Assembly: GCF_002309535.1 (NCBI RefSeq)
Contig: NZ_CP023275.1
Location: forward strand, 682,001 to 746,000
Direction of reading: 5' to 3'
Source: Sulfurospirillum diekertiae
GTDB taxonomy: Bacteria; Campylobacterota; Campylobacteria; Campylobacterales; Sulfurospirillaceae
Length of the DNA: 64,000 bases
The notes beneath the pieces were generated by a model, which saw nothing but the letters and a program-made list of their open reading frames with translations, did not search any database and had not been told where the DNA came from. Positions 1 through 64,000 of the stretch are shown here, piece after piece. The position numbers and the translations under genes were made by a program. Position 1 is the first letter of the stretch, and every line of letters starts with the position of its first letter.

Positions 1-2
1 AA

Positions 3-62
3 AAGATTGTCTCTTCCTCTCAAAGTATTGAGGCGTGCGTCGCCTTGGCAAAAGCTCTTTAG
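3..62 (+). CDS. 3' end of an unidentified gene (partial)
   Basis: Frame 3 reads 19 residues ending SIEACVALAKAL and then TAG at 60-62. The composition looks like an ordinary protein C-terminus, but there is too little to identify it. The 6S RNA promoter starts 15 nt after the stop. Confidence 0.35.
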   Translation, partial: KIVSSSQSIEACVALAKAL

Positions 63-76
63 AAGCTAAATTCCTT

Positions 77-82
77 TATAAT
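77..82 (+). promoter_or_regulatory. -10 box TATAAT for 6S RNA / purD
   Basis: Perfect TATAAT in the CTTTATAATTAAAG context typical of Campylobacterota sigma-70 promoters. It predicts a start near 88-90, immediately before the structured RNA. Confidence 0.6.
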
Positions 83-88
83 TAAAGA

Positions 89-298
89 AGTTTAGTAGTT
101 TGCCTCGCCTGGGTGAAGCGACAACCGTTTTCATGAGGGTCCAACAATTAGTATACGGGAATACGTACATTTTTGGTGTGCCTGTGGTTTCGTTTGAGCT
201 TTGTAAAAAGTGAGAGATTGCAGCCTAAAGAAAAGGTCGACTCCCAGAAGTTGGCTTATTAGGGCCGCTTCAATCACGGAACGCTCACTTGGGTTTTT
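89..298 (+). ncRNA. ssrS: 6S RNA (candidate), upstream of purD
   Basis: This is a 210-nt non-coding stretch between a promoter and purD. Its ends pair: CCTGGGTGA at 108-116 pairs completely, allowing G-U pairs, with TCACTTGGG at 285-293, followed by T5 at 294-298. Farther in, GAAGCG (115-120) is complementary to CGCTTC (266-271) and CCAAC (141-145) to GTTGG (250-254). This gives the long, interrupted rod expected of 6S RNA, which binds the sigma-70 RNA polymerase holoenzyme. From memory, epsilonproteobacterial 6S RNA is encoded upstream of purD, which fits. The exact ends and full fold were not computed. A TTTACATGTAAA palindrome (297-308) overlaps the 3' end. Confidence 0.68.
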
Positions 299-335
299 AC
301 ATGTAAACGAAATAGATTTTTTTGGAGAAATATTA

Positions 336-1610
336 ATGAAGGTAATGGTTGTTGGTAGTGGTGGCAGAGAATATTCTATAGGTTTAGCACTGAAACGTGA
401 TCCAAACGTAACTGAACTTTTTTTCGCACCGGGCAATGGTGCAACGCCACAACTTGGAAGCAATGTTACCTGTAAAGATTATGAAGCATTAGCCAATTTT
501 GCTAAAGAAAATGGCATCGATCTGACCGTTGTCGGACCAGAAACCGCTTTGGTGGATGGTATTGTCGATATTTTCAAAGCCAAAGGTTTAGTCATTTTTG
601 GTGCATCCAAAGCAGCAGCTCGTTTAGAGGGCTCGAAAATCTTTATGAAAAACTTCCTTTCTCGCTATAACATTCCAACCGCAAAATTTATCGAAACGAG
701 TGATGCTAAAAAAGCCAATGATTTTATCGAAACCCTTGATCTCCCTATCGTTGTAAAAGCCGATGGTTTGTGTGCCGGTAAAGGTGTCATCATCGCGCAA
801 AGCAAAGACGAAGCGAAAGAGGCTGTGAGTGATATGCTCAGCGGTAAAAGTTTTGGTGATGCAGGGCTTGGCGTCGTTGTCGAAGAATTTTTGGATGGGT
901 ATGAGCTCTCCTTATTTGTTATTTGTGATGGTGTGGATTATAAAATTCTTCCCGCAGCACAAGATCACAAACGTTTGAAAGATAATGATATTGGACCTAA
1001 TACGGGTGGAATGGGTGCATATGCACCAACCCCATTAATTGATGAAGTGCTATATAAAAAAGTCGAAGAGCGTGTGGTTAAGCCGACGCTTGCAGGTATG
1101 CAAAAAGAGAATGCTCCCTTTGAGGGTGTGTTGTTTATTGGCTTGATGATCGTCAAAAATGAGCCGATTGTTTTGGAATACAACGTTCGTTTTGGCGATC
1201 CAGAGTGCGAGATTTTAATGCCACTGTTAAAAACACCTGCGAGCGAGCTTTTTTATAAAGCGGCAACAGGCAACCTTAAAAATTTAAACATAGAATTTTT
1301 TAATAAATATGCTATTGCAGTCGTGATGGCAAGTGAAAATTATCCTTATGGCAATTCAAAGCCAGCAGAAATTATTATTGATAAAAATGTTCATAAAGAT
1401 CTCGAAAATACGCACATCTCTTACGCAGGCGTCAGCCTTGAAGATGGTAAGCTTTATGCAACAGGCGGACGTGTCCTTTTATGCGTGGGTGTAGGTGATA
1501 GCATCAAAACGGCACGTGATAGTGCCTACCTGCTTTGTGGACAAGTCCATTTTGCTGGAAAACAATTTAGAAGCGATATTGCATATCAGGCACTCAAGCA
1601 TGACAAATGA
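336..1610 (+). CDS. purD: Phosphoribosylamine-glycine ligase (GARS)
   Basis: PurD joins phosphoribosylamine and glycine using ATP in the second step of purine synthesis, in the cytoplasm. The 424-residue protein opens with VGSGGRE, the PurD N-terminal motif. An ATP-grasp core follows, with [24 protein letters not shown] and the metal-binding [10 protein letters not shown] segment. The reading frame is open from 210, but I place the start at ATG 336, which follows GGAG (324-327) with 8-nt spacing and begins the conserved domain. The longer version would overlap the 6S RNA. It overlaps the next gene by 11 nt and probably shares a transcript with the upstream RNA. Confidence 0.95.
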
Positions 1611-2055
1611 AGAGTTGATTGAAAAGTTTGAAAGCGAAAATATTACATTAGCGCCACTACAAAAGCGTGGACTAGCGTATTTGATTGACGAAATCTTAAT
1701 TTCCGTTCTTTTTTCATTGATTTATCTTGATCAAATGCCTGAAAATGTGACGACAGAAGAGCTTCTAAATACTATTAACAGTCTGTTTATCTATGTTGTC
1801 GTATTAAAAGTGATTTATCAAACTTTTTTTGTATGGATGTATGGAGCAACGTTAGGAAAGATTGCGATGAAAATCAGAGTGATTTCAACAGCTGATTTAG
1901 AAAATCCATCTTTAGTCCTTTCGTTAAGTCGAGCAGTGTTTAGAATTATTAGTGAGTCCATATTTTATTTAGGCTTTATATGGGCGTATTTAAATCCAAA
2001 AAGAGAGACATGGCATGATAGAGTCGCCAACACGTTGGTTATCAATGCGAATTAG
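1600..2055 (+). CDS. RDD family membrane protein
   Basis: A 151-residue inner-membrane protein of the RDD family, which has no settled function (some members are linked to ion transport). The family signature appears as [10 protein letters not shown] before the first hydrophobic helix. A second helix precedes the typical [14 protein letters not shown] stretch, and HDRVANTLV closes the protein. The start at ATG 1600 gives the usual length; an upstream start at 1495 would run through purD. It overlaps purD at its 5' end and lptD at its 3' end, so the three genes are probably translated together. Confidence 0.85.
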
Positions 2056-4159
2056 ATTTTTTTTCCTATTGTTGCTTTCTTTGGGAAGCTTATGGGCAGC
2101 ACCAACACAAAAAACACCTCAAGATGTAGAAGTTTTAGCAAACAATGTGAGTAAAGAAGGGACATTAGTCCATGCTGTTGGCAATGTGGTTCTTTATAGT
2201 CCAAAGTATCTTATTACTGCAGATGAGGCCTTCTATGATCAAGCCAATGGTGATTTAGAGCTCTTTGGTAATATTACGCTACTTGAGGGCGTGAATTATG
2301 CTTCCAGAAGTGGGCATACCAAGATTAATCTTAATACCGACAAAGGCGTTTCAGACCCTCTCTTCTTTTTTGATGAGAGTTCCGATGTATGGATAAAATG
2401 TGAAAATGCCATTTTAAATCCTGATACCTACATTACTCAAAAATCCATTGTTTCGAGCTGCAATACTCAAGACCCTGATTGGAAAATAGCATTTACGTCA
2501 GGAGAATTCGATAAAGAAAACAAATGGTTACATCTTTATAATCCTGTCTTTTATGCAGGTGATATTCCCGTTTTGTACCTCCCTTATTTTTCATTTACGA
2601 CGGACAAAACTAGGCGTACAGGACTTTTAAAGCCTGAATTTGGGATGAGTAGCCAAGAGGGTTTTTATTACATGCAGCCTATCTATTTTGCTCCTGATGT
2701 GAACTACGATGTAGAGCTTCGCCCGCAGGTACGAACAAATAGAGGTGAAGGAATGCACGGAACCTACCGTTTTGTAGACTCTGCCTATTCTAATGGTTCT
2801 ATTACAACAGGGTACTTTAAGGAACACAGTAGCTATGCCAAGGATGAAAACCTAAAAAATGATAGCCATTATGGTTTACAAATGACATATGATCGTAGTC
2901 AGCTTTTAAGTGAAAAATATAATACTATTGAAGATGGCTTATGGTTTGATATCAATTATCTTAACGATATAGATTATTTTAATACGATGAGAAATGATAC
3001 GTTGAGCTATGATAAATTAGCAACTTCGCGTTTCAATTATTATATTAAGCACAATGAGGACTATTTTGGGTTTTATGCTAAATATTATATTGATACTTCA
3101 CTAGTAACCAATGATACAACATTGCAAGAATTACCAACATTACATTATCACCATTTTTCAAATCCACTTTTATTTGATAATTTACTCTATTCTGTTGATT
3201 ATCAAGCCCACAACTATACACGTTCAGAGGGCATAACGGCATTTCAAAATGAGTTTAATGCTCCATTTACCTTATATTTTTCATTTTTAGAAGATTATTT
3301 ACATGCAAGCGTTTCAGAAAATATTTATGCAACGCATATTGCTTATGGAAACGATGATACACAAGAAAATGAGGGAAAATATTGGAGAAATTATCATAAA
3401 TTTTCACTCTATACAGAACTTTCAAAACCGTACGATAATTTTTATCATACAATGTATCTTAATCTTGATCAAATTCTTCCTAGTAAAGAGGATGAAAATG
3501 GTTATGTAGCTAATTTTATTGCTTTAAATACATTGACTAAAAGTACCTCTTTAACACTCAAAGAATTTTTTTATAATGAAGATGGTGAAAAGAAAGTAAG
3601 TCACTCATTAAAACAGATTTACTACAGTGACTACGATTATAAGTATGGTGATTTGGAAAATGATCTCAAATACTATGTAACCGATAAAATTTATTTAGGG
3701 CATAATTTACATTATTCCCATGAATTTAGTAAAGTGTCTCGTAATCAAGTTTCTATTAATTATGCCGATGATATTTATTCGACATCATTACGCTATACCT
3801 ACCAAGATAAAACATATCGAGAAAATACAATTTATAAAGTGAGCCAAGATATTTCATCTAATAAAGATTATAGCTTTGTGACTCTATATGCTGACAGTAA
3901 ATATTTCACACATTATAATATTTTCTCAAGTGTTGATTATGATGTACAAGATGATCAATTTAGATCATGGAATATTGGGTTTAAAAAGAGTTTGAAGTGC
4001 TGGGATTATTCTATACAATATAGAGATAAAATAACGCCTAAATTAACGAGTGCAAGTGTTGACTCAGTGAATAGAGAAGGTATTATGTTTATGTTTAATA
4101 TCTATCCACTTGGTAGCGTAGGATATGATCTTTCGAGAGAGTCCGAACAAAAATTTTAA
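2045..4159 (+). CDS. lptD: LPS-assembly outer membrane protein LptD
   Basis: LptD inserts lipopolysaccharide into the outer leaflet of the outer membrane, acting with LptE. The 704-residue protein starts at ATG 2045 with a clear signal peptide ([18 protein letters not shown], cleavage before APTQ). An OstA/LptA-like domain (roughly residues 30-150, with VHAVGNVVLYSP and LELFGNITLLEG) follows. The rest is a long aromatic-rich beta-barrel region. An earlier in-frame start at 2015 would bury the signal peptide. The gene overlaps the RDD gene by 11 nt and lies just before pnp, an order known from Campylobacter. Confidence 0.9.
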   Translation: MRIRFFFLLLLSLGSLWAAPTQKTPQDVEVLANNVSKEGTLVHAVGNVVLYSPKYLITADEAFYDQANGDLELFGNITLLEGVNYASRSGHTKINLNTDKGVSDPLFFFDESSDVWIKCENAILNPDTYITQKSIVSSCNTQDPDWKIAFTSGEFDKENKWLHLYNPVFYAGDIPVLYLPYFSFTTDKTRRTGLLKPEFGMSSQEGFYYMQPIYFAPDVNYDVELRPQVRTNRGEGMHGTYRFVDSAYSNGSITTGYFKEHSSYAKDENLKNDSHYGLQMTYDRSQLLSEKYNTIEDGLWFDINYLNDIDYFNTMRNDTLSYDKLATSRFNYYIKHNEDYFGFYAKYYIDTSLVTNDTTLQELPTLHYHHFSNPLLFDNLLYSVDYQAHNYTRSEGITAFQNEFNAPFTLYFSFLEDYLHASVSENIYATHIAYGNDDTQENEGKYWRNYHKFSLYTELSKPYDNFYHTMYLNLDQILPSKEDENGYVANFIALNTLTKSTSLTLKEFFYNEDGEKKVSHSLKQIYYSDYDYKYGDLENDLKYYVTDKIYLGHNLHYSHEFSKVSRNQVSINYADDIYSTSLRYTYQDKTYRENTIYKVSQDISSNKDYSFVTLYADSKYFTHYNIFSSVDYDVQDDQFRSWNIGFKKSLKCWDYSIQYRDKITPKLTSASVDSVNREGIMFMFNIYPLGSVGYDLSRESEQKF

Positions 4160-4191
4160 AGAGATGTAGTTAATAAACGAAGGAGAAAAGA

Positions 4192-6435
4192 GTGGAATAT
4201 AAAATTACCGTTAATAATCAAGAAGAGATTTATGATCTTGGAAAAGTTGCAAAACAAGCAGCAGGTGCTGCATTATTGAAAATTAAAAACACTGTTATTT
4301 TAGCAACGGTTGCAAGAGATGACAGCCAAGTTTCAGAAAATTTTGTACCATTGACCGTACAATATGTTGAAAAAACATATGCTGTTGGAAAGATTCCTGG
4401 TGGTTATTTTAAACGAGAAACAAAGCCTGGTGATTTTGAAACACTTACCTCACGCATTATTGATCGAAGTCTTCGCCCCCTTTTCCCTAAAGGATATGCT
4501 TATCCAACCCAAATTGTTGTTTTTGTCTTAAGCTGTGATCCTGAAGTTGATCTTCAAGTAGCTGCACTTAATGCTGCTAGTGCGGCACTCTATCTTTCTG
4601 ATATTCCTGTCAATAAAGCAGTTGCAGGTGTACGAATAGGATATATTGATGGAAAATATGTTGTTAACCCTTCTAATTCGGCTTTAAAAACAAGCACTTT
4701 GGATCTTTACGTTGCAGGTACAAAAGAAGAACTTTTGATGATTGAAATGCGCTCTATTGCATCAATGGAAAGCATGAATCTTCCAATCATGGCCATTGAT
4801 CCAATGCTTGATCCTACATTAGCAGAAAGTGTTATTACAAAGCAATCGATTAATGAATTTAATGAAGATGCAATTTTAGAAGCAATTGATAAAGCTCAAA
4901 GTGCGATTACTGAGGCTACAAGTGCGTATGAGCAAACATTTGCACCTTTGAAAAAAGAAGACGCAGAGCTTGATTATAAAGAAGATTTAGAAAATGATTC
5001 TATCTTTGCCTATATTGATGAATTTTATAAGCAAGACGTGCATAATGCCATCAATCAAATGGCAAAAAGTGAGCGAGCTAATGAGCTTAATAAAATTGTA
5101 ACTAAAATTTTAAGTGATGAAGTTGCCGTTTTAGAAGGATGGAGTAAAGAGCTTGTTAGCAGTGTGATTAATGCATATAAAAAGAAAATAGTACGTGAAA
5201 TGATTATTGATAAACATGTTCGTGCGGATGGTAGAAAACTCAATGAAATAAGACCTATTAGTATTGAGACCAATATTTTACCATTGGCGCATGGATCATG
5301 TCTTTTTACCCGTGGACAAACACAGGCTTTAGCTGTCGTGACACTGGGTAACGATAAAGATGCACAAATGTATGATCTTTTGACTGAAAAAAATACAATT
5401 AATGATACCTTTATGGTGAATTATAATTTTCCTGGATTCTCCGTGGGTGAAGCTTCTCCTCTTCGTTCACCAGGGCGCAGAGAGTTAGGACATGGTAATC
5501 TTGCACGCCGTGCCTTAGAGCCGGTTCTTGATATAAACCGTCTCCAAACAATTCGACTTGTGTCTGAAATTTTGGAGTCAAATGGTTCGTCTTCAATGGC
5601 AACCATTTGTGGTGGAGTATTAGCACTTAAAGCGGCAGGGATTAATATTGAAAAATTAGTTGCAGGTATTGCCATGGGGCTTGTTTTTGAAGGTGATAAA
5701 CATGCAGTTTTAAGTGATATTATGGGCTTAGAAGACCATGATGGTGATATGGATTTTAAAGTCGCAGGAACAAGAGACGGTATAACTGCGCTACAAATGG
5801 ATATTAAACTCGGTGGTATTTCACGTGATGTCCTTAAAGAGGCATTATACCAAGCCAAAGAGGGAAGAGCGCATATTTTAGGATTAATGGAAGCAGCAAG
5901 TCAAGAGATTGTTGTTAACAATTCTATTTTGCCAAAACTTGAACTTTTCAGTGTTGATCCATCAAAAATTGTGGATATTATTGGACAAGCAGGTAAAACT
6001 ATCCGAGAAATTATTGAGAAGTTTGAGGTCTCTATTGATCTTGATCGAGAAAAAGGTGAAGTTAAAATCGCAGGTGAAAACAAAGAAAAAGTTGAAGCTG
6101 CAAAAGAGCACATCATTCAAATTACCAACAAGCCTTCCTTTGGTGGACGTGGTGGTGGAAGAGATAGAGGAGGGGACAGACACAGTGCCCCTAGAGAAGA
6201 GAAGCCAGTTCCTACATTTGTGCAAGATGAAGTGGTAGATGGTGTTGTCAAACGTATTGTTGATTTTGGTGCATTTATTGAACTCCCTGGTGGCATTGAT
6301 GGTCTCCTTCATGTCTCTAAAATTGCTGATCACCGTGTTGATAAAGTCAGTGATTATCTCGCTTTGGAGCAAAAAGTACGTGTCAAAATCTTGAAGCAAA
6401 CGGGGAATAAGATCGAGTTAGGGCTAGAGCGCTAA
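4192..6435 (+). CDS. pnp: Polyribonucleotide nucleotidyltransferase (PNPase)
   Basis: PNPase degrades RNA 3'-5' by phosphorolysis. The 747-residue protein has the family order: first RNase PH domain, helical domain, second RNase PH domain ([10 protein letters not shown] and [11 protein letters not shown]), KH domain ([13 protein letters not shown]) and S1 domain ([19 protein letters not shown]). A glycine/arginine-rich linker ([13 protein letters not shown]) lies between KH and S1. Translation starts at GTG 4192 behind AGGAG at 4181-4185. The gene sits 32 nt after lptD and is probably the last gene of the purD run. Confidence 0.97.
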
Positions 6436-6464
6436 CTTTAAAGGGTTTTTAACAATTAGATGGC

Positions 6465-6470
6465 TATAAT
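6465..6470 (+). promoter_or_regulatory. -10 box TATAAT for atpE
   Basis: GGCTATAATCTCGC gives a perfect -10 about 67 nt before the atpE start. atpE therefore probably has its own promoter and a leader of about 60 nt. Confidence 0.6.
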
Positions 6471-6536
6471 CTCGCTCACAAAGTGGTAAGTAGGGGTTTA
6501 TCCGAACAGACTTTGAAAAACAAATAGGAGCAATCT

Positions 6537-6839
6537 TTGAAAAAGATTCTTTTTTTAATGGTAGCATTTGCAACGTTAGCGTTTGCAGGTGAGGGCGAAA
6601 CAGTTAAAGCTTACTCAGCACTTGCTGTAGGTATCGTACTTGGTCTTGCTGCACTTGGTGGCGCAATCGGTATGGGAAATACTGCATCTTCAGCAATTTC
6701 TGGAACAGCAAGAAATCCTGGTCTTGGTGGTAAACTTGTCACGACAATGTTTATTGCACTTGCGATGATCGAAGCTCAAGTTATTTATGCACTTGTTATC
6801 TCTTTGATCCTTCTCTACAAAAACCCATTTCTTGGTTAA
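6537..6839 (+). CDS. atpE: F1Fo ATP synthase subunit c
   Basis: This is the membrane rotor subunit of ATP synthase. It has 100 residues with two transmembrane helices joined by the polar ARNPG loop. The ion-binding glutamate lies in the second helix (ALAMIEAQVIYAL). The first 17 residues look like a signal sequence (MKKILFLMVAFATLAFA), as in other epsilonproteobacterial c subunits, so the mature protein is shorter. Translation starts at TTG 6537, chosen because of AGGAG at 6526-6530. The gene stands apart from the other atp genes, which is normal for this group. Confidence 0.95.
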   Translation: MKKILFLMVAFATLAFAGEGETVKAYSALAVGIVLGLAALGGAIGMGNTASSAISGTARNPGLGGKLVTTMFIALAMIEAQVIYALVISLILLYKNPFLG

Positions 6840-6858
6840 TAACAAATAACAAAACATG

Positions 6859-6879
6859 GGAGTCTTTAATTAAGACTCC
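6859..6879 (+). terminator. Terminator after atpE
   Basis: GGAGTCTT (6859-6866) pairs with AAGACTCC (6872-6879) around a TAATT loop, followed by a T-rich tract reaching 6890. Confidence 0.75.
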
Positions 6880-6892
6880 TTCCTTCTTTTAT

Positions 6893-6977
6893 GCGGTCGT
6901 GGTGGAACGGTAGACACGCTACCTTGAGGTGGTAGTGCCTTACGGGTGTGGGGGTTCAAATCCCCCCGACCGCACCA
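6893..6977 (+). tRNA. tRNA-Leu (anticodon GAG)
   Basis: The acceptor stem GCGGTCG (6893-6899) pairs with CGACCGC (6967-6973), followed by A and an encoded CCA (6975-6977). The anticodon stem CTACC/GGTAG encloses the loop TTGAGGT with anticodon GAG at 6926-6928. A long variable arm and the T-loop GGTTCAAATCC are visible, as expected of a leucine tRNA. Confidence 0.95.
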
Positions 6978-7072
6978 TTTTATCTCTCTTATTTTCCCTA
7001 CACTGTTTTATTAAATTCGATGTCAAATTATGTTACTATTTACAAGATTATATAAATCTCGAAAGGTATCTG

Positions 7073-7333
7073 ATGCGAGACTTAGAGCTCAAAAATGTTA
7101 TTAAGCTAAATGGTAGGGAATTTCTTATTTCGACAATAAGTATGCATGTACGTCACTCTTTTTTTGAAGGTGATGCTAAAAAAGTTGTCTACGAAACAAT
7201 GGTTTTTGAAATTATTAATGATGAAGTACAATTTCATCATCCGATTTTTAATGAGCGTTATAATATGCCAGATGAAGCTATCTCCGAGCATGGTGCTATT
7301 ATTAAACATCCTGAAAATTTCTTTATTCTTTAA
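7073..7333 (+). CDS. Hypothetical protein, 86 aa
   Basis: A soluble 86-residue protein with no family I recognise. The start ATG 7073 follows GAAAGG at 7061-7066; the open frame extends upstream to 6929 but that part runs through the tRNA. The sequence has mixed charge and no membrane segment, signal peptide or cysteines. It stands alone between the tRNA and an AT-rich gap. Confidence 0.5.
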   Translation: MRDLELKNVIKLNGREFLISTISMHVRHSFFEGDAKKVVYETMVFEIINDEVQFHHPIFNERYNMPDEAISEHGAIIKHPENFFIL

Positions 7334-7758
7334 GCTCAAATTTCTTAAAACCAAGTATCTTACAAATAATTTGAATGAACTTACGTTACTGTATGTTGAT
7401 ATGGTAGGTAAGTTCAAAAATAAATCGTGTAAAAAAATTGTATCTGGGTCTATGAAGACTGTAGTATTCCAGATTTAATTTTTTTATGCTGTCTTAATTA
7501 ATATTCATCTCATGATATCACCAATATCTTCTTAATAAACTCCTAAAATACATGGTATAGAGCAATTTTTTTTGAAGACAAATTCCATGATTTAGCTTTT
7601 CAAACAGATCCTTTTGTTGTAAATATCTTTACATGTAAAGCAGTAAATTTATCCCTACTTCAGCACTTTTCTATGGGTTTGATTTAATAAATAAAATGAT
7701 AAAATACTAAAATTTTGACTATTGTTTTTAGTTAAATTTAAACAAAAGGGTTGCATTT
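7334..7758. other. 425-nt AT-rich gap, no supported gene
   Basis: No convincing gene is seen. A frame running to 7478 is open but has no good start and overlaps the 86-aa gene. There is an inverted repeat GAACTTAC (7377-7384) / GTAAGTTC (7408-7415) and one TTTACATGTAAA palindrome (7628-7639). The last 100 nt are very AT-rich and probably hold the promoter of the OadG-like gene, but no clear -10 can be singled out. Confidence 0.5.
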
Positions 7759-7989
7759 ATGGAAGTGAATCTGTATGTGGAGAGCTTAAGATTCTTGGTT
7801 CTTACCCAATCTACATACTTTGTGCTTTTAGCTATATTGACCGTTATGTTCAACGTTCAGGTTAAAATCATTATGAAATACTTCCCAATGGAAAATGAGA
7901 GTATTCATATGAGTAATTCTACTGAAGAATTATTGCAAAAAGATAACTTCACAGTTGTCGCAGCAATTGCTGCTTCTATCAAGTCTTAA
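7759..7989 (+). CDS. OadG-like small membrane subunit
   Basis: A 76-residue protein with one N-terminal hydrophobic helix (about residues 9-32), a polar middle and a C-terminus TVVAAIAASIKS that resembles the alanine-rich end of OadG, the gamma subunit of sodium-pump decarboxylases. It lies 34 nt before the carboxyltransferase subunit gene, the usual place for OadG. OadG normally links the alpha and beta subunits, but no oadB is seen here. The assignment rests on size, topology, C-terminal motif and context rather than strong sequence identity. Confidence 0.6.
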   Translation: MEVNLYVESLRFLVLTQSTYFVLLAILTVMFNVQVKIIMKYFPMENESIHMSNSTEELLQKDNFTVVAAIAASIKS

Positions 7990-8023
7990 AACAAAAACAA
8001 AATACTAAAAGGGCAAAAAGAAG

Positions 8024-9829
8024 ATGGCGAAAAAATACATCGATGTGATGGATACGACGTTTAGAGATGGGTTCCAGTCAGTTTTTGGTGGACGTGTACT
8101 TATGGATGACTTTTTACCTGCAGTAGCGGCAGCAAGAGAAGCAGGTATTAGCCATTTTGAATTTGGTGGTGGGGCACGTTTCCAAAGTCTTTACTTCTAT
8201 TTAAATGAAGATGCCTTTGAAATGATGGATAGATTCCGTGCTATTGCAGGTCCTGATGCGAACCTTCAAACACTTGCTCGTGGTGTGAATACCGTTATGC
8301 TTGATACTGGTAATCGTGAGCTCATTGATTTACATGCTAAAATGTTTAAAAAACACAGTACAACAACCATTCGCAACTTTGATGCACTGAACGATGTCGA
8401 AAACCTCAAATACAGTGGTGAGCGTATTGTGCATCATGGTCTTAAACATGAAATCGTTGTGACGATGATGGATCTTCCTCCTAAATGTGTGGGTGCTCAT
8501 GATGTTGCTTTTTATGAGAAAACACTGAGAGCTATTTTAGATTCAGGCATTCCCTACCATAGTGTTTGCTTCAAAGATGCCAGTGGTACGTCAAGTCCTC
8601 AAAAAGTTTATGAGACCATAAAAATGGCAAAAAAACTCTTACCTGAAGAAATGCATGTACGACTTCATACGCATGAAACAGCGGGTGTCAGTGTTGCGTG
8701 TTATTTAGCTGCTCTTGAAGCGGGCGTGGATGGTATTGATCTTGCCGCTGCTCCTGTGAGTGGAGGTACAAGCCAGCCAGATATTCTAACGATGCTTCAT
8801 GCGGTCAAAGGTAAAAATTATGATCTTGGTGGATTAGAGCTTGAAAAAATTCTTACCTATGAAGATGTTTTACAAGATTGTTTAAAAGATTATTTTATGC
8901 CACCAGAAGCAGTGCAAGTCTCTCCTTTGATTCCTTTTTCTCCGATGCCTGGCGGTGCATTGACTGCCAACACTCAAATGCTTCGTGACAATAATATTCT
9001 TCATAAATTTCCAGAAGTGATTAAAGCAATGCGTGAAGTGGTTGAAAAAGGTGGATATGGAACCAGTGTTACGCCTGTATCACAGTTTTATTTTCAACAA
9101 GCATTTAATAATGTCATGTTTGGACCATGGACAAAAATTGCTGAAGGGTATGGCAAAATGGTACTTGGGTATTTTGGGAAAACTCCAGTTGCCCCCAATG
9201 CTAAAGTGGTTGCACTTGCCAGTAAACAATTAAAACTTGAACCAACCAAGAAAAATGCGCTTGATCTTGCTGATGAAGATGAGAGTAAATCGTTAACAAC
9301 AGTTAAGCAGCTTTTGGAAAAAGAAGGCTTAAAGACGACAGAAGAAAATATCTTTATTGCTGCTTCATGTAAAGATAAAGGTATTGCTTTCCTCAAAGGC
9401 GAAGCAAAAGTTAATGTTCGTAAAATTGGTAAAGCTGATAAAGAAAAAGTACTTTGTAATGCTTCTGAAGATTATACTGTTATTGTTAACGGTCAAAAAT
9501 ACAATGTTAAGCCATCTGATAAACAAGATGCCTTTGTTATTAATGGACAAGAATATTTCATTGAAATTGAAGAAGGGTGTAGTGCAGAAGCTGGTAACGC
9601 GGCACTCATTCCTTCTAATAGTGCTGAAGTGAGAGCTGGAATACCTGGTTCTATTTTTAAAGTTTTGGTGAATGTTGGAGACAAGGTGACTAAAGGGCAA
9701 GCAGTCATCGTTATAGAGGCGATGAAAATGGAAATTGAAGTTCCAGCAACCATCGATGGTGTTGTCAGTAGTGTTCGTGTTAATCAAGGTGATGTCATCG
9801 TTAATAATCAACTACTGGTCACGCTATAA
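8024..9829 (+). CDS. oadA: Pyruvate carboxylase subunit B / oxaloacetate decarboxylase alpha
   Basis: A biotin-dependent carboxyltransferase working on pyruvate and oxaloacetate. The 601-residue protein begins with the carboxyltransferase TIM barrel (MDTTFRDGFQS near residue 9, metal-site HTHET near 210, and PGG near 310). A conserved linker domain follows. The C-terminal biotinyl domain carries EAMKMEIE near residue 565, where lysine is the biotin site. Such subunits serve either pyruvate carboxylase type II (called PycB in epsilonproteobacteria) or Na+-pumping oxaloacetate decarboxylase. The OadG-like gene upstream leaves the choice open. pckA follows, placing both enzymes of the oxaloacetate node together. 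Confidence 0.9.
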   Translation: MAKKYIDVMDTTFRDGFQSVFGGRVLMDDFLPAVAAAREAGISHFEFGGGARFQSLYFYLNEDAFEMMDRFRAIAGPDANLQTLARGVNTVMLDTGNRELIDLHAKMFKKHSTTTIRNFDALNDVENLKYSGERIVHHGLKHEIVVTMMDLPPKCVGAHDVAFYEKTLRAILDSGIPYHSVCFKDASGTSSPQKVYETIKMAKKLLPEEMHVRLHTHETAGVSVACYLAALEAGVDGIDLAAAPVSGGTSQPDILTMLHAVKGKNYDLGGLELEKILTYEDVLQDCLKDYFMPPEAVQVSPLIPFSPMPGGALTANTQMLRDNNILHKFPEVIKAMREVVEKGGYGTSVTPVSQFYFQQAFNNVMFGPWTKIAEGYGKMVLGYFGKTPVAPNAKVVALASKQLKLEPTKKNALDLADEDESKSLTTVKQLLEKEGLKTTEENIFIAASCKDKGIAFLKGEAKVNVRKIGKADKEKVLCNASEDYTVIVNGQKYNVKPSDKQDAFVINGQEYFIEIEEGCSAEAGNAALIPSNSAEVRAGIPGSIFKVLVNVGDKVTKGQAVIVIEAMKMEIEVPATIDGVVSSVRVNQGDVIVNNQLLVTL

Positions 9830-9845
9830 GCTATTAAAATAGATA

Positions 9846-9875
9846 GAGCCAAATGTGGCAGGTGTCACTTGGCTC
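9846..9875 (+). terminator. Hairpin after oadA
   Basis: GAGCCAA (9846-9852) pairs with TTGGCTC (9869-9875). Only a weak T-tract follows, so termination may be partial. Confidence 0.4.
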
Positions 9876-9938
9876 TTCGCTGTTGCAGAGACTTTCTGCT
9901 ATGAATGATAATTAAAATGTATTGAGGATATCAATAAT

Positions 9939-11516
9939 ATGTCGAAGATTAATGAAATTGAAAAATTAGGGTTAACCAATCTTGGAAAGGTTCACTACAA
10001 TCTAAGTTACGAAGAGCTTTTGAAACATGAAATTGCAAATAATGAAGGTCGTGTTACAAGTAATGGTACATTTAGTGTAGATACAGGAATTTTTACAGGA
10101 CGAAGCCCAAAAGATAAATATTTTGTAGATCAGGAGCCTTCTAATCAATATATCTCATGGGGCAAAATGAACCATAAAGTAAGTAAAGAGATATATGAAG
10201 AACTTTTTGCAAAAGTGAAAAAAGAACTCTCCGGTAAAGATATTTATATTCAAGATGCTTTTAGTGGTGGAAGTTTAGCCAGTCGCAAGAGTATTCGCGT
10301 TGTCACGGAAATTGCATGGCAGGCACATTTTGTAAAAAATATGTTTATTAGGCCTTCAGAAGAAGAATTAGCACATTTTAAACCAGATTTTGTTCTTTAT
10401 AATGCATGTAAAATAGTCAATGAAGACTATAAAAAACACAATTTACACTCGGATGTTTTTGTTGTTTTTAATGTGGAAGAGAACATTGCCATTATTGGTG
10501 GTACGTGGTACGGTGGAGAGATTAAGAAGGGAATCTTTTCTATGATGAATTACTGGTTGCCTTTAGAGGGAAAACTTTCTATGCACTGCTCTGCTAATGT
10601 GGGTGAAAAAGGTGATACAGCTCTTTTCTTCGGTCTTTCAGGAACCGGAAAAACAACGCTTTCAACGGATCCAAAGCGCAAGCTCATTGGGGATGATGAA
10701 CACGGTTGGGATGATAATGGTGTTTTCAATTTTGAGGGTGGCTGTTACGCTAAATGTATCAATCTTGATCCAAGCAGTGAGCCTGAAATCTTTGGTGCGA
10801 TTCGTCAAGATGCCCTTCTTGAAAATGTTGTCATTAATGATAAGTGTGTGGTTGATTATGCGGATGCCTCTAAAACAGAGAATACCCGTGTTTCGTATCC
10901 AATTTATCATATTGATAACCATGAAACGAGCTTACAAGCAGGACATCCTAAAAAAATTATTTTTTTAAGCGCCGATGCATTTGGTGTTTTGCCTCCGGTG
11001 TCTAAACTTAACAATGAACAAGCAATGTACTATTTCCTCAGTGGCTATACCGCTAAAGTTGCTGGAACAGAACGTGGTATCACGGAGCCTGTTGCCACTT
11101 TTAGTGCTTGTTTTGGTGAGGCATTTTTACCACTGCATCCAACCGTTTATGCAAAACTCTTAGGTGAGAAAATCGCAAAGCATAACGTTGATGTTTATTT
11201 GGTCAATACAGGTTGGACTGGTGGAAGTTACGGTGTTGGAAAACGAATGAGCATTAAAGCAACACGTGCATGTATTAATGCAATCTTAGATGGCAGTATT
11301 AACGATTGCGAATTTGAATCTATCCCTGTTTTTAACATCCAAGTACCAAAAGCACTTGATGGTGTCCCAACAGAAATTTTGAATCCTAAAAATACGTGGG
11401 AAAATAAAAGTTTTTACGATGCAACCAGAGATGAGCTTGCTGGTATGTTTATTGAGAACTTTAAAAAATACATTACAGCAGATTCTGATTTCTCAAATGC
11501 AGGTCCAAAACTCTAA
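9939..11516 (+). CDS. pckA: Phosphoenolpyruvate carboxykinase (ATP)
   Basis: PckA interconverts oxaloacetate + ATP and phosphoenolpyruvate + CO2 + ADP, the first step of gluconeogenesis from C4 acids. The 525-residue protein has the ATP-type family marks: TGRSPKDKY near residue 55, the kinase P-loop [11 protein letters not shown] near 232 and LIGDDEHGW just after it. It follows the pyruvate/oxaloacetate enzyme by about 110 nt and is followed by a strong terminator. Confidence 0.97.
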
Positions 11517-11530
11517 TTTTAACTTTACAT

Positions 11531-11556
11531 GTAAAGGAGTTTTTGAACTCCTTTAC
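11531..11556 (+). terminator. Terminator after pckA
   Basis: GTAAAGGAGTT (11531-11541) pairs over 11 bp with AACTCCTTTAC (11546-11556) around a TTTG loop, followed by CTTTTG. The left arm uses half of a TTTACATGTAAA palindrome at 11524-11535. Confidence 0.75.
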
Positions 11557-11603
11557 CTTTTGTATATCACAAAATCTAACGCAATTTTATAGGAGATATT
11601 TGA

Positions 11604-12989
11604 ATGTCAAAGCTATGGTCTGGCAGATTTGCCGCAAGCGGAGCACAATTACTCGACGAATTTAACGCTTCATTACCTTTCGATAAAAAACTATACGAAG
11701 AAGATATTAAAGGCTCAATTGCTCATGCAACAATGCTTGCCAAACAAGGTATTCTTACACAAGATGAAGCCGATCAAATCGCAACTGGTTTATTACAAAT
11801 CAAACAAGAGATTGAAGCAGGAACCTTTGTTTTTGATATTGCTCACGAAGATATTCATATGTCGGTTGAAACAAGGCTTATTGATCTCATTGGCGAAGCT
11901 GGAAAACGCCTTCATACGGCACGTAGCCGTAACGATCAAGTTGCGGTTGATTTTAGATTATACGTTCAAAAACAAAATTTGATCATTGTTCATGTGTTAG
12001 AAGAGGTCATTGATGTGTTAATGAGCATTGCCAAAGAGCATACGAACACGCTTCTTCCAGGAATGACGCATCTTCAACATGCACAGCCCATCAACCTTGC
12101 CTTTCATCTTTTGGCGTATGTCTCGATGTTTAAACGAGACATAGAACGGCTTGAAAGCTCCTACCAACGCAATAATATTTTGCCTCTTGGGTGCGCAGCC
12201 CTTGCGGGGACACCTCATAATATCGATAGAGAGTACGTTGCCAAACTTTTAGGATTTGATAGTGTCAGTGTGAATTGTCTTGATACGGTCAGTGATCGTG
12301 ACTTTGCATTAGAGATTCTTTTTAATATTGCTACGATTATGATGCATATTTCACGATTTGCCGAAGAGCTTATTTTGTGGTCAAGCTATGAGTTTAAATT
12401 TATCACGCTGAGCGATGAATACTCCACCGGTAGTTCCATCATGCCACAAAAGAAAAATCCTGATGTCCCTGAACTCTTACGTGGTAAAACAGGTCGTGTG
12501 AATGGCAATCTAATTGGGTTGTTAACCGTTCTTAAAGGGCTTCCTCTAGCGTACAATAAAGATATGCAAGAGGATAAAGAGGGAGTATTTGATAGCGTGG
12601 AAACCGTTTATATGTCACTTAATATCCTCAAAGAAGCGGTTCGTACGATGACCATCAATGTGGGACGAATGAAACAAGCGTGTGAAGTGGGGCATTTGAG
12701 TGCAACGGATCTTGCAGATTATTTGGTTCAAAAGTGCAATATCCCTTTCCGTGAAGCTCATTTTATCACTGGACGTGCCGTAGCACATGCCGAAGGCTTA
12801 GGCATTGATCTTAGTGTTATGAGTGTAGGAGAGCTTCAAAAAGTGGATGCGCGCATTGGTGAAGATGTCAGTGAATATCTCTCTTTAGTTCATTCTATGA
12901 ATGCACGAACCTCTCAAGGAGGAACAGCCGTTTCTTCTACATGTAAACAGATTGAAATTTTTGAAACATGGAGAAAATTGCGTCATTAA
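11604..12989 (+). CDS. argH: Argininosuccinate lyase
   Basis: ArgH splits argininosuccinate into arginine and fumarate, the last step of arginine synthesis. The 461-residue protein is full length, with LWSGRF at the start, [10 protein letters not shown] near residue 110 and the superfamily signature [12 protein letters not shown] near 275. An AGGAG-type site precedes ATG 11604. It is probably monocistronic, set between two terminators. Confidence 0.97.
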
Positions 12990-12997
12990 GTAAATCA

Positions 12998-13018
12998 TGA
13001 AGAGGTTTTTCCTCTTCA
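12998..13018. terminator. Shared terminator between argH and the HIT gene
   Basis: TGAAGAGG (12998-13005) and CCTCTTCA (13011-13018) flank T5. It lies between two convergent genes and may serve both. Confidence 0.6.
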
Positions 13019-13029
13019 TCTATGGTATT

Positions 13030-13422
13030 TTAAAGAAATTTGTGAGTATCACTATCTACTTTGTGTGCATCATTGTTTGATTTTTTATCACTTGAAAGAG
13101 TGTCCCATGAAAGTGGCGCTCCTCCTAGAAGGTGAAAATGTAAATGTAAGACTTCTTGCCCACCATCGCTGCCATTATTAGTAATCAAACGGTATCCGCG
13201 TTTATCCAATTCTAAAAGTTTAGCCACTTGCTGAATAAATTCTGTCATTGTAACCATGATTTTTGGATCAACTTCTTGAAAACATTTATACTCTTTTTTG
13301 GGAATAATCAAAATGTGTATAGGCGCTTTTGGATTAATATCGTGGAATGCTAAGAAATCCTCATTTTCAAGTACTTTGTTGCAAGGAATCTCACCACTTA
13401 CAATTTTACTAAAGATCGTCAT
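13030..13422 (-). CDS. HIT family nucleotide-binding hydrolase
   Basis: A 130-residue histidine-triad protein of the HINT branch, which usually hydrolyses purine nucleoside phosphoramidates. The histidine triad is HLHFHLLGG near residue 93, and HDINPKAPIHILIIPK marks the N-terminal strand. The last 20 residues are polar and lie beyond the usual HINT end. In Campylobacter a HIT gene also sits beside pheS, so the neighbourhood is conserved. Confidence 0.92.
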   Translation of the reverse strand: MTIFSKIVSGEIPCNKVLENEDFLAFHDINPKAPIHILIIPKKEYKCFQEVDPKIMVTMTEFIQQVAKLLELDKRGYRLITNNGSDGGQEVLHLHFHLLGGAPLSWDTLSSDKKSNNDAHKVDSDTHKFL

Positions 13423-13458
13423 CGCCTTCTCCTCTTTTTTAGGATGATTTTAACCTTT

Positions 13459-13464
13459 TATAAT
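13459..13464 (+). promoter_or_regulatory. -10 box TATAAT for the pheS operon
   Basis: TTTTATAATTAAAG is almost identical to the 6S RNA promoter core. It lies between the divergent HIT and pheS genes and predicts a start near 13471. Confidence 0.55.
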
Positions 13465-13537
13465 TAAAGTTTGACTAAAATGAACGTTCGAATAGACTGA
13501 AGAGCGTCATTGATGCTTGTGAATGAAAGGCAACCCT

Positions 13538-14530
13538 TTGAAAGATATAGAAAATGCGATAGGTTCGTGTACATCGCTTGTTGAATTAGAAAAAATGCGA
13601 GTCTCTCTTTTTGGTAAAAAAGGGTATTTTGCTGCACAATTTGAAGAGCTCAAAAAGCTTGATGGTGAAGCAAAAAAAGAATTTGCTCAAAATCTCAATA
13701 TCAACAAAGAGAATTTTTTAGAACGACTCAATCAAAAAAAGAGTGCACTCGAAAGTGTTATGATTGAAGAGCAAATGCGTAAAAGCAGTGTTGATGTCAC
13801 ACTTTTTAATCAAGAAAGCGCAGCAGGGGCATTGCATCCTGTGATGGATACTATGGATAAAATTATCGAATATTTTGTAAGTATGAACTTTTCGATTGAG
13901 GAAGGACCTCTTGTTGAAGATGATTTCCACAATTTTGAAGCGTTAAACCTTCCAAAGTATCATCCAGCACGTGATATGCAAGATACCTTTTATTTTAAAG
14001 ATTCGATGTTGCTTCGTACGCACACCTCTCCTGTTCAAATTAGAACCATGCTCAAACAAAGTGCACCGATTCGTATGATTTGCCCAGGTGCTGTTTTTAG
14101 ACGTGATTTTGACATTACGCATACTCCGATGTTTCACCAAGTCGAAGGACTCGTGGTCGATAAAACAGGAAAAGTCTCTTTTGCTAATTTAAAATTTATT
14201 CTCGAAGACTTTTTAAAATATATGTTTGGCGATGTTAAAGTACGTTTCCGTCCAAGCTTCTTCCCCTTTACCGAACCTAGTGCAGAAGCGGATATTAGTT
14301 GTATTTTTTGTCATGGTGAAGGCTGTCGTGTCTGTTCCCATACCGGCTGGTTGGAAGTATTAGGCTGTGGCGTTGTCGATCCGAATGTCTTTAAAGCCGT
14401 TGGGTATAAAGATGTCAGTGGTTATGCCTTTGGACTTGGTGTTGAGCGTTTTGCAATGCTACTGCATCAAATTCCAGATTTAAGGTCTTTATTTGAGGGT
14501 GATTTGAGATTATTGGAGCAATTTAGATGA
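13538..14530 (+). CDS. pheS: Phenylalanyl-tRNA synthetase alpha subunit
   Basis: PheS is the catalytic subunit of the alpha2beta2 enzyme that charges tRNA-Phe. The coiled N-terminal arm is followed by the class II core: motif 2 region [24 protein letters not shown], and motif 3 [11 protein letters not shown] near the C-terminus. I prefer the TTG start at 13538 (330 residues) because AAAGG at 13526-13530 is correctly spaced. An in-frame ATG at 13523 has no visible ribosome site. The end overlaps pheT by 4 nt. Confidence 0.93.
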
Positions 14531-16866
14531 TAGTAACGAAACAGTGGTTAAATGAATGGATTGATATCAGTGCGATTGATACGGACAAAATTTCTATAGC
14601 ACTCAATGCCATTGGTTTAGAAGTTGATGGACTCACAAAAATCAGAATTCCTCAGAATGTTGTTATTGGTCATGTTGTCTCATGTGAGAAGCACCCCAAT
14701 GCGGATAAACTCAATGTCTGTCACGTTGATGTAGGTACAACTGTTCAGCAAATTGTGTGTGGGGCAAAAAATGTTGCAGCAGGACAGATGGTAGCTGTTG
14801 CACTGATTGGCGCAGAACTTCCTGGCGGCATTAAAATCAAAAAAGCGAAACTCAGAGATGTGGAATCCTGCGGTATGATCTGCTCTTCCACAGAGCTTGG
14901 ACTTCCGAAAATCAATGATGGCATTATGATTTTGGATGAGAGTATTGGAAAGCTAGAGCTTGGAAAACCTCTGTGTGAGTACCCTTTAATCAACGACGAT
15001 GTGATTGAAATTGGACTAACACCTAACCGAGGTGATTGCCAAAGTGTCTATGGTGTAGCTCGAGATTTGAGTGTCTATTTTGATTTGGAAGTAAAAACAT
15101 TAGGACAAAAAGAGGAAGAAGAAAACCAACCAGGGGTAGGACGAGTGTTACATCTACACGGTAGTGAAGCACTTTCAGGCTCTTATATGTACAAAGTATT
15201 TGACAATAAAGAAATTGGTGTTCCTCTTTTAGTTGAGCTTCGATTAGGTTTTGCTGAGGTTGAATCTTCGTGCTTACTGGGTAAATTGATTGACTACGCA
15301 ACTTATGTGACAGGTGTACTTCTTCGTGCTTATAATCAAACCTGTTTTGGTGCTAAAGATGATAAAGCAAAAATTACCATTGCTAAAGATGAAAATGGAT
15401 TAGATGCTATTTATGGTCTGAATGGACAAAAAATAGCGATTGCTGGAGTTGCTCAAATGACTGAGTGCAAAGCCTCAGCAAGTGATGAACGCATTATTAT
15501 CGAAGCAAATTACACGCATCCAGAAATTATCGCGTCACGGAGTGCCAATAAAAAACTAGGAGCAGATAAACATCTGTATCGCTCTTCACGAGGTAGTGAA
15601 CCACAGCTTGCTTTTGGGTTAAACTATTTTTTTAAAATGCTTAATAAGCGTTCTAAAATTATGGCTTACGCAGATTCTCAACAAATTACACAAGATTTTG
15701 AAGCCAAGATTATCAATATTCACCAAAGTGACTTAACTGAAATGATTGGCGAAGAGATTCCTAAAAATAAGATTATCAAGATTTTGAAGCAGTTGGGATT
15801 TGGTGTTAACTTTGCTTTTGAGCAAGATGTGATTAATGTGAAAATTCCACAATTTAGATCAGATGTGATCAATACGCAAGATATCTGCGAAGAGATTGTT
15901 CGAATTGTCGGTATTGATAATATTCATTCCAAGCCTTATTCTTTTGCCGAAAAACTTAAAATTAATCAACCTTATCTTAATTTTAAAAAACGACAGATGT
16001 ATCGTTATAGAGCCGTAGCTGCAGGATTTTTTGAGACATTGCATTTCGTATTTGGTGACAGTGAAAATGCTAAGAAATTTCATTTACCGCTTTTAAATGA
16101 AGCACTTGAAGTTGCAAATCCTATTACAAGTGAACTTAATACGCTTCGAAGCTCTTTATTGCCAAATATCTTAAATGCGGTTTCAAATAACCTCAAATTT
16201 GGTAAAAAACGCGTAGCCCTTTTTGAAGTAGGAAGTGTTTTTGATAGTGAGAGAACGGAATCTAAAAAAATAGCGTTTGTTTTTAGTGGTGAAAATGGCA
16301 TTCCTGAGATTTCCAACCATGGAAAACCAAGCAAAATTGATTTTTTTGCCTTTGCAGAAAAAATTCAAAGCGTTCTGAGTAACTTTACACTTCTTCCACT
16401 TGAAGAAGTTAATGGTCTTTGCAGCCCCTATGAGGCAGCTCGCGTCATCATTGATGGTGTTGAAGCGGGTTATATGGCACGTGTCAATGTCCAAGTGGAA
16501 AAAGAGCTTGATTTAGATCGTACGTATATTTGTGAGCTTGATTTTGAAGCGCTTTCGTATAAACGTAAAGTTGCAAAAGAGTATTCCAAATTACCCTCTT
16601 CATCACGTGATCTAAGCCTACTTGTAGATGCAAAAATGCAATACTCAGAGTTAGAGAGTTTTATTACGTCCATTGCTCCTAAAGCTTTAACAAAATTTGC
16701 CGTGATTGATCGTTATGTCCATGAAAGTTTGGGGGATAAAGTCAGTCTTACACTTACGTTACAATTTCAATCTTTAGAAAAAACATTTGAAGAAGAAGAA
16801 ATCGCCTCAATGGTAGAAGCGCTACTTTCAAAAATTCAAGAGAAATTTGGAATTACCATCCGATGA
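14527..16866 (+). CDS. pheT: Phenylalanyl-tRNA synthetase beta subunit
   Basis: PheT supplies tRNA binding, structure and editing. Residues from about 40 form the EMAP/tRNA-binding domain ([19 protein letters not shown]). The B3/4 editing domain, B5 domain and a C-terminal anticodon-binding ferredoxin-like fold ([12 protein letters not shown] near 700) follow, giving the normal length of 779 residues. Start and stop overlap pheS and aroA by 4 nt each, so it is translationally coupled on both sides. Confidence 0.95.
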
Positions 16867-18146
16867 AAACGTTACATGTAAACCCCAAAGTCTCTTTTGA
16901 GTTTACAACCGATCAAATTGCCAGCGATAAGTCTATTTCGCATCGCTGTGCGATTTTTTCACTTCTAAGTGATCAACCTTCTATGATCAAAAATTATTTG
17001 CCTGCAGAAGATACACTGTGCACACTTAGCATTGTTCAGTCTTTAGGTGCTCAGATTGAAAAAGCAGAAGATGGAACACTGACGATTACGCCACCTCTTA
17101 GTATTGTTGAGCCTCCACTTATTTTAGACTGTGGTAATTCGGGTACGGCAATACGCCTTTTAATGGGATTTCTCTCTTCGTGTAAAGGTTTTTTTGTCTT
17201 GTATGGAGATCAATACCTTTGTTCTCGTCCCATGCGTCGTGTTGCAGACCCACTACGCAGTATTGGCGCACAGATTGATGGAAGAAGCGAAGGTAACTAT
17301 GCCCCTCTTGGCATTCGAGGAGAAACGCTTAAAGCATTTTGCTACGAGAGTAAAATTGCTTCGGCTCAAGTGAAGAGTGCGCTTATTTTAGCAGCTCTTC
17401 AAGCAGATGGAATTTCAACGTTTAGTGAGCCAGAACTGAGTCGTGATCATAGTGAGCGAATGCTTCGTGGCATGGGTGCTAAAGTGATTTCTGAGGGTTT
17501 ACATGTAACGATTCATCCTCAAAGTACACCTTTGAAACCTTTAAAAATGACTGTCCCGAATGATCCATCCAGTGGATTTTTCTTTGCTGTTGCCGCTGCA
17601 ATTAATGCGGGGAGTTCTGTGACACTCCACAATATGCTTTTAAATCCCACACGCATTGAAGCCTATAAAGTACTTGCACGCATGGGAGCTGAGGTTCAGT
17701 TTATTGAACAAGAGAGTATGTATGAAAGTGTCGGTGATATTGTCATCACAGGTAAAGAGCTCCATGGTGTTGATGTCACTGATAATATTTCATGGCTGAT
17801 TGATGAATTGCCTGCTCTTTCGATTGCTTTTGCCTGTGCTAAAGGCAAAAGCCTTGTCAAAAATGCACACGAATTGCGTGTAAAAGAGAGTGATCGCATC
17901 TCCAGTGTAGTGAAAAATCTTCGCTTGTGTGGTATGGAAGTTGAAGAGTTTGACGATGGTTATGCCGTACACGGTGGAGAACTAAAAAGCGCTACAATTA
18001 ACAGCTTTGGAGACCATAGAATTGCAATGAGTTTTGCCATTGCAGGAACGCGTGTGAGCATGGTAATTGAGGATATTGACTGCATTAACACTTCTTTCCC
18101 TAACTTCATTGAGTTACTTTCTCAAATAGGAAATGTGAACACATGA
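16863..18146 (+). CDS. aroA: 3-phosphoshikimate 1-carboxyvinyltransferase (EPSP synthase)
   Basis: AroA makes EPSP from shikimate-3-phosphate and PEP in the shikimate pathway. The 427-residue protein has the substrate-binding DKSISHR near residue 21, [12 protein letters not shown] near 94, [12 protein letters not shown] near 121 and RDHSERML near 194. It carries two palindrome copies in its coding sequence (cores at 16873 and 17500). It overlaps pheT and ispH by 4 nt each. Confidence 0.96.
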
Positions 18147-18976
18147 AAATTAAACTTGCTACCAGTTATGGTTTTTGTTTTGGCGTGAAGCGTGCCATCA
18201 AAATCGCAGAAAATACTAAAAATGCTTCAACCATTGGACCGCTCATTCACAACAATGAAGAGATTAACCGTTTGAGTGAAAATTTTAATGTCAAAACATT
18301 GCATGATATTAAAGAGGCGGATGGTGTTGGTAAAGCAATTATTCGGACACATGGTATTCCTAAAAAAGATTTGGAGATGCTTCTTAAAAGTAATGTTCAA
18401 GTCATAAATGCTACTTGCCCTTATGTGACAAAACCCCAAGAAATTTGTGAAAAAATGAGTATGGAAGGGTATGAGATTGTCATTTTTGGCGATGCCGATC
18501 ATCCCGAAGTAAAGGGCGTTGAAAGCTATGCAATTCATGGTGCTCATGTGGTACAAAGTGTGGAAGAACTCGAAAAAGTAAACTTTAAAGGCAATAAAAT
18601 CGCGGTGGTTTCACAAACGACGCGGAAGATCAGTGAATTTTTAGAGATTACCAATTATTTAGAGACACGTTACAAAGAGGTGAGAGTTTTTAACACCATC
18701 TGTAATGCCACTTTTGAGAACCAAGATGCGGCAAGAGAACTTGCAAAAGAAGCTGATGTTGTGGTTGTCATTGGTGGGAAAAACTCTTCAAATACCAAGC
18801 AATTACATAGTATTTGTAAAGAATATTGTGTGGATAGTTTTTTAGTGGAAAGCGAAAAAGATTTAGATCCAAGTTGGTTTAGCGGAAAAACGCTTTGTGG
18901 CGTGACTGCGGGCGCTTCAACGCCGGATTGGATAATCGAAAAAATAGTTGGAAAAATCAGCGAAATTAAAGTATAA
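18143..18976 (+). CDS. ispH: 4-hydroxy-3-methylbut-2-enyl diphosphate reductase
   Basis: IspH is the last enzyme of the MEP isoprenoid pathway, an iron-sulfur enzyme making IPP and DMAPP. The 277-residue protein keeps the three cluster cysteines (GFCFGVKRA near 12, NATCPYV near 96, NTICNAT near 190) and the active-site histidines (RTHGIP, DADHPEV). It overlaps aroA by 4 nt. The rpsA promoter lies in its last codons. Confidence 0.96.
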
Positions 18977-18977
18977 T
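18972..18977 (+). promoter_or_regulatory. -10 box TATAAT for rpsA
   Basis: AGTATAATAGG straddles the ispH stop codon. It would give rpsA an extra start inside the operon, with a leader holding a doubled ACATGT palindrome (18986-19004). Confidence 0.5.
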
Positions 18978-19040
18978 AGGCAACTTTTACATGTTTACAT
19001 GTAGCTAAATGTGTCAAAAATCAATCAAAAAGGGTATAAA

Positions 19041-20717
19041 ATGGTAAATGAGGCGAACAAAGCTGTTCATACTGACGCCGTAGACGAGCATGAGGAGATG
19101 GATTTTGCGGCTATGTTGGAAGAGTCTTTCAAAGATTCTGAGAGAGATGCACTCATCAATGGTGTTGTTGTAGCGATCAAAGAAGATGTTATCTTAGTGG
19201 ATGTGGGTAAGAAGTCTGAGGGACGTCTGAACGCATCTGAGGTTACAGATGAAAATGGCAACATAACATGCAAAGTGGGAGATGTAATCCCTGTAGTTAT
19301 TACAGGATTCAGAAACGAAAGACCAGCGGTTTCGCACAAAAAGGCCCTTCGTAAAGGTCATATTAAATCATTTATCGCTGAATATAAAGAAGAAGACGAT
19401 ATTGCTCTTGATGTTAAAATCACTGGCAAAAATAAAGGTGGATTTATCGCTGAGAACGCTGAAGGTATCGAATTTTTCCTCCCACGTTCTCAAGCTGCGG
19501 TCAAAGATATGAACGCACTTATGGGTAAATCACTCAAAGTTAAAATTATTAAAATTGACACCGACACAGAATCTATCATCATTTCTCGCAAAAAATTCTT
19601 GGATGACGAACGCAAAAAACGCAAAGAGATCGTTCAAGAGTTGATTGACCGTGACGAAGTGGTTGAAGGAACCATTAAAAAAATCACTACCTACGGTATG
19701 TTTGTAGACGTTGGTGGTATTGATGGCTTAGTTCATTACAGCGAAATCAGTTATAAAGGTCCAGTAAACCCTGGTACACTTTATAAAGAGGGTGAAGTCA
19801 TTCCTGTTAAAGCGATCAAATATGACAAAGATAAACGTCATCTTTCTCTTTCTGTAAAAGCTGCGATGCCTGATCCTTGGGATGAGATTAAAGATGAATT
19901 AGAGACAGGTGATTCGATTCAAGTTACCATCAGCAATATTGAGCCTTATGGTGCGTTTGTTGATCTTGGTAATGACATCGAAGGTTTCTTACATATCTCT
20001 GAAATTTCATGGGATAAAAATATCAAACACCCACGCGATTATATTGAAGAGGGACAAGTGGTTGATGTTGAAGTCATCGAAATTGATGCAAAAGAGAGAC
20101 GTTTACGTGTATCACTCAAAAACGTACTTCCAAAACCATTTGATGATTTTATGAAAAAATTCAAAGTAGGTGATGTTGTTAAAGGTGAAATCACTACCAT
20201 CACAAACTTTGGTGCTTTTGTTAAAATCGGTGGTATTGAAGGTCTTTTACATAATGAAGATGCTTCTTGGGATCGCAATAATAAATGTAAAGAGCTTTTC
20301 ACTGTTGGTACTGAGGTTGAAGTCAAAATCGTTAAAATTGATGAAGAGACTGAAAAAGTATCTCTTAGCAAAAAAGAGCTTGAAGACAGCCCAATTCAAA
20401 AATATGCGAAATCTCATGAAAATGGTGACATTGTTCACGGTAAAATCAGAGATATTAAAGAATTTGGTATTTTTGTTGAGCTTGAGGACAATGTTGACGC
20501 ATTGATTCGTAAAGAAGATTTGGGTCAGGTTAATGAAGCAGATTTGAAAATTGGTGATGAAATTGAAGCAGCCATTACCTTTATTGATGACAAAAAAAAT
20601 CGTATCCGCCTTTCTGTAAGACGTCTTTCAAAATTGAAAGAAAGAGAAGCGCTTAAAGAGATCAATAAAGAAGAGAAAATGACGCTCGGAGATATTTTAA
20701 AAGATCAACTGAAATAA
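19041..20717 (+). CDS. rpsA: 30S ribosomal protein S1
   Basis: S1 binds mRNA at the ribosome and helps start translation. The 558-residue protein has six S1 repeats, easily seen from repeated blocks such as GMFVDVGGIDGLVHYSEIS, GAFVDLGNDIEGFLHISEI and GAFVKIGGIEGLLHNED. The start ATG 19041 follows AAAAAGGG with 7-nt spacing; an open frame with GTG at 19011 has no ribosome site. It belongs to the operon conserved in Campylobacter between ispH and serA. Confidence 0.96.
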   Translation: MVNEANKAVHTDAVDEHEEMDFAAMLEESFKDSERDALINGVVVAIKEDVILVDVGKKSEGRLNASEVTDENGNITCKVGDVIPVVITGFRNERPAVSHKKALRKGHIKSFIAEYKEEDDIALDVKITGKNKGGFIAENAEGIEFFLPRSQAAVKDMNALMGKSLKVKIIKIDTDTESIIISRKKFLDDERKKRKEIVQELIDRDEVVEGTIKKITTYGMFVDVGGIDGLVHYSEISYKGPVNPGTLYKEGEVIPVKAIKYDKDKRHLSLSVKAAMPDPWDEIKDELETGDSIQVTISNIEPYGAFVDLGNDIEGFLHISEISWDKNIKHPRDYIEEGQVVDVEVIEIDAKERRLRVSLKNVLPKPFDDFMKKFKVGDVVKGEITTITNFGAFVKIGGIEGLLHNEDASWDRNNKCKELFTVGTEVEVKIVKIDEETEKVSLSKKELEDSPIQKYAKSHENGDIVHGKIRDIKEFGIFVELEDNVDALIRKEDLGQVNEADLKIGDEIEAAITFIDDKKNRIRLSVRRLSKLKEREALKEINKEEKMTLGDILKDQLK

Positions 20718-20720
20718 TCG

Positions 20721-21209
20721 ATGCAAAAAAAAGTACTTGGCGCAGTTTTTTTACTCCTCTTTGCAGGGGTAGGATTTTTCCTCTATAAACTTCTTCATCA
20801 AAATGTAGATGTTACTGTTGAGGTCGCCAAGTATGAATCTCCGAAAAAGCAAGAAATCAAACAAGAAACATCGGAAATAGTTTGGATCAAAGAGATGGCA
20901 CATAAAGATGCGAGGGAGTTTGTATTTCCTGTGAACGAGCTCTTTATGCAAATTGATTCGTTTGGGCAAAAAAGTGGTAGTGGCGGTAAGTTAAAGTCAT
21001 TTCGCTTGGTGATTGATCGAGTGGATCGCTACTCTCTTTTTTGTATTATCCAGACACTCACCTCTTTGCACCTACCCTATATGGTGATAAAGGAAGATAA
21101 AGTTCCACTCATTTATATAGAAGAAAAAAGTGAGAAACAGCTAAACCAAGTTGTTCTTGAACTTGAAAAATACGATATAAAATCAAAAATTGTCGAGGTT
21201 TGGTTATGA
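20721..21209 (+). CDS. Conserved membrane-anchored protein of unknown function
   Basis: A 162-residue protein with one N-terminal transmembrane helix (about residues 4-24) and a soluble part of alpha/beta character outside the cytoplasm. Function is unknown. The same position between rpsA and serA is held by a hypothetical membrane protein in Campylobacter, so it is a real and conserved gene. It starts 3 nt after rpsA and overlaps serA by 4 nt. Confidence 0.8.
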   Translation: MQKKVLGAVFLLLFAGVGFFLYKLLHQNVDVTVEVAKYESPKKQEIKQETSEIVWIKEMAHKDAREFVFPVNELFMQIDSFGQKSGSGGKLKSFRLVIDRVDRYSLFCIIQTLTSLHLPYMVIKEDKVPLIYIEEKSEKQLNQVVLELEKYDIKSKIVEVWL

Positions 21210-22792
21210 AACAGAAGAAAATCATTGTATGCGATGCAATCCACGAAAAAGGTTTTCAAATCTTACGTGCTGAGAAGGATATAGAAGTTATTGACGCTGT
21301 GCGTTTACCCAAAGATGAACTTTTAAAAATAATCGGTGACTGTGATGTTGCTATTACACGTAGTTCTACCGATGTTGATGAAAAATTTCTCAATGCGGCT
21401 ACCAATTTAAAAGCAATTGTCAGAGCAGGCGTGGGTGTTGACAACGTAGATCAAGATGGTTGTAGTAGACGTGGTATCATTGCTATGAACGTACCAACAG
21501 CCAATACCATTGCTGCTGTAGAACTTACTATGGCACATCTGTTAGGAACAGCACGTAGCTTTGTGAATGCCAATAATCACCTCAAAATCGAGCGAGTATG
21601 GAATCGTGAAAAATGGTATGGTGTTGAGCTTTGTGAAAAACGTCTTGGAGTAATCGGTTTCGGTAATATTGGTAGTCGTGTTGCCATCCGTGCGAAAGCC
21701 TTTGGCATGGAAGTAATTGCCTATGATCCGTATATCTCTGCTTCAAAAGTAACTGACCTTGGAATGACCTATACTGAAAATTTTGATGATATCTTAGCTT
21801 GTGATTTTATTACGATTCATACTCCTAAAAATAAAGAGACTATTAACATCATCTCACATGATGAAATTGCAAAGATGAAAGATGGTGTGCGTCTTATTAA
21901 CTGTGCACGCGGTGGTTTGTACAATGAAGAAGCCTTATTTGAAGGTATCAAAAGTGGGAAAATAGCCTTTGCAGGTATTGATGTTTTCTCAAAAGAGCCC
22001 GCAACGAGTCATCCACTCTTAGACCTTGAGCATATCTGTGTTACCCCACATTTGGGTGCAAATACCCTTGAATCTCAAGAGAAAATTGCAATCCAAGCGG
22101 CTGAAAATGCAATTAGTGCCGCACGTGGTATCAGTTACCCAAATGCGCTTAACTTACCAATTAAAGCTGAAGATATTCCCGCCTTTATTGAACCGTATTT
22201 AGAGCTTGTTCAAAAAATGGGTTTCTTGGCAGCTCAGCTTAATCGTTCTGCAATTAAGTCTGTTAAACTTGAGTTAGAAGGTGATATTGGTGCTTATGCC
22301 AAATCACTGCTCACCTTTGGAATTGTGGGCTCTCTTAAAGAAGCCAATGAAAATAAAATCAACTATGTTAATGCAGAGTTTGTTGCTAAAGAAAAAAATA
22401 TTGAAACAAAGTTTGAAGTTATCAACAGTACCAGTGGCTATAAAAATCAAGCGACATTAATTTTAACAACGGAAAAAGATGTTGTGAGTATTAGCGGAAC
22501 GGTTTTTGGTGAGAATGAACAACGTATTGTAGGTATTAATGGATTTAAATTTGACTTTAAACCAAAAGGCAAAATGATTATCTTTAAAAACCATGACGTA
22601 CCGGGCGTTATTGCGCATATTGCTTCCACTTTAGCCAAAGAAGGGATTAATATTGCGGACTTTAGGCTGGGTCGTGGTGCTAATAAATTTGCAATGGCTG
22701 TTATCTTGGTTGATACAGATATTGATAAAAAAATCATTGCAGAGCTCAATCATCTTGAAACATGTGTTTGGGTTGAGTACGCTGTTTTATAA
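21206..22792 (+). CDS. serA: D-3-phosphoglycerate dehydrogenase
   Basis: SerA oxidises 3-phosphoglycerate in the first step of serine synthesis. The 528-residue long form has the NAD-binding GVIGFGNIGSRVA near residue 150, the catalytic NCARGG loop near 233, the PHLGANT histidine near 285, an intervening domain, and a C-terminal ACT domain (HDVPGVIAHIASTLAKEGI) that normally senses serine. The start ATG 21206 makes a 4-nt ATGA overlap with the upstream gene. Confidence 0.96.
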   Translation: MKQKKIIVCDAIHEKGFQILRAEKDIEVIDAVRLPKDELLKIIGDCDVAITRSSTDVDEKFLNAATNLKAIVRAGVGVDNVDQDGCSRRGIIAMNVPTANTIAAVELTMAHLLGTARSFVNANNHLKIERVWNREKWYGVELCEKRLGVIGFGNIGSRVAIRAKAFGMEVIAYDPYISASKVTDLGMTYTENFDDILACDFITIHTPKNKETINIISHDEIAKMKDGVRLINCARGGLYNEEALFEGIKSGKIAFAGIDVFSKEPATSHPLLDLEHICVTPHLGANTLESQEKIAIQAAENAISAARGISYPNALNLPIKAEDIPAFIEPYLELVQKMGFLAAQLNRSAIKSVKLELEGDIGAYAKSLLTFGIVGSLKEANENKINYVNAEFVAKEKNIETKFEVINSTSGYKNQATLILTTEKDVVSISGTVFGENEQRIVGINGFKFDFKPKGKMIIFKNHDVPGVIAHIASTLAKEGINIADFRLGRGANKFAMAVILVDTDIDKKIIAELNHLETCVWVEYAVL

Positions 22793-22810
22793 TTTATTTC
22801 GATCATTTGA

Positions 22811-22840
22811 AGAAGAGGCATGTTTAAGACATGTTCTTCT
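22811..22840 (+). terminator. Terminator after serA
   Basis: AGAAGAGGCATGT (22811-22823) pairs with ACATGTTCTTCT (22829-22840) with one bulge. T-rich tracts at 22841-22857 follow. The remaining ~180 nt to the next gene are AT-rich with no other clear feature. Confidence 0.7.
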
Positions 22841-23037
22841 TTTCTTCTGTTTTTTGTTTAAATAAAGTTAACTTATATTGAACAATACTCAATCCTATGG
22901 GCTTCAAAATCTATTTTAAAAAGTAAAATTTTATTATCTTTTCCTAAAACATTGTGCTTAATTATTTTTGATAAATAAACAAATATTATAAATTTGATAA
23001 TATTGTTCTCATTAATGAAATAAGGGTAGGGTTTTAC

Positions 23038-24375
23038 ATGAAACTATTTTTTTTAGCTTTAATCACGTTAGGCATCTGTTTTGCGCAAGATGGATTGAGT
23101 TTAGAAAATGCCATTACAAAAGTAAAAGCCAATAACCAAGAAATTGCTATTGCAAAATTTGATGAGCAAATCAAAACATTAGAACATCAAGCGGCCGTTG
23201 GGCAAAACTATGGAAGTTTGGATCTCTCTCAAGCGGCACTTCGCAGTAATGATGCGTTGAATATTTTTGGCTACAAACTTCAATCTCGTCAAGCAACGTT
23301 TGCCGATTTTGGCTTTAAGCAATTTAGTGGTAGCAACTATATGTTAGCGCCCAATGATCTTAACAACCCCTCAGATCGTAACCATTTTCAAACTAAAATC
23401 GAATACACATTGCCTCTTTACACAGGTGGCAAAATAGAGCAATACGGTAAGATCACCAAAGCACTTCAAGAGATGAGTACGTTAGATCGTGAAGCCTTAA
23501 CTCTTGAAAAAATCTATGAGCTTAAAAAGAGTTTTTTTGCGATTTCTCTTTTAGACAACTATCTTTATAACCTTCACATTATTGCTACCAATACAACAAA
23601 ATTAGAAGCGACAACCGAAGCGATGATGCAAGAAGGCTACGTTAAAAAGGTCGATCTTTTAGAAGTACAAAGCAAACAAGCCGATGTTGAACGCCTCATT
23701 AAACAAGCAGAAGCCAATAGAACACTGTTATATTACTTTATCTCTTATTTGGTGGGTGAGCCTGTCACTGCAATTCAAGGAAATTACGAAGAGGCTGAAA
23801 CGCTTTTGAGTTCGGATGAACGCGTGTTGAATGATAATCTTGATATTAAAAAAGCAGCACAGGGTGTGGAAATTTCCAAGATGAATATCGCTTTGCAAGA
23901 GAGTGCTTTTTTACCCCAAGTGGGAGCTTTTGCCAATTATGGCAGCAGCGATGAAAAACTGATGAATGATTTTTCTAAAAATGATGCTTACACCGTAGGT
24001 TTGCAAATTAAATTGAATATTTTTAATGGTGGAACGGATAAAAATAATTTAGAAAAAGCACGCGTGGAGCATCTCAAAGCTTCCCAACAGCTTCAGTTAG
24101 CCAAAAATAGTATTGCTTTATCTTTCAAGCAAATTCAAACGCAAATTCAAAGCCATGAATATGAAATACAGAGTTTAAAAAAAGAGGTGGAATTAGCACA
24201 TATGATTTATGAAAATTATGCGGGAAGATATGCTGAAAAAATCACTTCAATCAACGAGGTTCTCATGAAACAATCCGAAGAGTTGACCAAAGTGCTCAGA
24301 CTAAAAGAGGTGCAAAATGCACGCAACGAAAAGATCTTTGAGCTCCAAAAATTAGCCAGTAAGGAAATACAGTGA
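23038..24375 (+). CDS. TolC-family outer membrane efflux protein
   Basis: This is the outer-membrane channel of a tripartite efflux system. The 445-residue protein has a signal peptide (MKLFFLALITLGICFA, cleavage before QDG) followed by two long alpha-helical hairpin repeats typical of the OEP family. There is no lipobox, so it is the TolC type rather than the OprM type. It overlaps the membrane fusion protein gene by 4 nt and opens a four-gene efflux operon. Confidence 0.88.
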   Translation: MKLFFLALITLGICFAQDGLSLENAITKVKANNQEIAIAKFDEQIKTLEHQAAVGQNYGSLDLSQAALRSNDALNIFGYKLQSRQATFADFGFKQFSGSNYMLAPNDLNNPSDRNHFQTKIEYTLPLYTGGKIEQYGKITKALQEMSTLDREALTLEKIYELKKSFFAISLLDNYLYNLHIIATNTTKLEATTEAMMQEGYVKKVDLLEVQSKQADVERLIKQAEANRTLLYYFISYLVGEPVTAIQGNYEEAETLLSSDERVLNDNLDIKKAAQGVEISKMNIALQESAFLPQVGAFANYGSSDEKLMNDFSKNDAYTVGLQIKLNIFNGGTDKNNLEKARVEHLKASQQLQLAKNSIALSFKQIQTQIQSHEYEIQSLKKEVELAHMIYENYAGRYAEKITSINEVLMKQSEELTKVLRLKEVQNARNEKIFELQKLASKEIQ

Positions 24376-25178
24376 AATCTTTACATGTAAAGAGTGTTTT
24401 ACTCTGTTTTATGATGAGTATGTCACTTCATGCAACAAGCCTAACCCTCAGTGGTAGCGTTATATCTGAAAATCAAAAGAGTCTCTCGAGCCGTTATATG
24501 GGCTATGTCAAGAGTGTGAATGTGAACGAAGGTGATGTGGTTAAAAAGGGGACACTGTTGTACAGCATTGACTCTAAAGAGGTCGATACGGCACTAGAGC
24601 AGAGTGATCTTGCTATCGCACAAGCGGAGCTTTCCTTGTCAACAGTTGAAAATCAATATGCTAATTCCAAACTCAATTTAGAGCGCTATGAACGTTTATT
24701 GGCAAAAGATATGGTTTCAAAGTATGAGGTGGAAAACTTGGCGCTTGCTACGACCAATCTTAAGGCAACCGTAGAGATTGCTAAAAAACAGGTCGCTTCT
24801 GCCAAACAAAAACGCCAAGAGGTGCAAAACCAGTATCAATACCTTAAGATCAAAGCGCCCAATGACAGTGTGGTGATCGAAAAGCATATTAAAGAGGGAG
24901 AAATGGCACTCTCGGGTGTGACGACATTGGTGCTTGCCGATTTGAGTGCTCTCAAAATAACAACGGAGATTGCAGAGAGCTACCTTGGCAGTGTTAAGGT
25001 AGGGGATATCGCACGTGTGGAAGTCCCTTCCATTGGGTGTATCAGTGAAGGAAAAATTGAAGCGATTATTCCTAGCTCTAACCCTATGGCACACACATTT
25101 AAGATGAAACTCTCTTTTACATGTAAAGATGCTAAAGCGTACCCAGGAATGTATGCTGTTGTGAGCATCGGTGAGTAG
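24372..25178 (+). CDS. RND efflux periplasmic adaptor (membrane fusion protein)
   Basis: The periplasmic adaptor of the RND system. The 268-residue protein has a signal peptide (about residues 1-22), a biotinyl-lipoyl-like strand pair (GYVKSVNVNEGDVVKKG ... IKAPNDSVVIEKHIKEGE), a coiled-coil hairpin between them and a beta-barrel domain. It is shorter than typical HAE adaptors of ~370 residues. Two TTTACATGTAAA copies lie inside the gene (24380-24391 and 25116-25127). Confidence 0.87.
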   Translation: MKSLHVKSVLLCFMMSMSLHATSLTLSGSVISENQKSLSSRYMGYVKSVNVNEGDVVKKGTLLYSIDSKEVDTALEQSDLAIAQAELSLSTVENQYANSKLNLERYERLLAKDMVSKYEVENLALATTNLKATVEIAKKQVASAKQKRQEVQNQYQYLKIKAPNDSVVIEKHIKEGEMALSGVTTLVLADLSALKITTEIAESYLGSVKVGDIARVEVPSIGCISEGKIEAIIPSSNPMAHTFKMKLSFTCKDAKAYPGMYAVVSIGE

Positions 25179-25183
25179 GTATC

Positions 25184-26776
25184 ATGAATAAATACAAAGA
25201 AAAATACTTAGCAGGCTATTTAGCTCGCCTCTTTTTACGCAATCCTTTAACGATGATTTTAGGGATTGCCCTTATCTCCTTAGGGGTTGTGGCACTCTCT
25301 TTAATGCCAAGAGAAGAAGATCCTCAGATTTCGATTAGCGGCGGTGTAGTGATTGTCTCCATGCCAGGGGCTAGTGCAGCTGAGATTGAGCAGATGGTTG
25401 TACGTCCACTGGAGAGACGCATTAAAGAAATTAAAGGTGTGGAGCATATTTACGGGGTTGCAAGTGATAATGTGGGCATTGTAAATGTTATGTATTACAT
25501 TGGTGAAAACCGAGAAGCTTCGAATCTCAAGCTCTACGATAAAGTCATGCAAAATATGGATCAAATGCCTGAAGGTGCGACAACACCGCTTGTCCGACCT
25601 TTTGATATTGACATTGATATACCGATCCTCTCTATTGCTTTTTACGCTAAAACAGCGCAGAGTGTGGATAATGTTGCCCTCTATAAGCGTGTTGATGCGT
25701 TTCGCAATTCACTGGGAAATGTTCCCAATGTGGCTAAAACAGAGATCAAAGGGGAGCATAAAGAGCAGTTTAATATTGAGATTGACCTCTCGCGTCTTGC
25801 AGGGTATCATCTCTCGTTGGATCAAATAATCGCTTCTTTAAAATCACTGACCGCTTCTTCTCCTGAAGTCAAAAATCGTACCCAAGAGGGAAAGCTGGTC
25901 GTTTTTGGTGTTAAAAATGCATTGGAAACTATCCAAGATATTCAAAATCTGATTGTTGCCAATTATGGCGGTTCTGTGGTGTATCTAAAAGATATTGCCA
26001 CCGTTCATTTGGGGGATGACATTCAAAATAAAAAGAGTGCACAGATCAGTTATAAGCAAGGTGAGAATTTTACACCGCTACAAGATCAAGTCACGTTGAG
26101 TGTTTCCAAGCTCAAAGGCTCCAATGCTGTGGTCATTGCAGATGATGTTGTGAAACGACTTGAAGCAAGTAAAGAGGCATTAGCGAAAGAGGGAATTGGG
26201 ACTATTGTGACGCGAAATTATGGCGAGCGTGCCAATGAAGCGGTCAATGAACTGGTCTTTCACCTGCTTATCTCCATTGTGATTATCGCGCTTTTATTGA
26301 TTTTTATTTTAGGTTGGAGGGAAGGGCTGATTGTGACGCTCACCGTTCCTGCTATTTTGGCGATTACCATTTTTATTGCCTACATGAGCGGTCAAACGAT
26401 TAACCGTATTACCTTGTTTGCCTTTTTGCTGAGCCTTGGGCTTTTGGTCGATGATGCCATTGTCGTCATCGAAAATATTCATCGCCATTTGCACAGTAAA
26501 GATGCTCATGATAAAGAGATGGATGAATTGCTCATTGAGGCGACCGATGAGATTGGAGCACCTACTAATTTAGCAACGATAGCGATTATTTTGACGATGG
26601 TTCCGATGGCATTTGTTGGGCAAATGATGGGCGAATTTATGAAGCCTATACCGCTGAATGTGCCCGTTGCGATGCTGGCTTCGCTTTTGATCGCCTATAT
26701 CTTCACGCCATTTCTAGCCAAGAAATTTTTGAAAAAACCAACGCATGCCAAAGGAGAGAATGATGCAGAAATTTGA
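25184..26776 (+). CDS. RND efflux pump, N-terminal half
   Basis: The 530-residue product equals the first half of a ~1030-residue RND pump: TM1, a periplasmic porter domain and TM2-6. The proton-relay pair is present in TM4 (GLLVDDAIVVIENI near residue 425). The product ends after TM6 (YIFTPFLAKKF), where intact pumps carry a cytoplasmic linker. The C-terminal half follows in another frame with a 17-nt overlap. Substrate is unknown. Confidence 0.85.
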   Translation: MNKYKEKYLAGYLARLFLRNPLTMILGIALISLGVVALSLMPREEDPQISISGGVVIVSMPGASAAEIEQMVVRPLERRIKEIKGVEHIYGVASDNVGIVNVMYYIGENREASNLKLYDKVMQNMDQMPEGATTPLVRPFDIDIDIPILSIAFYAKTAQSVDNVALYKRVDAFRNSLGNVPNVAKTEIKGEHKEQFNIEIDLSRLAGYHLSLDQIIASLKSLTASSPEVKNRTQEGKLVVFGVKNALETIQDIQNLIVANYGGSVVYLKDIATVHLGDDIQNKKSAQISYKQGENFTPLQDQVTLSVSKLKGSNAVVIADDVVKRLEASKEALAKEGIGTIVTRNYGERANEAVNELVFHLLISIVIIALLLIFILGWREGLIVTLTVPAILAITIFIAYMSGQTINRITLFAFLLSLGLLVDDAIVVIENIHRHLHSKDAHDKEMDELLIEATDEIGAPTNLATIAIILTMVPMAFVGQMMGEFMKPIPLNVPVAMLASLLIAYIFTPFLAKKFLKKPTHAKGENDAEI

Positions 26777-28418
26777 GCAGTTTATTCACTCTATTTTGGT
26801 GGAAGAGCGTAAAAAAAAGCTGGTCTTGCTGTTTACACTTTTAGCTTTTGTCGCAGCAGTGATGATGTTTCCCACAAAAATTGTTTTGGCCAAAATGTTG
26901 CCGGGTAAAAGTACTAACACGTTTTCAATCTATATTGATCTTCCCAATGGAAGCTCTTATCAAGAAACAAATACAGTAAATGCGTGTGTGGTAGGTATTT
27001 TACAAAAAGAGAAAGAGGTTGAGAACATTGAAGTCTTTAATGGCATGGGCTCACCTTTGGATTATGCAGGGTTGGTAAAAGGCTCTGGGCTGAAGAGTGG
27101 CGAATATGTGAGTGAAATCGTGGTCAATCTCAGCGATTTGCATCAGCGTAATGAGCGTTCTTTTGCCATGGTGCATCGCTTACGTCCGATCATCCAAAAA
27201 AGCTGTGAAACTTTGATTGCTCAAACCTCCATTAAGATGGTGGAACAACCTGCAGGCCCTCCAACCATGGCAGCGCTTGTGGTCGAACTGTATGGCGATA
27301 ATGCGTCTGCATTGAATGCCCTTGGGCAAAGGATCAAACAGATATTGGCTCAAACGAAAGACCTTGTGGATGTCGATATGTTGGCAGATAAGATCTTTGA
27401 TAAGTATGTTCTTGTCCCCGATAAAGAAAAAGTGATTCGTTCTCATCTAAGTCTTGCACAGATTAACGAGCTATTGTATTTGAGCTTTGAAGGGGAGCAT
27501 GTTGCTCACAAAAACAGTGAAAGTTCGCCTTCTCAAATCCCACTTTTTGTGGTTTTAAGTGAAGCTTCTAAGTCACTTCCTTATGCTTCTAAAGAGGAGT
27601 TAAGTGCCAAACTAAGCGCTTTAAAGTTAATGAATACACAAGGCATGATGGTTCCTCTTTCTGAAGTGGTACACGTCGAAAAAGTGAAGTCAACGCCAAC
27701 CATTATGTCAAAAAATTTGCAGAAAATGGTGAGCATTGTTGCCGAAGCAGATTTGGTTTCTCAGGTCTATCCACTTTTGGATGCACGCAGTCGTATTCAA
27801 GATACTTTGAAAGATGAATTTGAGATTAGTCGAAGCCACCTCTTTGATTTGACGCTCAAAGATAAAAAGAGTGGCGAGGTATTTAATCTTGTCTGGGATG
27901 GTGAGATGAAAGTAACAATGGATACCTTTCGAGATCTTGGTGGAGCTTTCATTGCAGCGCTTATTCTGATTTTCTTGTTAATGGTCGTTTATTATAAAAG
28001 CTTTGCACTCTCTGGCATCGTGCTTTTAGGGAGTTTCCTCTCCATTATTGGGGTTATCGTTGGGCATTGGATCATGGATTTGTTTACACCAACGACCTTT
28101 TTTCTCACGGCAACATCACTGATTGGTTTCATTTCATTGATGGGCATTAGCTCTAGAAATGCACTGTTATTGATTGATTTTACCAAGACGTTAATGACTC
28201 AAGGAATGGATAAAAAAGAGGCGATTGCCAAAGCGAGTGCTACCAGAGCAAAACCGATTGTTCTGACGGCTGCGGCGATTATTTTAGCGAGTACACTCTT
28301 GGCAACCGATCCTATTTTTGGTGGGTTGGGTGTTGCGTTGATCTTTGGAACTATTGCGGCGGTTATTGTATCGTTAATCGTTGTTCCTGTGCTGATGAGT
28401 AGCACGAAAGCGATCTAA
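26760..28418 (+). CDS. RND efflux pump, C-terminal half
   Basis: The 552-residue product equals the second half of an RND pump: TM7, the second porter domain and TM8-12 (ISSRNALLLIDFTK near 465 is the usual TM10 region). The start ATG 26760 follows AAAGGAGAGA, a strong ribosome site, so it can be translated on its own. An upstream in-frame ATG at 26745 is less likely. Either the pump is naturally made of two half-proteins or one indel split the gene. The site and frame change do not settle this. Confidence 0.83.
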   Translation: MMQKFEQFIHSILVEERKKKLVLLFTLLAFVAAVMMFPTKIVLAKMLPGKSTNTFSIYIDLPNGSSYQETNTVNACVVGILQKEKEVENIEVFNGMGSPLDYAGLVKGSGLKSGEYVSEIVVNLSDLHQRNERSFAMVHRLRPIIQKSCETLIAQTSIKMVEQPAGPPTMAALVVELYGDNASALNALGQRIKQILAQTKDLVDVDMLADKIFDKYVLVPDKEKVIRSHLSLAQINELLYLSFEGEHVAHKNSESSPSQIPLFVVLSEASKSLPYASKEELSAKLSALKLMNTQGMMVPLSEVVHVEKVKSTPTIMSKNLQKMVSIVAEADLVSQVYPLLDARSRIQDTLKDEFEISRSHLFDLTLKDKKSGEVFNLVWDGEMKVTMDTFRDLGGAFIAALILIFLLMVVYYKSFALSGIVLLGSFLSIIGVIVGHWIMDLFTPTTFFLTATSLIGFISLMGISSRNALLLIDFTKTLMTQGMDKKEAIAKASATRAKPIVLTAAAIILASTLLATDPIFGGLGVALIFGTIAAVIVSLIVVPVLMSSTKAI

Positions 28419-28424
28419 AGACAG

Positions 28425-28466
28425 TTACATGTAAAGCATAAGGAAACTTATCGTTTTACATGTAAA
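28425..28466 (+). terminator. Terminator built from two ACATGT palindromes
   Basis: TTACATGTAAA (28425-28435) pairs with TTTACATGTAA (28455-28465). Inside, ATAAG and CTTAT flank a GAAA loop. It lies directly after the RND operon and also covers the 3' end of the minus-strand gene at 28448. Confidence 0.6.
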
Positions 28467-28615
28467 AATTTTCTGCGGGTTAAAACCAATAAGCGCATCA
28501 CACGAAAAGCAAAAAGACGTTTGTTGATAATACTCATTTTACGACAATTCTCATTTTTTAAACATTCAAATACTTCTTCTAATGCCAATTTCTCACTTAC
28601 AGATAAGTTTGTCAT
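28448..28615 (-). CDS. Small basic protein, 55 aa
   Basis: A 55-residue frame on the minus strand, starting with MTNLSVSEKLALEEVFE and ending in a basic tail (RLLVLTRRKFLHVKR). The ATG overlaps the stop of the HTH gene by 4 nt, which argues for a real coupled gene. Function is unknown. The last codons are formed by a palindrome copy (LHVK). Confidence 0.5.
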   Translation of the reverse strand: MTNLSVSEKLALEEVFECLKNENCRKMSIINKRLFAFRVMRLLVLTRRKFLHVKR

Positions 28616-28860
28616 ACCGTTCCTTTTTGCCCGTCATTAATCTTACGTACCAACCTCACAATATCTTCATCTTTTAACATACCCAACATATTAAAAACCA
28701 CTGGAATTCCCATGGGTGCGCTACTACCGAGTCTCCACTCTTGATAAGTACGCATGGATATTCCAAAAGTTTCTGCCATCTTTTTTTGAGAAATCTTCTT
28801 CCCCATGTTTTCGGCTTCAATGGCATTATGCAAAAGATTGATGATATCGCTTGTTTTCAT
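28612..28860 (-). CDS. Small HTH (XRE-like) regulator
   Basis: An 82-residue protein with a helix-turn-helix of XRE/Cro type (KKISQKKMAETFGISMRTYQEWRLG). The start at ATG 28860 is chosen because the longer frame begins with TTG at 28875 and reads through a promoter-like TATAAT. It is followed by a 55-aa gene overlapping by 4 nt. Direct repeats just upstream are candidate autoregulatory operators. It resembles small regulators of mobile-element or toxin-antitoxin origin, but no toxin is recognised. Confidence 0.7.
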   Translation of the reverse strand: MKTSDIINLLHNAIEAENMGKKISQKKMAETFGISMRTYQEWRLGSSAPMGIPVVFNMLGMLKDEDIVRLVRKINDGQKGTV

Positions 28861-28861
28861 C

Positions 28862-28914
28862 GTATTATAGTACAAAAAAATGTATTAAACATAAATTAAA
28901 ACGTATTAAACATA
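28862..28914. promoter_or_regulatory. Direct repeats upstream of the HTH gene (operator candidate)
   Basis: GTATTAAACATA occurs at 28882-28893 and again at 28903-28914, 21 bp apart (two helical turns). A related GTATTATAGTAC lies at 28862-28873. The array is directly in front of the HTH gene. The next 130 nt up to the efp promoter are extremely AT-rich. Confidence 0.5.
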
Positions 28915-29047
28915 CTAATTAATTTATATTTTAAACTTTTTATAGAATATTATATCGTTTATATTGTTAAATAAGTTATTTATATTGATTTAAATATACA
29001 ATATATTGTATAAAAATAGGTGATTTTGTTGTCGCCACTTTTTTCGC

Positions 29048-29053
29048 TATAAT
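29048..29053 (+). promoter_or_regulatory. -10 box TATAAT for efp
   Basis: CGCTATAATGATG lies 28 nt before the efp start, with the ribosome site AGGAG at 29071-29075. Confidence 0.6.
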
Positions 29054-29080
29054 GATGAAAACTAAAATTTAGGAGAATGT

Positions 29081-29644
29081 ATGGCCTCTATTTCAATGGG
29101 CGACTTAAAAAAAGGGTTAAAGATCGAAATTAACGGTACACCGTATAAAATCGTAGAGTATCAACATGTTAAACCGGGCAAGGGTGCGGCATTTGTACGC
29201 TGTAAAATCAAATCATTTATGGATGGCAAAGTGATCGAAAAAACATTTCATGCAGGCGATAAATGTGAAACACCACATCTTGAAGATAAAATCATGCAGT
29301 TTTTGTATGATGATGGTGAGTTCTTACAATTTATGGACAGCGTATCGTATGAGCAAATTGCCTTATCACACGATCAAGTGGGCGAAGCAGCGGACTGGAT
29401 CATTGATGGTATGAATGTAGATATGCTGTACCATAATGGTAAACCTATCAGCGTTGAAGCACCTCAATTTGTTGAGCTTAAAATCGTTGAGACTCCTCCT
29501 AACTTTAAAGGAGATACTCAAGGTGGTAAAAAACCTGCAACGCTTGAGAGTGGTGCTGTTGTTCAAGTACCTTTCCACGTGGTTGAAGGCGATGTCATCA
29601 AAGTTGACACCGTTCGCGGCGAGTATTTAGAAAAAGTCAAATAA
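29081..29644 (+). CDS. efp: Translation elongation factor P
   Basis: EF-P rescues ribosomes stalled at polyproline stretches. The 187-residue protein has the three-domain layout of the family. The loop [11 protein letters not shown] near residue 29-39 carries the lysine that is modified in many bacteria. The C-terminus reads [16 protein letters not shown]. It is monocistronic with its own promoter and terminator. Confidence 0.97.
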
Positions 29645-29652
29645 TCTTACAT

Positions 29653-29690
29653 GTAAAAACATAGTACAGGTGATTGTACTATGTTTTTAC
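29653..29690 (+). terminator. Strong terminator after efp
   Basis: A perfect 15-bp stem: GTAAAAACATAGTAC (29653-29667) and its complement (29676-29690) around an 8-nt loop. The left arm begins inside an ACATGTAA palindrome. Confidence 0.8.
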
Positions 29691-29714
29691 GCTCTCTCCT
29701 CTCTGCTTTCATGT

Positions 29715-29720
29715 TATAAT
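29715..29720 (+). promoter_or_regulatory. -10 box TATAAT for the chemoreceptor at 29755
   Basis: ATGTTATAATAAC lies 35 nt before the start codon, directly after the efp terminator. Confidence 0.55.
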
Positions 29721-29754
29721 AACTCCAACTCAATCGTTTGATAGGAGTGTTGCC

Positions 29755-31611
29755 ATGTTGACGAATCTCTCCATTAAAGCGCGTAATATTTTACTAGCAT
29801 GTGTCGTTTTATTGGGGCTTACCGCCATTCATACAACGGCAAAATTTTTTCATGATAAAGAAAAAGTCCTTTTAAATCTTCGTGAGAATATCTCTTCGCT
29901 TAAAGAAGATATTTTGACGCTTCGCAAACATGAAAAAGACTTTTTGATGCGCCACGATGTCGCGTATGAAAAAGCACTGCTAGAATCATCTACCAAACTT
30001 TTAGAACGTTTAAAAATGATTACCAAAAATGCAGATGAAAAAGGCATTAATACAACCAATCTAACGCAGTTGCACGGAGTGACCACGACCTATGTCCGTC
30101 TTTTTAATGAAGTCGTTGCTCAAAAAAAGAAAATAGGGCTGAGTCCAGAAGCGGGACTTGAAGGACACATGCGTCAAGCGATTCATGAAACGGAGAGTGG
30201 CTTTAAAGATCTTAAAGATTACAAAATGCAGACGTTGATGCTGACATTGCGCCGTAATGAAAAAGACTTTATGCTCCGTCTTTCTCCCAAATATGCTGAA
30301 GAGCATCGTGTCAATTATGAAAAGGCGCTTGCGTATGCGCAGAGTCATGAAGAGCTTGCTTTTTCCGTGAAACTTCTTGAGACGTATCGCCAGAGTTTTG
30401 TTGAATTTGTGAAGGCCTATGAAGTGTTAGGGTTGAATGAAAAAAGTGGGCTCAATGGAAAACTTCGCGACACCGTACATCAAACCGAAGCGCTTGTGGA
30501 AAAATCTACGCAGACATTGGACACCGAAATTGATGAGAGTATTCGTAGGACAACCGTGATTTATGTCATCGTAGGTGGAATGATCGTGGGAAGTGTGTTG
30601 TGTCTCATTTTCTTGATCATTCGCAGTGTTTTAGTTCCCTTGCGTGGTTTAACTCAAGCGATTGTTGCCAATGAACGCGATTTAACCCTTCGTTACAGTA
30701 CGCCTTACAATGATGAGCTCAAAGAGATTGTGGACGCACTCAATGCCTTTATGGAGCGGTTGCGAAAGATTGTGATTGGCGCGATTCATGCGAGTGATGA
30801 GAATGCCGCCGTGTCGCATGAACTCTCGACCACATCCAACAACATCGGTAAACGGGCGGAAGAAGAGAGTCACATCGTGGCGCGCACGACTCAAACGGGC
30901 AATCAAGCACGTGATAACATCGATGGATCGGTGGATAACTCCAAAAAAGCACAAGTTGAAATTATCCAAACCAACGAGGCACTCACGGAGGCCAATCAAA
31001 TTTTTACAGTTCTCATTGCAAAAATTGAGCAAACAGCTGTCGTCGAGAGTGAATTGCAAACCAAAATGGTCACACTTTCGCATGATGCCGATAATGTCAA
31101 AGGAATTTTAAGCGTGATTAGTGACATCGCCGATCAGACCAACTTATTGGCACTCAATGCTGCCATCGAAGCGGCACGTGCAGGTGAACATGGCAGAGGA
31201 TTTGCGGTTGTGGCGGATGAGGTGCGTAAATTGGCGGAACGAACACAGAAAAGTTTGGTCGAAATCCACGCAACGGTCAGTGTCATTGTGCAAGCGATTG
31301 TCAATGCTGCCGCGCAGATAGAACAAAATGCAACACTGTTTGAAGCTCTTGTAACCCAATCAGCGGAAGTTTCCCATAAAATAGACACGTCGGTGGTACT
31401 CATGAGCAATGCCATTAACGTGGTCGCTTTAGCAACCCGTACTTCGGAAGAGACCGGCAGTGAGATCAAAACGATTGTCGATGAGATTAATGAGATCAAC
31501 CATATCACATCAAGTAATGCAAGAGACATCGAAGAGATCGCTTCAGCGGCAGAACATCTGCACAGCGTGACGCAAAAACTCAACGACCAGTTACACTATT
31601 TTAAAGTTTAA
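29755..31611 (+). CDS. Methyl-accepting chemotaxis protein with HBM-like sensor
   Basis: A 618-residue membrane chemoreceptor. TM1 (about 8-28) and TM2 (about 268-290) enclose a long helical sensor region. It has two repeats of a basic-EKDF motif ([22 protein letters not shown]), the hallmark of helical bimodular (HBM) sensors that bind organic acids in known members. A HAMP segment and the signalling tip [20 protein letters not shown] (near 455) follow. The start ATG 29755 follows AGGAG at 29743-29747; the longer frame reads through the efp terminator. Confidence 0.92.
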
Positions 31612-31626
31612 AACAAGGAGTTCAAA

Positions 31627-32175
31627 ATGAGCAAAAAAGTGATTGTCCCTTTGGCGGAGGGATTTGAAGAGATCGAAGCCTTGAGTATTGTCGATATTTT
31701 AAGACGAGCAGGGATTGAGGTGGTGATGGCAGGCTTAGAATCTTTACATGTAAAAGGGGCACACGGTGTTACCGTCGTAGCAGACGCACTTTTAAAAGAG
31801 TTAGATGGAAACGGTTTTGATATGATAGCGCTTCCCGGAAGACTCCCCGGTGCGACCAATTTAGCCGCCGATCAAAACGTGCAGGCACTCCTAAAAGCCT
31901 TTGATGCCAAAGGCAAAGCGATTGCCGCTATTTGCGCCGCTCCTTATGCGCTTAAAACGGCGGGCGTGCTTAAAAACACCTACACGTGTTACCCAGGATT
32001 TCAGGCTAAAATTGGCGAAGAAGGGTACACCGCAAACGCTAAAGTGATCAAAGATGCCAATGTAACAACATCGCAAGGGCCCAGTACCGCCATGCTATTT
32101 GCACTCTCACTCGTGGAACAGTTGTGCTCTAAAAATGTAGCGGATGCGTTAGCCAAAGATTTATTGATAGTGTAG
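31627..32175 (+). CDS. DJ-1/PfpI family protein (YajL-like)
   Basis: A 182-residue protein of the DJ-1/ThiJ branch. The nucleophile-elbow cysteine lies in AAICAAPYAL near residue 103, and the conserved glutamate in EGFEEIEAL near 16. Relatives act as glyoxalases or protein/oxidative-stress repair factors; the exact role here is unknown. It is 15 nt downstream of the chemoreceptor and may be co-transcribed. A palindrome copy inside encodes LHVK. Confidence 0.9.
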   Translation: MSKKVIVPLAEGFEEIEALSIVDILRRAGIEVVMAGLESLHVKGAHGVTVVADALLKELDGNGFDMIALPGRLPGATNLAADQNVQALLKAFDAKGKAIAAICAAPYALKTAGVLKNTYTCYPGFQAKIGEEGYTANAKVIKDANVTTSQGPSTAMLFALSLVEQLCSKNVADALAKDLLIV

Positions 32176-32181
32176 AGCAGT

Positions 32182-32259
32182 ATGACTGCTGCCGCTGAAC
32201 ATTTGGCACGTTTATCGGAGAGTTTGAGCCTCACATTAGCACAATTTAAAACCGCGTAA
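32182..32259 (+). pseudogene. Remnant of a chemoreceptor 3' end
   Basis: Twenty-five codons read AAAEHLARLSESLSLTLAQF plus KTA and stop. This closely matches the end of the intact receptor downstream ([23 protein letters not shown]). Both ends are followed within a few nt by TTTACATGTAAA (32263 and 34023). It has no ribosome site or N-terminus and looks like the stump of a deleted or recombined receptor gene. Confidence 0.75.
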
Positions 32260-32406
32260 CCTTTTACATGTAAAGCTTATACCTCTTTTTGAATTGAAGA
32301 GGTATAAGCGACTACGCTGTCTTCCTATAAAACAAAACTAATAATATTAATAATGAATTAAGTGAATAAAATATATTATTACACACTATTTTATTAAAGG
32401 ATAATA

Positions 32407-34020
32407 ATGTCAATTTCAACAATTAAAAGTAAACTGATACTTCTTTTGGTCGTATTGCTTACCAGTTTTGGTATTTTAGGTTACGAACTAAACCATTTGT
32501 CTAGTGTTGGAAAAGTGGCAGCGATGCGCTTGGCGGGGACGAGCGAGATAGAAGAACATATTTTACAAATGCGGTTAGAGCAATGGAATTATCAAATTTA
32601 TTTTCAACAAAAAAATCTTGATAGGTATAAAGAGCATTATGAAGACGCTGTTAAAAAAATGGAGACGCTCTCTGGGCAGTTGCTTTTGAAAACCAATCAA
32701 GAAAAAGTGATCACCATTAAAAAAGGTCTTGAGGCGTGGTATGCTCTTGACGAACAGCGCATGGCACTTTGGAAAAAATATGGGAAAAAAGTGCATGAGC
32801 CCTCTTTTGAGGTAGACCATAAGGCTGATTATGAGATGCTGGAACGCATAGCCAAAGAGAGTGGCGAAATATTTAATCCATTATTGGTACAGCTTAACGA
32901 TATTATTGGTCAGATTCAAACAGTCAATTTTGAAAAACTTGATACGGCTAAACTAACGTCGATTACACTGCTGATCGTGGTTATTATCGTAGTGCTGATC
33001 ATCTTTTTTATCATCAATTCATCGATACAATCTTCTGTAGAGCGTGCGAAAAAAAGCTGTGATGCGATAATTCATACGAAAGATTTAAGTCTGAAAATAG
33101 AAACTGGTAGTCACGATGAGATTAGTGGCATTACCCATGCTGTCAATACGCTTTTGGCGGAACTCAAAAATGCAATTTCAAATGCAAAAAGCAATGCTAT
33201 CGAAAATGCTTCTGTGGCGGAGGAACTTTCTAGTACCAGTTTGCAAATTGGTAAGCGTGCCGAAGAAGAATCCGCTATTGTCTTTCAAACAACAAGCGAT
33301 GCTGGGATCGTTTCATCACAGATGGATGAAGCCAAAAATCAAGCAAAAAAAGTAAAAGAAGTCACTGGTGATGCCCAAAAAAGCTTGAGTATTGCTCAAA
33401 ATTTACTCGAAGAGACAATCTCTCAACTCAACCAAACCGCGCACGCCGAAGCTGCCATCAATGAACGCCTTAACCACCTTGCTGAAGAGGCTCAACAGGT
33501 ACGATCAGTTTTAGATGTTATCGGCGATATTGCAGATCAAACGAACTTATTAGCGCTGAATGCAGCGATTGAAGCAGCGCGTGCGGGAGAACATGGGCGT
33601 GGATTTGCCGTCGTTGCCGATGAGGTGCGAAAATTGGCAGAGAGAACCCAAAAAAGTTTGGTTGATACCAACGCAACGGTCAATGTCATCGTTCAATCTA
33701 TCGGTGATATCAGTGGCGAGATGAATGGCAATGCGAAACGCATCCATGAGTTAACGGAATTTTCTACCAAAGTAACGACTCAAACGAGTGATGGGGTTGC
33801 AATGTTGGCACAAAGCGTTGAAGCGACGGATGAAGTGGTTGATAAAGCCGATTCCAATGTGAAATTGATTCAAAGTGCAGTCATTGAAAAAATTAGCACG
33901 ATTAATGAACTCTCAAGCTCTAATGCAAGAAGTGTCGAAGAGATCGCCTCGGCAGCAGAACATCTCTCTAAATTAGCAGGTTCACTCAGTAGCACGCTCT
34001 CCCAGTTTAAAACCGCGTAA
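32407..34020 (+). CDS. Methyl-accepting chemotaxis protein (four-helix-bundle type)
   Basis: A 537-residue chemoreceptor. TM1 is at about 7-27 and TM2 at about 182-203, with a ~150-residue all-helical periplasmic region like 4HB sensors. HAMP and the signalling tip ([20 protein letters not shown] near 378) follow. The tip region is nearly identical to that of the receptor at 29755, consistent with paralogues exchanging sequence. The C-terminus ends in QFKTA without a CheR-binding pentapeptide of the NWETF type. Confidence 0.92.
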
Positions 34021-34049
34021 ACTTTACATGTAAAGAGTAGAAATGCTCT

Positions 34050-36997
34050 TTACTTCTCTTCGTACTTGAGTTTTAAACCGTCACTGCCCATCACAAAACC
34101 GCTAATGACAATCTTTCCTTCATGTACCATTTTATGATGTTTGGCACACAATGGGATAAGGTTGTAACGGTGATTTTGGTGAAAGTGGTCGATGTTGCCG
34201 TGCTCATCTGCGCACTCTTGCGCTTTAATGTGATGCACCTCTTCAACATACTCATCACACAGCGCACATTTGGCAAGGTAGAGGTTTTTATTGTATTTAC
34301 TGCGTTTTTTCTGCTTTAAAAGCTCCATATCGCCCAGTTCACCTGCAAGGCTTCTACGAATGTCGTAGGCGGTTTTAATAAACGTTGGGTCCATATGCAA
34401 TGATTTTGCAAACTCTAAACCGTACAGTGAGCTTCCACTTCCAATTTCCAGTTTTCGGTTGTACAAAAGCTTGTCACTCTCCTCATCGTAACTCACACCC
34501 AAATGGAGGTAAATCACCTTTTTAAGCTCCGAAATGAGTGAAAGACGGTTTAGTTGATGTAAGTGCGTGGCAAAGACAAAGAAAGAGCCTAACGTGTGCA
34601 TTTTAATGACGCTGCTTGCCACAATCGCCAAAGCCGATTCGGTCTCCGTTCCATGGCTAATCTCATCACCTAGTACAAGGGAAAACTCCGTGGCGCGGTT
34701 AAAAATGTTTTTAAGCTCCAACATCTCCACCGTAAACGTTGAAAGCCCTTTGTAGAGATTATCATGGCTGATAATGCGTGTAAAGATTTTATCGAAAAGA
34801 TGAAAACGCAGACTCGCACACGGCACAAAAAAGCCCGCTTGCGCCATAATGACGGCGATACCAAGGCTTTTCATTAAAGAGGATTTACCGCTGGAGTTGA
34901 TGCCATAGAGCAAGATACCTTGCACATCATTCTCATGACACGCTTCAAGCGTAACATGATCGTGCGTGATCTCTGGCGTGCAATGCCCTAAGAAAAGATC
35001 GTTAGGAATGTAAATGCCATTCTCTTCGCGCGATTCAATGAGCGGATGACGTAGCCCTATGGCTTCAATAAAACGCCCTTTCTCTTGCATCGGTAAAAGC
35101 TCAGGTCGGACGTAGTTGTATAAAACGGCACATTTGGCATTGCTTAGCGCAACATCCAGTGTGCCCACAAACGAGATGAGATGCTCCAGCGTCAACGCAT
35201 AATGCGTCTCGATTTTCTCTAACATCTCATCGTAACGTTGTTTCACCAATGCGATCATTTGAAGGTTGCTCAGCGTTATCTCTTGGGAAATCTCATCAAT
35301 GAGTGAGGCAGAAATCTTCACGCTATTTTTGAGGTGCTTGTAGGTAAAATCTTTGAAGAAATAGTGTTGCTCGCCAATGGTGATAAAGCTTTGCATCAGT
35401 TTGTCTTCAATGAGCGCAAAACGGTTTCTGCTGATCGCAATGTAATGTCCCTCACTCTCCAACCATTCGATGCTCAGTGTGGAGCGATTGCCTTCTTCAA
35501 AGAGCGCTTCAATGTGGTTTGCGATGTGCTCGAGTGCGCTAAAACGCTCTTGTTTGTTTTGTTCTATTTTATCAATTTGCGGAAAGATCCCTTTTTGAAA
35601 CAGATTTTCACTAATCTGATCTTTTCGAAATTTCGCGCAACTATCCAGTACAAAAGTATTTTTAAGCATCAAAAGCAGTGCTTCACTTTCATCGAAAAGC
35701 TCTTTGGGAATGGGTACTTTTTTAAGCTCTGCTGCTTTGAGAATGCCCAAAATCGCTTCAAGCGATGTCCCGAGGTAATCAAGCTCCAACGGGTGCAGCT
35801 TTTTAAGTGCAATACGCCTTAAAATGCGTTCCAAATCGTAGACTTGTTTGAGCGCAATTTCAAATTTTTTATAATCGCTGATGAGTTGAGCGCTTAAATC
35901 AAAACGCTCATTTAAGGTTTTAAGGTCACAAATGGGATTGAGCAGGCGCTCTTTTAAAAGCCGTTTTCCGATGGCGGTGGAGGTCTGATCGATCAGGTTT
36001 AAAAGCGTCATCTCCGAAGGGTTTTTAGAGATGATGTCGAGCTGTTCGAGTGCATTGTTGCCGATGTAGAGGTAACGACTGTTGCCAAGCAAAATAGGGC
36101 GGCTCATCTTCTCAATGATATTAGCATCGTGTTCGATGATAAAATCGCATAAAATCGCCAATGATTCACTGGCATATGGGTAGCGTTCGATGTCAAGGTA
36201 CTCGATCGGAGAAAGCAGAGAGCGAATGGCGTAAATGCGTCCAAAAAGCTCGTTTTGATAGGTCACTTTCAAGCGCTCTTTGTTGATGCAATGAACTACG
36301 CTGGGCGTAATTTCAAGGTAATTTTGCACCCATTCTTTATCGATGCTCTCCGTGTTAAACGTGAGCACAATTTCGCTGGTTTTATAGGTTTGTAAAAGGT
36401 TAAAGATTTCATCGAGGGCATAGGTTTTATCTTCTCTTGTGCCATGCACTTCGTTGATCATCGTTTTACCGGTAGTGACATCAATCGCACTGTAGCCAAC
36501 AGAATAAATTTGGTGATTGCAGTCAATCAACAAAGAGACGAGGTAGTTTTCACTGGATTCGATGAGATAGTCAAAATTCGTTCCGGGGCTTATAATGTTG
36601 GAGATGTAACGTTTGACATGCGGTGGCTCACCCTTTTGGCGTACCAAAACGATGGTGTATTTTTTACTTTGAACCAGGCGGTTAAGGTAACGATCCAGCG
36701 AAACAGAGGGGATGCCTGCAAGAAGGGGATTTTGCAGTGAGTTTTCTAAAATGGATTTGTTTTTCGGGTGAGTTGGATGTTTAAAAGCTCACTCACTTCT
36801 TTGGCTTTGCCGATTTGGTGGGTTTCGTTGTTGACTTCGTAGGTTTCAAAAAAAGAGCCAATTTCCATAAAAACAATCGTATTTTTGCCATATTTTGATT
36901 CAAAAAAGAGCTGAAGATCGAAGTAAATTTCAGTGAGTAGTCTCTCTTTAGAGCAGAGCATTTGCGCAATATTTTCAAGCATTCGTGTCGTTTCCAC
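34050..36997 (-). pseudogene. MutS7-type mismatch repair ATPase with C-terminal HNH, one frameshift
   Basis: Two frames together encode one MutS of about 980 residues. The N-terminal frame (36997-36746) holds the mismatch-binding domain with the F-x-E motif (MEIGSFFETYEV). The rest (in frame from about 36758 to 34050) has the core, the Walker [10 protein letters not shown], Walker [12 protein letters not shown] and a C-terminal HNH nuclease ([13 protein letters not shown] ... [11 protein letters not shown]). This architecture is MutS7, known from epsilonproteobacteria and octocoral mitochondria. The frames are joined by adding one A to the minus-strand A5 run at 36764-36760. This may be a real mutation, phase variation or a base-calling error. 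Downstream, a TTG at 36647 could start a truncated form. Confidence 0.85.
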
Positions 36998-37014
36998 CTC
37001 GTTAAAGTGGTTAG

Positions 37015-37020
37015 ATTATA
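37015..37020 (-). promoter_or_regulatory. -10 box TATAAT for mutS7
   Basis: On the minus strand CGCTATAATCTAAC lies about 18 nt before the mutS7 start. Confidence 0.5.
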
Positions 37021-37065
37021 GCGCACGAAAGCATAAAGTTTGGTTTGGTAAAAGCCGTTTTAAGG

Positions 37066-37071
37066 TACAAT
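37066..37071 (+). promoter_or_regulatory. -10-like TACAAT before the DUF2721 gene
   Basis: AAGGTACAATAAAAG lies 27 nt before ATG 37098, divergent from mutS7. Confidence 0.4.
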
Positions 37072-37097
37072 AAAAGCACTTAATGTAAAGGATAATC

Positions 37098-37505
37098 ATG
37101 GAGATTGAAATTTCAACCCCCGCCCTTTTGTTCCCTGCTGTTTCGCTTCTTTTATTGGCGTACACCAACCGTTTTTTGGCTGTTGCACAACTCATTCGGA
37201 TGCTGCATCGTCAATCCACCGAGCGTGAAAACTGTGAAGAGTACAAGCAAATTGGCAATCTTAAACACCGTTTGGAGCTGACCAAATGGATGCAGTTTTT
37301 TGGGGTTCTCTCCATTCTTCTCTGCACTCTCTCTATGTTTGAACTTTTCTTAGGACTCTTTGGCATCGGGAAACAAATTTTTGGACTCAGTCTTATTGCC
37401 ATGTGTGTGTCGCTTTTTATCTCCCTTTGGGAAGTCATGATCTCTACACATGCCTTGAATATGGAACTCAGCGATATGAATGATCGATGTAAAATAAAAA
37501 AATAA
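37098..37505 (+). CDS. DUF2721 family membrane protein
   Basis: A 135-residue protein that opens with ISTPALLFPAVSLLLLAYTN, characteristic of DUF2721. Three hydrophobic helices are seen (about 8-28, 70-92, 98-116) with a basic polar loop after the first. Function is unknown. It precedes the CvfB-like gene by 10 nt and probably shares its transcript. Confidence 0.85.
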   Translation: MEIEISTPALLFPAVSLLLLAYTNRFLAVAQLIRMLHRQSTERENCEEYKQIGNLKHRLELTKWMQFFGVLSILLCTLSMFELFLGLFGIGKQIFGLSLIAMCVSLFISLWEVMISTHALNMELSDMNDRCKIKK

Positions 37506-37515
37506 AGAAGTCATT

Positions 37516-38355
37516 ATGAATCAATACCTCCTTGTGGGTGAAAAAAACCGTCTTAAAATCAATCGCTATACGGACAATGGCGTTTACCTAATCTGTAAAG
37601 ATGAGGATGAAGTCCTTCTTCCCAATCAATACGTCACTTTTGCGATGAAAGAGGGCGATGAAATCGACGTTTTTGTCTATTTTGACTCCGAAGATCGTAT
37701 TGTGGCGAGTACCACGTTTCCCAAAGCCATGCTCGATGAATTTGCCTGTTTTGAAGTAGTCGATGTCACAGAATTTGGCGCGTTTTTAGACTGGGGCTTG
37801 CCCAAAGATTTACTGGTGCCTAAAGCGCTTCAAAAGTTTCCGTTTTACGTGGGGATGAAGGTGATCGTACAGGTTAGTTTGGATGATGAGACTGGACGTA
37901 TTATTGGGACGCAAAAGTACAACGACTGTTTGAAAAAAGATTTGAGCGCACTCAAACTCAAACAAGAGGTTAAACTCTTGGTGCGTGAAAAAACGCCTCT
38001 TGGCTTTAAAGTGATCGTAAACAACCTGTACGATGGGCTTATCTTTCACAGTGAAATTTTTGAAAACATCGAAGTGGGGGACGAAAAAGTAGGGTATATC
38101 AAAACCCTTCGCAAAGATGGAAAACTGGACATCATTTTACAACCCATTGGCGATAAAAGCGATGAAGTCGCTGCGGTTAAGATTGTTGAGATTTTAAGTG
38201 CAACGGGTGGGGCATGTGAGATGAATTACAAGAGCACACCTGAGCAGATTTCACAGCGTTTTGGGCTCAGCCGTAAGGCGTATAAACGTGCCCTCACCAA
38301 ACTGATTGAGGCGAAAAAACTTGAACTAAACGATGAAGGAATGCGTCTTTTATGA
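37516..38355 (+). CDS. CvfB/YitL-like S1 RNA-binding protein
   Basis: A 279-residue cytoplasmic protein with tandem S1-like domains (FEVVDVTEFGAFLDWGLPKD is the clearest, near 85) and a C-terminal winged helix (QISQRFGLSRKAYKRALTKL). This is the layout of the CvfB family, RNA-binding regulators first described in staphylococci. Its role here is not known. It overlaps the flavoprotein gene by 4 nt. Confidence 0.85.
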   Translation: MNQYLLVGEKNRLKINRYTDNGVYLICKDEDEVLLPNQYVTFAMKEGDEIDVFVYFDSEDRIVASTTFPKAMLDEFACFEVVDVTEFGAFLDWGLPKDLLVPKALQKFPFYVGMKVIVQVSLDDETGRIIGTQKYNDCLKKDLSALKLKQEVKLLVREKTPLGFKVIVNNLYDGLIFHSEIFENIEVGDEKVGYIKTLRKDGKLDIILQPIGDKSDEVAAVKIVEILSATGGACEMNYKSTPEQISQRFGLSRKAYKRALTKLIEAKKLELNDEGMRLL

Positions 38356-39566
38356 GTCGCATTGCCATCATTGGAGCCGGGGCGTCAGGGTTGGTATGTG
38401 CCATCGAAGCTTCTCGCAAAGGACATAGCGTCACACTGTTTGAGAAAAACAGCAAGGTCGGGCGCAAGATTTTAGCCACGGGCAATGGTAAGTGTAATAT
38501 TACCAATGAAAAGATCAGCCTTGAGCGTTACCACGGAGAATCTCCTGGCTTTGCCAAAGAGGCATTACGACGTTTTGACACCTTTACATGTAAAGCTTTT
38601 TTTCGCTCTTTAGGTCTGGAAATGCGCGAAGGCGAAGAGGGTAGATTGTATCCGATGAGCCATCAAGCTTCAAGCGTAGTCGATATGCTGTTGCATGAAG
38701 CAAGAGCCTTACATGTAAATATTTTGCTCGAATCGGAAGTAGCCAAAATTGAGAAAAAAGGTACCGAATTTGTTTTACATGTAAACGAAAAAGCGCACGT
38801 TTTTGATGCCTGTGTAATCGCTACGGGCAGTGTTGCGATGCCCAATCTTGGGAGTTCTGGCAGTGGTTATGGTTTTGCCAAAACCTTGGGTCATAGCGTC
38901 ATTGAGCCGTATCCTTCTTTGGTGCAGTTTGTGTGCGATGAGCCGCATCTCAAAGAGGTCAGTGGCGTGAAGATGGACGCCAATGTAGAACTTTACATCG
39001 CCAATCAAAAAGCCCAAAGCGTTCAGGGCGATCTACTCTTTACCGCGTACGGGCTTTCGGGTTCAGCGATTTTAGACCTGAGCCGCAAAGCCTCTCATGC
39101 CTTGGTTCACGGTGAATCCGTCGACGTTGTACTTGATCTTTTGCCCAATTTTTCACGTGAAGCGCTCAGTTCACTACTTCAAAAAAGACTTAGCATCGCC
39201 AAAGACAAATCGCTCTCCTTGTGGCTTGAGGGGATGATTCCTAAAAAATTAGCGTATTTCATCATTGAAAACACACACCTAACACCTATGAAAGAAGCCT
39301 CATCCTTGGGAGCTAAAGAGATCAAAAAGATGGTCTTTGCGCTCAAGGCACTTCGGTTACATGTAAACGCAACCAAAGGCTTTGAAAGTGCCGAAGTGTG
39401 CGCAGGTGGCGTGGATGTGCGAGAACTAGAGAGTAAAAATCTCATGTCACAAAAGATTAAAAATCTCTATTTTTGTGGCGAAGTGTTGGACATTGATGGT
39501 GATTGCGGTGGCTTTAACCTCCATTTTGCATGGGCTTCTGGGTATCTTGTGGGGCAGAGTCTTTAG
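38352..39566 (+). CDS. HI0933/YhiN family FAD-dependent oxidoreductase
   Basis: A 404-residue flavoprotein. The N-terminal dinucleotide fold reads IIGAGASGLVCAIEA, followed by the family mark RKILATGNGKCNITN near residue 37. The C-terminal FAD segment YFCGEVLDIDGDCGGFNLHF is typical. Members include a bile-acid-type dehydrogenase (BaiN), but most have no known substrate. Four copies of the ACATGT palindrome lie inside this one gene (cores 38585, 38710, 38776, 39358), encoding FTCK or LHVN/LHVK-like peptides. Confidence 0.9.
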   Translation: MSRIAIIGAGASGLVCAIEASRKGHSVTLFEKNSKVGRKILATGNGKCNITNEKISLERYHGESPGFAKEALRRFDTFTCKAFFRSLGLEMREGEEGRLYPMSHQASSVVDMLLHEARALHVNILLESEVAKIEKKGTEFVLHVNEKAHVFDACVIATGSVAMPNLGSSGSGYGFAKTLGHSVIEPYPSLVQFVCDEPHLKEVSGVKMDANVELYIANQKAQSVQGDLLFTAYGLSGSAILDLSRKASHALVHGESVDVVLDLLPNFSREALSSLLQKRLSIAKDKSLSLWLEGMIPKKLAYFIIENTHLTPMKEASSLGAKEIKKMVFALKALRLHVNATKGFESAEVCAGGVDVRELESKNLMSQKIKNLYFCGEVLDIDGDCGGFNLHFAWASGYLVGQSL

Positions 39567-39675
39567 ATTTTTCATACACTATTATTTATACTCAATTGCA
39601 AAAAGTAGCTTCTTTTCTTCTTTGTCTCTTAAGGTATAGACAAGTACAATACAGCACTTAAAGTTACATTTTCAT

Positions 39676-39681
39676 TATAAT
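39676..39681 (+). promoter_or_regulatory. -10 box TATAAT for the GGDEF gene
   Basis: TTCATTATAATTAAAG lies about 45 nt before the start codon and repeats the TATAATTAAAG core seen before 6S RNA and pheS. Confidence 0.55.
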
Positions 39682-39722
39682 TAAAGTGAATCATTGCACT
39701 CACTATAGACAAAAGAGGTACT

Positions 39723-41375
39723 TTGTTTACATTGAAAGACGATCGTTTGAGCAAAATTAAAAATAGTATTCTTACTCGCGTCATTTTGTTTGCATTTATG
39801 ATCATCATTATAGGGGGATTCACACGGTATTATCTCTCCTTTCAGACTATCCATACGAATCTTTTCAAAGTTCTTTCGATTCATCTAGAAGCACTTGCCG
39901 ACGAGGGTGCTCAAGATGTCACGCATAACTTAGACGTTCGAAAAAGTTTTCTGACGAAACTCGCTTCTTTACTACCTCCTTCACTGCTCGAAGATCCAAA
40001 GGCACTCAAAAAATGGCTTACGGAGCGAGAAGAATTAAACCCCATTTTTTCAGGTGCTTTGTTTGTTCTAAACAAAGAGGGGACACTCATCGCTGGAAAT
40101 GGTACTGAAATCAACGAAGGTGAAAAAGCTTATGCAGAGGACGATTTTTTTAAGCAGGCAATGACACAAGCGTTTGTCATTGGAACACCGATTGTGAGTA
40201 CGATTTCAAAAGTGCCTGTTCTTCCGCTCTCTGTACCTATCAAGGATAATTTAGGAAGTATACGTGCCATTATGGTGGGGATGACCAATTTTGACACTCC
40301 AGGTTTTTTTGACCGTGTTCTTAATGGTCATATTGGACAGACAGGTGGGTTTTTGCTGGTGGATGCAAAAAAACAAATTTTTGTTGCTGCCACGCAAAAA
40401 GAACTCATACTAAAGCCTACACCCAAACGAGGGGAAAACCTTTTACATGACAAGGCAATAGCAGGTTTTAGAGGGAGTGGAATCACGATTAATGCACATG
40501 GAGTGGAAGAATTATCGGCTATGACATCTGTTCCAAATACGGATTGGTTTGTCGTTTCTCGTATTCAAACCAAAGAAGCTTTCGCTATGGAAGAAAATAT
40601 TAAAACAACCCTTATTCAAGCACATGCAGCAAGTCTTATCATTGTTCCTAGCATACTTTTTGCATTTTTATTTTTATTTTTTAGACCTTTGCGAACGTCT
40701 GCTTCTTTGGCTGATAAGATGTCGCTAGGAGAAGTACCTCTTAAACCATTGCCAATTAAACGAATGGATGAAGTTGGTTATTTAACCGCGGCCTTCAATC
40801 GACTGATGGCGATGCTGTTAGAGAGTCAAAAAGAGCTTAAAGAAATAGCGCACTATGACTATCTGACAAAGCTTCCCAATCGTTTTTTGATGGTTGATAG
40901 GTTGGAGCAAGCATTAGCACGATGTGCGAGAAATAATACACGATTAGCATTGCTTTTTATGGATTTGGATGGCTTTAAGGCGATCAATGATTCTTTGGGC
41001 CATAATGCAGGAGATGAAGCACTGATGGAAGTGGCAAAACGTTTTTCATCGCTGATACGCACGAGTGATACGTTGGCGAGAATTGGAGGCGATGAATTTG
41101 TGATTTTGCTGAGCGACCTTGATGGTGATCTATCTTGTGCAACGAGCGCTGCTAGTTTGGTGGTATCAAAGTGTACAGAAGCGTTAAAAGAGCCAGTCAT
41201 ACTAAAAGGGAATAGACGGTATTTGGGAGTCTCTATAGGTATGGCTATAGGCAATAAAGAGAGTTTGCTTGATGATTTAATGGTAGAGGCCGATACCAAA
41301 ATGTACAAAACAAAAAATAAAACCATACTTCGCGAGAACGCAATATCTTCTTCGGTTAACTTACCTTCACAATAA
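39723..41375 (+). CDS. Membrane sensor diguanylate cyclase (GGDEF)
   Basis: A 550-residue protein likely to make cyclic di-GMP in response to an outside signal. TM1 is at about 18-38 and a ~250-residue periplasmic Cache-like sensor follows (GALFVLNKEGTLIAG, then GGFLLVDAKKQIFVA). TM2 is near 300-320, then HAMP. The GGDEF domain carries the intact signature ARIGGDEF near 455, with an inhibitory-site RxxD (RTSD) five residues before it. No EAL domain. The start is TTG 39723 behind AGAGG. Confidence 0.92.
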   Translation: MFTLKDDRLSKIKNSILTRVILFAFMIIIIGGFTRYYLSFQTIHTNLFKVLSIHLEALADEGAQDVTHNLDVRKSFLTKLASLLPPSLLEDPKALKKWLTEREELNPIFSGALFVLNKEGTLIAGNGTEINEGEKAYAEDDFFKQAMTQAFVIGTPIVSTISKVPVLPLSVPIKDNLGSIRAIMVGMTNFDTPGFFDRVLNGHIGQTGGFLLVDAKKQIFVAATQKELILKPTPKRGENLLHDKAIAGFRGSGITINAHGVEELSAMTSVPNTDWFVVSRIQTKEAFAMEENIKTTLIQAHAASLIIVPSILFAFLFLFFRPLRTSASLADKMSLGEVPLKPLPIKRMDEVGYLTAAFNRLMAMLLESQKELKEIAHYDYLTKLPNRFLMVDRLEQALARCARNNTRLALLFMDLDGFKAINDSLGHNAGDEALMEVAKRFSSLIRTSDTLARIGGDEFVILLSDLDGDLSCATSAASLVVSKCTEALKEPVILKGNRRYLGVSIGMAIGNKESLLDDLMVEADTKMYKTKNKTILRENAISSSVNLPSQ

Positions 41376-41425
41376 GAGGTTCTTTATCGTTTACATGTAA
41401 AGGTATGTGAACAATAAAAAGGAAA

Positions 41426-41941
41426 TTACTCTTTATGCTCTGGTTGTTGAAAAATCATGTAAATGACAAAGGCAAAAAAAGCAATGATAATGGCGGTAAA
41501 GAGTAATGAAAACGTTTTAACCACAACGTACGCGACAATCAAAATAGAAAGAAGCGTTGGAACTTCATTGTAGGCGCGAAAAAACTTGCCACTACGTTTG
41601 CATTCATCGTTCTCAAGTTGTACTCTAAAATACTCTAATGAAAATGAATACGCTGTCATTAGAGCGACCACAACAAGTTTTGCATACAGCCATTCGCCCG
41701 TTTCAAATAAAATAGGGTTCACTATAAGCATGGCGGCACCACTTAAAAGGGTTGCCCAAAAAGCAGGTAGACCGATGTATTTGTAGACTTTGTACTCTTG
41801 AATTTTGACGACTTCAACAAATTCACTCTTATGAGAGTGTTCCACATGGTAAACAAAAAGACGCGGGAGATAAAAAAGCATTGCCATCCATGACATAAAC
41901 GCCATAACGTGAAAAGTTAAAATCCAACTATAATAAGCCAT
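41426..41941 (-). CDS. hemJ: Protoporphyrinogen oxidase HemJ
   Basis: HemJ oxidises protoporphyrinogen IX in heme synthesis. The 171-residue membrane protein shows the family N-terminus (HVMAFMSWMAMLFYLPRLFV), with the histidine in TM1 and the EYKVYKYIGLPA segment before TM2. Four hydrophobic helices plus a C-terminal one are visible. ATG 41941 is preferred over an upstream ATG at 41956 because an AGGAG site precedes it (minus strand 41952-41948). A TATAAT lies at 41975-41970. Confidence 0.87.
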   Translation of the reverse strand: MAYYSWILTFHVMAFMSWMAMLFYLPRLFVYHVEHSHKSEFVEVVKIQEYKVYKYIGLPAFWATLLSGAAMLIVNPILFETGEWLYAKLVVVALMTAYSFSLEYFRVQLENDECKRSGKFFRAYNEVPTLLSILIVAYVVVKTFSLLFTAIIIAFFAFVIYMIFQQPEHKE

Positions 41942-41969
41942 CTTCTGCTCCTGCAAAAATCTTGGTGCA

Positions 41970-41975
41970 ATTATA
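41970..41975 (-). promoter_or_regulatory. -10 box TATAAT for hemJ
   Basis: Minus-strand TTGCTATAATTGC lies about 29 nt before the hemJ start. Confidence 0.5.
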
Positions 41976-42004
41976 GCAAGTCAACATGGTTTTTTGTAGG
42001 ATTT

Positions 42005-42307
42005 TTAACAACACTCCATTTCGGCTTTTTCCATCAACTCGATGCCTTTTTCAAACGCATACTCTTCAAAAAGCGCTGAAAGATAAAAGACATGAGAACA
42101 AATATGGTAAAGAATATCTTTTGAATCATGTTTGGCAAAAACAGCTTTGTAATCTTTAGGAATGAGTGTTTCAAAACGAATCCATAAATCATTTTTTGCT
42201 TCAGGACGAAGCTCAAAAAGTTCGTACATGGCATCTAACACATGGGTCGCATTTTCGTAGCAGTCAATATTATGAAAACTTACGTAGCGATCGCGTACTT
42301 CTTCCAT
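42005..42307 (-). CDS. cowN: CowN-like nitrogen-fixation-sustaining protein
   Basis: A 100-residue soluble protein with DRYVSFHNIDCYENA near the N-terminus, a CSH motif in the middle and a C-terminus ending ECC. These match my memory of CowN, which lets nitrogenase work in the presence of carbon monoxide. The call is supported by a sigma-54-type promoter just upstream. No other nif gene is in the window, so nitrogen fixation by this strain is an inference. Confidence 0.7.
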   Translation of the reverse strand: MEEVRDRYVSFHNIDCYENATHVLDAMYELFELRPEAKNDLWIRFETLIPKDYKAVFAKHDSKDILYHICSHVFYLSALFEEYAFEKGIELMEKAEMECC

Positions 42308-42331
42308 GATGTAGCCTTTTTAAAAGCTTTA

Positions 42332-42347
42332 TGCATGTTGTGTTCCA
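42332..42347 (-). promoter_or_regulatory. Sigma-54-type promoter for cowN
   Basis: The minus strand reads TGGAACACAACATGCA. It has GG and GC exactly 10 nt apart, as in the -24/-12 consensus, and a start predicted about 14 nt before the cowN ATG. Confidence 0.55.
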
Positions 42348-42446
42348 TAAGCTTACATCTTTTTAACATATGATATTTTTAATTTATTTATAAGTTTTAA
42401 ATAAATCACGTATGGCGCATATTAAAAGAACAAAGAAGTTTGATTT

Positions 42447-43358
42447 TTAATGCGATGCCGCTTCTAAGCTCTGGTTTAAAAAGTCATCGACTGCTTTGGT
42501 ATACATGACCTCTTCACCTAAAAGTTTGTTGATTTCTCGGTGGCTCATATTCTCTTTCAATAATAAGGTTTTTGTTCCCAAGGTTGTCGCTTTGGTTAAA
42601 AATTTTTCAGCTTGTGGGCAAGAATCTTCACGTTTGGTCGAGCAAACGGCAAGAAGAGGCATCCGTTTTGTTGTAAGTTGATGGTACGGTGAGAGACTTT
42701 GCCAATAGACAGGGTTTGTTCCAAAAGCAGGGTCATACAAGCGCATATGTTTGGCACTCATAAGGGCTGGTGTGTCCATCACGGCACTGTCAAGAAAAAC
42801 AGCAGCAATGGGAGGGGTAATCGAGTACGTAGGATATAAACTATTTGAAGAGGCAATAAGCGCGATGATATGCGCACCCGCCGAGTGTCCCATAACAATA
42901 AATTTAGTTTTATCTCCACCCCAAGAAGCACTTTGGGCTTGAGCAAATCCTAGTGCTTTAGCGACGTCATTGAGTTGCTCACTCACGGGCGCTTCGGGGA
43001 GAAGTTTATAATTGGTGGAGATAACAATGTAGCCTTTAGCAACCCAGTAATTCACCTTGTTTTCCACCACATTTTGCATCTTCTTGTCGCCAATTTTCCA
43101 TGCACCTCCATGCACCATAAAGATAACTGGCGCAAGGGTTGAGGTGTTTACATGTAAAGGAGTATAGACATCGAAACGCTCTTTGGCATTGTTTCCATAA
43201 CTGACATTAGCGATGAGCCGTATCTCTTTGGAAAAGCGAGCCTCTTTTCCCTCTTCGTCATCTCCTAATCCCAAATGATCGCGCAAAATACCAGCCTGTA
43301 AGCTTTGGAATACGACAAGAAAAAGAAGTATAAACCATACGTTTTTGATCATCGACAA
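42447..43358 (-). CDS. Secreted alpha/beta-hydrolase (esterase)
   Basis: A 303-residue hydrolase with a signal peptide (about residues 1-23, ending LQA). The oxyanion motif HGGAW follows near 85. The nucleophile elbow GHSAGAH is near 160. The histidine of the triad is probably in ENMSHREIN near 273. It resembles carboxylesterases of the hormone-sensitive-lipase/BD-FAE kind acting in the periplasm; substrate unknown. It lies 27 nt after the OYE gene, with a palindrome copy in the gap, and probably shares its transcript. Confidence 0.82.
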   Translation of the reverse strand: MSMIKNVWFILLFLVVFQSLQAGILRDHLGLGDDEEGKEARFSKEIRLIANVSYGNNAKERFDVYTPLHVNTSTLAPVIFMVHGGAWKIGDKKMQNVVENKVNYWVAKGYIVISTNYKLLPEAPVSEQLNDVAKALGFAQAQSASWGGDKTKFIVMGHSAGAHIIALIASSNSLYPTYSITPPIAAVFLDSAVMDTPALMSAKHMRLYDPAFGTNPVYWQSLSPYHQLTTKRMPLLAVCSTKREDSCPQAEKFLTKATTLGTKTLLLKENMSHREINKLLGEEVMYTKAVDDFLNQSLEAASH

Positions 43359-43385
43359 CTCCTTACAAATGAATTACATGTAAAA

Positions 43386-44414
43386 TTAAAAGGCTCTTAC
43401 ATAGGAAGGCTCAATGAGTGCTTTTTTACCTTCTTCTTTAGCGGCATAAAAAACAAAATTAGGATTGCGTAACAGTTCTCTACCGTAAGCCACCAAATCA
43501 CAAAAGCCTCCTTGCAAAAGCTTTTCTCCCTCTGCTGCGGTGGTAATGAGTCCCACAGCAATCGTCGGAATTCCTACGCTTTCACGAATGACTTTGGCAT
43601 ACGCAGCTTGGTAAAGTGGTACAAGTGGTGGCATGTTTTGCGCTTCATTATTACCGCCTGCTGAGACGTGAATCATCGCAACACCCATACTTTGAAGCTT
43701 TTTGGCAAGATAGATGCTCTCTTCAATATTCCAACCCTTTTCCATCCATTCATCGGCACTAATACGTACAAAGAGAGGTACTGTTTCCGTTGCATCCAAA
43801 ATAGCTTGAGCCACTTCGAGGACAAACGCACAACGGTTTTCCACACTGCCACCGTATTGGTCGGTGCGTTGATTGGTCAGAGGCGATAAAAATTCACAGA
43901 GCAAATAACCATGTGCAGCATGCAACTCAAGAAACTCATACCCAGCATAGGTGGCACGAAGGGCAGCTTGAACAAAATGTTTTTTAATCCCTTCTAGTTC
44001 TGCAAGACTGAGCTCATGTGGGAGCTTATAGCCATTGCTTTCACTAAATGCCAGTGGACTTGGTGCTATAGGCGTTGAAGAAGCACAAAGGCTTTTACGT
44101 CCTGCGTGAGCGAGTTGTATGCCCATTTTCGCACCGTATTCATGGCAGAGGTGAACCAGTTGTTGATGCCCTGGTACTTGGGCATCATCCCAAAGTCCTA
44201 GATCAGCTTCGCTGATTCTGCCACGGGCTTCGACTGCTGTGGCTTCAACGATAATCAATCCCACGCCTCCTATGGCGCGTGTCGTATAATGGACAAGATG
44301 AAAAGGGGTGACTTCTCCGTCACTTTCGGCTTTGTACATGCACATCGGTGGCATGACCACTCTGTTCTTAAGAAAAATTCCATTTTCTTCATATGGACTT
44401 AAAAGTAGGCTCAT
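43386..44414 (-). CDS. NADH:flavin oxidoreductase, Old Yellow Enzyme (YqjM-like)
   Basis: A 342-residue FMN enzyme that reduces activated C=C bonds. The YqjM branch is indicated by the active-site cysteine in VMPPMCMY near residue 24. Also seen are HAGRK near 107 and an HAAHGYL substrate-binding segment near 170. Of three clustered start codons I prefer ATG 44414, 5 nt from AAGGAG. Its promoter region now borders the integrated element, which separates it from the efflux operon lying upstream in the same direction. Confidence 0.92.
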   Translation of the reverse strand: MSLLLSPYEENGIFLKNRVVMPPMCMYKAESDGEVTPFHLVHYTTRAIGGVGLIIVEATAVEARGRISEADLGLWDDAQVPGHQQLVHLCHEYGAKMGIQLAHAGRKSLCASSTPIAPSPLAFSESNGYKLPHELSLAELEGIKKHFVQAALRATYAGYEFLELHAAHGYLLCEFLSPLTNQRTDQYGGSVENRCAFVLEVAQAILDATETVPLFVRISADEWMEKGWNIEESIYLAKKLQSMGVAMIHVSAGGNNEAQNMPPLVPLYQAAYAKVIRESVGIPTIAVGLITTAAEGEKLLQGGFCDLVAYGRELLRNPNFVFYAAKEEGKKALIEPSYVRAF

Positions 44415-44437
44415 CATCACTCCTTGTAAGATTCATT

Positions 44438-44448
44438 TTGACATTCAT
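44438..44448 (+). repeat. Left flanking direct repeat (candidate attL)
   Basis: TTGACATTCAT, identical to 55741-55751. It lies 24 nt upstream of the OYE start codon. Its TTGACATT core also resembles the element's own promoters. Confidence 0.6.
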
Positions 44449-44500
44449 TTCTTTAATACTTTTTTTAAATCGTGTTAAAAGTAATTTATTTGTCACGATA

Positions 44501-44566
44501 TACACGCTTAACCCCGTATCACTCCTTAGGCATTTAGCTTTTAATAAAGATAGGGGTTCTCGTGTA
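44501..44566 (+). ncRNA. Structured leader RNA, candidate IS110 guide (bridge) RNA
   Basis: TACACG (44501-44506) pairs with CGTGTA (44561-44566). After a small internal loop AACCCC (44510-44515) pairs with GGGGTT (44553-44558), and after one bulged G TATC (44517-44520) pairs with GATA (44549-44552). That is 16 bp in one interrupted stem with a 28-nt apical part. A smaller stem ATCGTG (44469-44474)/CACGAT (44494-44499) and the 15-nt palindrome ATCTAGTGACTAGAT (44583-44597) lie on either side. IS110-group elements encode their bridge RNA in this place, between the left end and the recombinase. An ssDNA origin or packaging hairpin is the alternative. Confidence 0.5.
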
Positions 44567-44650
44567 CTAACTTTTAATAATAATCTAGTGACTAGATCAC
44601 GTTTATAAGTATAAAGAAGTACACACATTATACAAAAAAAAGGATTTACT

Positions 44651-45607
44651 ATGCGTAAAGTTTTTGTCGGTGTTGATGTTGCTAAAGATAAGTTGGATAT
44701 TTCTATCACTCTTGACGGTCTTAAATACGACCCTCTTCAAATTCTCAATAATGAGAGTTCTATTCTAGGCTTTTTTGATTACTTGAAAGCGACTTATAAA
44801 AAAAGTGAGCTTTTCTTTGGTTATGAGGCAACAAGTAACTATATGCACGTATTGCAAAAGCTTCTCACTGTTCATGACTTCAAACAAATAATGATTAATC
44901 CTTACATGATGAGTCACTATCTTAAACACTTAAATTCACGTAAAAAAAGTGATCTTGCTGATAGTTTGGGTATTGCTAAGTATATTCAAACACTAGATCA
45001 AGAAGAGTTTAAAACGATCTTCAATCAATCTGATAAAACACTTCGTAAATATACATCATCAATTAATCTTCTTCGTAAACTTGATACTCAACTTTCAAAT
45101 TTTGTTCATTCTCAAAAAGAAAATCCTATCGTTTCTTTAGACTCTTTTTTGTGCATTTTAAAACTTAAAATTTTAGAGACAAAAAAAGGTTTGGAAAAAG
45201 AAGCAGAGAAAGTTTTAAAAGAACTTTTCCCACATGTCATTGAACTTCAAAAAGAAATTAAAGGTGTGGGCTATGCTCTCCTTTTAGAGCTTGTCCCTAT
45301 TTTTTTAAAATCTCAGAATTACACACTTAAACAACTTCAAAGTTTTGTGGGTCTTTCCCCTCGTGTTTTTGAGAGTGGTACATCAGTTCATAAAAAAGAG
45401 TCTATGAGTAAGCGTGGTAGTTCCTTGGTTAGAAAACTTCTCTATCTTTGCGCTATGTCTGCTATCCGTTTTAATCCCATTATCAAAGAAAAATATACAC
45501 GTCTCGTTGAGAGTGGTAAAAACAAAATGGTCGCTTTAGTGGCGTGTATGTCTCATTTGTTCCGTGCAGTTTATGTCAAATTTCATCAGGGGTTAGTCAA
45601 TGCCTAA
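44651..45607 (+). CDS. IS110/Piv-family DEDD recombinase
   Basis: A 318-residue recombinase. The N-terminal RuvC-like domain shows the DEDD residues: D9 (VGVDVAKDK), E near 60 (FGYEATSNY) and a D pair near 102/105 (KKSDLADSLGIAKY). The C-terminal Transposase_20 domain has KEIKGVGYALLLEL and KRGSSLVRKLLYLCAMSA, with the catalytic serine expected in that stretch. Its stop overlaps the next gene by 8 nt (ATGCCTAA), so it is translated as part of the viral operon. Piv-type recombinases are known in Neisseria filamentous phages. The likely role is integration and excision of this element. Confidence 0.92.
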   Translation: MRKVFVGVDVAKDKLDISITLDGLKYDPLQILNNESSILGFFDYLKATYKKSELFFGYEATSNYMHVLQKLLTVHDFKQIMINPYMMSHYLKHLNSRKKSDLADSLGIAKYIQTLDQEEFKTIFNQSDKTLRKYTSSINLLRKLDTQLSNFVHSQKENPIVSLDSFLCILKLKILETKKGLEKEAEKVLKELFPHVIELQKEIKGVGYALLLELVPIFLKSQNYTLKQLQSFVGLSPRVFESGTSVHKKESMSKRGSSLVRKLLYLCAMSAIRFNPIIKEKYTRLVESGKNKMVALVACMSHLFRAVYVKFHQGLVNA

Positions 45608-45914
45608 AATCGTCTTTAACAACATTCCAAAAAAACTTAAGCCTTTTCCTTTTGAGGTTTACGATAATGAAATAGATTTGAGTGCTTTAAAACTTTCTTT
45701 TCGAATTTATCATGATGATTATGAGCGTTCCGCTTCTCTTGGCATTGATGTGAAAGGCTCTCATGTTCATATTGCAGATATTAAACTCTATCACTCTGAT
45801 AAGCTTTTTAATTTTGAGGACACTTTTGAGAGTGCTGAAATTCTATTAATGGAGATTGTAAAGCGTTTTAATTCTTTTGTTCCAAAGGGGCAACAATGTT
45901 TAGAGTTCTCGTGA
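45600..45914 (+). CDS. Element protein, 104 aa, unknown
   Basis: A soluble 104-residue protein with no recognised domain. It overlaps the recombinase by 8 nt and the next small gene by 19 nt, placing it in the early gene run of the element. The middle (YERSASLGIDVKGSHVHI) looks like beta strands. It has no cysteine pairs or membrane segment. Confidence 0.65.
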   Translation: MPKIVFNNIPKKLKPFPFEVYDNEIDLSALKLSFRIYHDDYERSASLGIDVKGSHVHIADIKLYHSDKLFNFEDTFESAEILLMEIVKRFNSFVPKGQQCLEFS

Positions 45915-46051
45915 ATGGTCTTTTAATCGGTCAAAGGCGTGCTTTTGGTGATGCTCGTAACCTTGCCAAAAGTGCAAAACGTAATTATACAAATAATCCC
46001 ATCGTTACGATTGAAGATCGTATTGGTTGGGTCGTTGAGATTGTTAAATGA
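45896..46051 (+). CDS. Element small protein, 51 aa
   Basis: The frame starts at ATG 45896 behind AAAGGGG with 6-nt spacing and ends in a 4-nt ATGA overlap with the next gene. It begins MFRVLVNGLLIGQRRAFGDA and is basic, with no recognised family. The good ribosome site and overlaps on both sides argue that it is real. Confidence 0.6.
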   Translation: MFRVLVNGLLIGQRRAFGDARNLAKSAKRNYTNNPIVTIEDRIGWVVEIVK

Positions 46052-46242
46052 AATTTGAAGTTTCACAAACGGATTTTATGCTTTTAACTTCCGTTTTAAA
46101 TTTAATTAAAAGGGGTGGTTATGGGTGCTCTATAACAAGAGAGGACATTATTAGAGAGAGTGGCGTTTCGAGGTCGGCTTTTATTAGCCGTATGCAAAAT
46201 ATACATTTAAAAGAAAAACAATTAAAGGAAAGAATCGCATGA
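46048..46242 (+). CDS. Element small HTH-like protein, 64 aa
   Basis: A 64-residue protein. ITREDIIRESGVSRSAFISRM resembles a helix-turn-helix, so it may regulate the element. It overlaps its neighbours by 4 nt on each side. It is not close to a family I can name. Confidence 0.6.
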   Translation: MKFEVSQTDFMLLTSVLNLIKRGGYGCSITREDIIRESGVSRSAFISRMQNIHLKEKQLKERIA

Positions 46243-46733
46243 ATACAAAAATAACAACGGAAACCGTTAACGGAAAAGAAGTTCCAGTTTTAGTCCACAC
46301 ACCAGTTAATAATGGTGAATCAGCCAATAACGTCGGTTTGAAAGACATGTCACCAAAAGTTGGTGAAGGTGAAATGACTATGGATAAATTCCACGAAATG
46401 ATGGCGCTTTACAATGAGCAAGTAAACGCAAACAAAGTTACCCTCTCCGCTCAAATTTCACAACGTGAAGTCCAAAACGGTAAACAAAGAACGGATAAAA
46501 CAACGGGTGCGCCTATTCTTGACGCTTTGGGTGACCCTACTTTTTACCCTAACCGCTACAAAATCACTCTTATTTTTAAAGGCGGTACGCTCGTTCAAAA
46601 TGTATCCGAAACAATGTATAACGAATTAGAGTTAAATAGCACTTACATGTTTAAAGGCTCACTAGGTTTCGTTAAAGATTTTGGACAAGATGTTCTTTCA
46701 CCTATTTGGCAATCATGGGAAAAAGTAAGTTAG
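46239..46733 (+). CDS. Candidate ssDNA-binding protein of the element
   Basis: A 164-residue protein directly before the replication initiator, the place of the ssDNA-binding protein in filamentous phages. The N-terminal 70 residues are polar and probably flexible. The C-terminal part (YPNRYKITLIFKGGTLVQNV ... YMFKGSLGFVKDF) looks like a small beta-barrel. The function is inferred from position and fold character, not from a clear motif. A terminator follows. Confidence 0.5.
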   Translation: MNTKITTETVNGKEVPVLVHTPVNNGESANNVGLKDMSPKVGEGEMTMDKFHEMMALYNEQVNANKVTLSAQISQREVQNGKQRTDKTTGAPILDALGDPTFYPNRYKITLIFKGGTLVQNVSETMYNELELNSTYMFKGSLGFVKDFGQDVLSPIWQSWEKVS

Positions 46734-46736
46734 TTT

Positions 46737-46756
46737 AAGAGGGTTAACGCCCTCTT
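46737..46756 (+). terminator. Terminator between the early genes and rep
   Basis: AAGAGGG (46737-46743) pairs with CCCTCTT (46750-46756), followed by TTCGTTTCTT. Confidence 0.65.
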
Positions 46757-46838
46757 TTCGTTTCTTGAATTTCTATTCGTAGAGCTTCAAAAAGCGAAAA
46801 AAACTTTGCCCCCACAATGGTTTATCAAGGGGGGCTTA

Positions 46839-48257
46839 GTGGTACAAATTTCAAAAAGGTTTTTAATGCAGAATATGGTCAAACTTTGGCAAAACATCGA
46901 CACACTTAAATATCACCTTTACCCCTCTCAGCTTTTGAGTGGTGATGATGTTAGAGGCTACAACTGTCTCCTTGATGATCTTCTATCCACTAAAATGCAA
47001 GCTCAAAGCCAAAAAAACGAGAATAAAAGCTTTAGTCAGTACCAACACTCATTCGGTGGGGCGTTCTTTCAAATTATGCCCGCTACCGTGCGAGGATTTA
47101 GCGTATCTATTAAAAACGCTGATGTAACCATTCACCTTAAAAAAATGATTACGACAATAGACCCTAACCCATTTTGTAAAGTCGAATTTAGAGCCTCGTT
47201 TCTACAACGTTACGGTTATATCTCTGCCGTGCAAAAAGTCAATAAGTTTTTAAGAGATTTTATTATCTCCCATTACACAATTAAGATCAGTGAAATACAT
47301 TTGCAGTGTGATGTTCAGGGTTATAACTTTACGATCTTAGATTTTCACCGTACAAAAACACGTACACGCAATAATCGTTATTATGATGATGAAATAGGTT
47401 GCGATAGTTCTTATTATAGCGGACGTTCTTTTCAGGGTTTTATGAAAGGTGGTGGTGATTATCTCATGCGTGTTTATAATAAAACTAAAGAGATAAAGAA
47501 ATTTCCTAACAAGTCTTTCATTGAGGGTTTGTGGCGTACTAATAAAGACTATGACGAGACAAAAGAAGTTTTTAGAATTGAGTTTCAGATTAGGCGTGAG
47601 AAGCTTAAAAATATGGTTATAGATGGTCAGGTTTTAGATGGTTTTGAAATTATACTTAATAACCTAAATAATCTTTGGGGTCGTTGTTTAGATGATTTTT
47701 CATTGCGCGATATCAACGATCAAGACACTATCGAAATAATGCTAGGTTTTAAAACTCAAAAAAATGGTATTCATAAAATGTTAGGTGTTGAAGCTGTACG
47801 TCAACGTTTTAAACGTAGCGAAGTGCACCCCCTCTGGAAAGTCATTGAAACCTTTAACGGTCACTATAAAACGAATGCAATTGACACTTATGTTAAACCA
47901 TTTACAACAGATTTTATCTATGTTCATAATGCGTTTAAAGCTTTCCTTTCCACGTCTCTTTCTCACTATGGCAATCTTCGTCCATGTACCATTGAAGATG
48001 CAATGAATAAGATCAAAGAATACACCGAAACTAAACATGATAGCACTGTTTTAGAGGACGTTTATAGCAAACGATTAGATCGTTTTAATCGTTTTGAGGT
48101 CAAAGATTTAGATGATGAAAAAATGCAACAAAATAAACATTACTTTGTGAATCGTGTTTTTGACACTATTGATCAAACATATAACGCTTTACATGACGAG
48201 GGTGTAGGCGTTCATGATTGGTTTATGCAAGATTTTTCTAAATTTATTGGAGCATAA
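46839..48257 (+). CDS. Replication initiation protein (Rep_trans-like)
   Basis: A 472-residue initiator of the kind found in filamentous phages and rolling-circle plasmids. Supporting stretches are VRGFSVSIKNADVTIHLKKM, NPFCKVEFRASFL, YLMRVYNKTKEI and FRIEFQIRREKL, the block pattern of Rep_trans/phage initiators. The nicking tyrosine cannot be fixed by eye. The start is uncertain: GTG 46839 has the best ribosome site (AAGGGGGG, 46828-46834), ATG 46866 is an alternative, and the frame is open from 46806. It ends 1 nt before the methyltransferase. Confidence 0.78.
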   Translation: MVQISKRFLMQNMVKLWQNIDTLKYHLYPSQLLSGDDVRGYNCLLDDLLSTKMQAQSQKNENKSFSQYQHSFGGAFFQIMPATVRGFSVSIKNADVTIHLKKMITTIDPNPFCKVEFRASFLQRYGYISAVQKVNKFLRDFIISHYTIKISEIHLQCDVQGYNFTILDFHRTKTRTRNNRYYDDEIGCDSSYYSGRSFQGFMKGGGDYLMRVYNKTKEIKKFPNKSFIEGLWRTNKDYDETKEVFRIEFQIRREKLKNMVIDGQVLDGFEIILNNLNNLWGRCLDDFSLRDINDQDTIEIMLGFKTQKNGIHKMLGVEAVRQRFKRSEVHPLWKVIETFNGHYKTNAIDTYVKPFTTDFIYVHNAFKAFLSTSLSHYGNLRPCTIEDAMNKIKEYTETKHDSTVLEDVYSKRLDRFNRFEVKDLDDEKMQQNKHYFVNRVFDTIDQTYNALHDEGVGVHDWFMQDFSKFIGA

Positions 48258-48258
48258 A

Positions 48259-49065
48259 ATGCAATTAGTCCTCTCTCTATGTTCAGGCATTGGCTTACTA
48301 GATCGTGCATTTAAAGAAGCTGGTTTTTGTGTTGTAAGTGCAGGTGACATTATTCTAGGTAAGCATTTTGATATCCGTGACTTTACAGGTGTTAAAGGTA
48401 AATTTGATGGAGTAATTGGCGGTACTCCTTGCCCTGATTTTTCTCTTATGAAACGTGACCGACCGGCTTTAGAAGATTCATACGGTTACCAAATGATTTT
48501 AAATTTTATACGTATAGTCACAGAGTGTGACTCGTCCTGGTATCTTTTAGAAAATGTGAGTGGTGTACCTAATATTCAAATTGATGGATATTCACATCAG
48601 CGAATTGACATTAACCAATCTTGGTATGAAAACGTGACTCGGCTGCGCCACATTCAATTCGGTCATAAAGAGAATAAATACCTACAAATTGAAAGAAAAA
48701 ACGTGACTGATCGATCACAGAAATTTGAACATTGTGCACTTGCAAATGATAGCCGTTCTTTTAGAGAACTTTGTAAATTGCAAGGCTTAGAAGATGATTT
48801 CGACTTAAAAAGTTTTAACGTGCAAGGTAAAAAAAGAGCTGTAGGTAACGGTGTTCCTCTTTGTATTGGTAGAGCACTTGCAAAAGCTGTGACTGACCTG
48901 GATGGAATAAGTGTGACTCAACAGGATAATAAAATCTGTGAATGTGGTTGCGGTCGAATTGTGACTCAGCAGCGAGGTAAATATTATGATTTTTCTTGCC
49001 GTAAACGAGCGCAAAGAAATAGACAAAAATCTGCTGTGACTTTGCAGCAACAAATAGGATTGTAA
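48259..49065 (+). CDS. C5 DNA cytosine methyltransferase of the element
   Basis: A 268-residue DNA methyltransferase. Motif I is LSLCSGIGLLDRAF near residue 5, the catalytic PC motif is GGTPCPDFS near 54-62, motif VI is LLENVSG near 96 and motif X is GNGVPLCIGRALA near 196. A cysteine cluster (CECGCG ... FSCRKRA) follows motif X and may bind zinc. No restriction enzyme is nearby, so it probably protects the element's DNA or modifies the host. The sequence GTGACT is repeated seven times in the gene. The start ATG 48259 is 1 nt after rep. Confidence 0.88.
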   Translation: MQLVLSLCSGIGLLDRAFKEAGFCVVSAGDIILGKHFDIRDFTGVKGKFDGVIGGTPCPDFSLMKRDRPALEDSYGYQMILNFIRIVTECDSSWYLLENVSGVPNIQIDGYSHQRIDINQSWYENVTRLRHIQFGHKENKYLQIERKNVTDRSQKFEHCALANDSRSFRELCKLQGLEDDFDLKSFNVQGKKRAVGNGVPLCIGRALAKAVTDLDGISVTQQDNKICECGCGRIVTQQRGKYYDFSCRKRAQRNRQKSAVTLQQQIGL

Positions 49066-49068
49066 AAA

Positions 49069-49170
49069 ATGAAACAAAATGAAGATTTTTATTTCGATTG
49101 TATTTTAGGTTTTTTTATCTTGTGTCCTGATCTTATAAATGTATTTTTAAAGGAGTTAAAAAATGATTGA
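49069..49170 (+). CDS. Element small hydrophobic protein, 33 aa
   Basis: A 33-codon frame after the methyltransferase, MKQNEDFYFDCILGFFILCP onwards. It has one hydrophobic helix and overlaps the peptidase start by 8 nt. A small membrane peptide next to an endolysin-like gene could be a lysis helper. Evidence is size and position only. Confidence 0.35.
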   Translation: MKQNEDFYFDCILGFFILCPDLINVFLKELKND

Positions 49171-49534
49171 TTGGTTAATGGTTGAACACTTCAAAAAAGA
49201 AGAGTTTACATGTAAGTGTGGTTGTGGTCTTAATAATATCAATGATGATGTTGTTTATATGTTGGATACTGCTCGTCAATGGGCAAATATTCCTTTTAAA
49301 ATTAACTGTGGTTGTCGTTGTAAAAAACATAATAAAGATGTAGGGGGTGTAACAGATAGTGCACATACAAAAGGTTTGGCTGTGGATATTTCCACTCCTA
49401 GCGATAGTGTTCGATTTAGCATTGTTTCGGCTCTGTTAAAAGTAGGTTTTAAACGTGTTTTGCTTTACGACACGTTTATTCATTGTGATATGGATTTGTC
49501 AAAACCAAATCCTATACTAATAATTATGAAATAA
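49163..49534 (+). CDS. M15-family D,D-peptidase (endolysin-like)
   Basis: A 123-residue peptidase of the M15_3/VanY kind that cuts peptidoglycan cross-links. The zinc ligands are seen in SAHTKGLAVDIS (H near 69, D near 76) and FIHCDMD (H near 109). The N-terminus FKKEEFTCKCGCG is usual in phage members. It could serve virion entry or release. A palindrome variant (TTTACATGTAAG at 49205) encodes FTCK. Filamentous phages normally have no lysis enzyme, so its presence matters for classifying the element. Confidence 0.88.
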   Translation: MIDWLMVEHFKKEEFTCKCGCGLNNINDDVVYMLDTARQWANIPFKINCGCRCKKHNKDVGGVTDSAHTKGLAVDISTPSDSVRFSIVSALLKVGFKRVLLYDTFIHCDMDLSKPNPILIIMK

Positions 49535-49543
49535 GGAAAAAAA

Positions 49544-49873
49544 ATGGATTTAAAAAAATTACAAGGATACGACTGGTCTAGTGTTTTAAGAGGTGTCGGT
49601 CAAGTTGCTACGGCTTTCAACCCCGCTATTGGTGGTGGTCTTATTGTTGCTTCTCAGGTGGTGGAAACGCTTAATCAAGATACTACACTTCAAAATAACG
49701 AAGTGTTAAAAAATGATGTTATTGGTCTTACTCGTTGTTCTGAAATTCTTTCAGATTATCTGCAAAAAAAAGAGCTTAAACAAGAGGTTAACGATGATAA
49801 TTTAAAACTCGTTCTTGTTTCTATCCAGTCTCTTGATGTACTGTTTGACAAAACAGTTGCAATTATGAAGTAA
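49544..49873 (+). CDS. Element protein, 109 aa, unknown
   Basis: A 109-residue protein with a small-residue hydrophobic stretch near 20-42 (QVATAFNPAIGGGLIVASQV) and a helical, charged C-terminal half. It follows the peptidase by 9 nt. The layout would suit a holin-like or virion protein, but no family is recognised. Confidence 0.55.
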   Translation: MDLKKLQGYDWSSVLRGVGQVATAFNPAIGGGLIVASQVVETLNQDTTLQNNEVLKNDVIGLTRCSEILSDYLQKKELKQEVNDDNLKLVLVSIQSLDVLFDKTVAIMK

Positions 49874-49883
49874 GGGGGTTTTT

Positions 49884-50462
49884 ATGTATGCTCCTACTAA
49901 TGCAGTTTTGTCTATTGCCCCTATAAATACTTCTTTTACTCTTTTTGATGGTACTACTGTTGATGTTAGTTTAGGTGATTTAGTTTTTTTTATTCAAGGG
50001 CAAAATACGGAGACTAATAATCTTGAATATTTAGATTTTGTTGTTGTTTCTTTTGTTGATAATATTTTTAATTATTCAAAAACAATTTTGGGATCTAATT
50101 TTCAAGTATTTCTTTCTTCTGATCGTAATAGTTTTATTTTTACTTCTGGTGAAAATTTTCAATATGTTGATTTTGTAATTGATGCCTCTGCAATGTCTAA
50201 ATTACCTAGTTCTCCCCATATTACTGGTGGTGTCAATCAAATGGTTTTTCTGTTCCTGATCTTGATGGTAATTTTGGTGCTTATCCTAATGCACGGTTGT
50301 AACTGTTTCGGCTCGTAAAGGTGAATATGTTGTTGAGGCTTCTCAGCAATTATGGTCTTATCCGCTGTTGATCTTCAGGGTAGTTCTGTTATTTATAAGC
50401 TTTCTCAAAATGGTAAAATTCTTTTAGCTCCTCATTTCTTGCTTACGTTAAAGGATTCATAA
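49884..50462 (+). pseudogene. Element gene broken by three frameshifts
   Basis: The first 110 codons (MYAPTNAVLSIAPINTSFTL onwards) are open. Coding potential then moves to other frames: SNGFSVPDLDGNFGAYPN (about 50240-50290), TVVTVSARKGEYVVEASQQ (about 50293-50350), and back to the original frame as SAVDLQGSSVIYKLSQNGKI up to the stop at 50460-50462. Each step equals the loss of one base. The restored product would be about 190 residues, beta-rich and possibly a virion protein. Without the shifts the first frame ends at 50318 with an artificial hydrophobic tail. Real decay or base-calling errors are both possible. Confidence 0.65.
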
Positions 50463-51635
50463 TGGGTGGTTGGTCTGGTGCAGGTTCGGTTAATCGTACT
50501 GTTGATACTCAACCGTCTACTCCTTCCACTATTCCTGGTGTTGAAGTTCCTTCGGTTCTTCTACGCCCGTAAATAACACTAATTTTAGACCTAATCTTCC
50601 TACTAGTAAAGAAGTTGCGATGTCTGCTCTTGAAAGTGCTATTTCTATGTCTAAAATTTCAGGTAAGACAAAGGTGGCTATTAGGTGGCTATTGATCTTT
50701 TTAGTACTGCTTATACTTTATTGTCTGAATATATGAAAACTGCTTCAGGTGATGATTTAAAAGAGGCTAAAAATAAACAACAAGAAGCTGAAAATCTTAA
50801 GTATACTTTGGAAAATATGGGTAAATTAGAGGATTATCTTACTCGTCAACAAGATGCTTTAGTTCCTCCTCCTAGTGGTGCTACTTTGCCATCTGTTTTA
50901 ACTCAGAATACTAAATCTTTGGTTACTTCTATAGGCACATTAACCTCTACTTTTGGCTCGAAGTTTGATGTTTTTAATGATTACATGTATGGGTTATTAA
51001 AATACATGGATATTGCTACAGGTTTTATGGATAAATCTTATACTCTTAATAAAGATTTAGCAGATCAAGCTAAAAAAGATAAAGAAGCTACAACCGAAGT
51101 GGGCGACACAAAGATGACTGCGCAAGAAATTTTAAATCAAAAAAATCTTGCTATGATGAAAAACTATCAGTTTAAAACGAGTGCTTTAGATAATAGTGTA
51201 CTCGAAGCAACAAACCTTTCAGGTATGACACCGTTGCAGATTGAAGCTTCCAAAAATTCATATATTGCTGAAGCTAATGAATTCGCAAAGTCACCAATCG
51301 AAACGACCATCTTAGAGTCTGATAGTGTTGTCGGTATGTCTCCTCGTGAGATCGAAGTTAGTCACAGATCAAACGAGGTTGAGGCAAGAGTTTATCAAAG
51401 AACACCAACAACCGTTAAGGATATTGATGAGAATGTTCTTTTTGATATGGCTCCTCGTGAGGCTAATTTGGTTAAAAATGCGGTTACTGCAATTAATGCA
51501 ACAGATGAGAAAAACTTTGAGTTAGATGATGAAGATCAGGATATTGTTTCACCTACTGATATTTCTACATGTTTTGGTTATGAAAGTTATGCTAAAATGG
51601 TTGATGATTTAATTAAAGATTATCAAGGGGCTTAA
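50462..51635 (+). pseudogene. Element gene broken by a frameshift and an 11-bp tandem duplication
   Basis: The frame opens at ATG 50462, overlapping the previous stop (MGGWSGAGSVNRTVDTQPST), and stops at 50572. Coding continues one frame over (SSTPVNNTNFRPNLPTSKEV). It shifts again at AGGTGGCTATT, present twice in tandem (50672-50682, 50683-50693). Removing one copy restores KTKVAIDLFSTAYTLL and joins it to the long frame ending at 51635. The restored product has about 390 residues: a proline/threonine-rich start, then helical, charged sequence. The part from GTG 50685 (316 residues) could still be made. No family recognised; a virion protein is likely. Confidence 0.7.
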
Positions 51636-51636
51636 T

Positions 51637-51816
51637 ATGATTAAAGGTAGAAATAATGAAAAACATAATTTTTCTTTTTTAGATTATGTTTTTGTTCTCT
51701 TTTTTGTTTTTGCTGTAGTTTTTTTCTATTTTAAATTTTTTGTTAATCAATCATATGGTGATATGGTTGAAAGTTCTGTTAATCAATATAAGAATGATAC
51801 TTCATTTAGTAAATAG
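51637..51816 (+). CDS. Element single-pass membrane protein, 59 aa
   Basis: A 59-residue frame with a basic N-terminus, one very hydrophobic helix (about residues 15-36, rich in F and V) and a polar C-terminus. The start ATG 51637 follows AAGGGG with 7-nt spacing. The size and topology are those of a small phage membrane or coat protein. Its stop lies in the left arm of a terminator. Confidence 0.6.
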   Translation: MIKGRNNEKHNFSFLDYVFVLFFVFAVVFFYFKFFVNQSYGDMVESSVNQYKNDTSFSK

Positions 51817-51837
51817 CCTTTTTTAGGCTGTTTACTA
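51807..51837 (+). terminator. Terminator in the element
   Basis: TAGTAAATAGCC (51807-51818) pairs over 12 bp (one G-U) with GGCTGTTTACTA (51826-51837). A T7 run lies at 51858-51864 further on. Confidence 0.65.
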
Positions 51838-51900
51838 TTCTTAAATTATCATTAATCTTTTTTTAACATTCGTCTCTCTCGTTCTTTTCTTCCCCCTCTA

Positions 51901-51930
51901 TTGACATTTTAAAAATACTTTTAACATTCT
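51901..51930 (+). promoter_or_regulatory. Element promoter-like repeat, copy 1
   Basis: A 30-nt block starting TTGACATTTTAAAAATACTT lies 20 nt before the 251-aa gene. It matches the block at 54682-54711 at 26 of 30 positions by my count. TTGACA is unusual because the host sigma-70 promoters here rarely show a -35. Confidence 0.5.
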
Positions 51931-51949
51931 CGAAAAAACGAGGTGTTAA

Positions 51950-52705
51950 ATGGGAACTGTCGAGCAAGTTGGAAAAAACTCTGCTGAAGAATTCTTTGAA
52001 ACAATTATCATGATGGTTGGATATGAGGAGTCAAAAAAGATTATTCAAGGTTTTACTAAAGATATAGAAAATCCTATTTTAAAAGAAGCTGTCGAGAGTT
52101 CTATGAATGTTTTAACTTTTGGTTTTATTATGCAAGCTGTTCGTACACAAGAGGCTTTTGTTTCAAAAATATTCCATCTTGTTGAAGTTTTGGGTGCGTC
52201 TTTAATTGCTGACCCCGCTAAAAGAGCTTTAGCTAAAATGAGAAAATTTAAAGGTGTTAAGCTTTTTCGTAGAATGGGATTTTTTCAAGGTTCTAATCAA
52301 GATAATATTATGACTGCTGGTATTATATTTACTCATGCGGGTAATTATTCTCGTCAACAAGGTGTTTCTAGTTCAACATCAATGGGCAGTTCTTTGGATT
52401 TAATGAATTCTACCAAAAACTCCCTCTACAACCGTGAGCAATTACATATGGGCTTAGGTAATAATATGGCATCACGTTACAATGAGACTTTAATGTTTAA
52501 GCTTTTCACAAAGTCATTTACTGCTCAGGATACTACTCTCATGAAGAAAATTCTTGGACGTGATACTGCTTCCGTTCTTGATGTAAACGATCTTAATAAA
52601 GCAGCCGACTTTATGTATACAAAAGACTCTAACGGCAAATTAACTGGTCTAAGTGAAGAATTTATGAATTTAATTAATGCTCTTGCATATGTTCATAATA
52701 AGTAG
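51950..52705 (+). CDS. Element protein, 251 aa, unknown
   Basis: A 251-residue helical protein. Two moderately hydrophobic stretches (about residues 40-60 and 70-90) are followed by a basic region (KRALAKMRKFKGVKLFRR) and a polar serine/asparagine-rich second half. There is no Walker motif or known domain. It starts a transcription unit with its own promoter repeat and is followed 6 nt later by the 298-aa gene. A virion or membrane-associated role is possible. Confidence 0.65.
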   Translation: MGTVEQVGKNSAEEFFETIIMMVGYEESKKIIQGFTKDIENPILKEAVESSMNVLTFGFIMQAVRTQEAFVSKIFHLVEVLGASLIADPAKRALAKMRKFKGVKLFRRMGFFQGSNQDNIMTAGIIFTHAGNYSRQQGVSSSTSMGSSLDLMNSTKNSLYNREQLHMGLGNNMASRYNETLMFKLFTKSFTAQDTTLMKKILGRDTASVLDVNDLNKAADFMYTKDSNGKLTGLSEEFMNLINALAYVHNK

Positions 52706-52711
52706 TTTTTT

Positions 52712-53608
52712 ATGTCATCTTCTACTATTCCATATTATGATTCATATGATTATTTTCAGCCTGCCTATACTGGGGTTAAACCTATTCTTAAAAATGATGT
52801 TATTTTTGATAGTTTTTTTTTAGATTCCGATGTTCCTCTCTTTAAAACATCTTTTTATGGTGTTGGTTTTTGTTATCTTCATGGTTTTTTGAATTCACTA
52901 CCCGCACTTTCTTGTCTTGGTATTTCTCGTTTTCCAAGTGCTGGAAATCCTTTTTTAAAAGATTCTAAACATGGTTTAATGCTTTGTTCTTTTTTTACTA
53001 ATTATATTAGGGGTTATTTTACTTCTTTTATGGGTGTTAGTTATGAAGAGTCTTATAATTATTTATTGTCTGCTCTTGGTAAATATGTTATTTTTAATCT
53101 AAATGCGGAATATCCCTTATTCCGTAATTCAGCTTTAGTTGTTTTTGATACTTTTGAAGATGCTTTTGCTTTTATTGGTAATGACGGTGAAACTGTTATA
53201 AAAATAATTTCTGAAGTTTATAAAATAGATGGTTATTATTATTGTAAGGGTGATGAGTGGACGGTTTATGGAGTTTTGCCTCCTGTTGTTTGTTGTTATC
53301 CTGATTTCGCTCCAATTGTTAAAATTTTTGGTGGTACTCCATCATCTAATCAGTTGAGTAATATTAAAACTATAGCCTCACTTTTAGGTTGTGATACTTC
53401 TGAAAATGGTTTAAGTGGTTGTAAACTTGGATTTCTTTATGTTGAAAGAGTTGTTGCAATGCTTGGTGGTTCTGTTTATTCTGATCTTCCATTAACTTTA
53501 AAAGAAGCTTGTCGTGTTCTTGGTGTTGATACGAATGAAAATGGTTTAAAAGATTGTGAATTATCCAAAGAGTATGTAAAAAGAATATCAATAATGTTGG
53601 GAGCGTAA
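52712..53608 (+). CDS. Element protein, 298 aa, with C-terminal repeats
   Basis: A 298-residue aromatic-rich protein (many Y and F in the first 200 residues) with no recognised family. The C-terminus carries two copies of a ~35-residue unit, LGCDTSENGLSGCKL... and LGVDTNENGLKDCEL..., each ending in YVxR and MLG. This could be an attachment or receptor-binding protein, judged only from being long, late and repeat-containing. The coding strand is strikingly T-rich. Confidence 0.65.
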   Translation: MSSSTIPYYDSYDYFQPAYTGVKPILKNDVIFDSFFLDSDVPLFKTSFYGVGFCYLHGFLNSLPALSCLGISRFPSAGNPFLKDSKHGLMLCSFFTNYIRGYFTSFMGVSYEESYNYLLSALGKYVIFNLNAEYPLFRNSALVVFDTFEDAFAFIGNDGETVIKIISEVYKIDGYYYCKGDEWTVYGVLPPVVCCYPDFAPIVKIFGGTPSSNQLSNIKTIASLLGCDTSENGLSGCKLGFLYVERVVAMLGGSVYSDLPLTLKEACRVLGVDTNENGLKDCELSKEYVKRISIMLGA

Positions 53609-53610
53609 AA

Positions 53611-53967
53611 ATGCCAATTTATAGAGTGCAATTAAAACAAGGACGTAGAACGATCACAAATCAAGTCGAAGCTAAAAGTGTAGCCGATTGTCTAGCTTTT
53701 TTTAATGAATTAACGACCATGAAAGTGAGTGAGATTTTAAAGATAGAATACTCGGACGATACTCAATCTCCAATAGATGATTTCGGTTACTGGGCTGTAT
53801 TCAAAGGCATTATTAAAACGAATGCAAATATGAGTCATCAGATCGTGCTTAATAATGTCAAGTTAAATAAAAATGAGGGTGATATAGCTCTTTCATGTCG
53901 TAACCATTTAGAGGTAGGTGGTTTTAACATAACAAGCATTGTGACTGGATTGTTCAAAAGGTCTTAG
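53611..53967 (+). CDS. Element protein, 118 aa, unknown
   Basis: A soluble 118-residue protein with an N-terminal beta/alpha pattern (YRVQLKQGRRTITNQVEAKS). No family is recognised. Its base composition is less T-rich than the two genes before it. It starts 2 nt after the 298-aa gene and is the last rightward gene before the non-coding hairpin region. Confidence 0.6.
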   Translation: MPIYRVQLKQGRRTITNQVEAKSVADCLAFFNELTTMKVSEILKIEYSDDTQSPIDDFGYWAVFKGIIKTNANMSHQIVLNNVKLNKNEGDIALSCRNHLEVGGFNITSIVTGLFKRS

Positions 53968-54310
53968 AGATTAGCCTACATGTAGGCTCACGCCTCTCTT
54001 TCTCTTTGTCAAACGCAGAATCCAAACTTAACAAAGTTAAAGCTTTAAAAATAAAGCTCCCGCCACCCGCTAGGGTATAAGGGGCATTAACCAAGAATGG
54101 GACTATGTCCCACTTTTGGTTAATGATAGCCCCGACCAAAAAGTGCGCTTTGCGCCAAAACACACGTCTAAACTGAGTGGCAGATTCGAACGCCAAACAC
54201 TCTCAAAAATACATAAAATTTCACAAACTCCACCTTAAAAGCCCGCTCTTTGCTTTTATATCTCAACAATCGTTAAGTGACTAAGCGGTGGAGCGTGAGC
54301 TCCCTCTCTT
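53968..54310. other. 343-nt multi-hairpin non-coding region (origin/packaging candidate)
   Basis: A perfect 16-nt palindrome AGCCTACATGTAGGCT lies at 53973-53988. A large branched hairpin spans 54081-54133: GGGGC and ATTAACCA pair with TGGTTAAT and GCCCC (GATA bulged), with an inner TGGGAC/GTCCCA stem. Smaller hairpins are GCGC-TTT-GCGC near 54145-54155 and GGAGC/GCTCC at 54290-54303. The stretch is richer in C and G than its neighbours. Dense hairpins in the only long gap of a Rep-encoding element suggest a rolling-circle origin or packaging signal. No nick site can be assigned. Confidence 0.6.
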
Positions 54311-54571
54311 TTACATTGCTGTATCTGTAAATGTATAATTTTCTAAAGCTTTTACTAGGTCGGCTTTATTTTTTGTGATAGCTATTGCATAATCTAGGTT
54401 TGTTTTTCTGTGTGCCGTTATATTGCTTTTACAATAAACGTAGCTCCCTGATTGATAAGCTATTTTTCCACATGTAAGACATCGTAACTCACTTAATGTT
54501 GTACTCGTGACATTTTTTAATCCAAAACTACTTTTTAAAAACGTTTGACAATCTGTTGCAGATACTGCCAT
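54311..54571 (-). CDS. Element zinc-ribbon-like protein, 86 aa (only leftward gene)
   Basis: An 86-residue protein with cysteines spaced CLTCG ... VYCKS that could bind zinc. The N-terminus MAVSATDCQTFLKSSFGL is helical. It is the only gene on the minus strand of the element and has its own promoter-like TTGACATTTC at 54632-54623. An opposed lone gene would suit a regulator of the lysogenic state, but no DNA-binding fold is recognised. Confidence 0.55.
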   Translation of the reverse strand: MAVSATDCQTFLKSSFGLKNVTSTTLSELRCLTCGKIAYQSGSYVYCKSNITAHRKTNLDYAIAITKNKADLVKALENYTFTDTAM

Positions 54572-54622
54572 TTTTCCCCCTTTTTTTATCTTAAATATGA
54601 TTTGAATGATAATTTTAAAAAT

Positions 54623-54632
54623 GAAATGTCAA
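54623..54632 (-). promoter_or_regulatory. Element promoter-like repeat, copy 3 (leftward)
   Basis: Minus-strand ATATTGACATTTC shares the first 12 bases of the rightward copies and lies about 60 nt before the leftward gene. Confidence 0.4.
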
Positions 54633-54681
54633 TATGACTTATCTCTAAGTCTCTTCTTTTCGTTGTTTTGAAACACCTATA

Positions 54682-54711
54682 TTGACATTTCAAAAAAACT
54701 TTTAAACTTCT
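54682..54711 (+). promoter_or_regulatory. Element promoter-like repeat, copy 2
   Basis: A 30-nt block starting TTGACATTTCAAAAAAACTT, near-identical to 51901-51930, lies 42 nt before the 117-aa gene. Confidence 0.5.
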
Positions 54712-54753
54712 TCCCATGTTTTGCAAAACAAAATCAAACGCAAAGGTAAACCA

Positions 54754-55107
54754 ATGATCAAACAAAAAATTGCCGGTAGAAACGTCAATACTGTTTCGGC
54801 TTCAGGTAGTGTGGCGGATATGACAACTTTAGGCGCAATCTTAGAGGGTGAATTATCTTTTTATGAGCAAAAATTTGAGGGTGGCACAACTGCTAATCCT
54901 GCGGTTCTCAACGCTAAAAAGTTTAGTGTAGGCAAAAAATATCTTAGCGGTCAAAGACAAAGTGCTAGCGTGTCTATTCCTCACGTTAAAGCTACAAAAT
55001 CTTTCGCTGAAATTCAAACGGCTGTGATCGGTCAATTTGATGAGAGCTTTAAGTCTTCAACAAAATGTGACTATTCAAACTTATTCTATGACAAGAAAGA
55101 GGCATAA
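54754..55107 (+). CDS. Element protein, 117 aa, unknown
   Basis: A soluble 117-residue protein (MIKQKIAGRNVNTVSASGSV). The start ATG 54754 follows AAAGG; the frame is open from 54721. No family is recognised. It has its own promoter repeat and is followed 2 nt later by a protein of similar size. The two may act as a pair, for example in replication or virion structure. Confidence 0.6.
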   Translation: MIKQKIAGRNVNTVSASGSVADMTTLGAILEGELSFYEQKFEGGTTANPAVLNAKKFSVGKKYLSGQRQSASVSIPHVKATKSFAEIQTAVIGQFDESFKSSTKCDYSNLFYDKKEA

Positions 55108-55109
55108 CA

Positions 55110-55445
55110 ATGGGACAAACATTAATTAAAAATAAACTTGGTGCAAAAACAAGTTCGTTTAATCTTCCATGCGATGATACGGTTGCAAGTGCTTTTTGTG
55201 CTTCTTTTCTTGAAGGCGAATATGTTGGATATGCTTTAAATTCCACAACTGGTACGGATACACCATCACCTTACAATCTTGTAAATGTTGTGATCTCAAA
55301 CACTCTGGGGTTAAAAACGTATCTTTCAATGGCTGTTAAATCAAACAAAAGTGAAGATGAAATTTATACCGCTCTTACTGGTTTGACATTTAACGGTGTC
55401 AAAGCGGATAATATCTCAATCATCAGCATGAGAAGCGTAGCGTAA
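55110..55445 (+). CDS. Element protein, 111 aa, unknown
   Basis: A soluble 111-residue protein, beta-rich with many small residues (SFLEGEYVGYALNSTTGTD). No family is recognised. It begins 2 nt after the 117-aa gene and its stop overlaps the next start by 1 nt, so the three genes form one unit. Confidence 0.6.
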   Translation: MGQTLIKNKLGAKTSSFNLPCDDTVASAFCASFLEGEYVGYALNSTTGTDTPSPYNLVNVVISNTLGLKTYLSMAVKSNKSEDEIYTALTGLTFNGVKADNISIISMRSVA

Positions 55446-55669
55446 TGACTTTTCAAGAGTGGTTGTCTTTTGGTTTGGCTGTTGGTTGTCAGCTTGTCGT
55501 AGTTGTTACAGTTATCGCAACTCTTAAAGAACGAGTAAAACGTTTAGAGTTGGATGTCGTTAACCTATGGGAAAAACAAAACGAAGCAAAAGAAAAGCAC
55601 GAAATGATCGTTAGAATTGATGCTAAGCTCGATATGCTTATCACTCAATTCGCTCAAAAACAAGGTTAG
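55445..55669 (+). CDS. Element membrane protein with coiled coil, 74 aa
   Basis: A 74-residue protein with one N-terminal transmembrane helix (about 5-27, GLAVGCQLVVVVTVIATL) and a charged coiled coil after it. This shape is common among phage spanin- or holin-associated proteins and small virion membrane proteins. It is the last gene of the element and ends in the arm of a terminator. Confidence 0.6.
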   Translation: MTFQEWLSFGLAVGCQLVVVVTVIATLKERVKRLELDVVNLWEKQNEAKEKHEMIVRIDAKLDMLITQFAQKQG

Positions 55670-55685
55670 AGGCTTAAAAGCCTCT
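55668..55685 (+). terminator. Terminator at the right end of the element
   Basis: AGAGGCTT (55668-55675) pairs with AAGCCTCT (55678-55685) around an AA spacer, followed by TTCCTCTT. Confidence 0.7.
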
Positions 55686-55740
55686 TTCCTCTTAAAACTT
55701 CAAAAAAATCAAAATCTTTCAAAAAAACACCCTTTACCCC

Positions 55741-55751
55741 TTGACATTCAT
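55741..55751 (+). repeat. Right flanking direct repeat (candidate attR)
   Basis: TTGACATTCAT, identical to 44438-44448, only 10 nt from the stop codon of the efflux outer-membrane gene. Confidence 0.6.
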
Positions 55752-55761
55752 CATATAATCT

Positions 55762-57162
55762 TTATTTGGTTGTCAAAAGTTCACTCTCTTGCCATCCACC
55801 ACCGAGTGCTTTGAAAAGTTCTGCTTGTGAGGTTAGTAAGTATTGTTTGGTTGCAACAACATTTAAAGAAGCAGAAAGAACGCCTTTTTGGGCATCTAAG
55901 ACTTCAAGTTGGTTAGCAACACCTTGATTGAATCGTTTGGTAGAGAGGTCTAGCACTTTTTGATAGGCTTTCAGCTCTTCTTCTTGGAAGGAAAGTCTAC
56001 TTTGGGCTAAGTTCTCTTTTGCCAGTGCATCATGTACCTCTTTGTAAGCTTTCTTGACACTTTGTTCATAGCTTACAAGCGAAGATTGCAAATCGGTTTC
56101 GGAGATAGCAACACGTTGTTTAATACGCCCAAAATCAAAAATAGGCACGCTGAGGCTTGGTCCAAAGCTCCAGCGATTGGCCGTTGATTTAAGGATATTG
56201 CTTAGATCATCACTCTCTTGACCGTAACCTCCTGTGAGACTAATGGTTGGAAAATAGGCGGCTTTTTCAACACCAATAAGTGCATTTTTACTTCTAAGAT
56301 TTTCCAGTGCTTCTTGAATATCGGGGCGATTTTCCATCAGTGTGGAAGGTACACCTGCAGGTATTGTGAGTGCATTGGGTAAGCTTGCTTCTGAGTTTTT
56401 ATCTTCAAAAAGTGCTTGTGGATTTTTGCCCAATAAAATCGTTAAAGCACTTTGTTGGAGTTTATAACTCTCCATCAAGCTGTTTTGAGAGACTTTAACG
56501 TTGTTATATTGAGCAAGCGCTTGATTAGCCAAGACATCACTAATCGTTCCCACTTTTTGCTGTTTTGATCTAAATTCATAGCTCTCTTTATACGACTGTG
56601 CAGTTTTTTCTAAAATAGCCATACGCGCTTGGAGTGAAGCTAGGTTAAAATATGCACTGATTACATCGTGAATGAGTGCATTGCGAACGGTTTCGCGTGA
56701 AGCTTGTGTGGCTAAGTAAAGTGACCAGTTAGATTCGCTTTGATTAGAGAGTCGTCCCCAAAAATCAACTTCGTAAGCAAGCCCTAGCCCAAGTGTAAAG
56801 TCTGAGTACGTAGCTCCCTTACTTTTTGTGCTGTAGGCTTCATCACTAGTTTTCATACGTGTATCACCTGCATTGGCACTGAGTGTTGGAAACTCATTGT
56901 CTGTGCTGAGCCCGTAAGCCTGGCGAGCTTTAATGACTTTTAAAGCGGAGAGTTTAAGATCATCACTGCCGAGAAGTGCTTCATCCACAAGAGCATTGAG
57001 TTGCGCATCATTAAATTGTTTCCACCACTCTTTGTTTACATGTAAAGCTTCTTGCGTCGTTTGGGGAAGATCCACTTTCGGAACATTCAGCTCAGGAGAG
57101 AGTGAACATCCACCCAAAAAGAGGATCGTGACAAAGGATAAAAGGGTAATACTACGAGTCAT
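55762..57162 (-). CDS. Outer membrane efflux lipoprotein (NodT/OprM/CmeC type)
   Basis: A 466-residue outer-membrane channel of a tripartite efflux pump. The lipobox FLGGC near residue 19 marks it as a lipoprotein. Two OEP helical repeats and the C-terminal QLEVLDAQ block follow. It overlaps the RND gene by 4 nt and is the third gene of a CmeABC-type operon. The integrated element begins 10 nt after its stop. Confidence 0.92.
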   Translation of the reverse strand: MTRSITLLSFVTILFLGGCSLSPELNVPKVDLPQTTQEALHVNKEWWKQFNDAQLNALVDEALLGSDDLKLSALKVIKARQAYGLSTDNEFPTLSANAGDTRMKTSDEAYSTKSKGATYSDFTLGLGLAYEVDFWGRLSNQSESNWSLYLATQASRETVRNALIHDVISAYFNLASLQARMAILEKTAQSYKESYEFRSKQQKVGTISDVLANQALAQYNNVKVSQNSLMESYKLQQSALTILLGKNPQALFEDKNSEASLPNALTIPAGVPSTLMENRPDIQEALENLRSKNALIGVEKAAYFPTISLTGGYGQESDDLSNILKSTANRWSFGPSLSVPIFDFGRIKQRVAISETDLQSSLVSYEQSVKKAYKEVHDALAKENLAQSRLSFQEEELKAYQKVLDLSTKRFNQGVANQLEVLDAQKGVLSASLNVVATKQYLLTSQAELFKALGGGWQESELLTTK

Positions 57163-60100
57163 GAATGACTCCTTTTTGAATCAATTTTCTCTTTAGTCTT
57201 CATAATAAGGTAGAAAAAGAGCGGTACAAAGAAAGTACCGATCAAGGTCAATGTAATCATACCACCCACAACGGTTGTTCCAATAATATGGCGGCTATTG
57301 GCTCCCGCACCTGTGCTTAAGGCAAGGGGGAGTGTTCCTGCAATAAAAGCAAAAGAAGTCATAACGATCGGTCGGAAACGAATACGTGCACCTTCAATCG
57401 TTGCATCTAAGAGATTATAGCCTTCATGCATTTTTTGTATTGCAAATTCAACCATCAAAATGGCATTTTTAGACGATAATCCAACCAGCGTTACAAGACC
57501 GACTTGGAAGTAAATATCGTTTTGTAAATCTCTAAAATAGACTGCAAGGGCAGCACCAAAGAGTGCAAAGGGAACAGCAAGTACAATGGCAAATGGAATC
57601 GTCCAGCTTTCATAAAGGGCAGCCAAAATTAAGAAAACAAAGATGATGGCATAAATAAAGGCAGTATTTCCACTTTTTTCAAGCTGTTTTTCTTGGTAGG
57701 ATGTTCCTGCCCATGCAATGGTATAGCCATTAGGCAGAACCTCTTTTGCCACCTCTTCAATAATGCGTAACGCATCACCTGAACTGTATCCAGGGGCAGG
57801 TTGACCTGAAATTTGTGCGGCTTGGAACATATTGAATTTTTGGACAACCGATGGACCTACAATGCGTTTAATACTTGCCAATGAGCTAATTGGGACGAGT
57901 CTTCCTTCACTGGATTTGACAAAAATATCATTGTAGTTTTCGGTGCCTTCTCGAAAGGTGCTTTCCGATTGAACATTGACATGATAGGTTCGACCAAAGA
58001 GGTTAAAGTCGTTGGTATAGGTATTACCAAACGTTGCTTGAATCGTTGTAAAAATATCAGCGACATCCACCCCTAAAGATTTAGCTTTTTCATTATCAAC
58101 ATTGATAAGAAATTGCGGTACATTGGTATTGAGTGTTGTACGCATGGCCGCAAGTTCTTTACGAGCACTTGCTTTTTCAATGATAGTTTTCACGTAACTA
58201 TCGAGCACTTGGATATCAGAGCCTGTACGATCTTGAATGTACATTTCAAAGCCACCCGTGGTACTCATACCCATAATAGGAGGGGGTGTCACAGGAATGA
58301 GCATTGCCTCTTTATTTTGAAAAAGCCCCATCATCATTTGACCAGCGATGGCTTGGGATGTTTGATCCGCACGAGGACGTTGATCCCAATCTTTGAGACG
58401 TACAAAGCTAATACCTGCATCGGTTTTATACGCGCCGGTAATGAAGTCAATTCCCGACATTGCGCCAACACGTTCCACATTGGGATTTGTGAATGCAAAA
58501 TTACTGACCTCTTGGCTAACCTTTTGAGTACGACCTAAAGAAGCACCTGGCATAAGGTTGTTGATGACTAAGATAATCCCTTTATCTTCGTTAGGAACTA
58601 ACCCTGTTGGAATACGTGTTGTAATCAAATAGATTGCAAAGATCATCACCCCAAAAACGGCCACATTCATGATGCCGAAGCGAATGGTTTTACGTACGCC
58701 TGTGGAAAAAAGTTTTGTGCCTATTTCGAAAAGTGCATTAAATTTTTGGATGAGCCAAAAAGGTTCACTCTCATGTTTACGTAATAAAAGGGCACATAAA
58801 GCCGGTGTCAACGTCAACGCAACGATACCCGAAATGGTAACTGAGATAATAACGGTCATCGCAAATTGCTTGTACATCATGCCACTAAACCCACCCATAA
58901 AGGCAGCAGGAACAAAAACGGCACACAAAACCATGACGATGGCGATAACAGGATTGGTGATCTCACGCATGGCTTTAATCGTCGCATCTTTAACGCTTAA
59001 ATCTTCTTCATCCCTTAAAATTCTCTCGACATTTTCGATAACAACAATCGCATCATCAACCACCAAACCAATCGCTAAGGTCAGACCAAAGAGGGTGAGA
59101 AGGTTGATCGAAAAGCCTGCGGCATAAAAGCCTGCAAAGGTTCCAACGATGGAGACCGGAATGGCAAGGACAGGGATAAATGTTGCTCGAAGATTTCCTA
59201 AAAAGAGGTAAATAATACCCACAACGAGGGCAATGGAAAGGAGTAGGGTAAAAATAACCTCATGGATTGATTCCCTTACAAAGGTGGTGGGATCATATGC
59301 TGTATTGATTTGAAGGTCTGCTGGAAAATTAGTTGAAATTTCAGCCAGTTTTTTATCGAGCAGATCAGAGACTTCCAATGCATTAGCCCCTGAGGCTAAA
59401 AAGATACCTATAGGGATCATTGGATTATTGTTGTAGATACCACCAAAGTAGTAAGCTTCAACACCCAATTCAACACGGGCAACATCTTTGAGTTTTAACG
59501 ATGAACCATCCGCATTAGACTTAAGGATAATATTTTCAAATTCGGTTGCATTTTTAAGTCTGCCATCGGTTTTGACGGTATAGGTAAACGTTGGCTCTTT
59601 CTCCATCGGTTCTTGTCCGATTTGACCTGCAGCATACTGCTCATTTTGACTTTTAATGGCATTGACAACTTCGGCAGTTGTGAGCTCATAGGTAGCCAAT
59701 TTATCAGGGTTAATCCAAGCGCGAATCGAATAGTTTTTATTACCGAAAATACTCACATCACCCACTCCTGGAATTCGCTTAAGGTCATCGACAATATTGA
59801 CCAGTGCGTAGTTGGAGATAAAGGTTGTGTCATGAACATTTCCTTTAGAAGTCAGTGCCAAAACTTTCAAAATGTCAGGGGAACGCTCTCTGGTTGAAAC
59901 ACCTTGTCTACGTACCGCTTCAGGAAGTTTGTTGGTCGCAATCTGAACACGGTTGTTGACATCGACTTTAGCTTGCGCGACATCGGTTCCAATTTGAAAA
60001 TAGACACTGATGTTTACATTGCCACTTGGAGAAGCTGTTGTGGTCATATAAAGCATATTGCTAACACCGTTAATCTCTTCTTCCAAAGGAGCAGCAACGG

Positions 60101-60281
60101 TGGTCGCTAAGGTCTGCGCATCGGCTCCTGGGTAGGTTGCAGAGACAATAATCTGTGGAGGTGCAATGCTAGGGTACTCTTGAACCGGAAGCGATTTAAT
60201 CGCAATAATACCCGCCAAAATAATGACAATCGAAACAACGGTTGCAAAAATAGGGCGGTTGATAAAGAACTTTGAGAACAT
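57159..60281 (-). CDS. RND multidrug efflux pump (HAE1, CmeB-like)
   Basis: A full-length 1040-residue inner-membrane proton-driven pump. It begins FFINRPIFATVVSIVIILAG, has the family motif LPVQEYPSIAPPQI, and carries the TM4 aspartate pair in GLVVDDAIVVIENVER near residue 405. The second half repeats the fold (GLSSKNAILMVEFA near 935). It contrasts with the split pump at 25184-28418. Start and stop touch both neighbours (1-nt and 4-nt overlaps). Confidence 0.95.
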   Translation of the reverse strand: MFSKFFINRPIFATVVSIVIILAGIIAIKSLPVQEYPSIAPPQIIVSATYPGADAQTLATTVAAPLEEEINGVSNMLYMTTTASPSGNVNISVYFQIGTDVAQAKVDVNNRVQIATNKLPEAVRRQGVSTRERSPDILKVLALTSKGNVHDTTFISNYALVNIVDDLKRIPGVGDVSIFGNKNYSIRAWINPDKLATYELTTAEVVNAIKSQNEQYAAGQIGQEPMEKEPTFTYTVKTDGRLKNATEFENIILKSNADGSSLKLKDVARVELGVEAYYFGGIYNNNPMIPIGIFLASGANALEVSDLLDKKLAEISTNFPADLQINTAYDPTTFVRESIHEVIFTLLLSIALVVGIIYLFLGNLRATFIPVLAIPVSIVGTFAGFYAAGFSINLLTLFGLTLAIGLVVDDAIVVIENVERILRDEEDLSVKDATIKAMREITNPVIAIVMVLCAVFVPAAFMGGFSGMMYKQFAMTVIISVTISGIVALTLTPALCALLLRKHESEPFWLIQKFNALFEIGTKLFSTGVRKTIRFGIMNVAVFGVMIFAIYLITTRIPTGLVPNEDKGIILVINNLMPGASLGRTQKVSQEVSNFAFTNPNVERVGAMSGIDFITGAYKTDAGISFVRLKDWDQRPRADQTSQAIAGQMMMGLFQNKEAMLIPVTPPPIMGMSTTGGFEMYIQDRTGSDIQVLDSYVKTIIEKASARKELAAMRTTLNTNVPQFLINVDNEKAKSLGVDVADIFTTIQATFGNTYTNDFNLFGRTYHVNVQSESTFREGTENYNDIFVKSSEGRLVPISSLASIKRIVGPSVVQKFNMFQAAQISGQPAPGYSSGDALRIIEEVAKEVLPNGYTIAWAGTSYQEKQLEKSGNTAFIYAIIFVFLILAALYESWTIPFAIVLAVPFALFGAALAVYFRDLQNDIYFQVGLVTLVGLSSKNAILMVEFAIQKMHEGYNLLDATIEGARIRFRPIVMTSFAFIAGTLPLALSTGAGANSRHIIGTTVVGGMITLTLIGTFFVPLFFYLIMKTKEKIDSKRSHS

Positions 60282-61432
60282 TATTTTGCCTCTTCGTTAG
60301 TCACTTTATCCACTTTGACAGGGGCTCCAGCTTTGATTCTGAAGAAGTTATTAACGATGACAACATCGCCAGCTTTGAGTCCACTTTCGATAACGTAGTC
60401 ATTTTCGCTCGCTTCGCCCATTTTTACAGGTTTAACAACGGCTTTACCATCTTCTACGACAAATACAACGGTTCCAAGTGGATTTTGAAGCACCGCTTTT
60501 TGAGGAATTTTAATAACGTTATTACGTGTCAAACCAATCAGATTAACTTTCACAAATTGGTTAGGCAAAAGCTCTTTATCGACATTTTTAAAGGTAGCAC
60601 GAGCTTTGAGTGAGCCTGTTTTGGCATTGAGGGAGCTGTCTAAAAAGTCTACCACACCAATTTCTTTAAATTTGGCATCGCCAACGTGTAAAGAAGCTTT
60701 GAGTTTCCCCTCGGTTGGATTTGACCATTTACCGTTTTTGATGTTGTATTTTTGTTTCATCACATCAATATCAGGGATGGAAAATTCTACATGTAAAGGG
60801 TTGATTTGGGTAATATCTACAAGAGCAGTACCATCGGTAACGAGTGCACCAACATCGACTTGTTTCAGTCCTGTCATACCGCTCATGGTTGCTTTAATCG
60901 TTGTTCGATCTAAGTTGATAGCGGCATTTTGTAAAGCGGCTTTGGCACTGGCTAAGCTAGCTTTAGCTCCCTCATACGCCCAGTATGCGGTATCTTTTTC
61001 TTGTTCACTGGAAGCGGCTGCATCATAAAGTGCATGGATGCGCTCCCAATCTTTTCCCGCCTTTTGCATTTGAACATCTAATGCATTGACATTGGCTTTT
61101 GCAAGATTGAGCGCAGCTTCATAGGTATCGGGTTCTATTTTATAGAGTACATCACCTTCTTTAACAAAATCACCTTCGTTGAAGAATTTTTTGAGCAAAA
61201 TACCGTTGGCTCTGGCTTTGATCGTGACACTTTGTGAGCTGAGTGTTTTACCAGGGTATTGAAGTATGAGTGCTTCTTCTTTAGCCGAAGCAATTTTAAA
61301 TACATCAACCGCAGGAGCAGGGGTGTTGGTTGCAGCAGATGTAGGCTGTTTTTTTGCCTCCTCTGCATAGCTTTGTGTTCCAAGAGCTAGACACGTGACG
61401 AGAAGAAAAATCTTTTTATTAAGTAAGAACAT
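60281..61432 (-). CDS. RND efflux periplasmic adaptor (CmeA-like)
   Basis: A periplasmic adaptor of 383 residues with a signal peptide (FLLNKKIFLLVTCLALG, ending near SYA) and no lipobox. Lipoyl halves (ARANGILLKKFFNEGDFVKEG and TIKATMSGMTG) flank a helical hairpin. A beta-barrel and membrane-proximal domain follow. ATG 61432 is preferred to ATG 61438 because AAGGA is better spaced. It is first in the operon; no regulator gene of the CmeR kind lies next to it. Confidence 0.92.
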   Translation of the reverse strand: MFLLNKKIFLLVTCLALGTQSYAEEAKKQPTSAATNTPAPAVDVFKIASAKEEALILQYPGKTLSSQSVTIKARANGILLKKFFNEGDFVKEGDVLYKIEPDTYEAALNLAKANVNALDVQMQKAGKDWERIHALYDAAASSEQEKDTAYWAYEGAKASLASAKAALQNAAINLDRTTIKATMSGMTGLKQVDVGALVTDGTALVDITQINPLHVEFSIPDIDVMKQKYNIKNGKWSNPTEGKLKASLHVGDAKFKEIGVVDFLDSSLNAKTGSLKARATFKNVDKELLPNQFVKVNLIGLTRNNVIKIPQKAVLQNPLGTVVFVVEDGKAVVKPVKMGEASENDYVIESGLKAGDVVIVNNFFRIKAGAPVKVDKVTNEEAK

Positions 61433-61544
61433 CCGCATTCCTTGTGTTGTTATAATGGTGACATTTTAACATATCGCTGTTAATAATATGTAAATAATGA
61501 AAGTTGCTACTATACTTTAATAAACTTTAAATGCAACTCCCTTT

Positions 61545-61550
61545 ATAATC
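61545..61550 (+). promoter_or_regulatory. -10 box TATAAT for the PAS-chemoreceptor pair
   Basis: CCTTTATAATCAAGC lies 30 nt before the PAS gene. Confidence 0.55.
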
Positions 61551-61579
61551 AAGCAAAAGATGATGTTAAGGATATATCA

Positions 61580-61975
61580 ATGCAAACCTTAGGCGATGAA
61601 ATTTTATTGGATGAAACGTCTTTATTGGTTTCAGAAACCGATGCAAAGGGCGTTATCGTTTATGCGGATGAAACCTTTGCAAAATTTTCAGGGTATACAT
61701 TAGAAGAGTTGATTGGACGGCCACATAATATGATCCGTCATCCTGATATGCCAAAAGCGGCATTTAAAGAGCTTTGGGAGACTATTAAGCAAGGAAATAC
61801 ATGGCAAGGATTTGTTAAAAATCACACCAAAAGTGGAAAGTATTATTGGGTTTATGCGACTATCTTCCCTTTTGGAAAAGACCATTATCTCTCTGTTCGT
61901 AAAATGGCAAGTCGAGATGAGGTGGAAACGTATTCAAAACTTTATGCCACGATGCGCGCAAGTGAGGGAAAATAA
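61580..61975 (+). CDS. PAS domain protein (Aer/CetB-like)
   Basis: A 131-residue single PAS domain without membrane segment. [20 protein letters not shown] and [18 protein letters not shown] are the pattern of the FAD-binding PAS of aerotaxis proteins. Its stop overlaps the start of a chemoreceptor (TAATG), so the two are made together. This recalls the CetA-CetB pair of Campylobacter, where a PAS protein signals through a separate receptor. Flavin binding is inferred. Confidence 0.87.
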
Positions 61976-63678
61976 TGAAACATTTATCCATACAATTTAA
62001 AGTTACCTTGCTTCTTATCATCTCTTTGGTGCTGACAGCAGTAGTCTCGACGGTAGTCGTTGCTTTTTTGATGAAAAACGATGCTTCCGAACGACTGGAT
62101 AGCGTTCGTGCCGTGATGACACGTGAAAAGGTTGAAGCACTCTCCGATAAAGTGAAAATTGCGTATCATGTGGTGAATTCGTTTTATGAAGCATTGCAAA
62201 ATGACCCCGACAACAGTGATCCAAATGTGGTTAAAGCGTATCAAGAAAAAGCAAAAACCGCAATCAAAAAGTTGCGTTTTGGCGAAGACGGTTACTTTTG
62301 GATTAATGATTTTACCCCTAAAATGGTGATGCACCCCATCAAATCTTCCTTAGATGGAGCTAATTTAAGCGGTTCAAAAGACCCTAAAGGAAAGTTTTTA
62401 TTTAACGAAATGGTTCAGATTGTTACTCAAAATGGTAAAGGTGTGGTGAACTATCTGTGGGAAAAACCTGGTTTTACGACACCGCAAGCGAAGATCTCCT
62501 TTGTCGAAGGGTTTAAACCGTGGGGATGGATTATAGGAACGGGTGTTTATGCCGATGATATTGATGCCTTGGTTGTGAAAGAGAAGCAAAAATTGGATGA
62601 GGCGTTGCTTTCTTTAATCCTGCGTAACAGCATTATTCTCTTAGTGGTTGTAACACTTTTTTCGTTTATCTCACGCTATTTGAGCCAAAAACTCATTGGT
62701 AGCAGAATGGCGGACTTAAAACGGTATGTAGAAGATTTTGGACTGTATGTTACCAACAAAAAGAACCTTATTGATGAACGTTTGAATGACCATGCCGAGG
62801 ATGAAATAGGCTCAACGGTGAGTGTGATCGACAAAACGTTTAAAGACTTTGAAAAACTACATTTAGATGATATTCGAGTCGTTGGTGAAGTGCTCATCAT
62901 CTGTTCTAAAATGTCCAATGGCTATATGAACAACAAAACCTCTTTTGTCTCTTCTAACTTTTTAACCAATCGTCTCTCCTATGAAATTGATGCGATGATT
63001 GCTAAGGTGAATGAAGTGATGCAAGCAACACTCTCTTCTCTCAAAGATTTTCAAAAGGGTGACTTTAGCAAGCCTATTGCTATTGCAACCAATGGGGAGC
63101 TTAAAGAGTTGGTTGAGGGCGTGAATGCGCTTGGGAGTGCCTTAGCTAAAATGATTCGTGAAAATGCAGAACAGAGTGCACAACTTCATGAAAATGCCGA
63201 TCAACTAGCGAGCTCTGTGGCAACAATCAAAAATGAACCGCTCAGTGATCTTAATCGTATCGTGAAAAAGACAACGGCATCGATGCACGAAATGGGCTTG
63301 GTTCAACAGCACCTTGCCGAAACCCTCAGTACACTGACACAAAATGCGAAAGAGGCAAATGACATCTTAAATATGATTGGTGATATAGCCGATCAAACCA
63401 ATCTTTTAGCACTGAATGCCGCCATTGAAGCAGCTAGGGCCGGGGAGCATGGTCGTGGGTTTGCCGTTGTTGCCGATAACATTCGCGAGCTTGCCGATAA
63501 AACAAGTCACTCACTCACTCAAATCCAAGCAACCATTGGTGTCATTGTAGGTGGTATCGTCGATAGTTCGGCGAAAATGAGCACGAATGCCAAAGAGATG
63601 AATAGCTTAACCGATGATGTGGAAGAGATTCAAGAAAAAACCAGTGATATTTTAAATATTATGAGTAAACTAGGCTAA
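61975..63678 (+). CDS. Methyl-accepting chemotaxis protein with Cache sensor
   Basis: A 567-residue chemoreceptor. TM1 is at about 12-33. A single Cache domain follows ([19 protein letters not shown] ... [11 protein letters not shown]), a fold that binds small organic acids in relatives. TM2 is at about 215-236, and the signalling tip [20 protein letters not shown] is near 470. Unlike Campylobacter CetA it has its own ligand domain, so it could integrate redox input from the PAS partner with an outside ligand. A palindrome-built terminator follows. Confidence 0.92.
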
Positions 63679-63683
63679 ATTGC

Positions 63684-63717
63684 GTTACATGTAAAGATAA
63701 CATACTTTACATGTAAC
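63684..63717 (+). terminator. Terminator made of two ACATGT palindromes
   Basis: GTTACATGTAAAG (63684-63696) and CTTTACATGTAAC (63705-63717) form a perfect 13-bp stem around an 8-nt loop, followed by a T-rich tract. Confidence 0.75.
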
Positions 63718-63798
63718 TCTTCCTTTTTGTTTTCTCCTTCATCTTTTTCCAGATTTCCCGATTTAGCTATGGGGACAAATAAAATGAAGGAGATGGAC

Positions 63799-64000
63799 AT
63801 GAGTACCATCAACACATCTTACACCAACCAAGTTCTGGTAGATCAAAATCAAAATACCTCCAGTAACAGTTCTACATCTTCAACTAAAACTGCAGAGGCA
63901 GTGCCAAGTGTGGCAGAAACCTCTCGTAGTACACCTGTTGATAGCGTTGAAATTTCAGATGAAGCAAAAGCGTTGGCTGCAGGTAGCACAACAAGTGCCA
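63799..64000 (+). CDS. Serine/threonine-rich protein, 5' part only
   Basis: The frame opens at ATG 63799 behind AAGGAG (63787-63792) and runs off the window. The first 67 residues are rich in S, T, N and Q and end in a DSVEISDEAKALAAG stretch of the kind seen in small flagella-associated proteins. Upstream CCCGATTTAG (63756-63765) resembles a sigma-28 -10 element. Both hints are weak and the protein is unidentified. Confidence 0.55.
   Translation, partial: MSTINTSYTNQVLVDQNQNTSSNSSTSSTKTAEAVPSVAETSRSTPVDSVEISDEAKALAAGSTTSA

What the first reader, a model, noticed from the sequence alone, without database searches (positions are those of the whole stretch)
44438..55751. Virus-like element that uses an IS110-type recombinase as its integrase
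The recombinase overlaps the next viral gene by 8 nt and is the first gene of a co-directional viral gene set inside flanking repeats. So an IS110 enzyme, normally a transposase of tiny IS elements, appears to have become the integrase of an ~11 kb virus. Piv-type enzymes in Neisseria filamentous phages are the nearest known case, but the gene set here is different.
Basis: partly seen in the sequence, partly recalled or inferred. Interest (0 to 1): 0.85.

Follow-up and report, generated by a model that had tools for sequence, protein, structure and literature searches.

The report
Phage integrase aimed by guide RNA
An 11-kb prophage-like element of a sulfur bacterium appears to enter the chromosome with an IS110-type recombinase whose small guide RNA, encoded at the element's left end, spells out the insertion site; relatives carry different guides that match their own different sites.

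Summary
The element is real and mobile. A second copy lies elsewhere in the same genome, and a same-species genome has the uninterrupted site (802 of 802 nt aligned, 99%).

The IS110 recombinase is not a hitchhiking IS: it heads the same gene set in three Campylobacterales families. Of 25 strong matches in 397 class genomes (at most 5 candidates scored per genome), 22 head the gene set, 2 sit in remnants, 1 is decayed and alone.

New point: the 226-nt leader (44425-44650) encodes an IS110-group bridge RNA. Its left target guide matches the element's own insertion site: 23 of 26 elements share 8-10 nt exactly in the guide stretch, against 10 of 650 mismatched pairs; 0 of 100,000 permutations do as well. 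Donor guides are nearly invariant. Joining the ends would complete a sigma70-like promoter in 10 of 10 elements read.

A relative carries holin, spanin-like and endolysin genes, so a temperate phage is likely, but no capsid protein was recognised. IS110-carrying inoviruses are known; this lineage and the guide-site evidence appear new.

The parts
44423..44424 (.). Left core dinucleotide CT (attL); chromosomal target lies to its left (ATCACTCCT 44416-44424)
   Evidence: copy 1/copy 2 comparison, empty site in G150, core positions
44425..44650 (+). 226-nt non-coding left end; bridge RNA, fold modelled on 44495-44625
   Evidence: two-domain fold over 9 elements; no Rfam match
44427..44432 (+). 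TAAGAT, -10-like half of the promoter that only joined ends complete
   Evidence: 10 of 10 junctions read carry TTGAC[AT] + 17-18 nt + a -10-like hexamer (G149 re-read by eye as 17 nt/TATAAT; no control run)
44518..44526 (+). Left target guide ATCACTCCT, identical to the left flank of the insertion
   Evidence: differs in copy 2, where it matches that copy's own flank
44543..44549 (+). Right target guide AATAAAG, complement of the right flank CTTTATT
44580..44586 (+). Left donor guide ATAATCT, identical to the element's right end
   Evidence: ATAATCT in 8 of 9 elements, ATAATC in the ninth
44603..44609 (+). Right donor guide TTATAAG, pairs (one G-U) with the left donor end CTTGTAA
   Evidence: in G030 guide ATACAAG goes with donor CTTGTAT
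44651..45607 (+). IS110-group recombinase (integrase), 318 aa; D9, E59, D101, D104, S242 invariant in 10 rows
   Evidence: (IS621 E 3.9e-33)
45600..45914 (+). g104, unknown, conserved next gene in the genus
46048..46242 (+). g64, small protein, possibly an HTH regulator
   Evidence: no match of its own; the ORF in the same place in G333 matches phrog_11187 transcriptional regulator 5e-5
46239..46733 (+). g164, conserved small protein before Rep; guessed ssDNA-binding protein (no family match)
   Evidence: conservation; function is a guess from position
46806..48257 (+). Rep-like replication initiator
   Evidence: phrog_33635 endonuclease 7e-7, phrog_1159 6e-9; match to Zuza8 endonuclease 6e-5
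48214..49065 (+). C5 cytosine methyltransferase, optional cargo
   Evidence: PF00145 7e-16; absent from G015, G006, G014
49163..49534 (+). M15 peptidase endolysin
   Evidence: PF08291 6e-14, phrog_894 endolysin 1e-26
49544..49873 (+). g109, conserved unknown after the endolysin (holin candidate by position only)
49884..51635 (+). Two genes (193 and 396 aa in copy 2) whose frames are interrupted in the window copy; variable among relatives
51950..52705 (+). g251, hallmark conserved protein of the family, function unknown
   Evidence: found in 23 of 397 class genomes; AlphaFold pLDDT 51, uninformative
52712..53608 (+). g298, variable N-terminus, conserved C-terminus; host-recognition candidate (guess)
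53611..53967 (+). g118, conserved unknown
54754..55107 (+). g128, conserved, likely paralogue of g111
   Evidence: hhalign probability 92.8%
55110..55445 (+). g111, conserved, confident model (pLDDT 92) without a clear fold match
55445..55669 (+). g74, small protein with a hydrophobic N-terminal stretch (by eye)
55741..55746 (+). TTGACA, -35-like half of the junction promoter, in the right end
55760..55761 (.). Right core dinucleotide CT (attR); chromosomal target CTTTATTTGG continues to the right

Best explanation
This is an 11.3-kb temperate phage (or phage-like provirus) whose integrase is an RNA-guided IS110-group recombinase. In the circular form the right end (-35 box) and left end (-10 box) join and make a promoter that transcribes the left-end bridge RNA. 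One loop of the RNA pairs with the phage's own joined ends (donor), the other with a chromosomal site of about 14 nt around a CT core; the recombinase exchanges strands at CT and inserts the phage without target duplication beyond the core. Different phages of the lineage, even two in one cell, carry different target loops and so use different sites, while the donor loop stays nearly the same. Shown by sequence: ends, empty sites, guide-site match, conserved RNA fold, promoter-like junction, strong association of the recombinase with the gene set. Inferred: transcription of the RNA, catalysis, a circular intermediate, production of virions.
For: Empty site for copy 1 in a same-species genome (802 of 802 nt, 99%) and contiguous alignments of 720 nt or more across it in 16 of the 23 other genus genomes, that one included; empty site for copy 2 in G015 (query 26-602 of 602, 90%). 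The 14-nt site read off the guides, ATCACTCCTTTATT, occurs exactly once in G150, at that empty site. Left guide: 23 of 26 elements share at least 8 nt exactly with their own flank in the guide stretch (set after seeing where guides lie), 10 of 650 mismatched pairs do, shuffled leaders 1.9%, permutations 0 of 100,000. Unrestricted score, first 23 elements: 17 at 9/10 or better, sum 205/230, permutations 0 of 100,000, shuffled 3.8%. Right guide: 6-7 of 7 with G-U in 8 of 8, permutations 7 of 100,000; unrestricted, 346 of 100,000. The two copies differ by 12 leader substitutions, 8 of them at 44519-44542 in the target loop, and each matches its own site. RNA fold in 9 elements, both-side changes in 6 of 19 pairs (no shuffled control run). 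The G149 tandem contains the joined-ends junction. Nearest PDB relatives IS621 and ISCro4. Tyrosine-recombinase genes beside two IS110-less relatives. Lysis cassette in a relative.
Against: No RNA, recombination or virion data. Three of 26 elements miss the exact guide test: G015 (6 nt; 9/9 counting one G-U type change), G234 (5 nt; 8/9 with G-U) and G274 (6 nt; 7/9 with G-U). L126 repeats G234; remnants G110, G186 and G263 do not match. No capsid, portal or packaging protein was recognised; g251, g118 and g111 find nothing among 50,697 phage records and IMG/VR scans gave one relative. The joined-ends sequence was not found in 24 genus genomes. The NCBIfam IS110 equivalog model scores 131 bits, below its 140 cut-off.
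Confidence: 0.88

Rival explanations
1. An ordinary IS110 insertion sequence landed at the left end of an unrelated integrated element and plays no part in its movement.
For: IS110 is normally a small stand-alone IS; copies among host genes without genes of this set exist in the class (L131, L132, L133).
Against: The recombinase is first gene of the same gene set across three families and lies on its own branch (98/93) of the tree; the ends recognised by the RNA's donor loop are the ends of the whole 11-kb element, not of a ~1.3-kb IS; empty sites lack the whole element.
Confidence: 0.03
2. The element is not a virus but an IS110-based transposon or integrative plasmid with a Rep and borrowed lysis-like genes.
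For: No capsid, portal or packaging protein recognised; nearly absent from IMG/VR and, by g251, g118 and g111, from the phage records.
Against: M15 endolysin in the window; in G333 an ordered run of spanin-like protein (phrog_739, 8e-4), an overlapping 85-aa ORF, holin (3e-21) and endolysin; many conserved genes of unknown function and variable genes fit a virion module; no plasmid match by megablast.
Confidence: 0.12
3. Integration is protein-specified as in a classical integrase; the guide-like matches reflect sequence captured from earlier insertion sites.
For: Imprecise excision could leave flank sequence in an element (general argument, no call).
Against: Matches sit at one position in an RNA fold, left guide in sense and right guide in antisense as in IS621 (rule from PMC11208160, passages); donor guide and donor end change together in G030.
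Confidence: 0.04

Closest known systems
IS621 / IS110-group bridge-RNA systems (PMC11208160, passages read)
   Same: DEDD + serine recombinase, bridge RNA in a long left end, target and donor loops, CT core, promoter rebuilt at the joined ends
   Different: Here the mobile unit is an 11-kb phage-like genome with replication and lysis genes, not a small IS; strong matches to this recombinase were found with this gene set (or its remnants) only, in the class genomes searched
Thermus inoviruses Zuza8, Zuza27, phiOH16 (PMC11437467, passages read)
   Same: Small phages with an IS110 transposase next to the replication endonuclease; weak Rep similarity
   Different: Filamentous gene set (VIII, III, VI, assembly protein); no bridge RNA or guide-site match in the passages read; recombinase on a long branch far away
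Neisseria Nf phages with Piv-type transposase and Acinetobacter Af1 (PMC11209303, passages read; Kawai 2005 seen only as a citation)
   Same: IS110/Piv-type enzyme proposed as phage integrase
   Different: Inoviruses (Af1 with zot); no RNA-guided reading in the passages read
Classical temperate phages with tyrosine integrase (recalled)
   Same: Integrase gene at one end, att core, lysogeny; two relatives of this lineage have PF00589 genes beside them
   Different: Site set by a guide RNA with a 2-nt core instead of a protein-read att core

Membership tests
IS110 family recombinase, IS110 group | DEDD RuvC-like domain plus C-terminal Transposase_20 domain with serine | tested here: met
   PF01548 and PF02371 above cut-off; D9, E59, D101, D104, S242 invariant in 10 rows; IS621/ISCro4 3.9e-33/6.5e-33. 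Residue roles recalled. NCBIfam equivalog cut-off not reached (131 vs 140 bits)
IS110 family recombinase, IS110 group | Non-coding left end longer than right end, bridge RNA in the left end (not IS1111) | tested here: met
   Left 226 nt, right about 90 nt (55670-55759); guides in the left end
Bridge RNA | Two internal loops whose guides pair with target and donor, core included | tested here: met
   exceptions G015 (one mismatch), G234, G274 told
Bridge RNA | RNA is made and bound by the recombinase | not testable with these tools
   needs small-RNA sequencing and pull-down
Insertion sequence | Short unit carrying only transposition functions | tested here: not met
   Unit is 11,337 bp with about 19 ORFs
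Inovirus (Tubulavirales) | Zot/pI assembly ATPase | tested here: not met
   No Zot match in Pfam scans of 19 window ORFs and PHROG scans of 18; profile-level test only, and two genes are broken in the window copy
Inovirus (Tubulavirales) | Non-lytic release | tested here: inconclusive
   Endolysin in window; lysis cassette in G333; release not observed
Temperate phage | Precise chromosomal integration with intact empty site elsewhere | tested here: met
Temperate phage | Capsid and packaging genes | tested here: inconclusive
   None recognised; g111 fold search without clear match, g251 model unusable

The most novel reading that the evidence does not exclude
A previously unrecognised lineage of small phages with lytic release, spread over at least three Campylobacterales families, lysogenises by RNA-guided integration. 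Its members re-aim themselves by changing about 9 + 7 guide letters while keeping the enzyme, and the guide RNA is switched on only by circularisation, so integration competence is coupled to entry or excision. Site choice by guide RNA lets two near-identical prophages share one chromosome at different loci.
Probability: 0.65. Interest if true: 0.9.

Novelty: new variant of a known kind. Interest (0 to 1): 0.82.

Why it matters
It would show that viruses, not only insertion sequences, use bridge-RNA-guided recombination, and that a phage can change its attachment site by changing a few RNA letters without evolving a new integrase. It gives natural examples of re-aimed bridge RNAs with known sites and payloads of about 11 kb, useful for genome-insertion tools, and it suggests a re-reading of IS110-carrying inoviruses. 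It also exposes a phage-like lineage nearly absent from the viral catalogue searched here.

Tried and rejected
Rejected: TTGACATTCAT repeats as att sites; recombinase as hitchhiking IS; IS1111 type (guides lie in the left end); inovirus (no Zot match; lysis genes).

Led nowhere: Rfam (no match); viral-contig scans with Rep and with the first g251 alignment (none), the wider g251 alignment gave one locus; joined-ends pattern in viral contigs gave one hit without genes of the element, taken as chance, and none in 24 genus genomes; PDB profile searches for g251, g111 and g128 (nothing convincing); Pfam scan of the g111 family and PHROG scan of the g251 family (weak only); AlphaFold of g251 (pLDDT 51); fold search of g111: Foldseek no match at E<=0.001 in PDB or BFVD, VIA-align best Z 5.6, rmsd 5.0, 58 residues, ribosomal proteins, in the range the tool calls middling. 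Trees of Rep and g251 do not settle whether IS110 was swapped for tyrosine recombinases or the reverse. The exact 14-nt site of copy 2 is absent from G150, which shows only short repeat matches to that region.

Results against, and weak spots: G234 (= L126) and G274 fail the guide test, G015 passes only with one mismatch, remnants G110, G186 and G263 fail. In one search the best 10-mer of G182 lies outside the guide stretch (its guide shares 9 nt exactly) and that of G149 lies at the right guide (left guide shares 8 nt exactly). The guide stretch used was chosen after the positions were known. In one search two left-guide rows (G005, G006) were scored one column off by the alignment and one right guide (G008a) was taken at a wrong GAT; they are counted as scored. 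In one search the right-flank permutation was 346 of 100,000 and the G015 match lies outside the guide. G410 has a truncated recombinase and no detected Rep. Not tested for lack of flank or left end: G209, G003, L061, L065, L066, L069, the second unit of G149. In the tree long branches are flagged; c2, G209, G221 and G263 are not in it; of 13 non-set IS110 rows 12 form one branch and L136 goes with Zuza8; only L131, L132 (two genes) and L133 had their surroundings examined, the other nine were fetched as genes only, from genomes without a g251 match. One search scored at most 5 candidates per genome.

Papers: PMC11208160, PMC11437467, PMC12045711, PMC11209303 read as found passages; others seen only in search listings. 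No paper joining bridge RNA with a phage integrase was recognised in the listings (open-licence PMC only, no bioRxiv; lists capped), so this is no proof of absence.
Full report
Check of the observation. The window carries an intact IS110-type recombinase (44651-45607, 318 aa) overlapping the next ORF by 8 nt, followed by a nearly co-directional gene set up to 55669. A second copy of the whole element lies on the other strand of the same 2.81-Mb chromosome. Aligning the two copies shows where shared sequence begins and stops: from 44423 to just past 55760. A same-species genome, G150, has the two flanks contiguous over 802 of 802 nt at 99%; of the 23 genus genomes other than the window's own, 16 (G150 included) align over 720 nt or more across the junction. 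Copy 2's site is empty in G015 (query 26-602 of 602, 90%). The unit is therefore 44425-55761, 11,337 bp, with a CT dinucleotide at each junction.

Who has it. tblastn of the window genes against relatives, a scan of named genome contigs and class-wide searches show the same order: recombinase, small genes, Rep, (methyltransferase), endolysin, variable genes, g251, variable gene, g118, g128, g111; in some relatives the endolysin lies at the far end. Records with g251 homologues are named Sulfurospirillum, Sulfurimonas, Sulfurimonadaceae, Campylobacterales, Nautiliaceae and Helicobacteraceae MAGs and one Hydrogenothermaceae MAG with a reshuffled set. The window's host is probably a Sulfurospirillum (inference: same-genus genome G006 has the 9,833-bp contig length of DBTO01000048.1, a Sulfurospirillum record). 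g251 occurs in 23 of 397 class genomes.

Is the recombinase part of the element? In 397 class genomes (at most five candidates scored in each) the recombinase profile gives 25 places at E 6.6e-61 or better, then a gap to 1.7e-45. Of the 25, 22 head the phage gene set (L130 up to its contig end), G110 and G186 are remnants with other genes of the set, and G263 is decayed and alone. Three loci with weaker matches that I examined (L131, L132, L133) show IS110 without genes of the set. In a tree of 41 rows the 26 recombinases of the set, plus the truncated one of G410, are one side of a branch (98/93), apart from 12 other class IS110s that form their own branch; L136 groups with Zuza8; long branches are flagged. 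IS1111 and Piv sequences were not included because none was fetched. Relatives G108 and G065 have a PF00589 tyrosine recombinase beside the set, in G108 just upstream of the g164 homologue; the ends of those elements were not determined. G426 shows neither among the ORFs looked at. Trees of Rep and g251 do not resolve the order of these changes.

The guide RNA. The 226 nt between the left core and the recombinase are non-coding. Across nine elements of the genus and its sister the right half is almost invariant, while about 9 nt and 7 nt in the left half vary between elements. These are the target guides: the left guide equals the chromosome left of the core, the right guide is the complement of the chromosome right of the core, as described for IS621 (PMC11208160, passages read). 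Window: guide ATCACTCCT, flank ATCACTCCT; guide AATAAAG, right flank CTTTATT. Copy 2: guide AACCATACT, flank AACCATACT, same right guide. Of the 12 substitutions between the two leaders, 8 lie in the target loop at 44519-44542. The combined site ATCACTCCTTTATT is found exactly once in G150, at the empty site.

How strong is the match? For 26 elements with a flank (23 located by one set of donor motifs, and G358c, L067, G410 by another), 23 share at least 8 nt exactly with their own flank within the guide stretch, 85-160 nt before the gene; only 10 of 650 mismatched leader-flank pairs and 1.9% of shuffled leaders do, and 0 of 100,000 permutations reach the sum (the stretch was set after seeing the positions). 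Without any restriction on position, 17 of the first 23 reach 9/10 or better, sum 205 of 230, 0 of 100,000 permutations, shuffled leaders 3.8%. The three that miss are G015 (6 nt exactly; one G-U-type difference), G234 (5 nt; 8/9 with G-U) and G274 (6 nt; 7/9 with G-U). L126 repeats G234; remnants G110, G186, G263 do not match; G209 has no flank. Right guides: 6-7 of 7 with G-U in 8 of 8, 7 of 100,000 permutations; without position, 346 of 100,000. Donor guides: ATAATCT in 8 of 9 and ATAATC in one, matching the right end; TTACAAG or TTATAAG matching CTTGTAA, and ATACAAG in G030 where the donor reads CTTGTAT, a matched change. The consensus fold has 19 pairs, 6 with both-side changes, in a target domain and a donor domain (no shuffled control was run on the pairs).

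Circle-dependent promoter. In 10 of 10 elements with both ends in hand the right end supplies TTGACA or TTGACT and the left end a -10-like hexamer at 17-18 nt, complete only when the ends are joined (for G149 the script chose a 19-nt spacer, the 17-nt TATAAT reading is by eye; no control run). The tandem prophage of G149 holds exactly such a joined-ends junction in the chromosome. The genus-type junction was not seen in 24 genus genomes.

Is it a virus? The window has an M15 endolysin and a Rep with weak similarity to phage replication endonucleases, including that of filamentous phage Zuza8. In G333 the set ends with a spanin-like protein (phrog_739, 8e-4), an overlapping 85-aa ORF (phrog_2291, unknown function), holin (3e-21) and endolysin (4e-15). 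No Zot match was found by Pfam scans of 19 and PHROG scans of 18 window ORFs. The virion proteins remain unknown: g251 gives a low-confidence helical model; g111 gives a confident model without a clear relative and is probably a paralogue of g128. The lineage is nearly absent from IMG/VR (one locus) and not found in 50,697 phage records by g251, g118 and g111.

Mechanism. Most likely the infecting or excised circle makes the junction promoter; bridge RNA and recombinase are expressed; the donor loop holds the joined ends, the target loop finds the chromosomal site, exchange occurs at CT; once integrated the promoter is split and silenced. The sequence evidence covers ends, guides, fold and promoter halves; expression, catalysis and particle formation are inferred.

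What is new. IS110 enzymes in phages are known: Neisseria Nf (as cited), Acinetobacter Af1 and Thermus Zuza8/Zuza27/phiOH16 inoviruses, and further inovirus records in the phage collection, among 22 records matched. The passages read on these do not mention a guide RNA. The present lineage is not an inovirus by the tests made, and the guide-to-site match across many loci is direct sequence evidence for RNA-guided phage integration with natural re-aiming. I recognised no paper stating this in the listings (open-licence PMC only). Hence: new variant of a known kind, high interest.

Noticed in passing
window 50235-50682: Four 1-nt and one 11-nt length differences, without substitutions in that stretch, against copy 2 of the same genome break the frames of two variable genes; either assembly error or inactivation.
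   Followed up: partly
window 51380-52447: The two copies of the genome are near-identical except here and at the left end; g251 is 77% identical between copies while copy 2's g251 is nearly that of G015: a swapped module, perhaps exclusion or host range.
   Followed up: partly
window 48214-49065: C5 methyltransferase present in c1, c2, G008, G005 but absent from G015, G006, G014: optional cargo.
   Followed up: partly
L033/L038 (G149): Tandem prophage with period 9,067 bp whose second unit has lost the guides and most of the recombinase, and whose internal junction is the joined-ends sequence.
   Followed up: yes
L126:1580-11423: A member of the lineage sits beside ORFs that look like tailed-phage genes (by eye) on an 84-kb IMG/VR contig, as if inserted into another prophage.
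   Followed up: no
L127:3646-16971: A partial element lies next to ORFs that look like CRISPR-associated genes (by eye only).
   Followed up: no
L069:6308-11548: A Hydrogenothermaceae MAG carries g128, g111, endolysin, g251 and g118 in a different order, without a detected IS110 or Rep: the lineage may reach beyond Campylobacterales, or the contig is misbinned.
   Followed up: no
window 51879-51930 and 54660-54711: A 52-nt repeat (79%) with a TTGACA precedes both the g251 and the g128 gene groups, suggesting joint expression.
   Followed up: no
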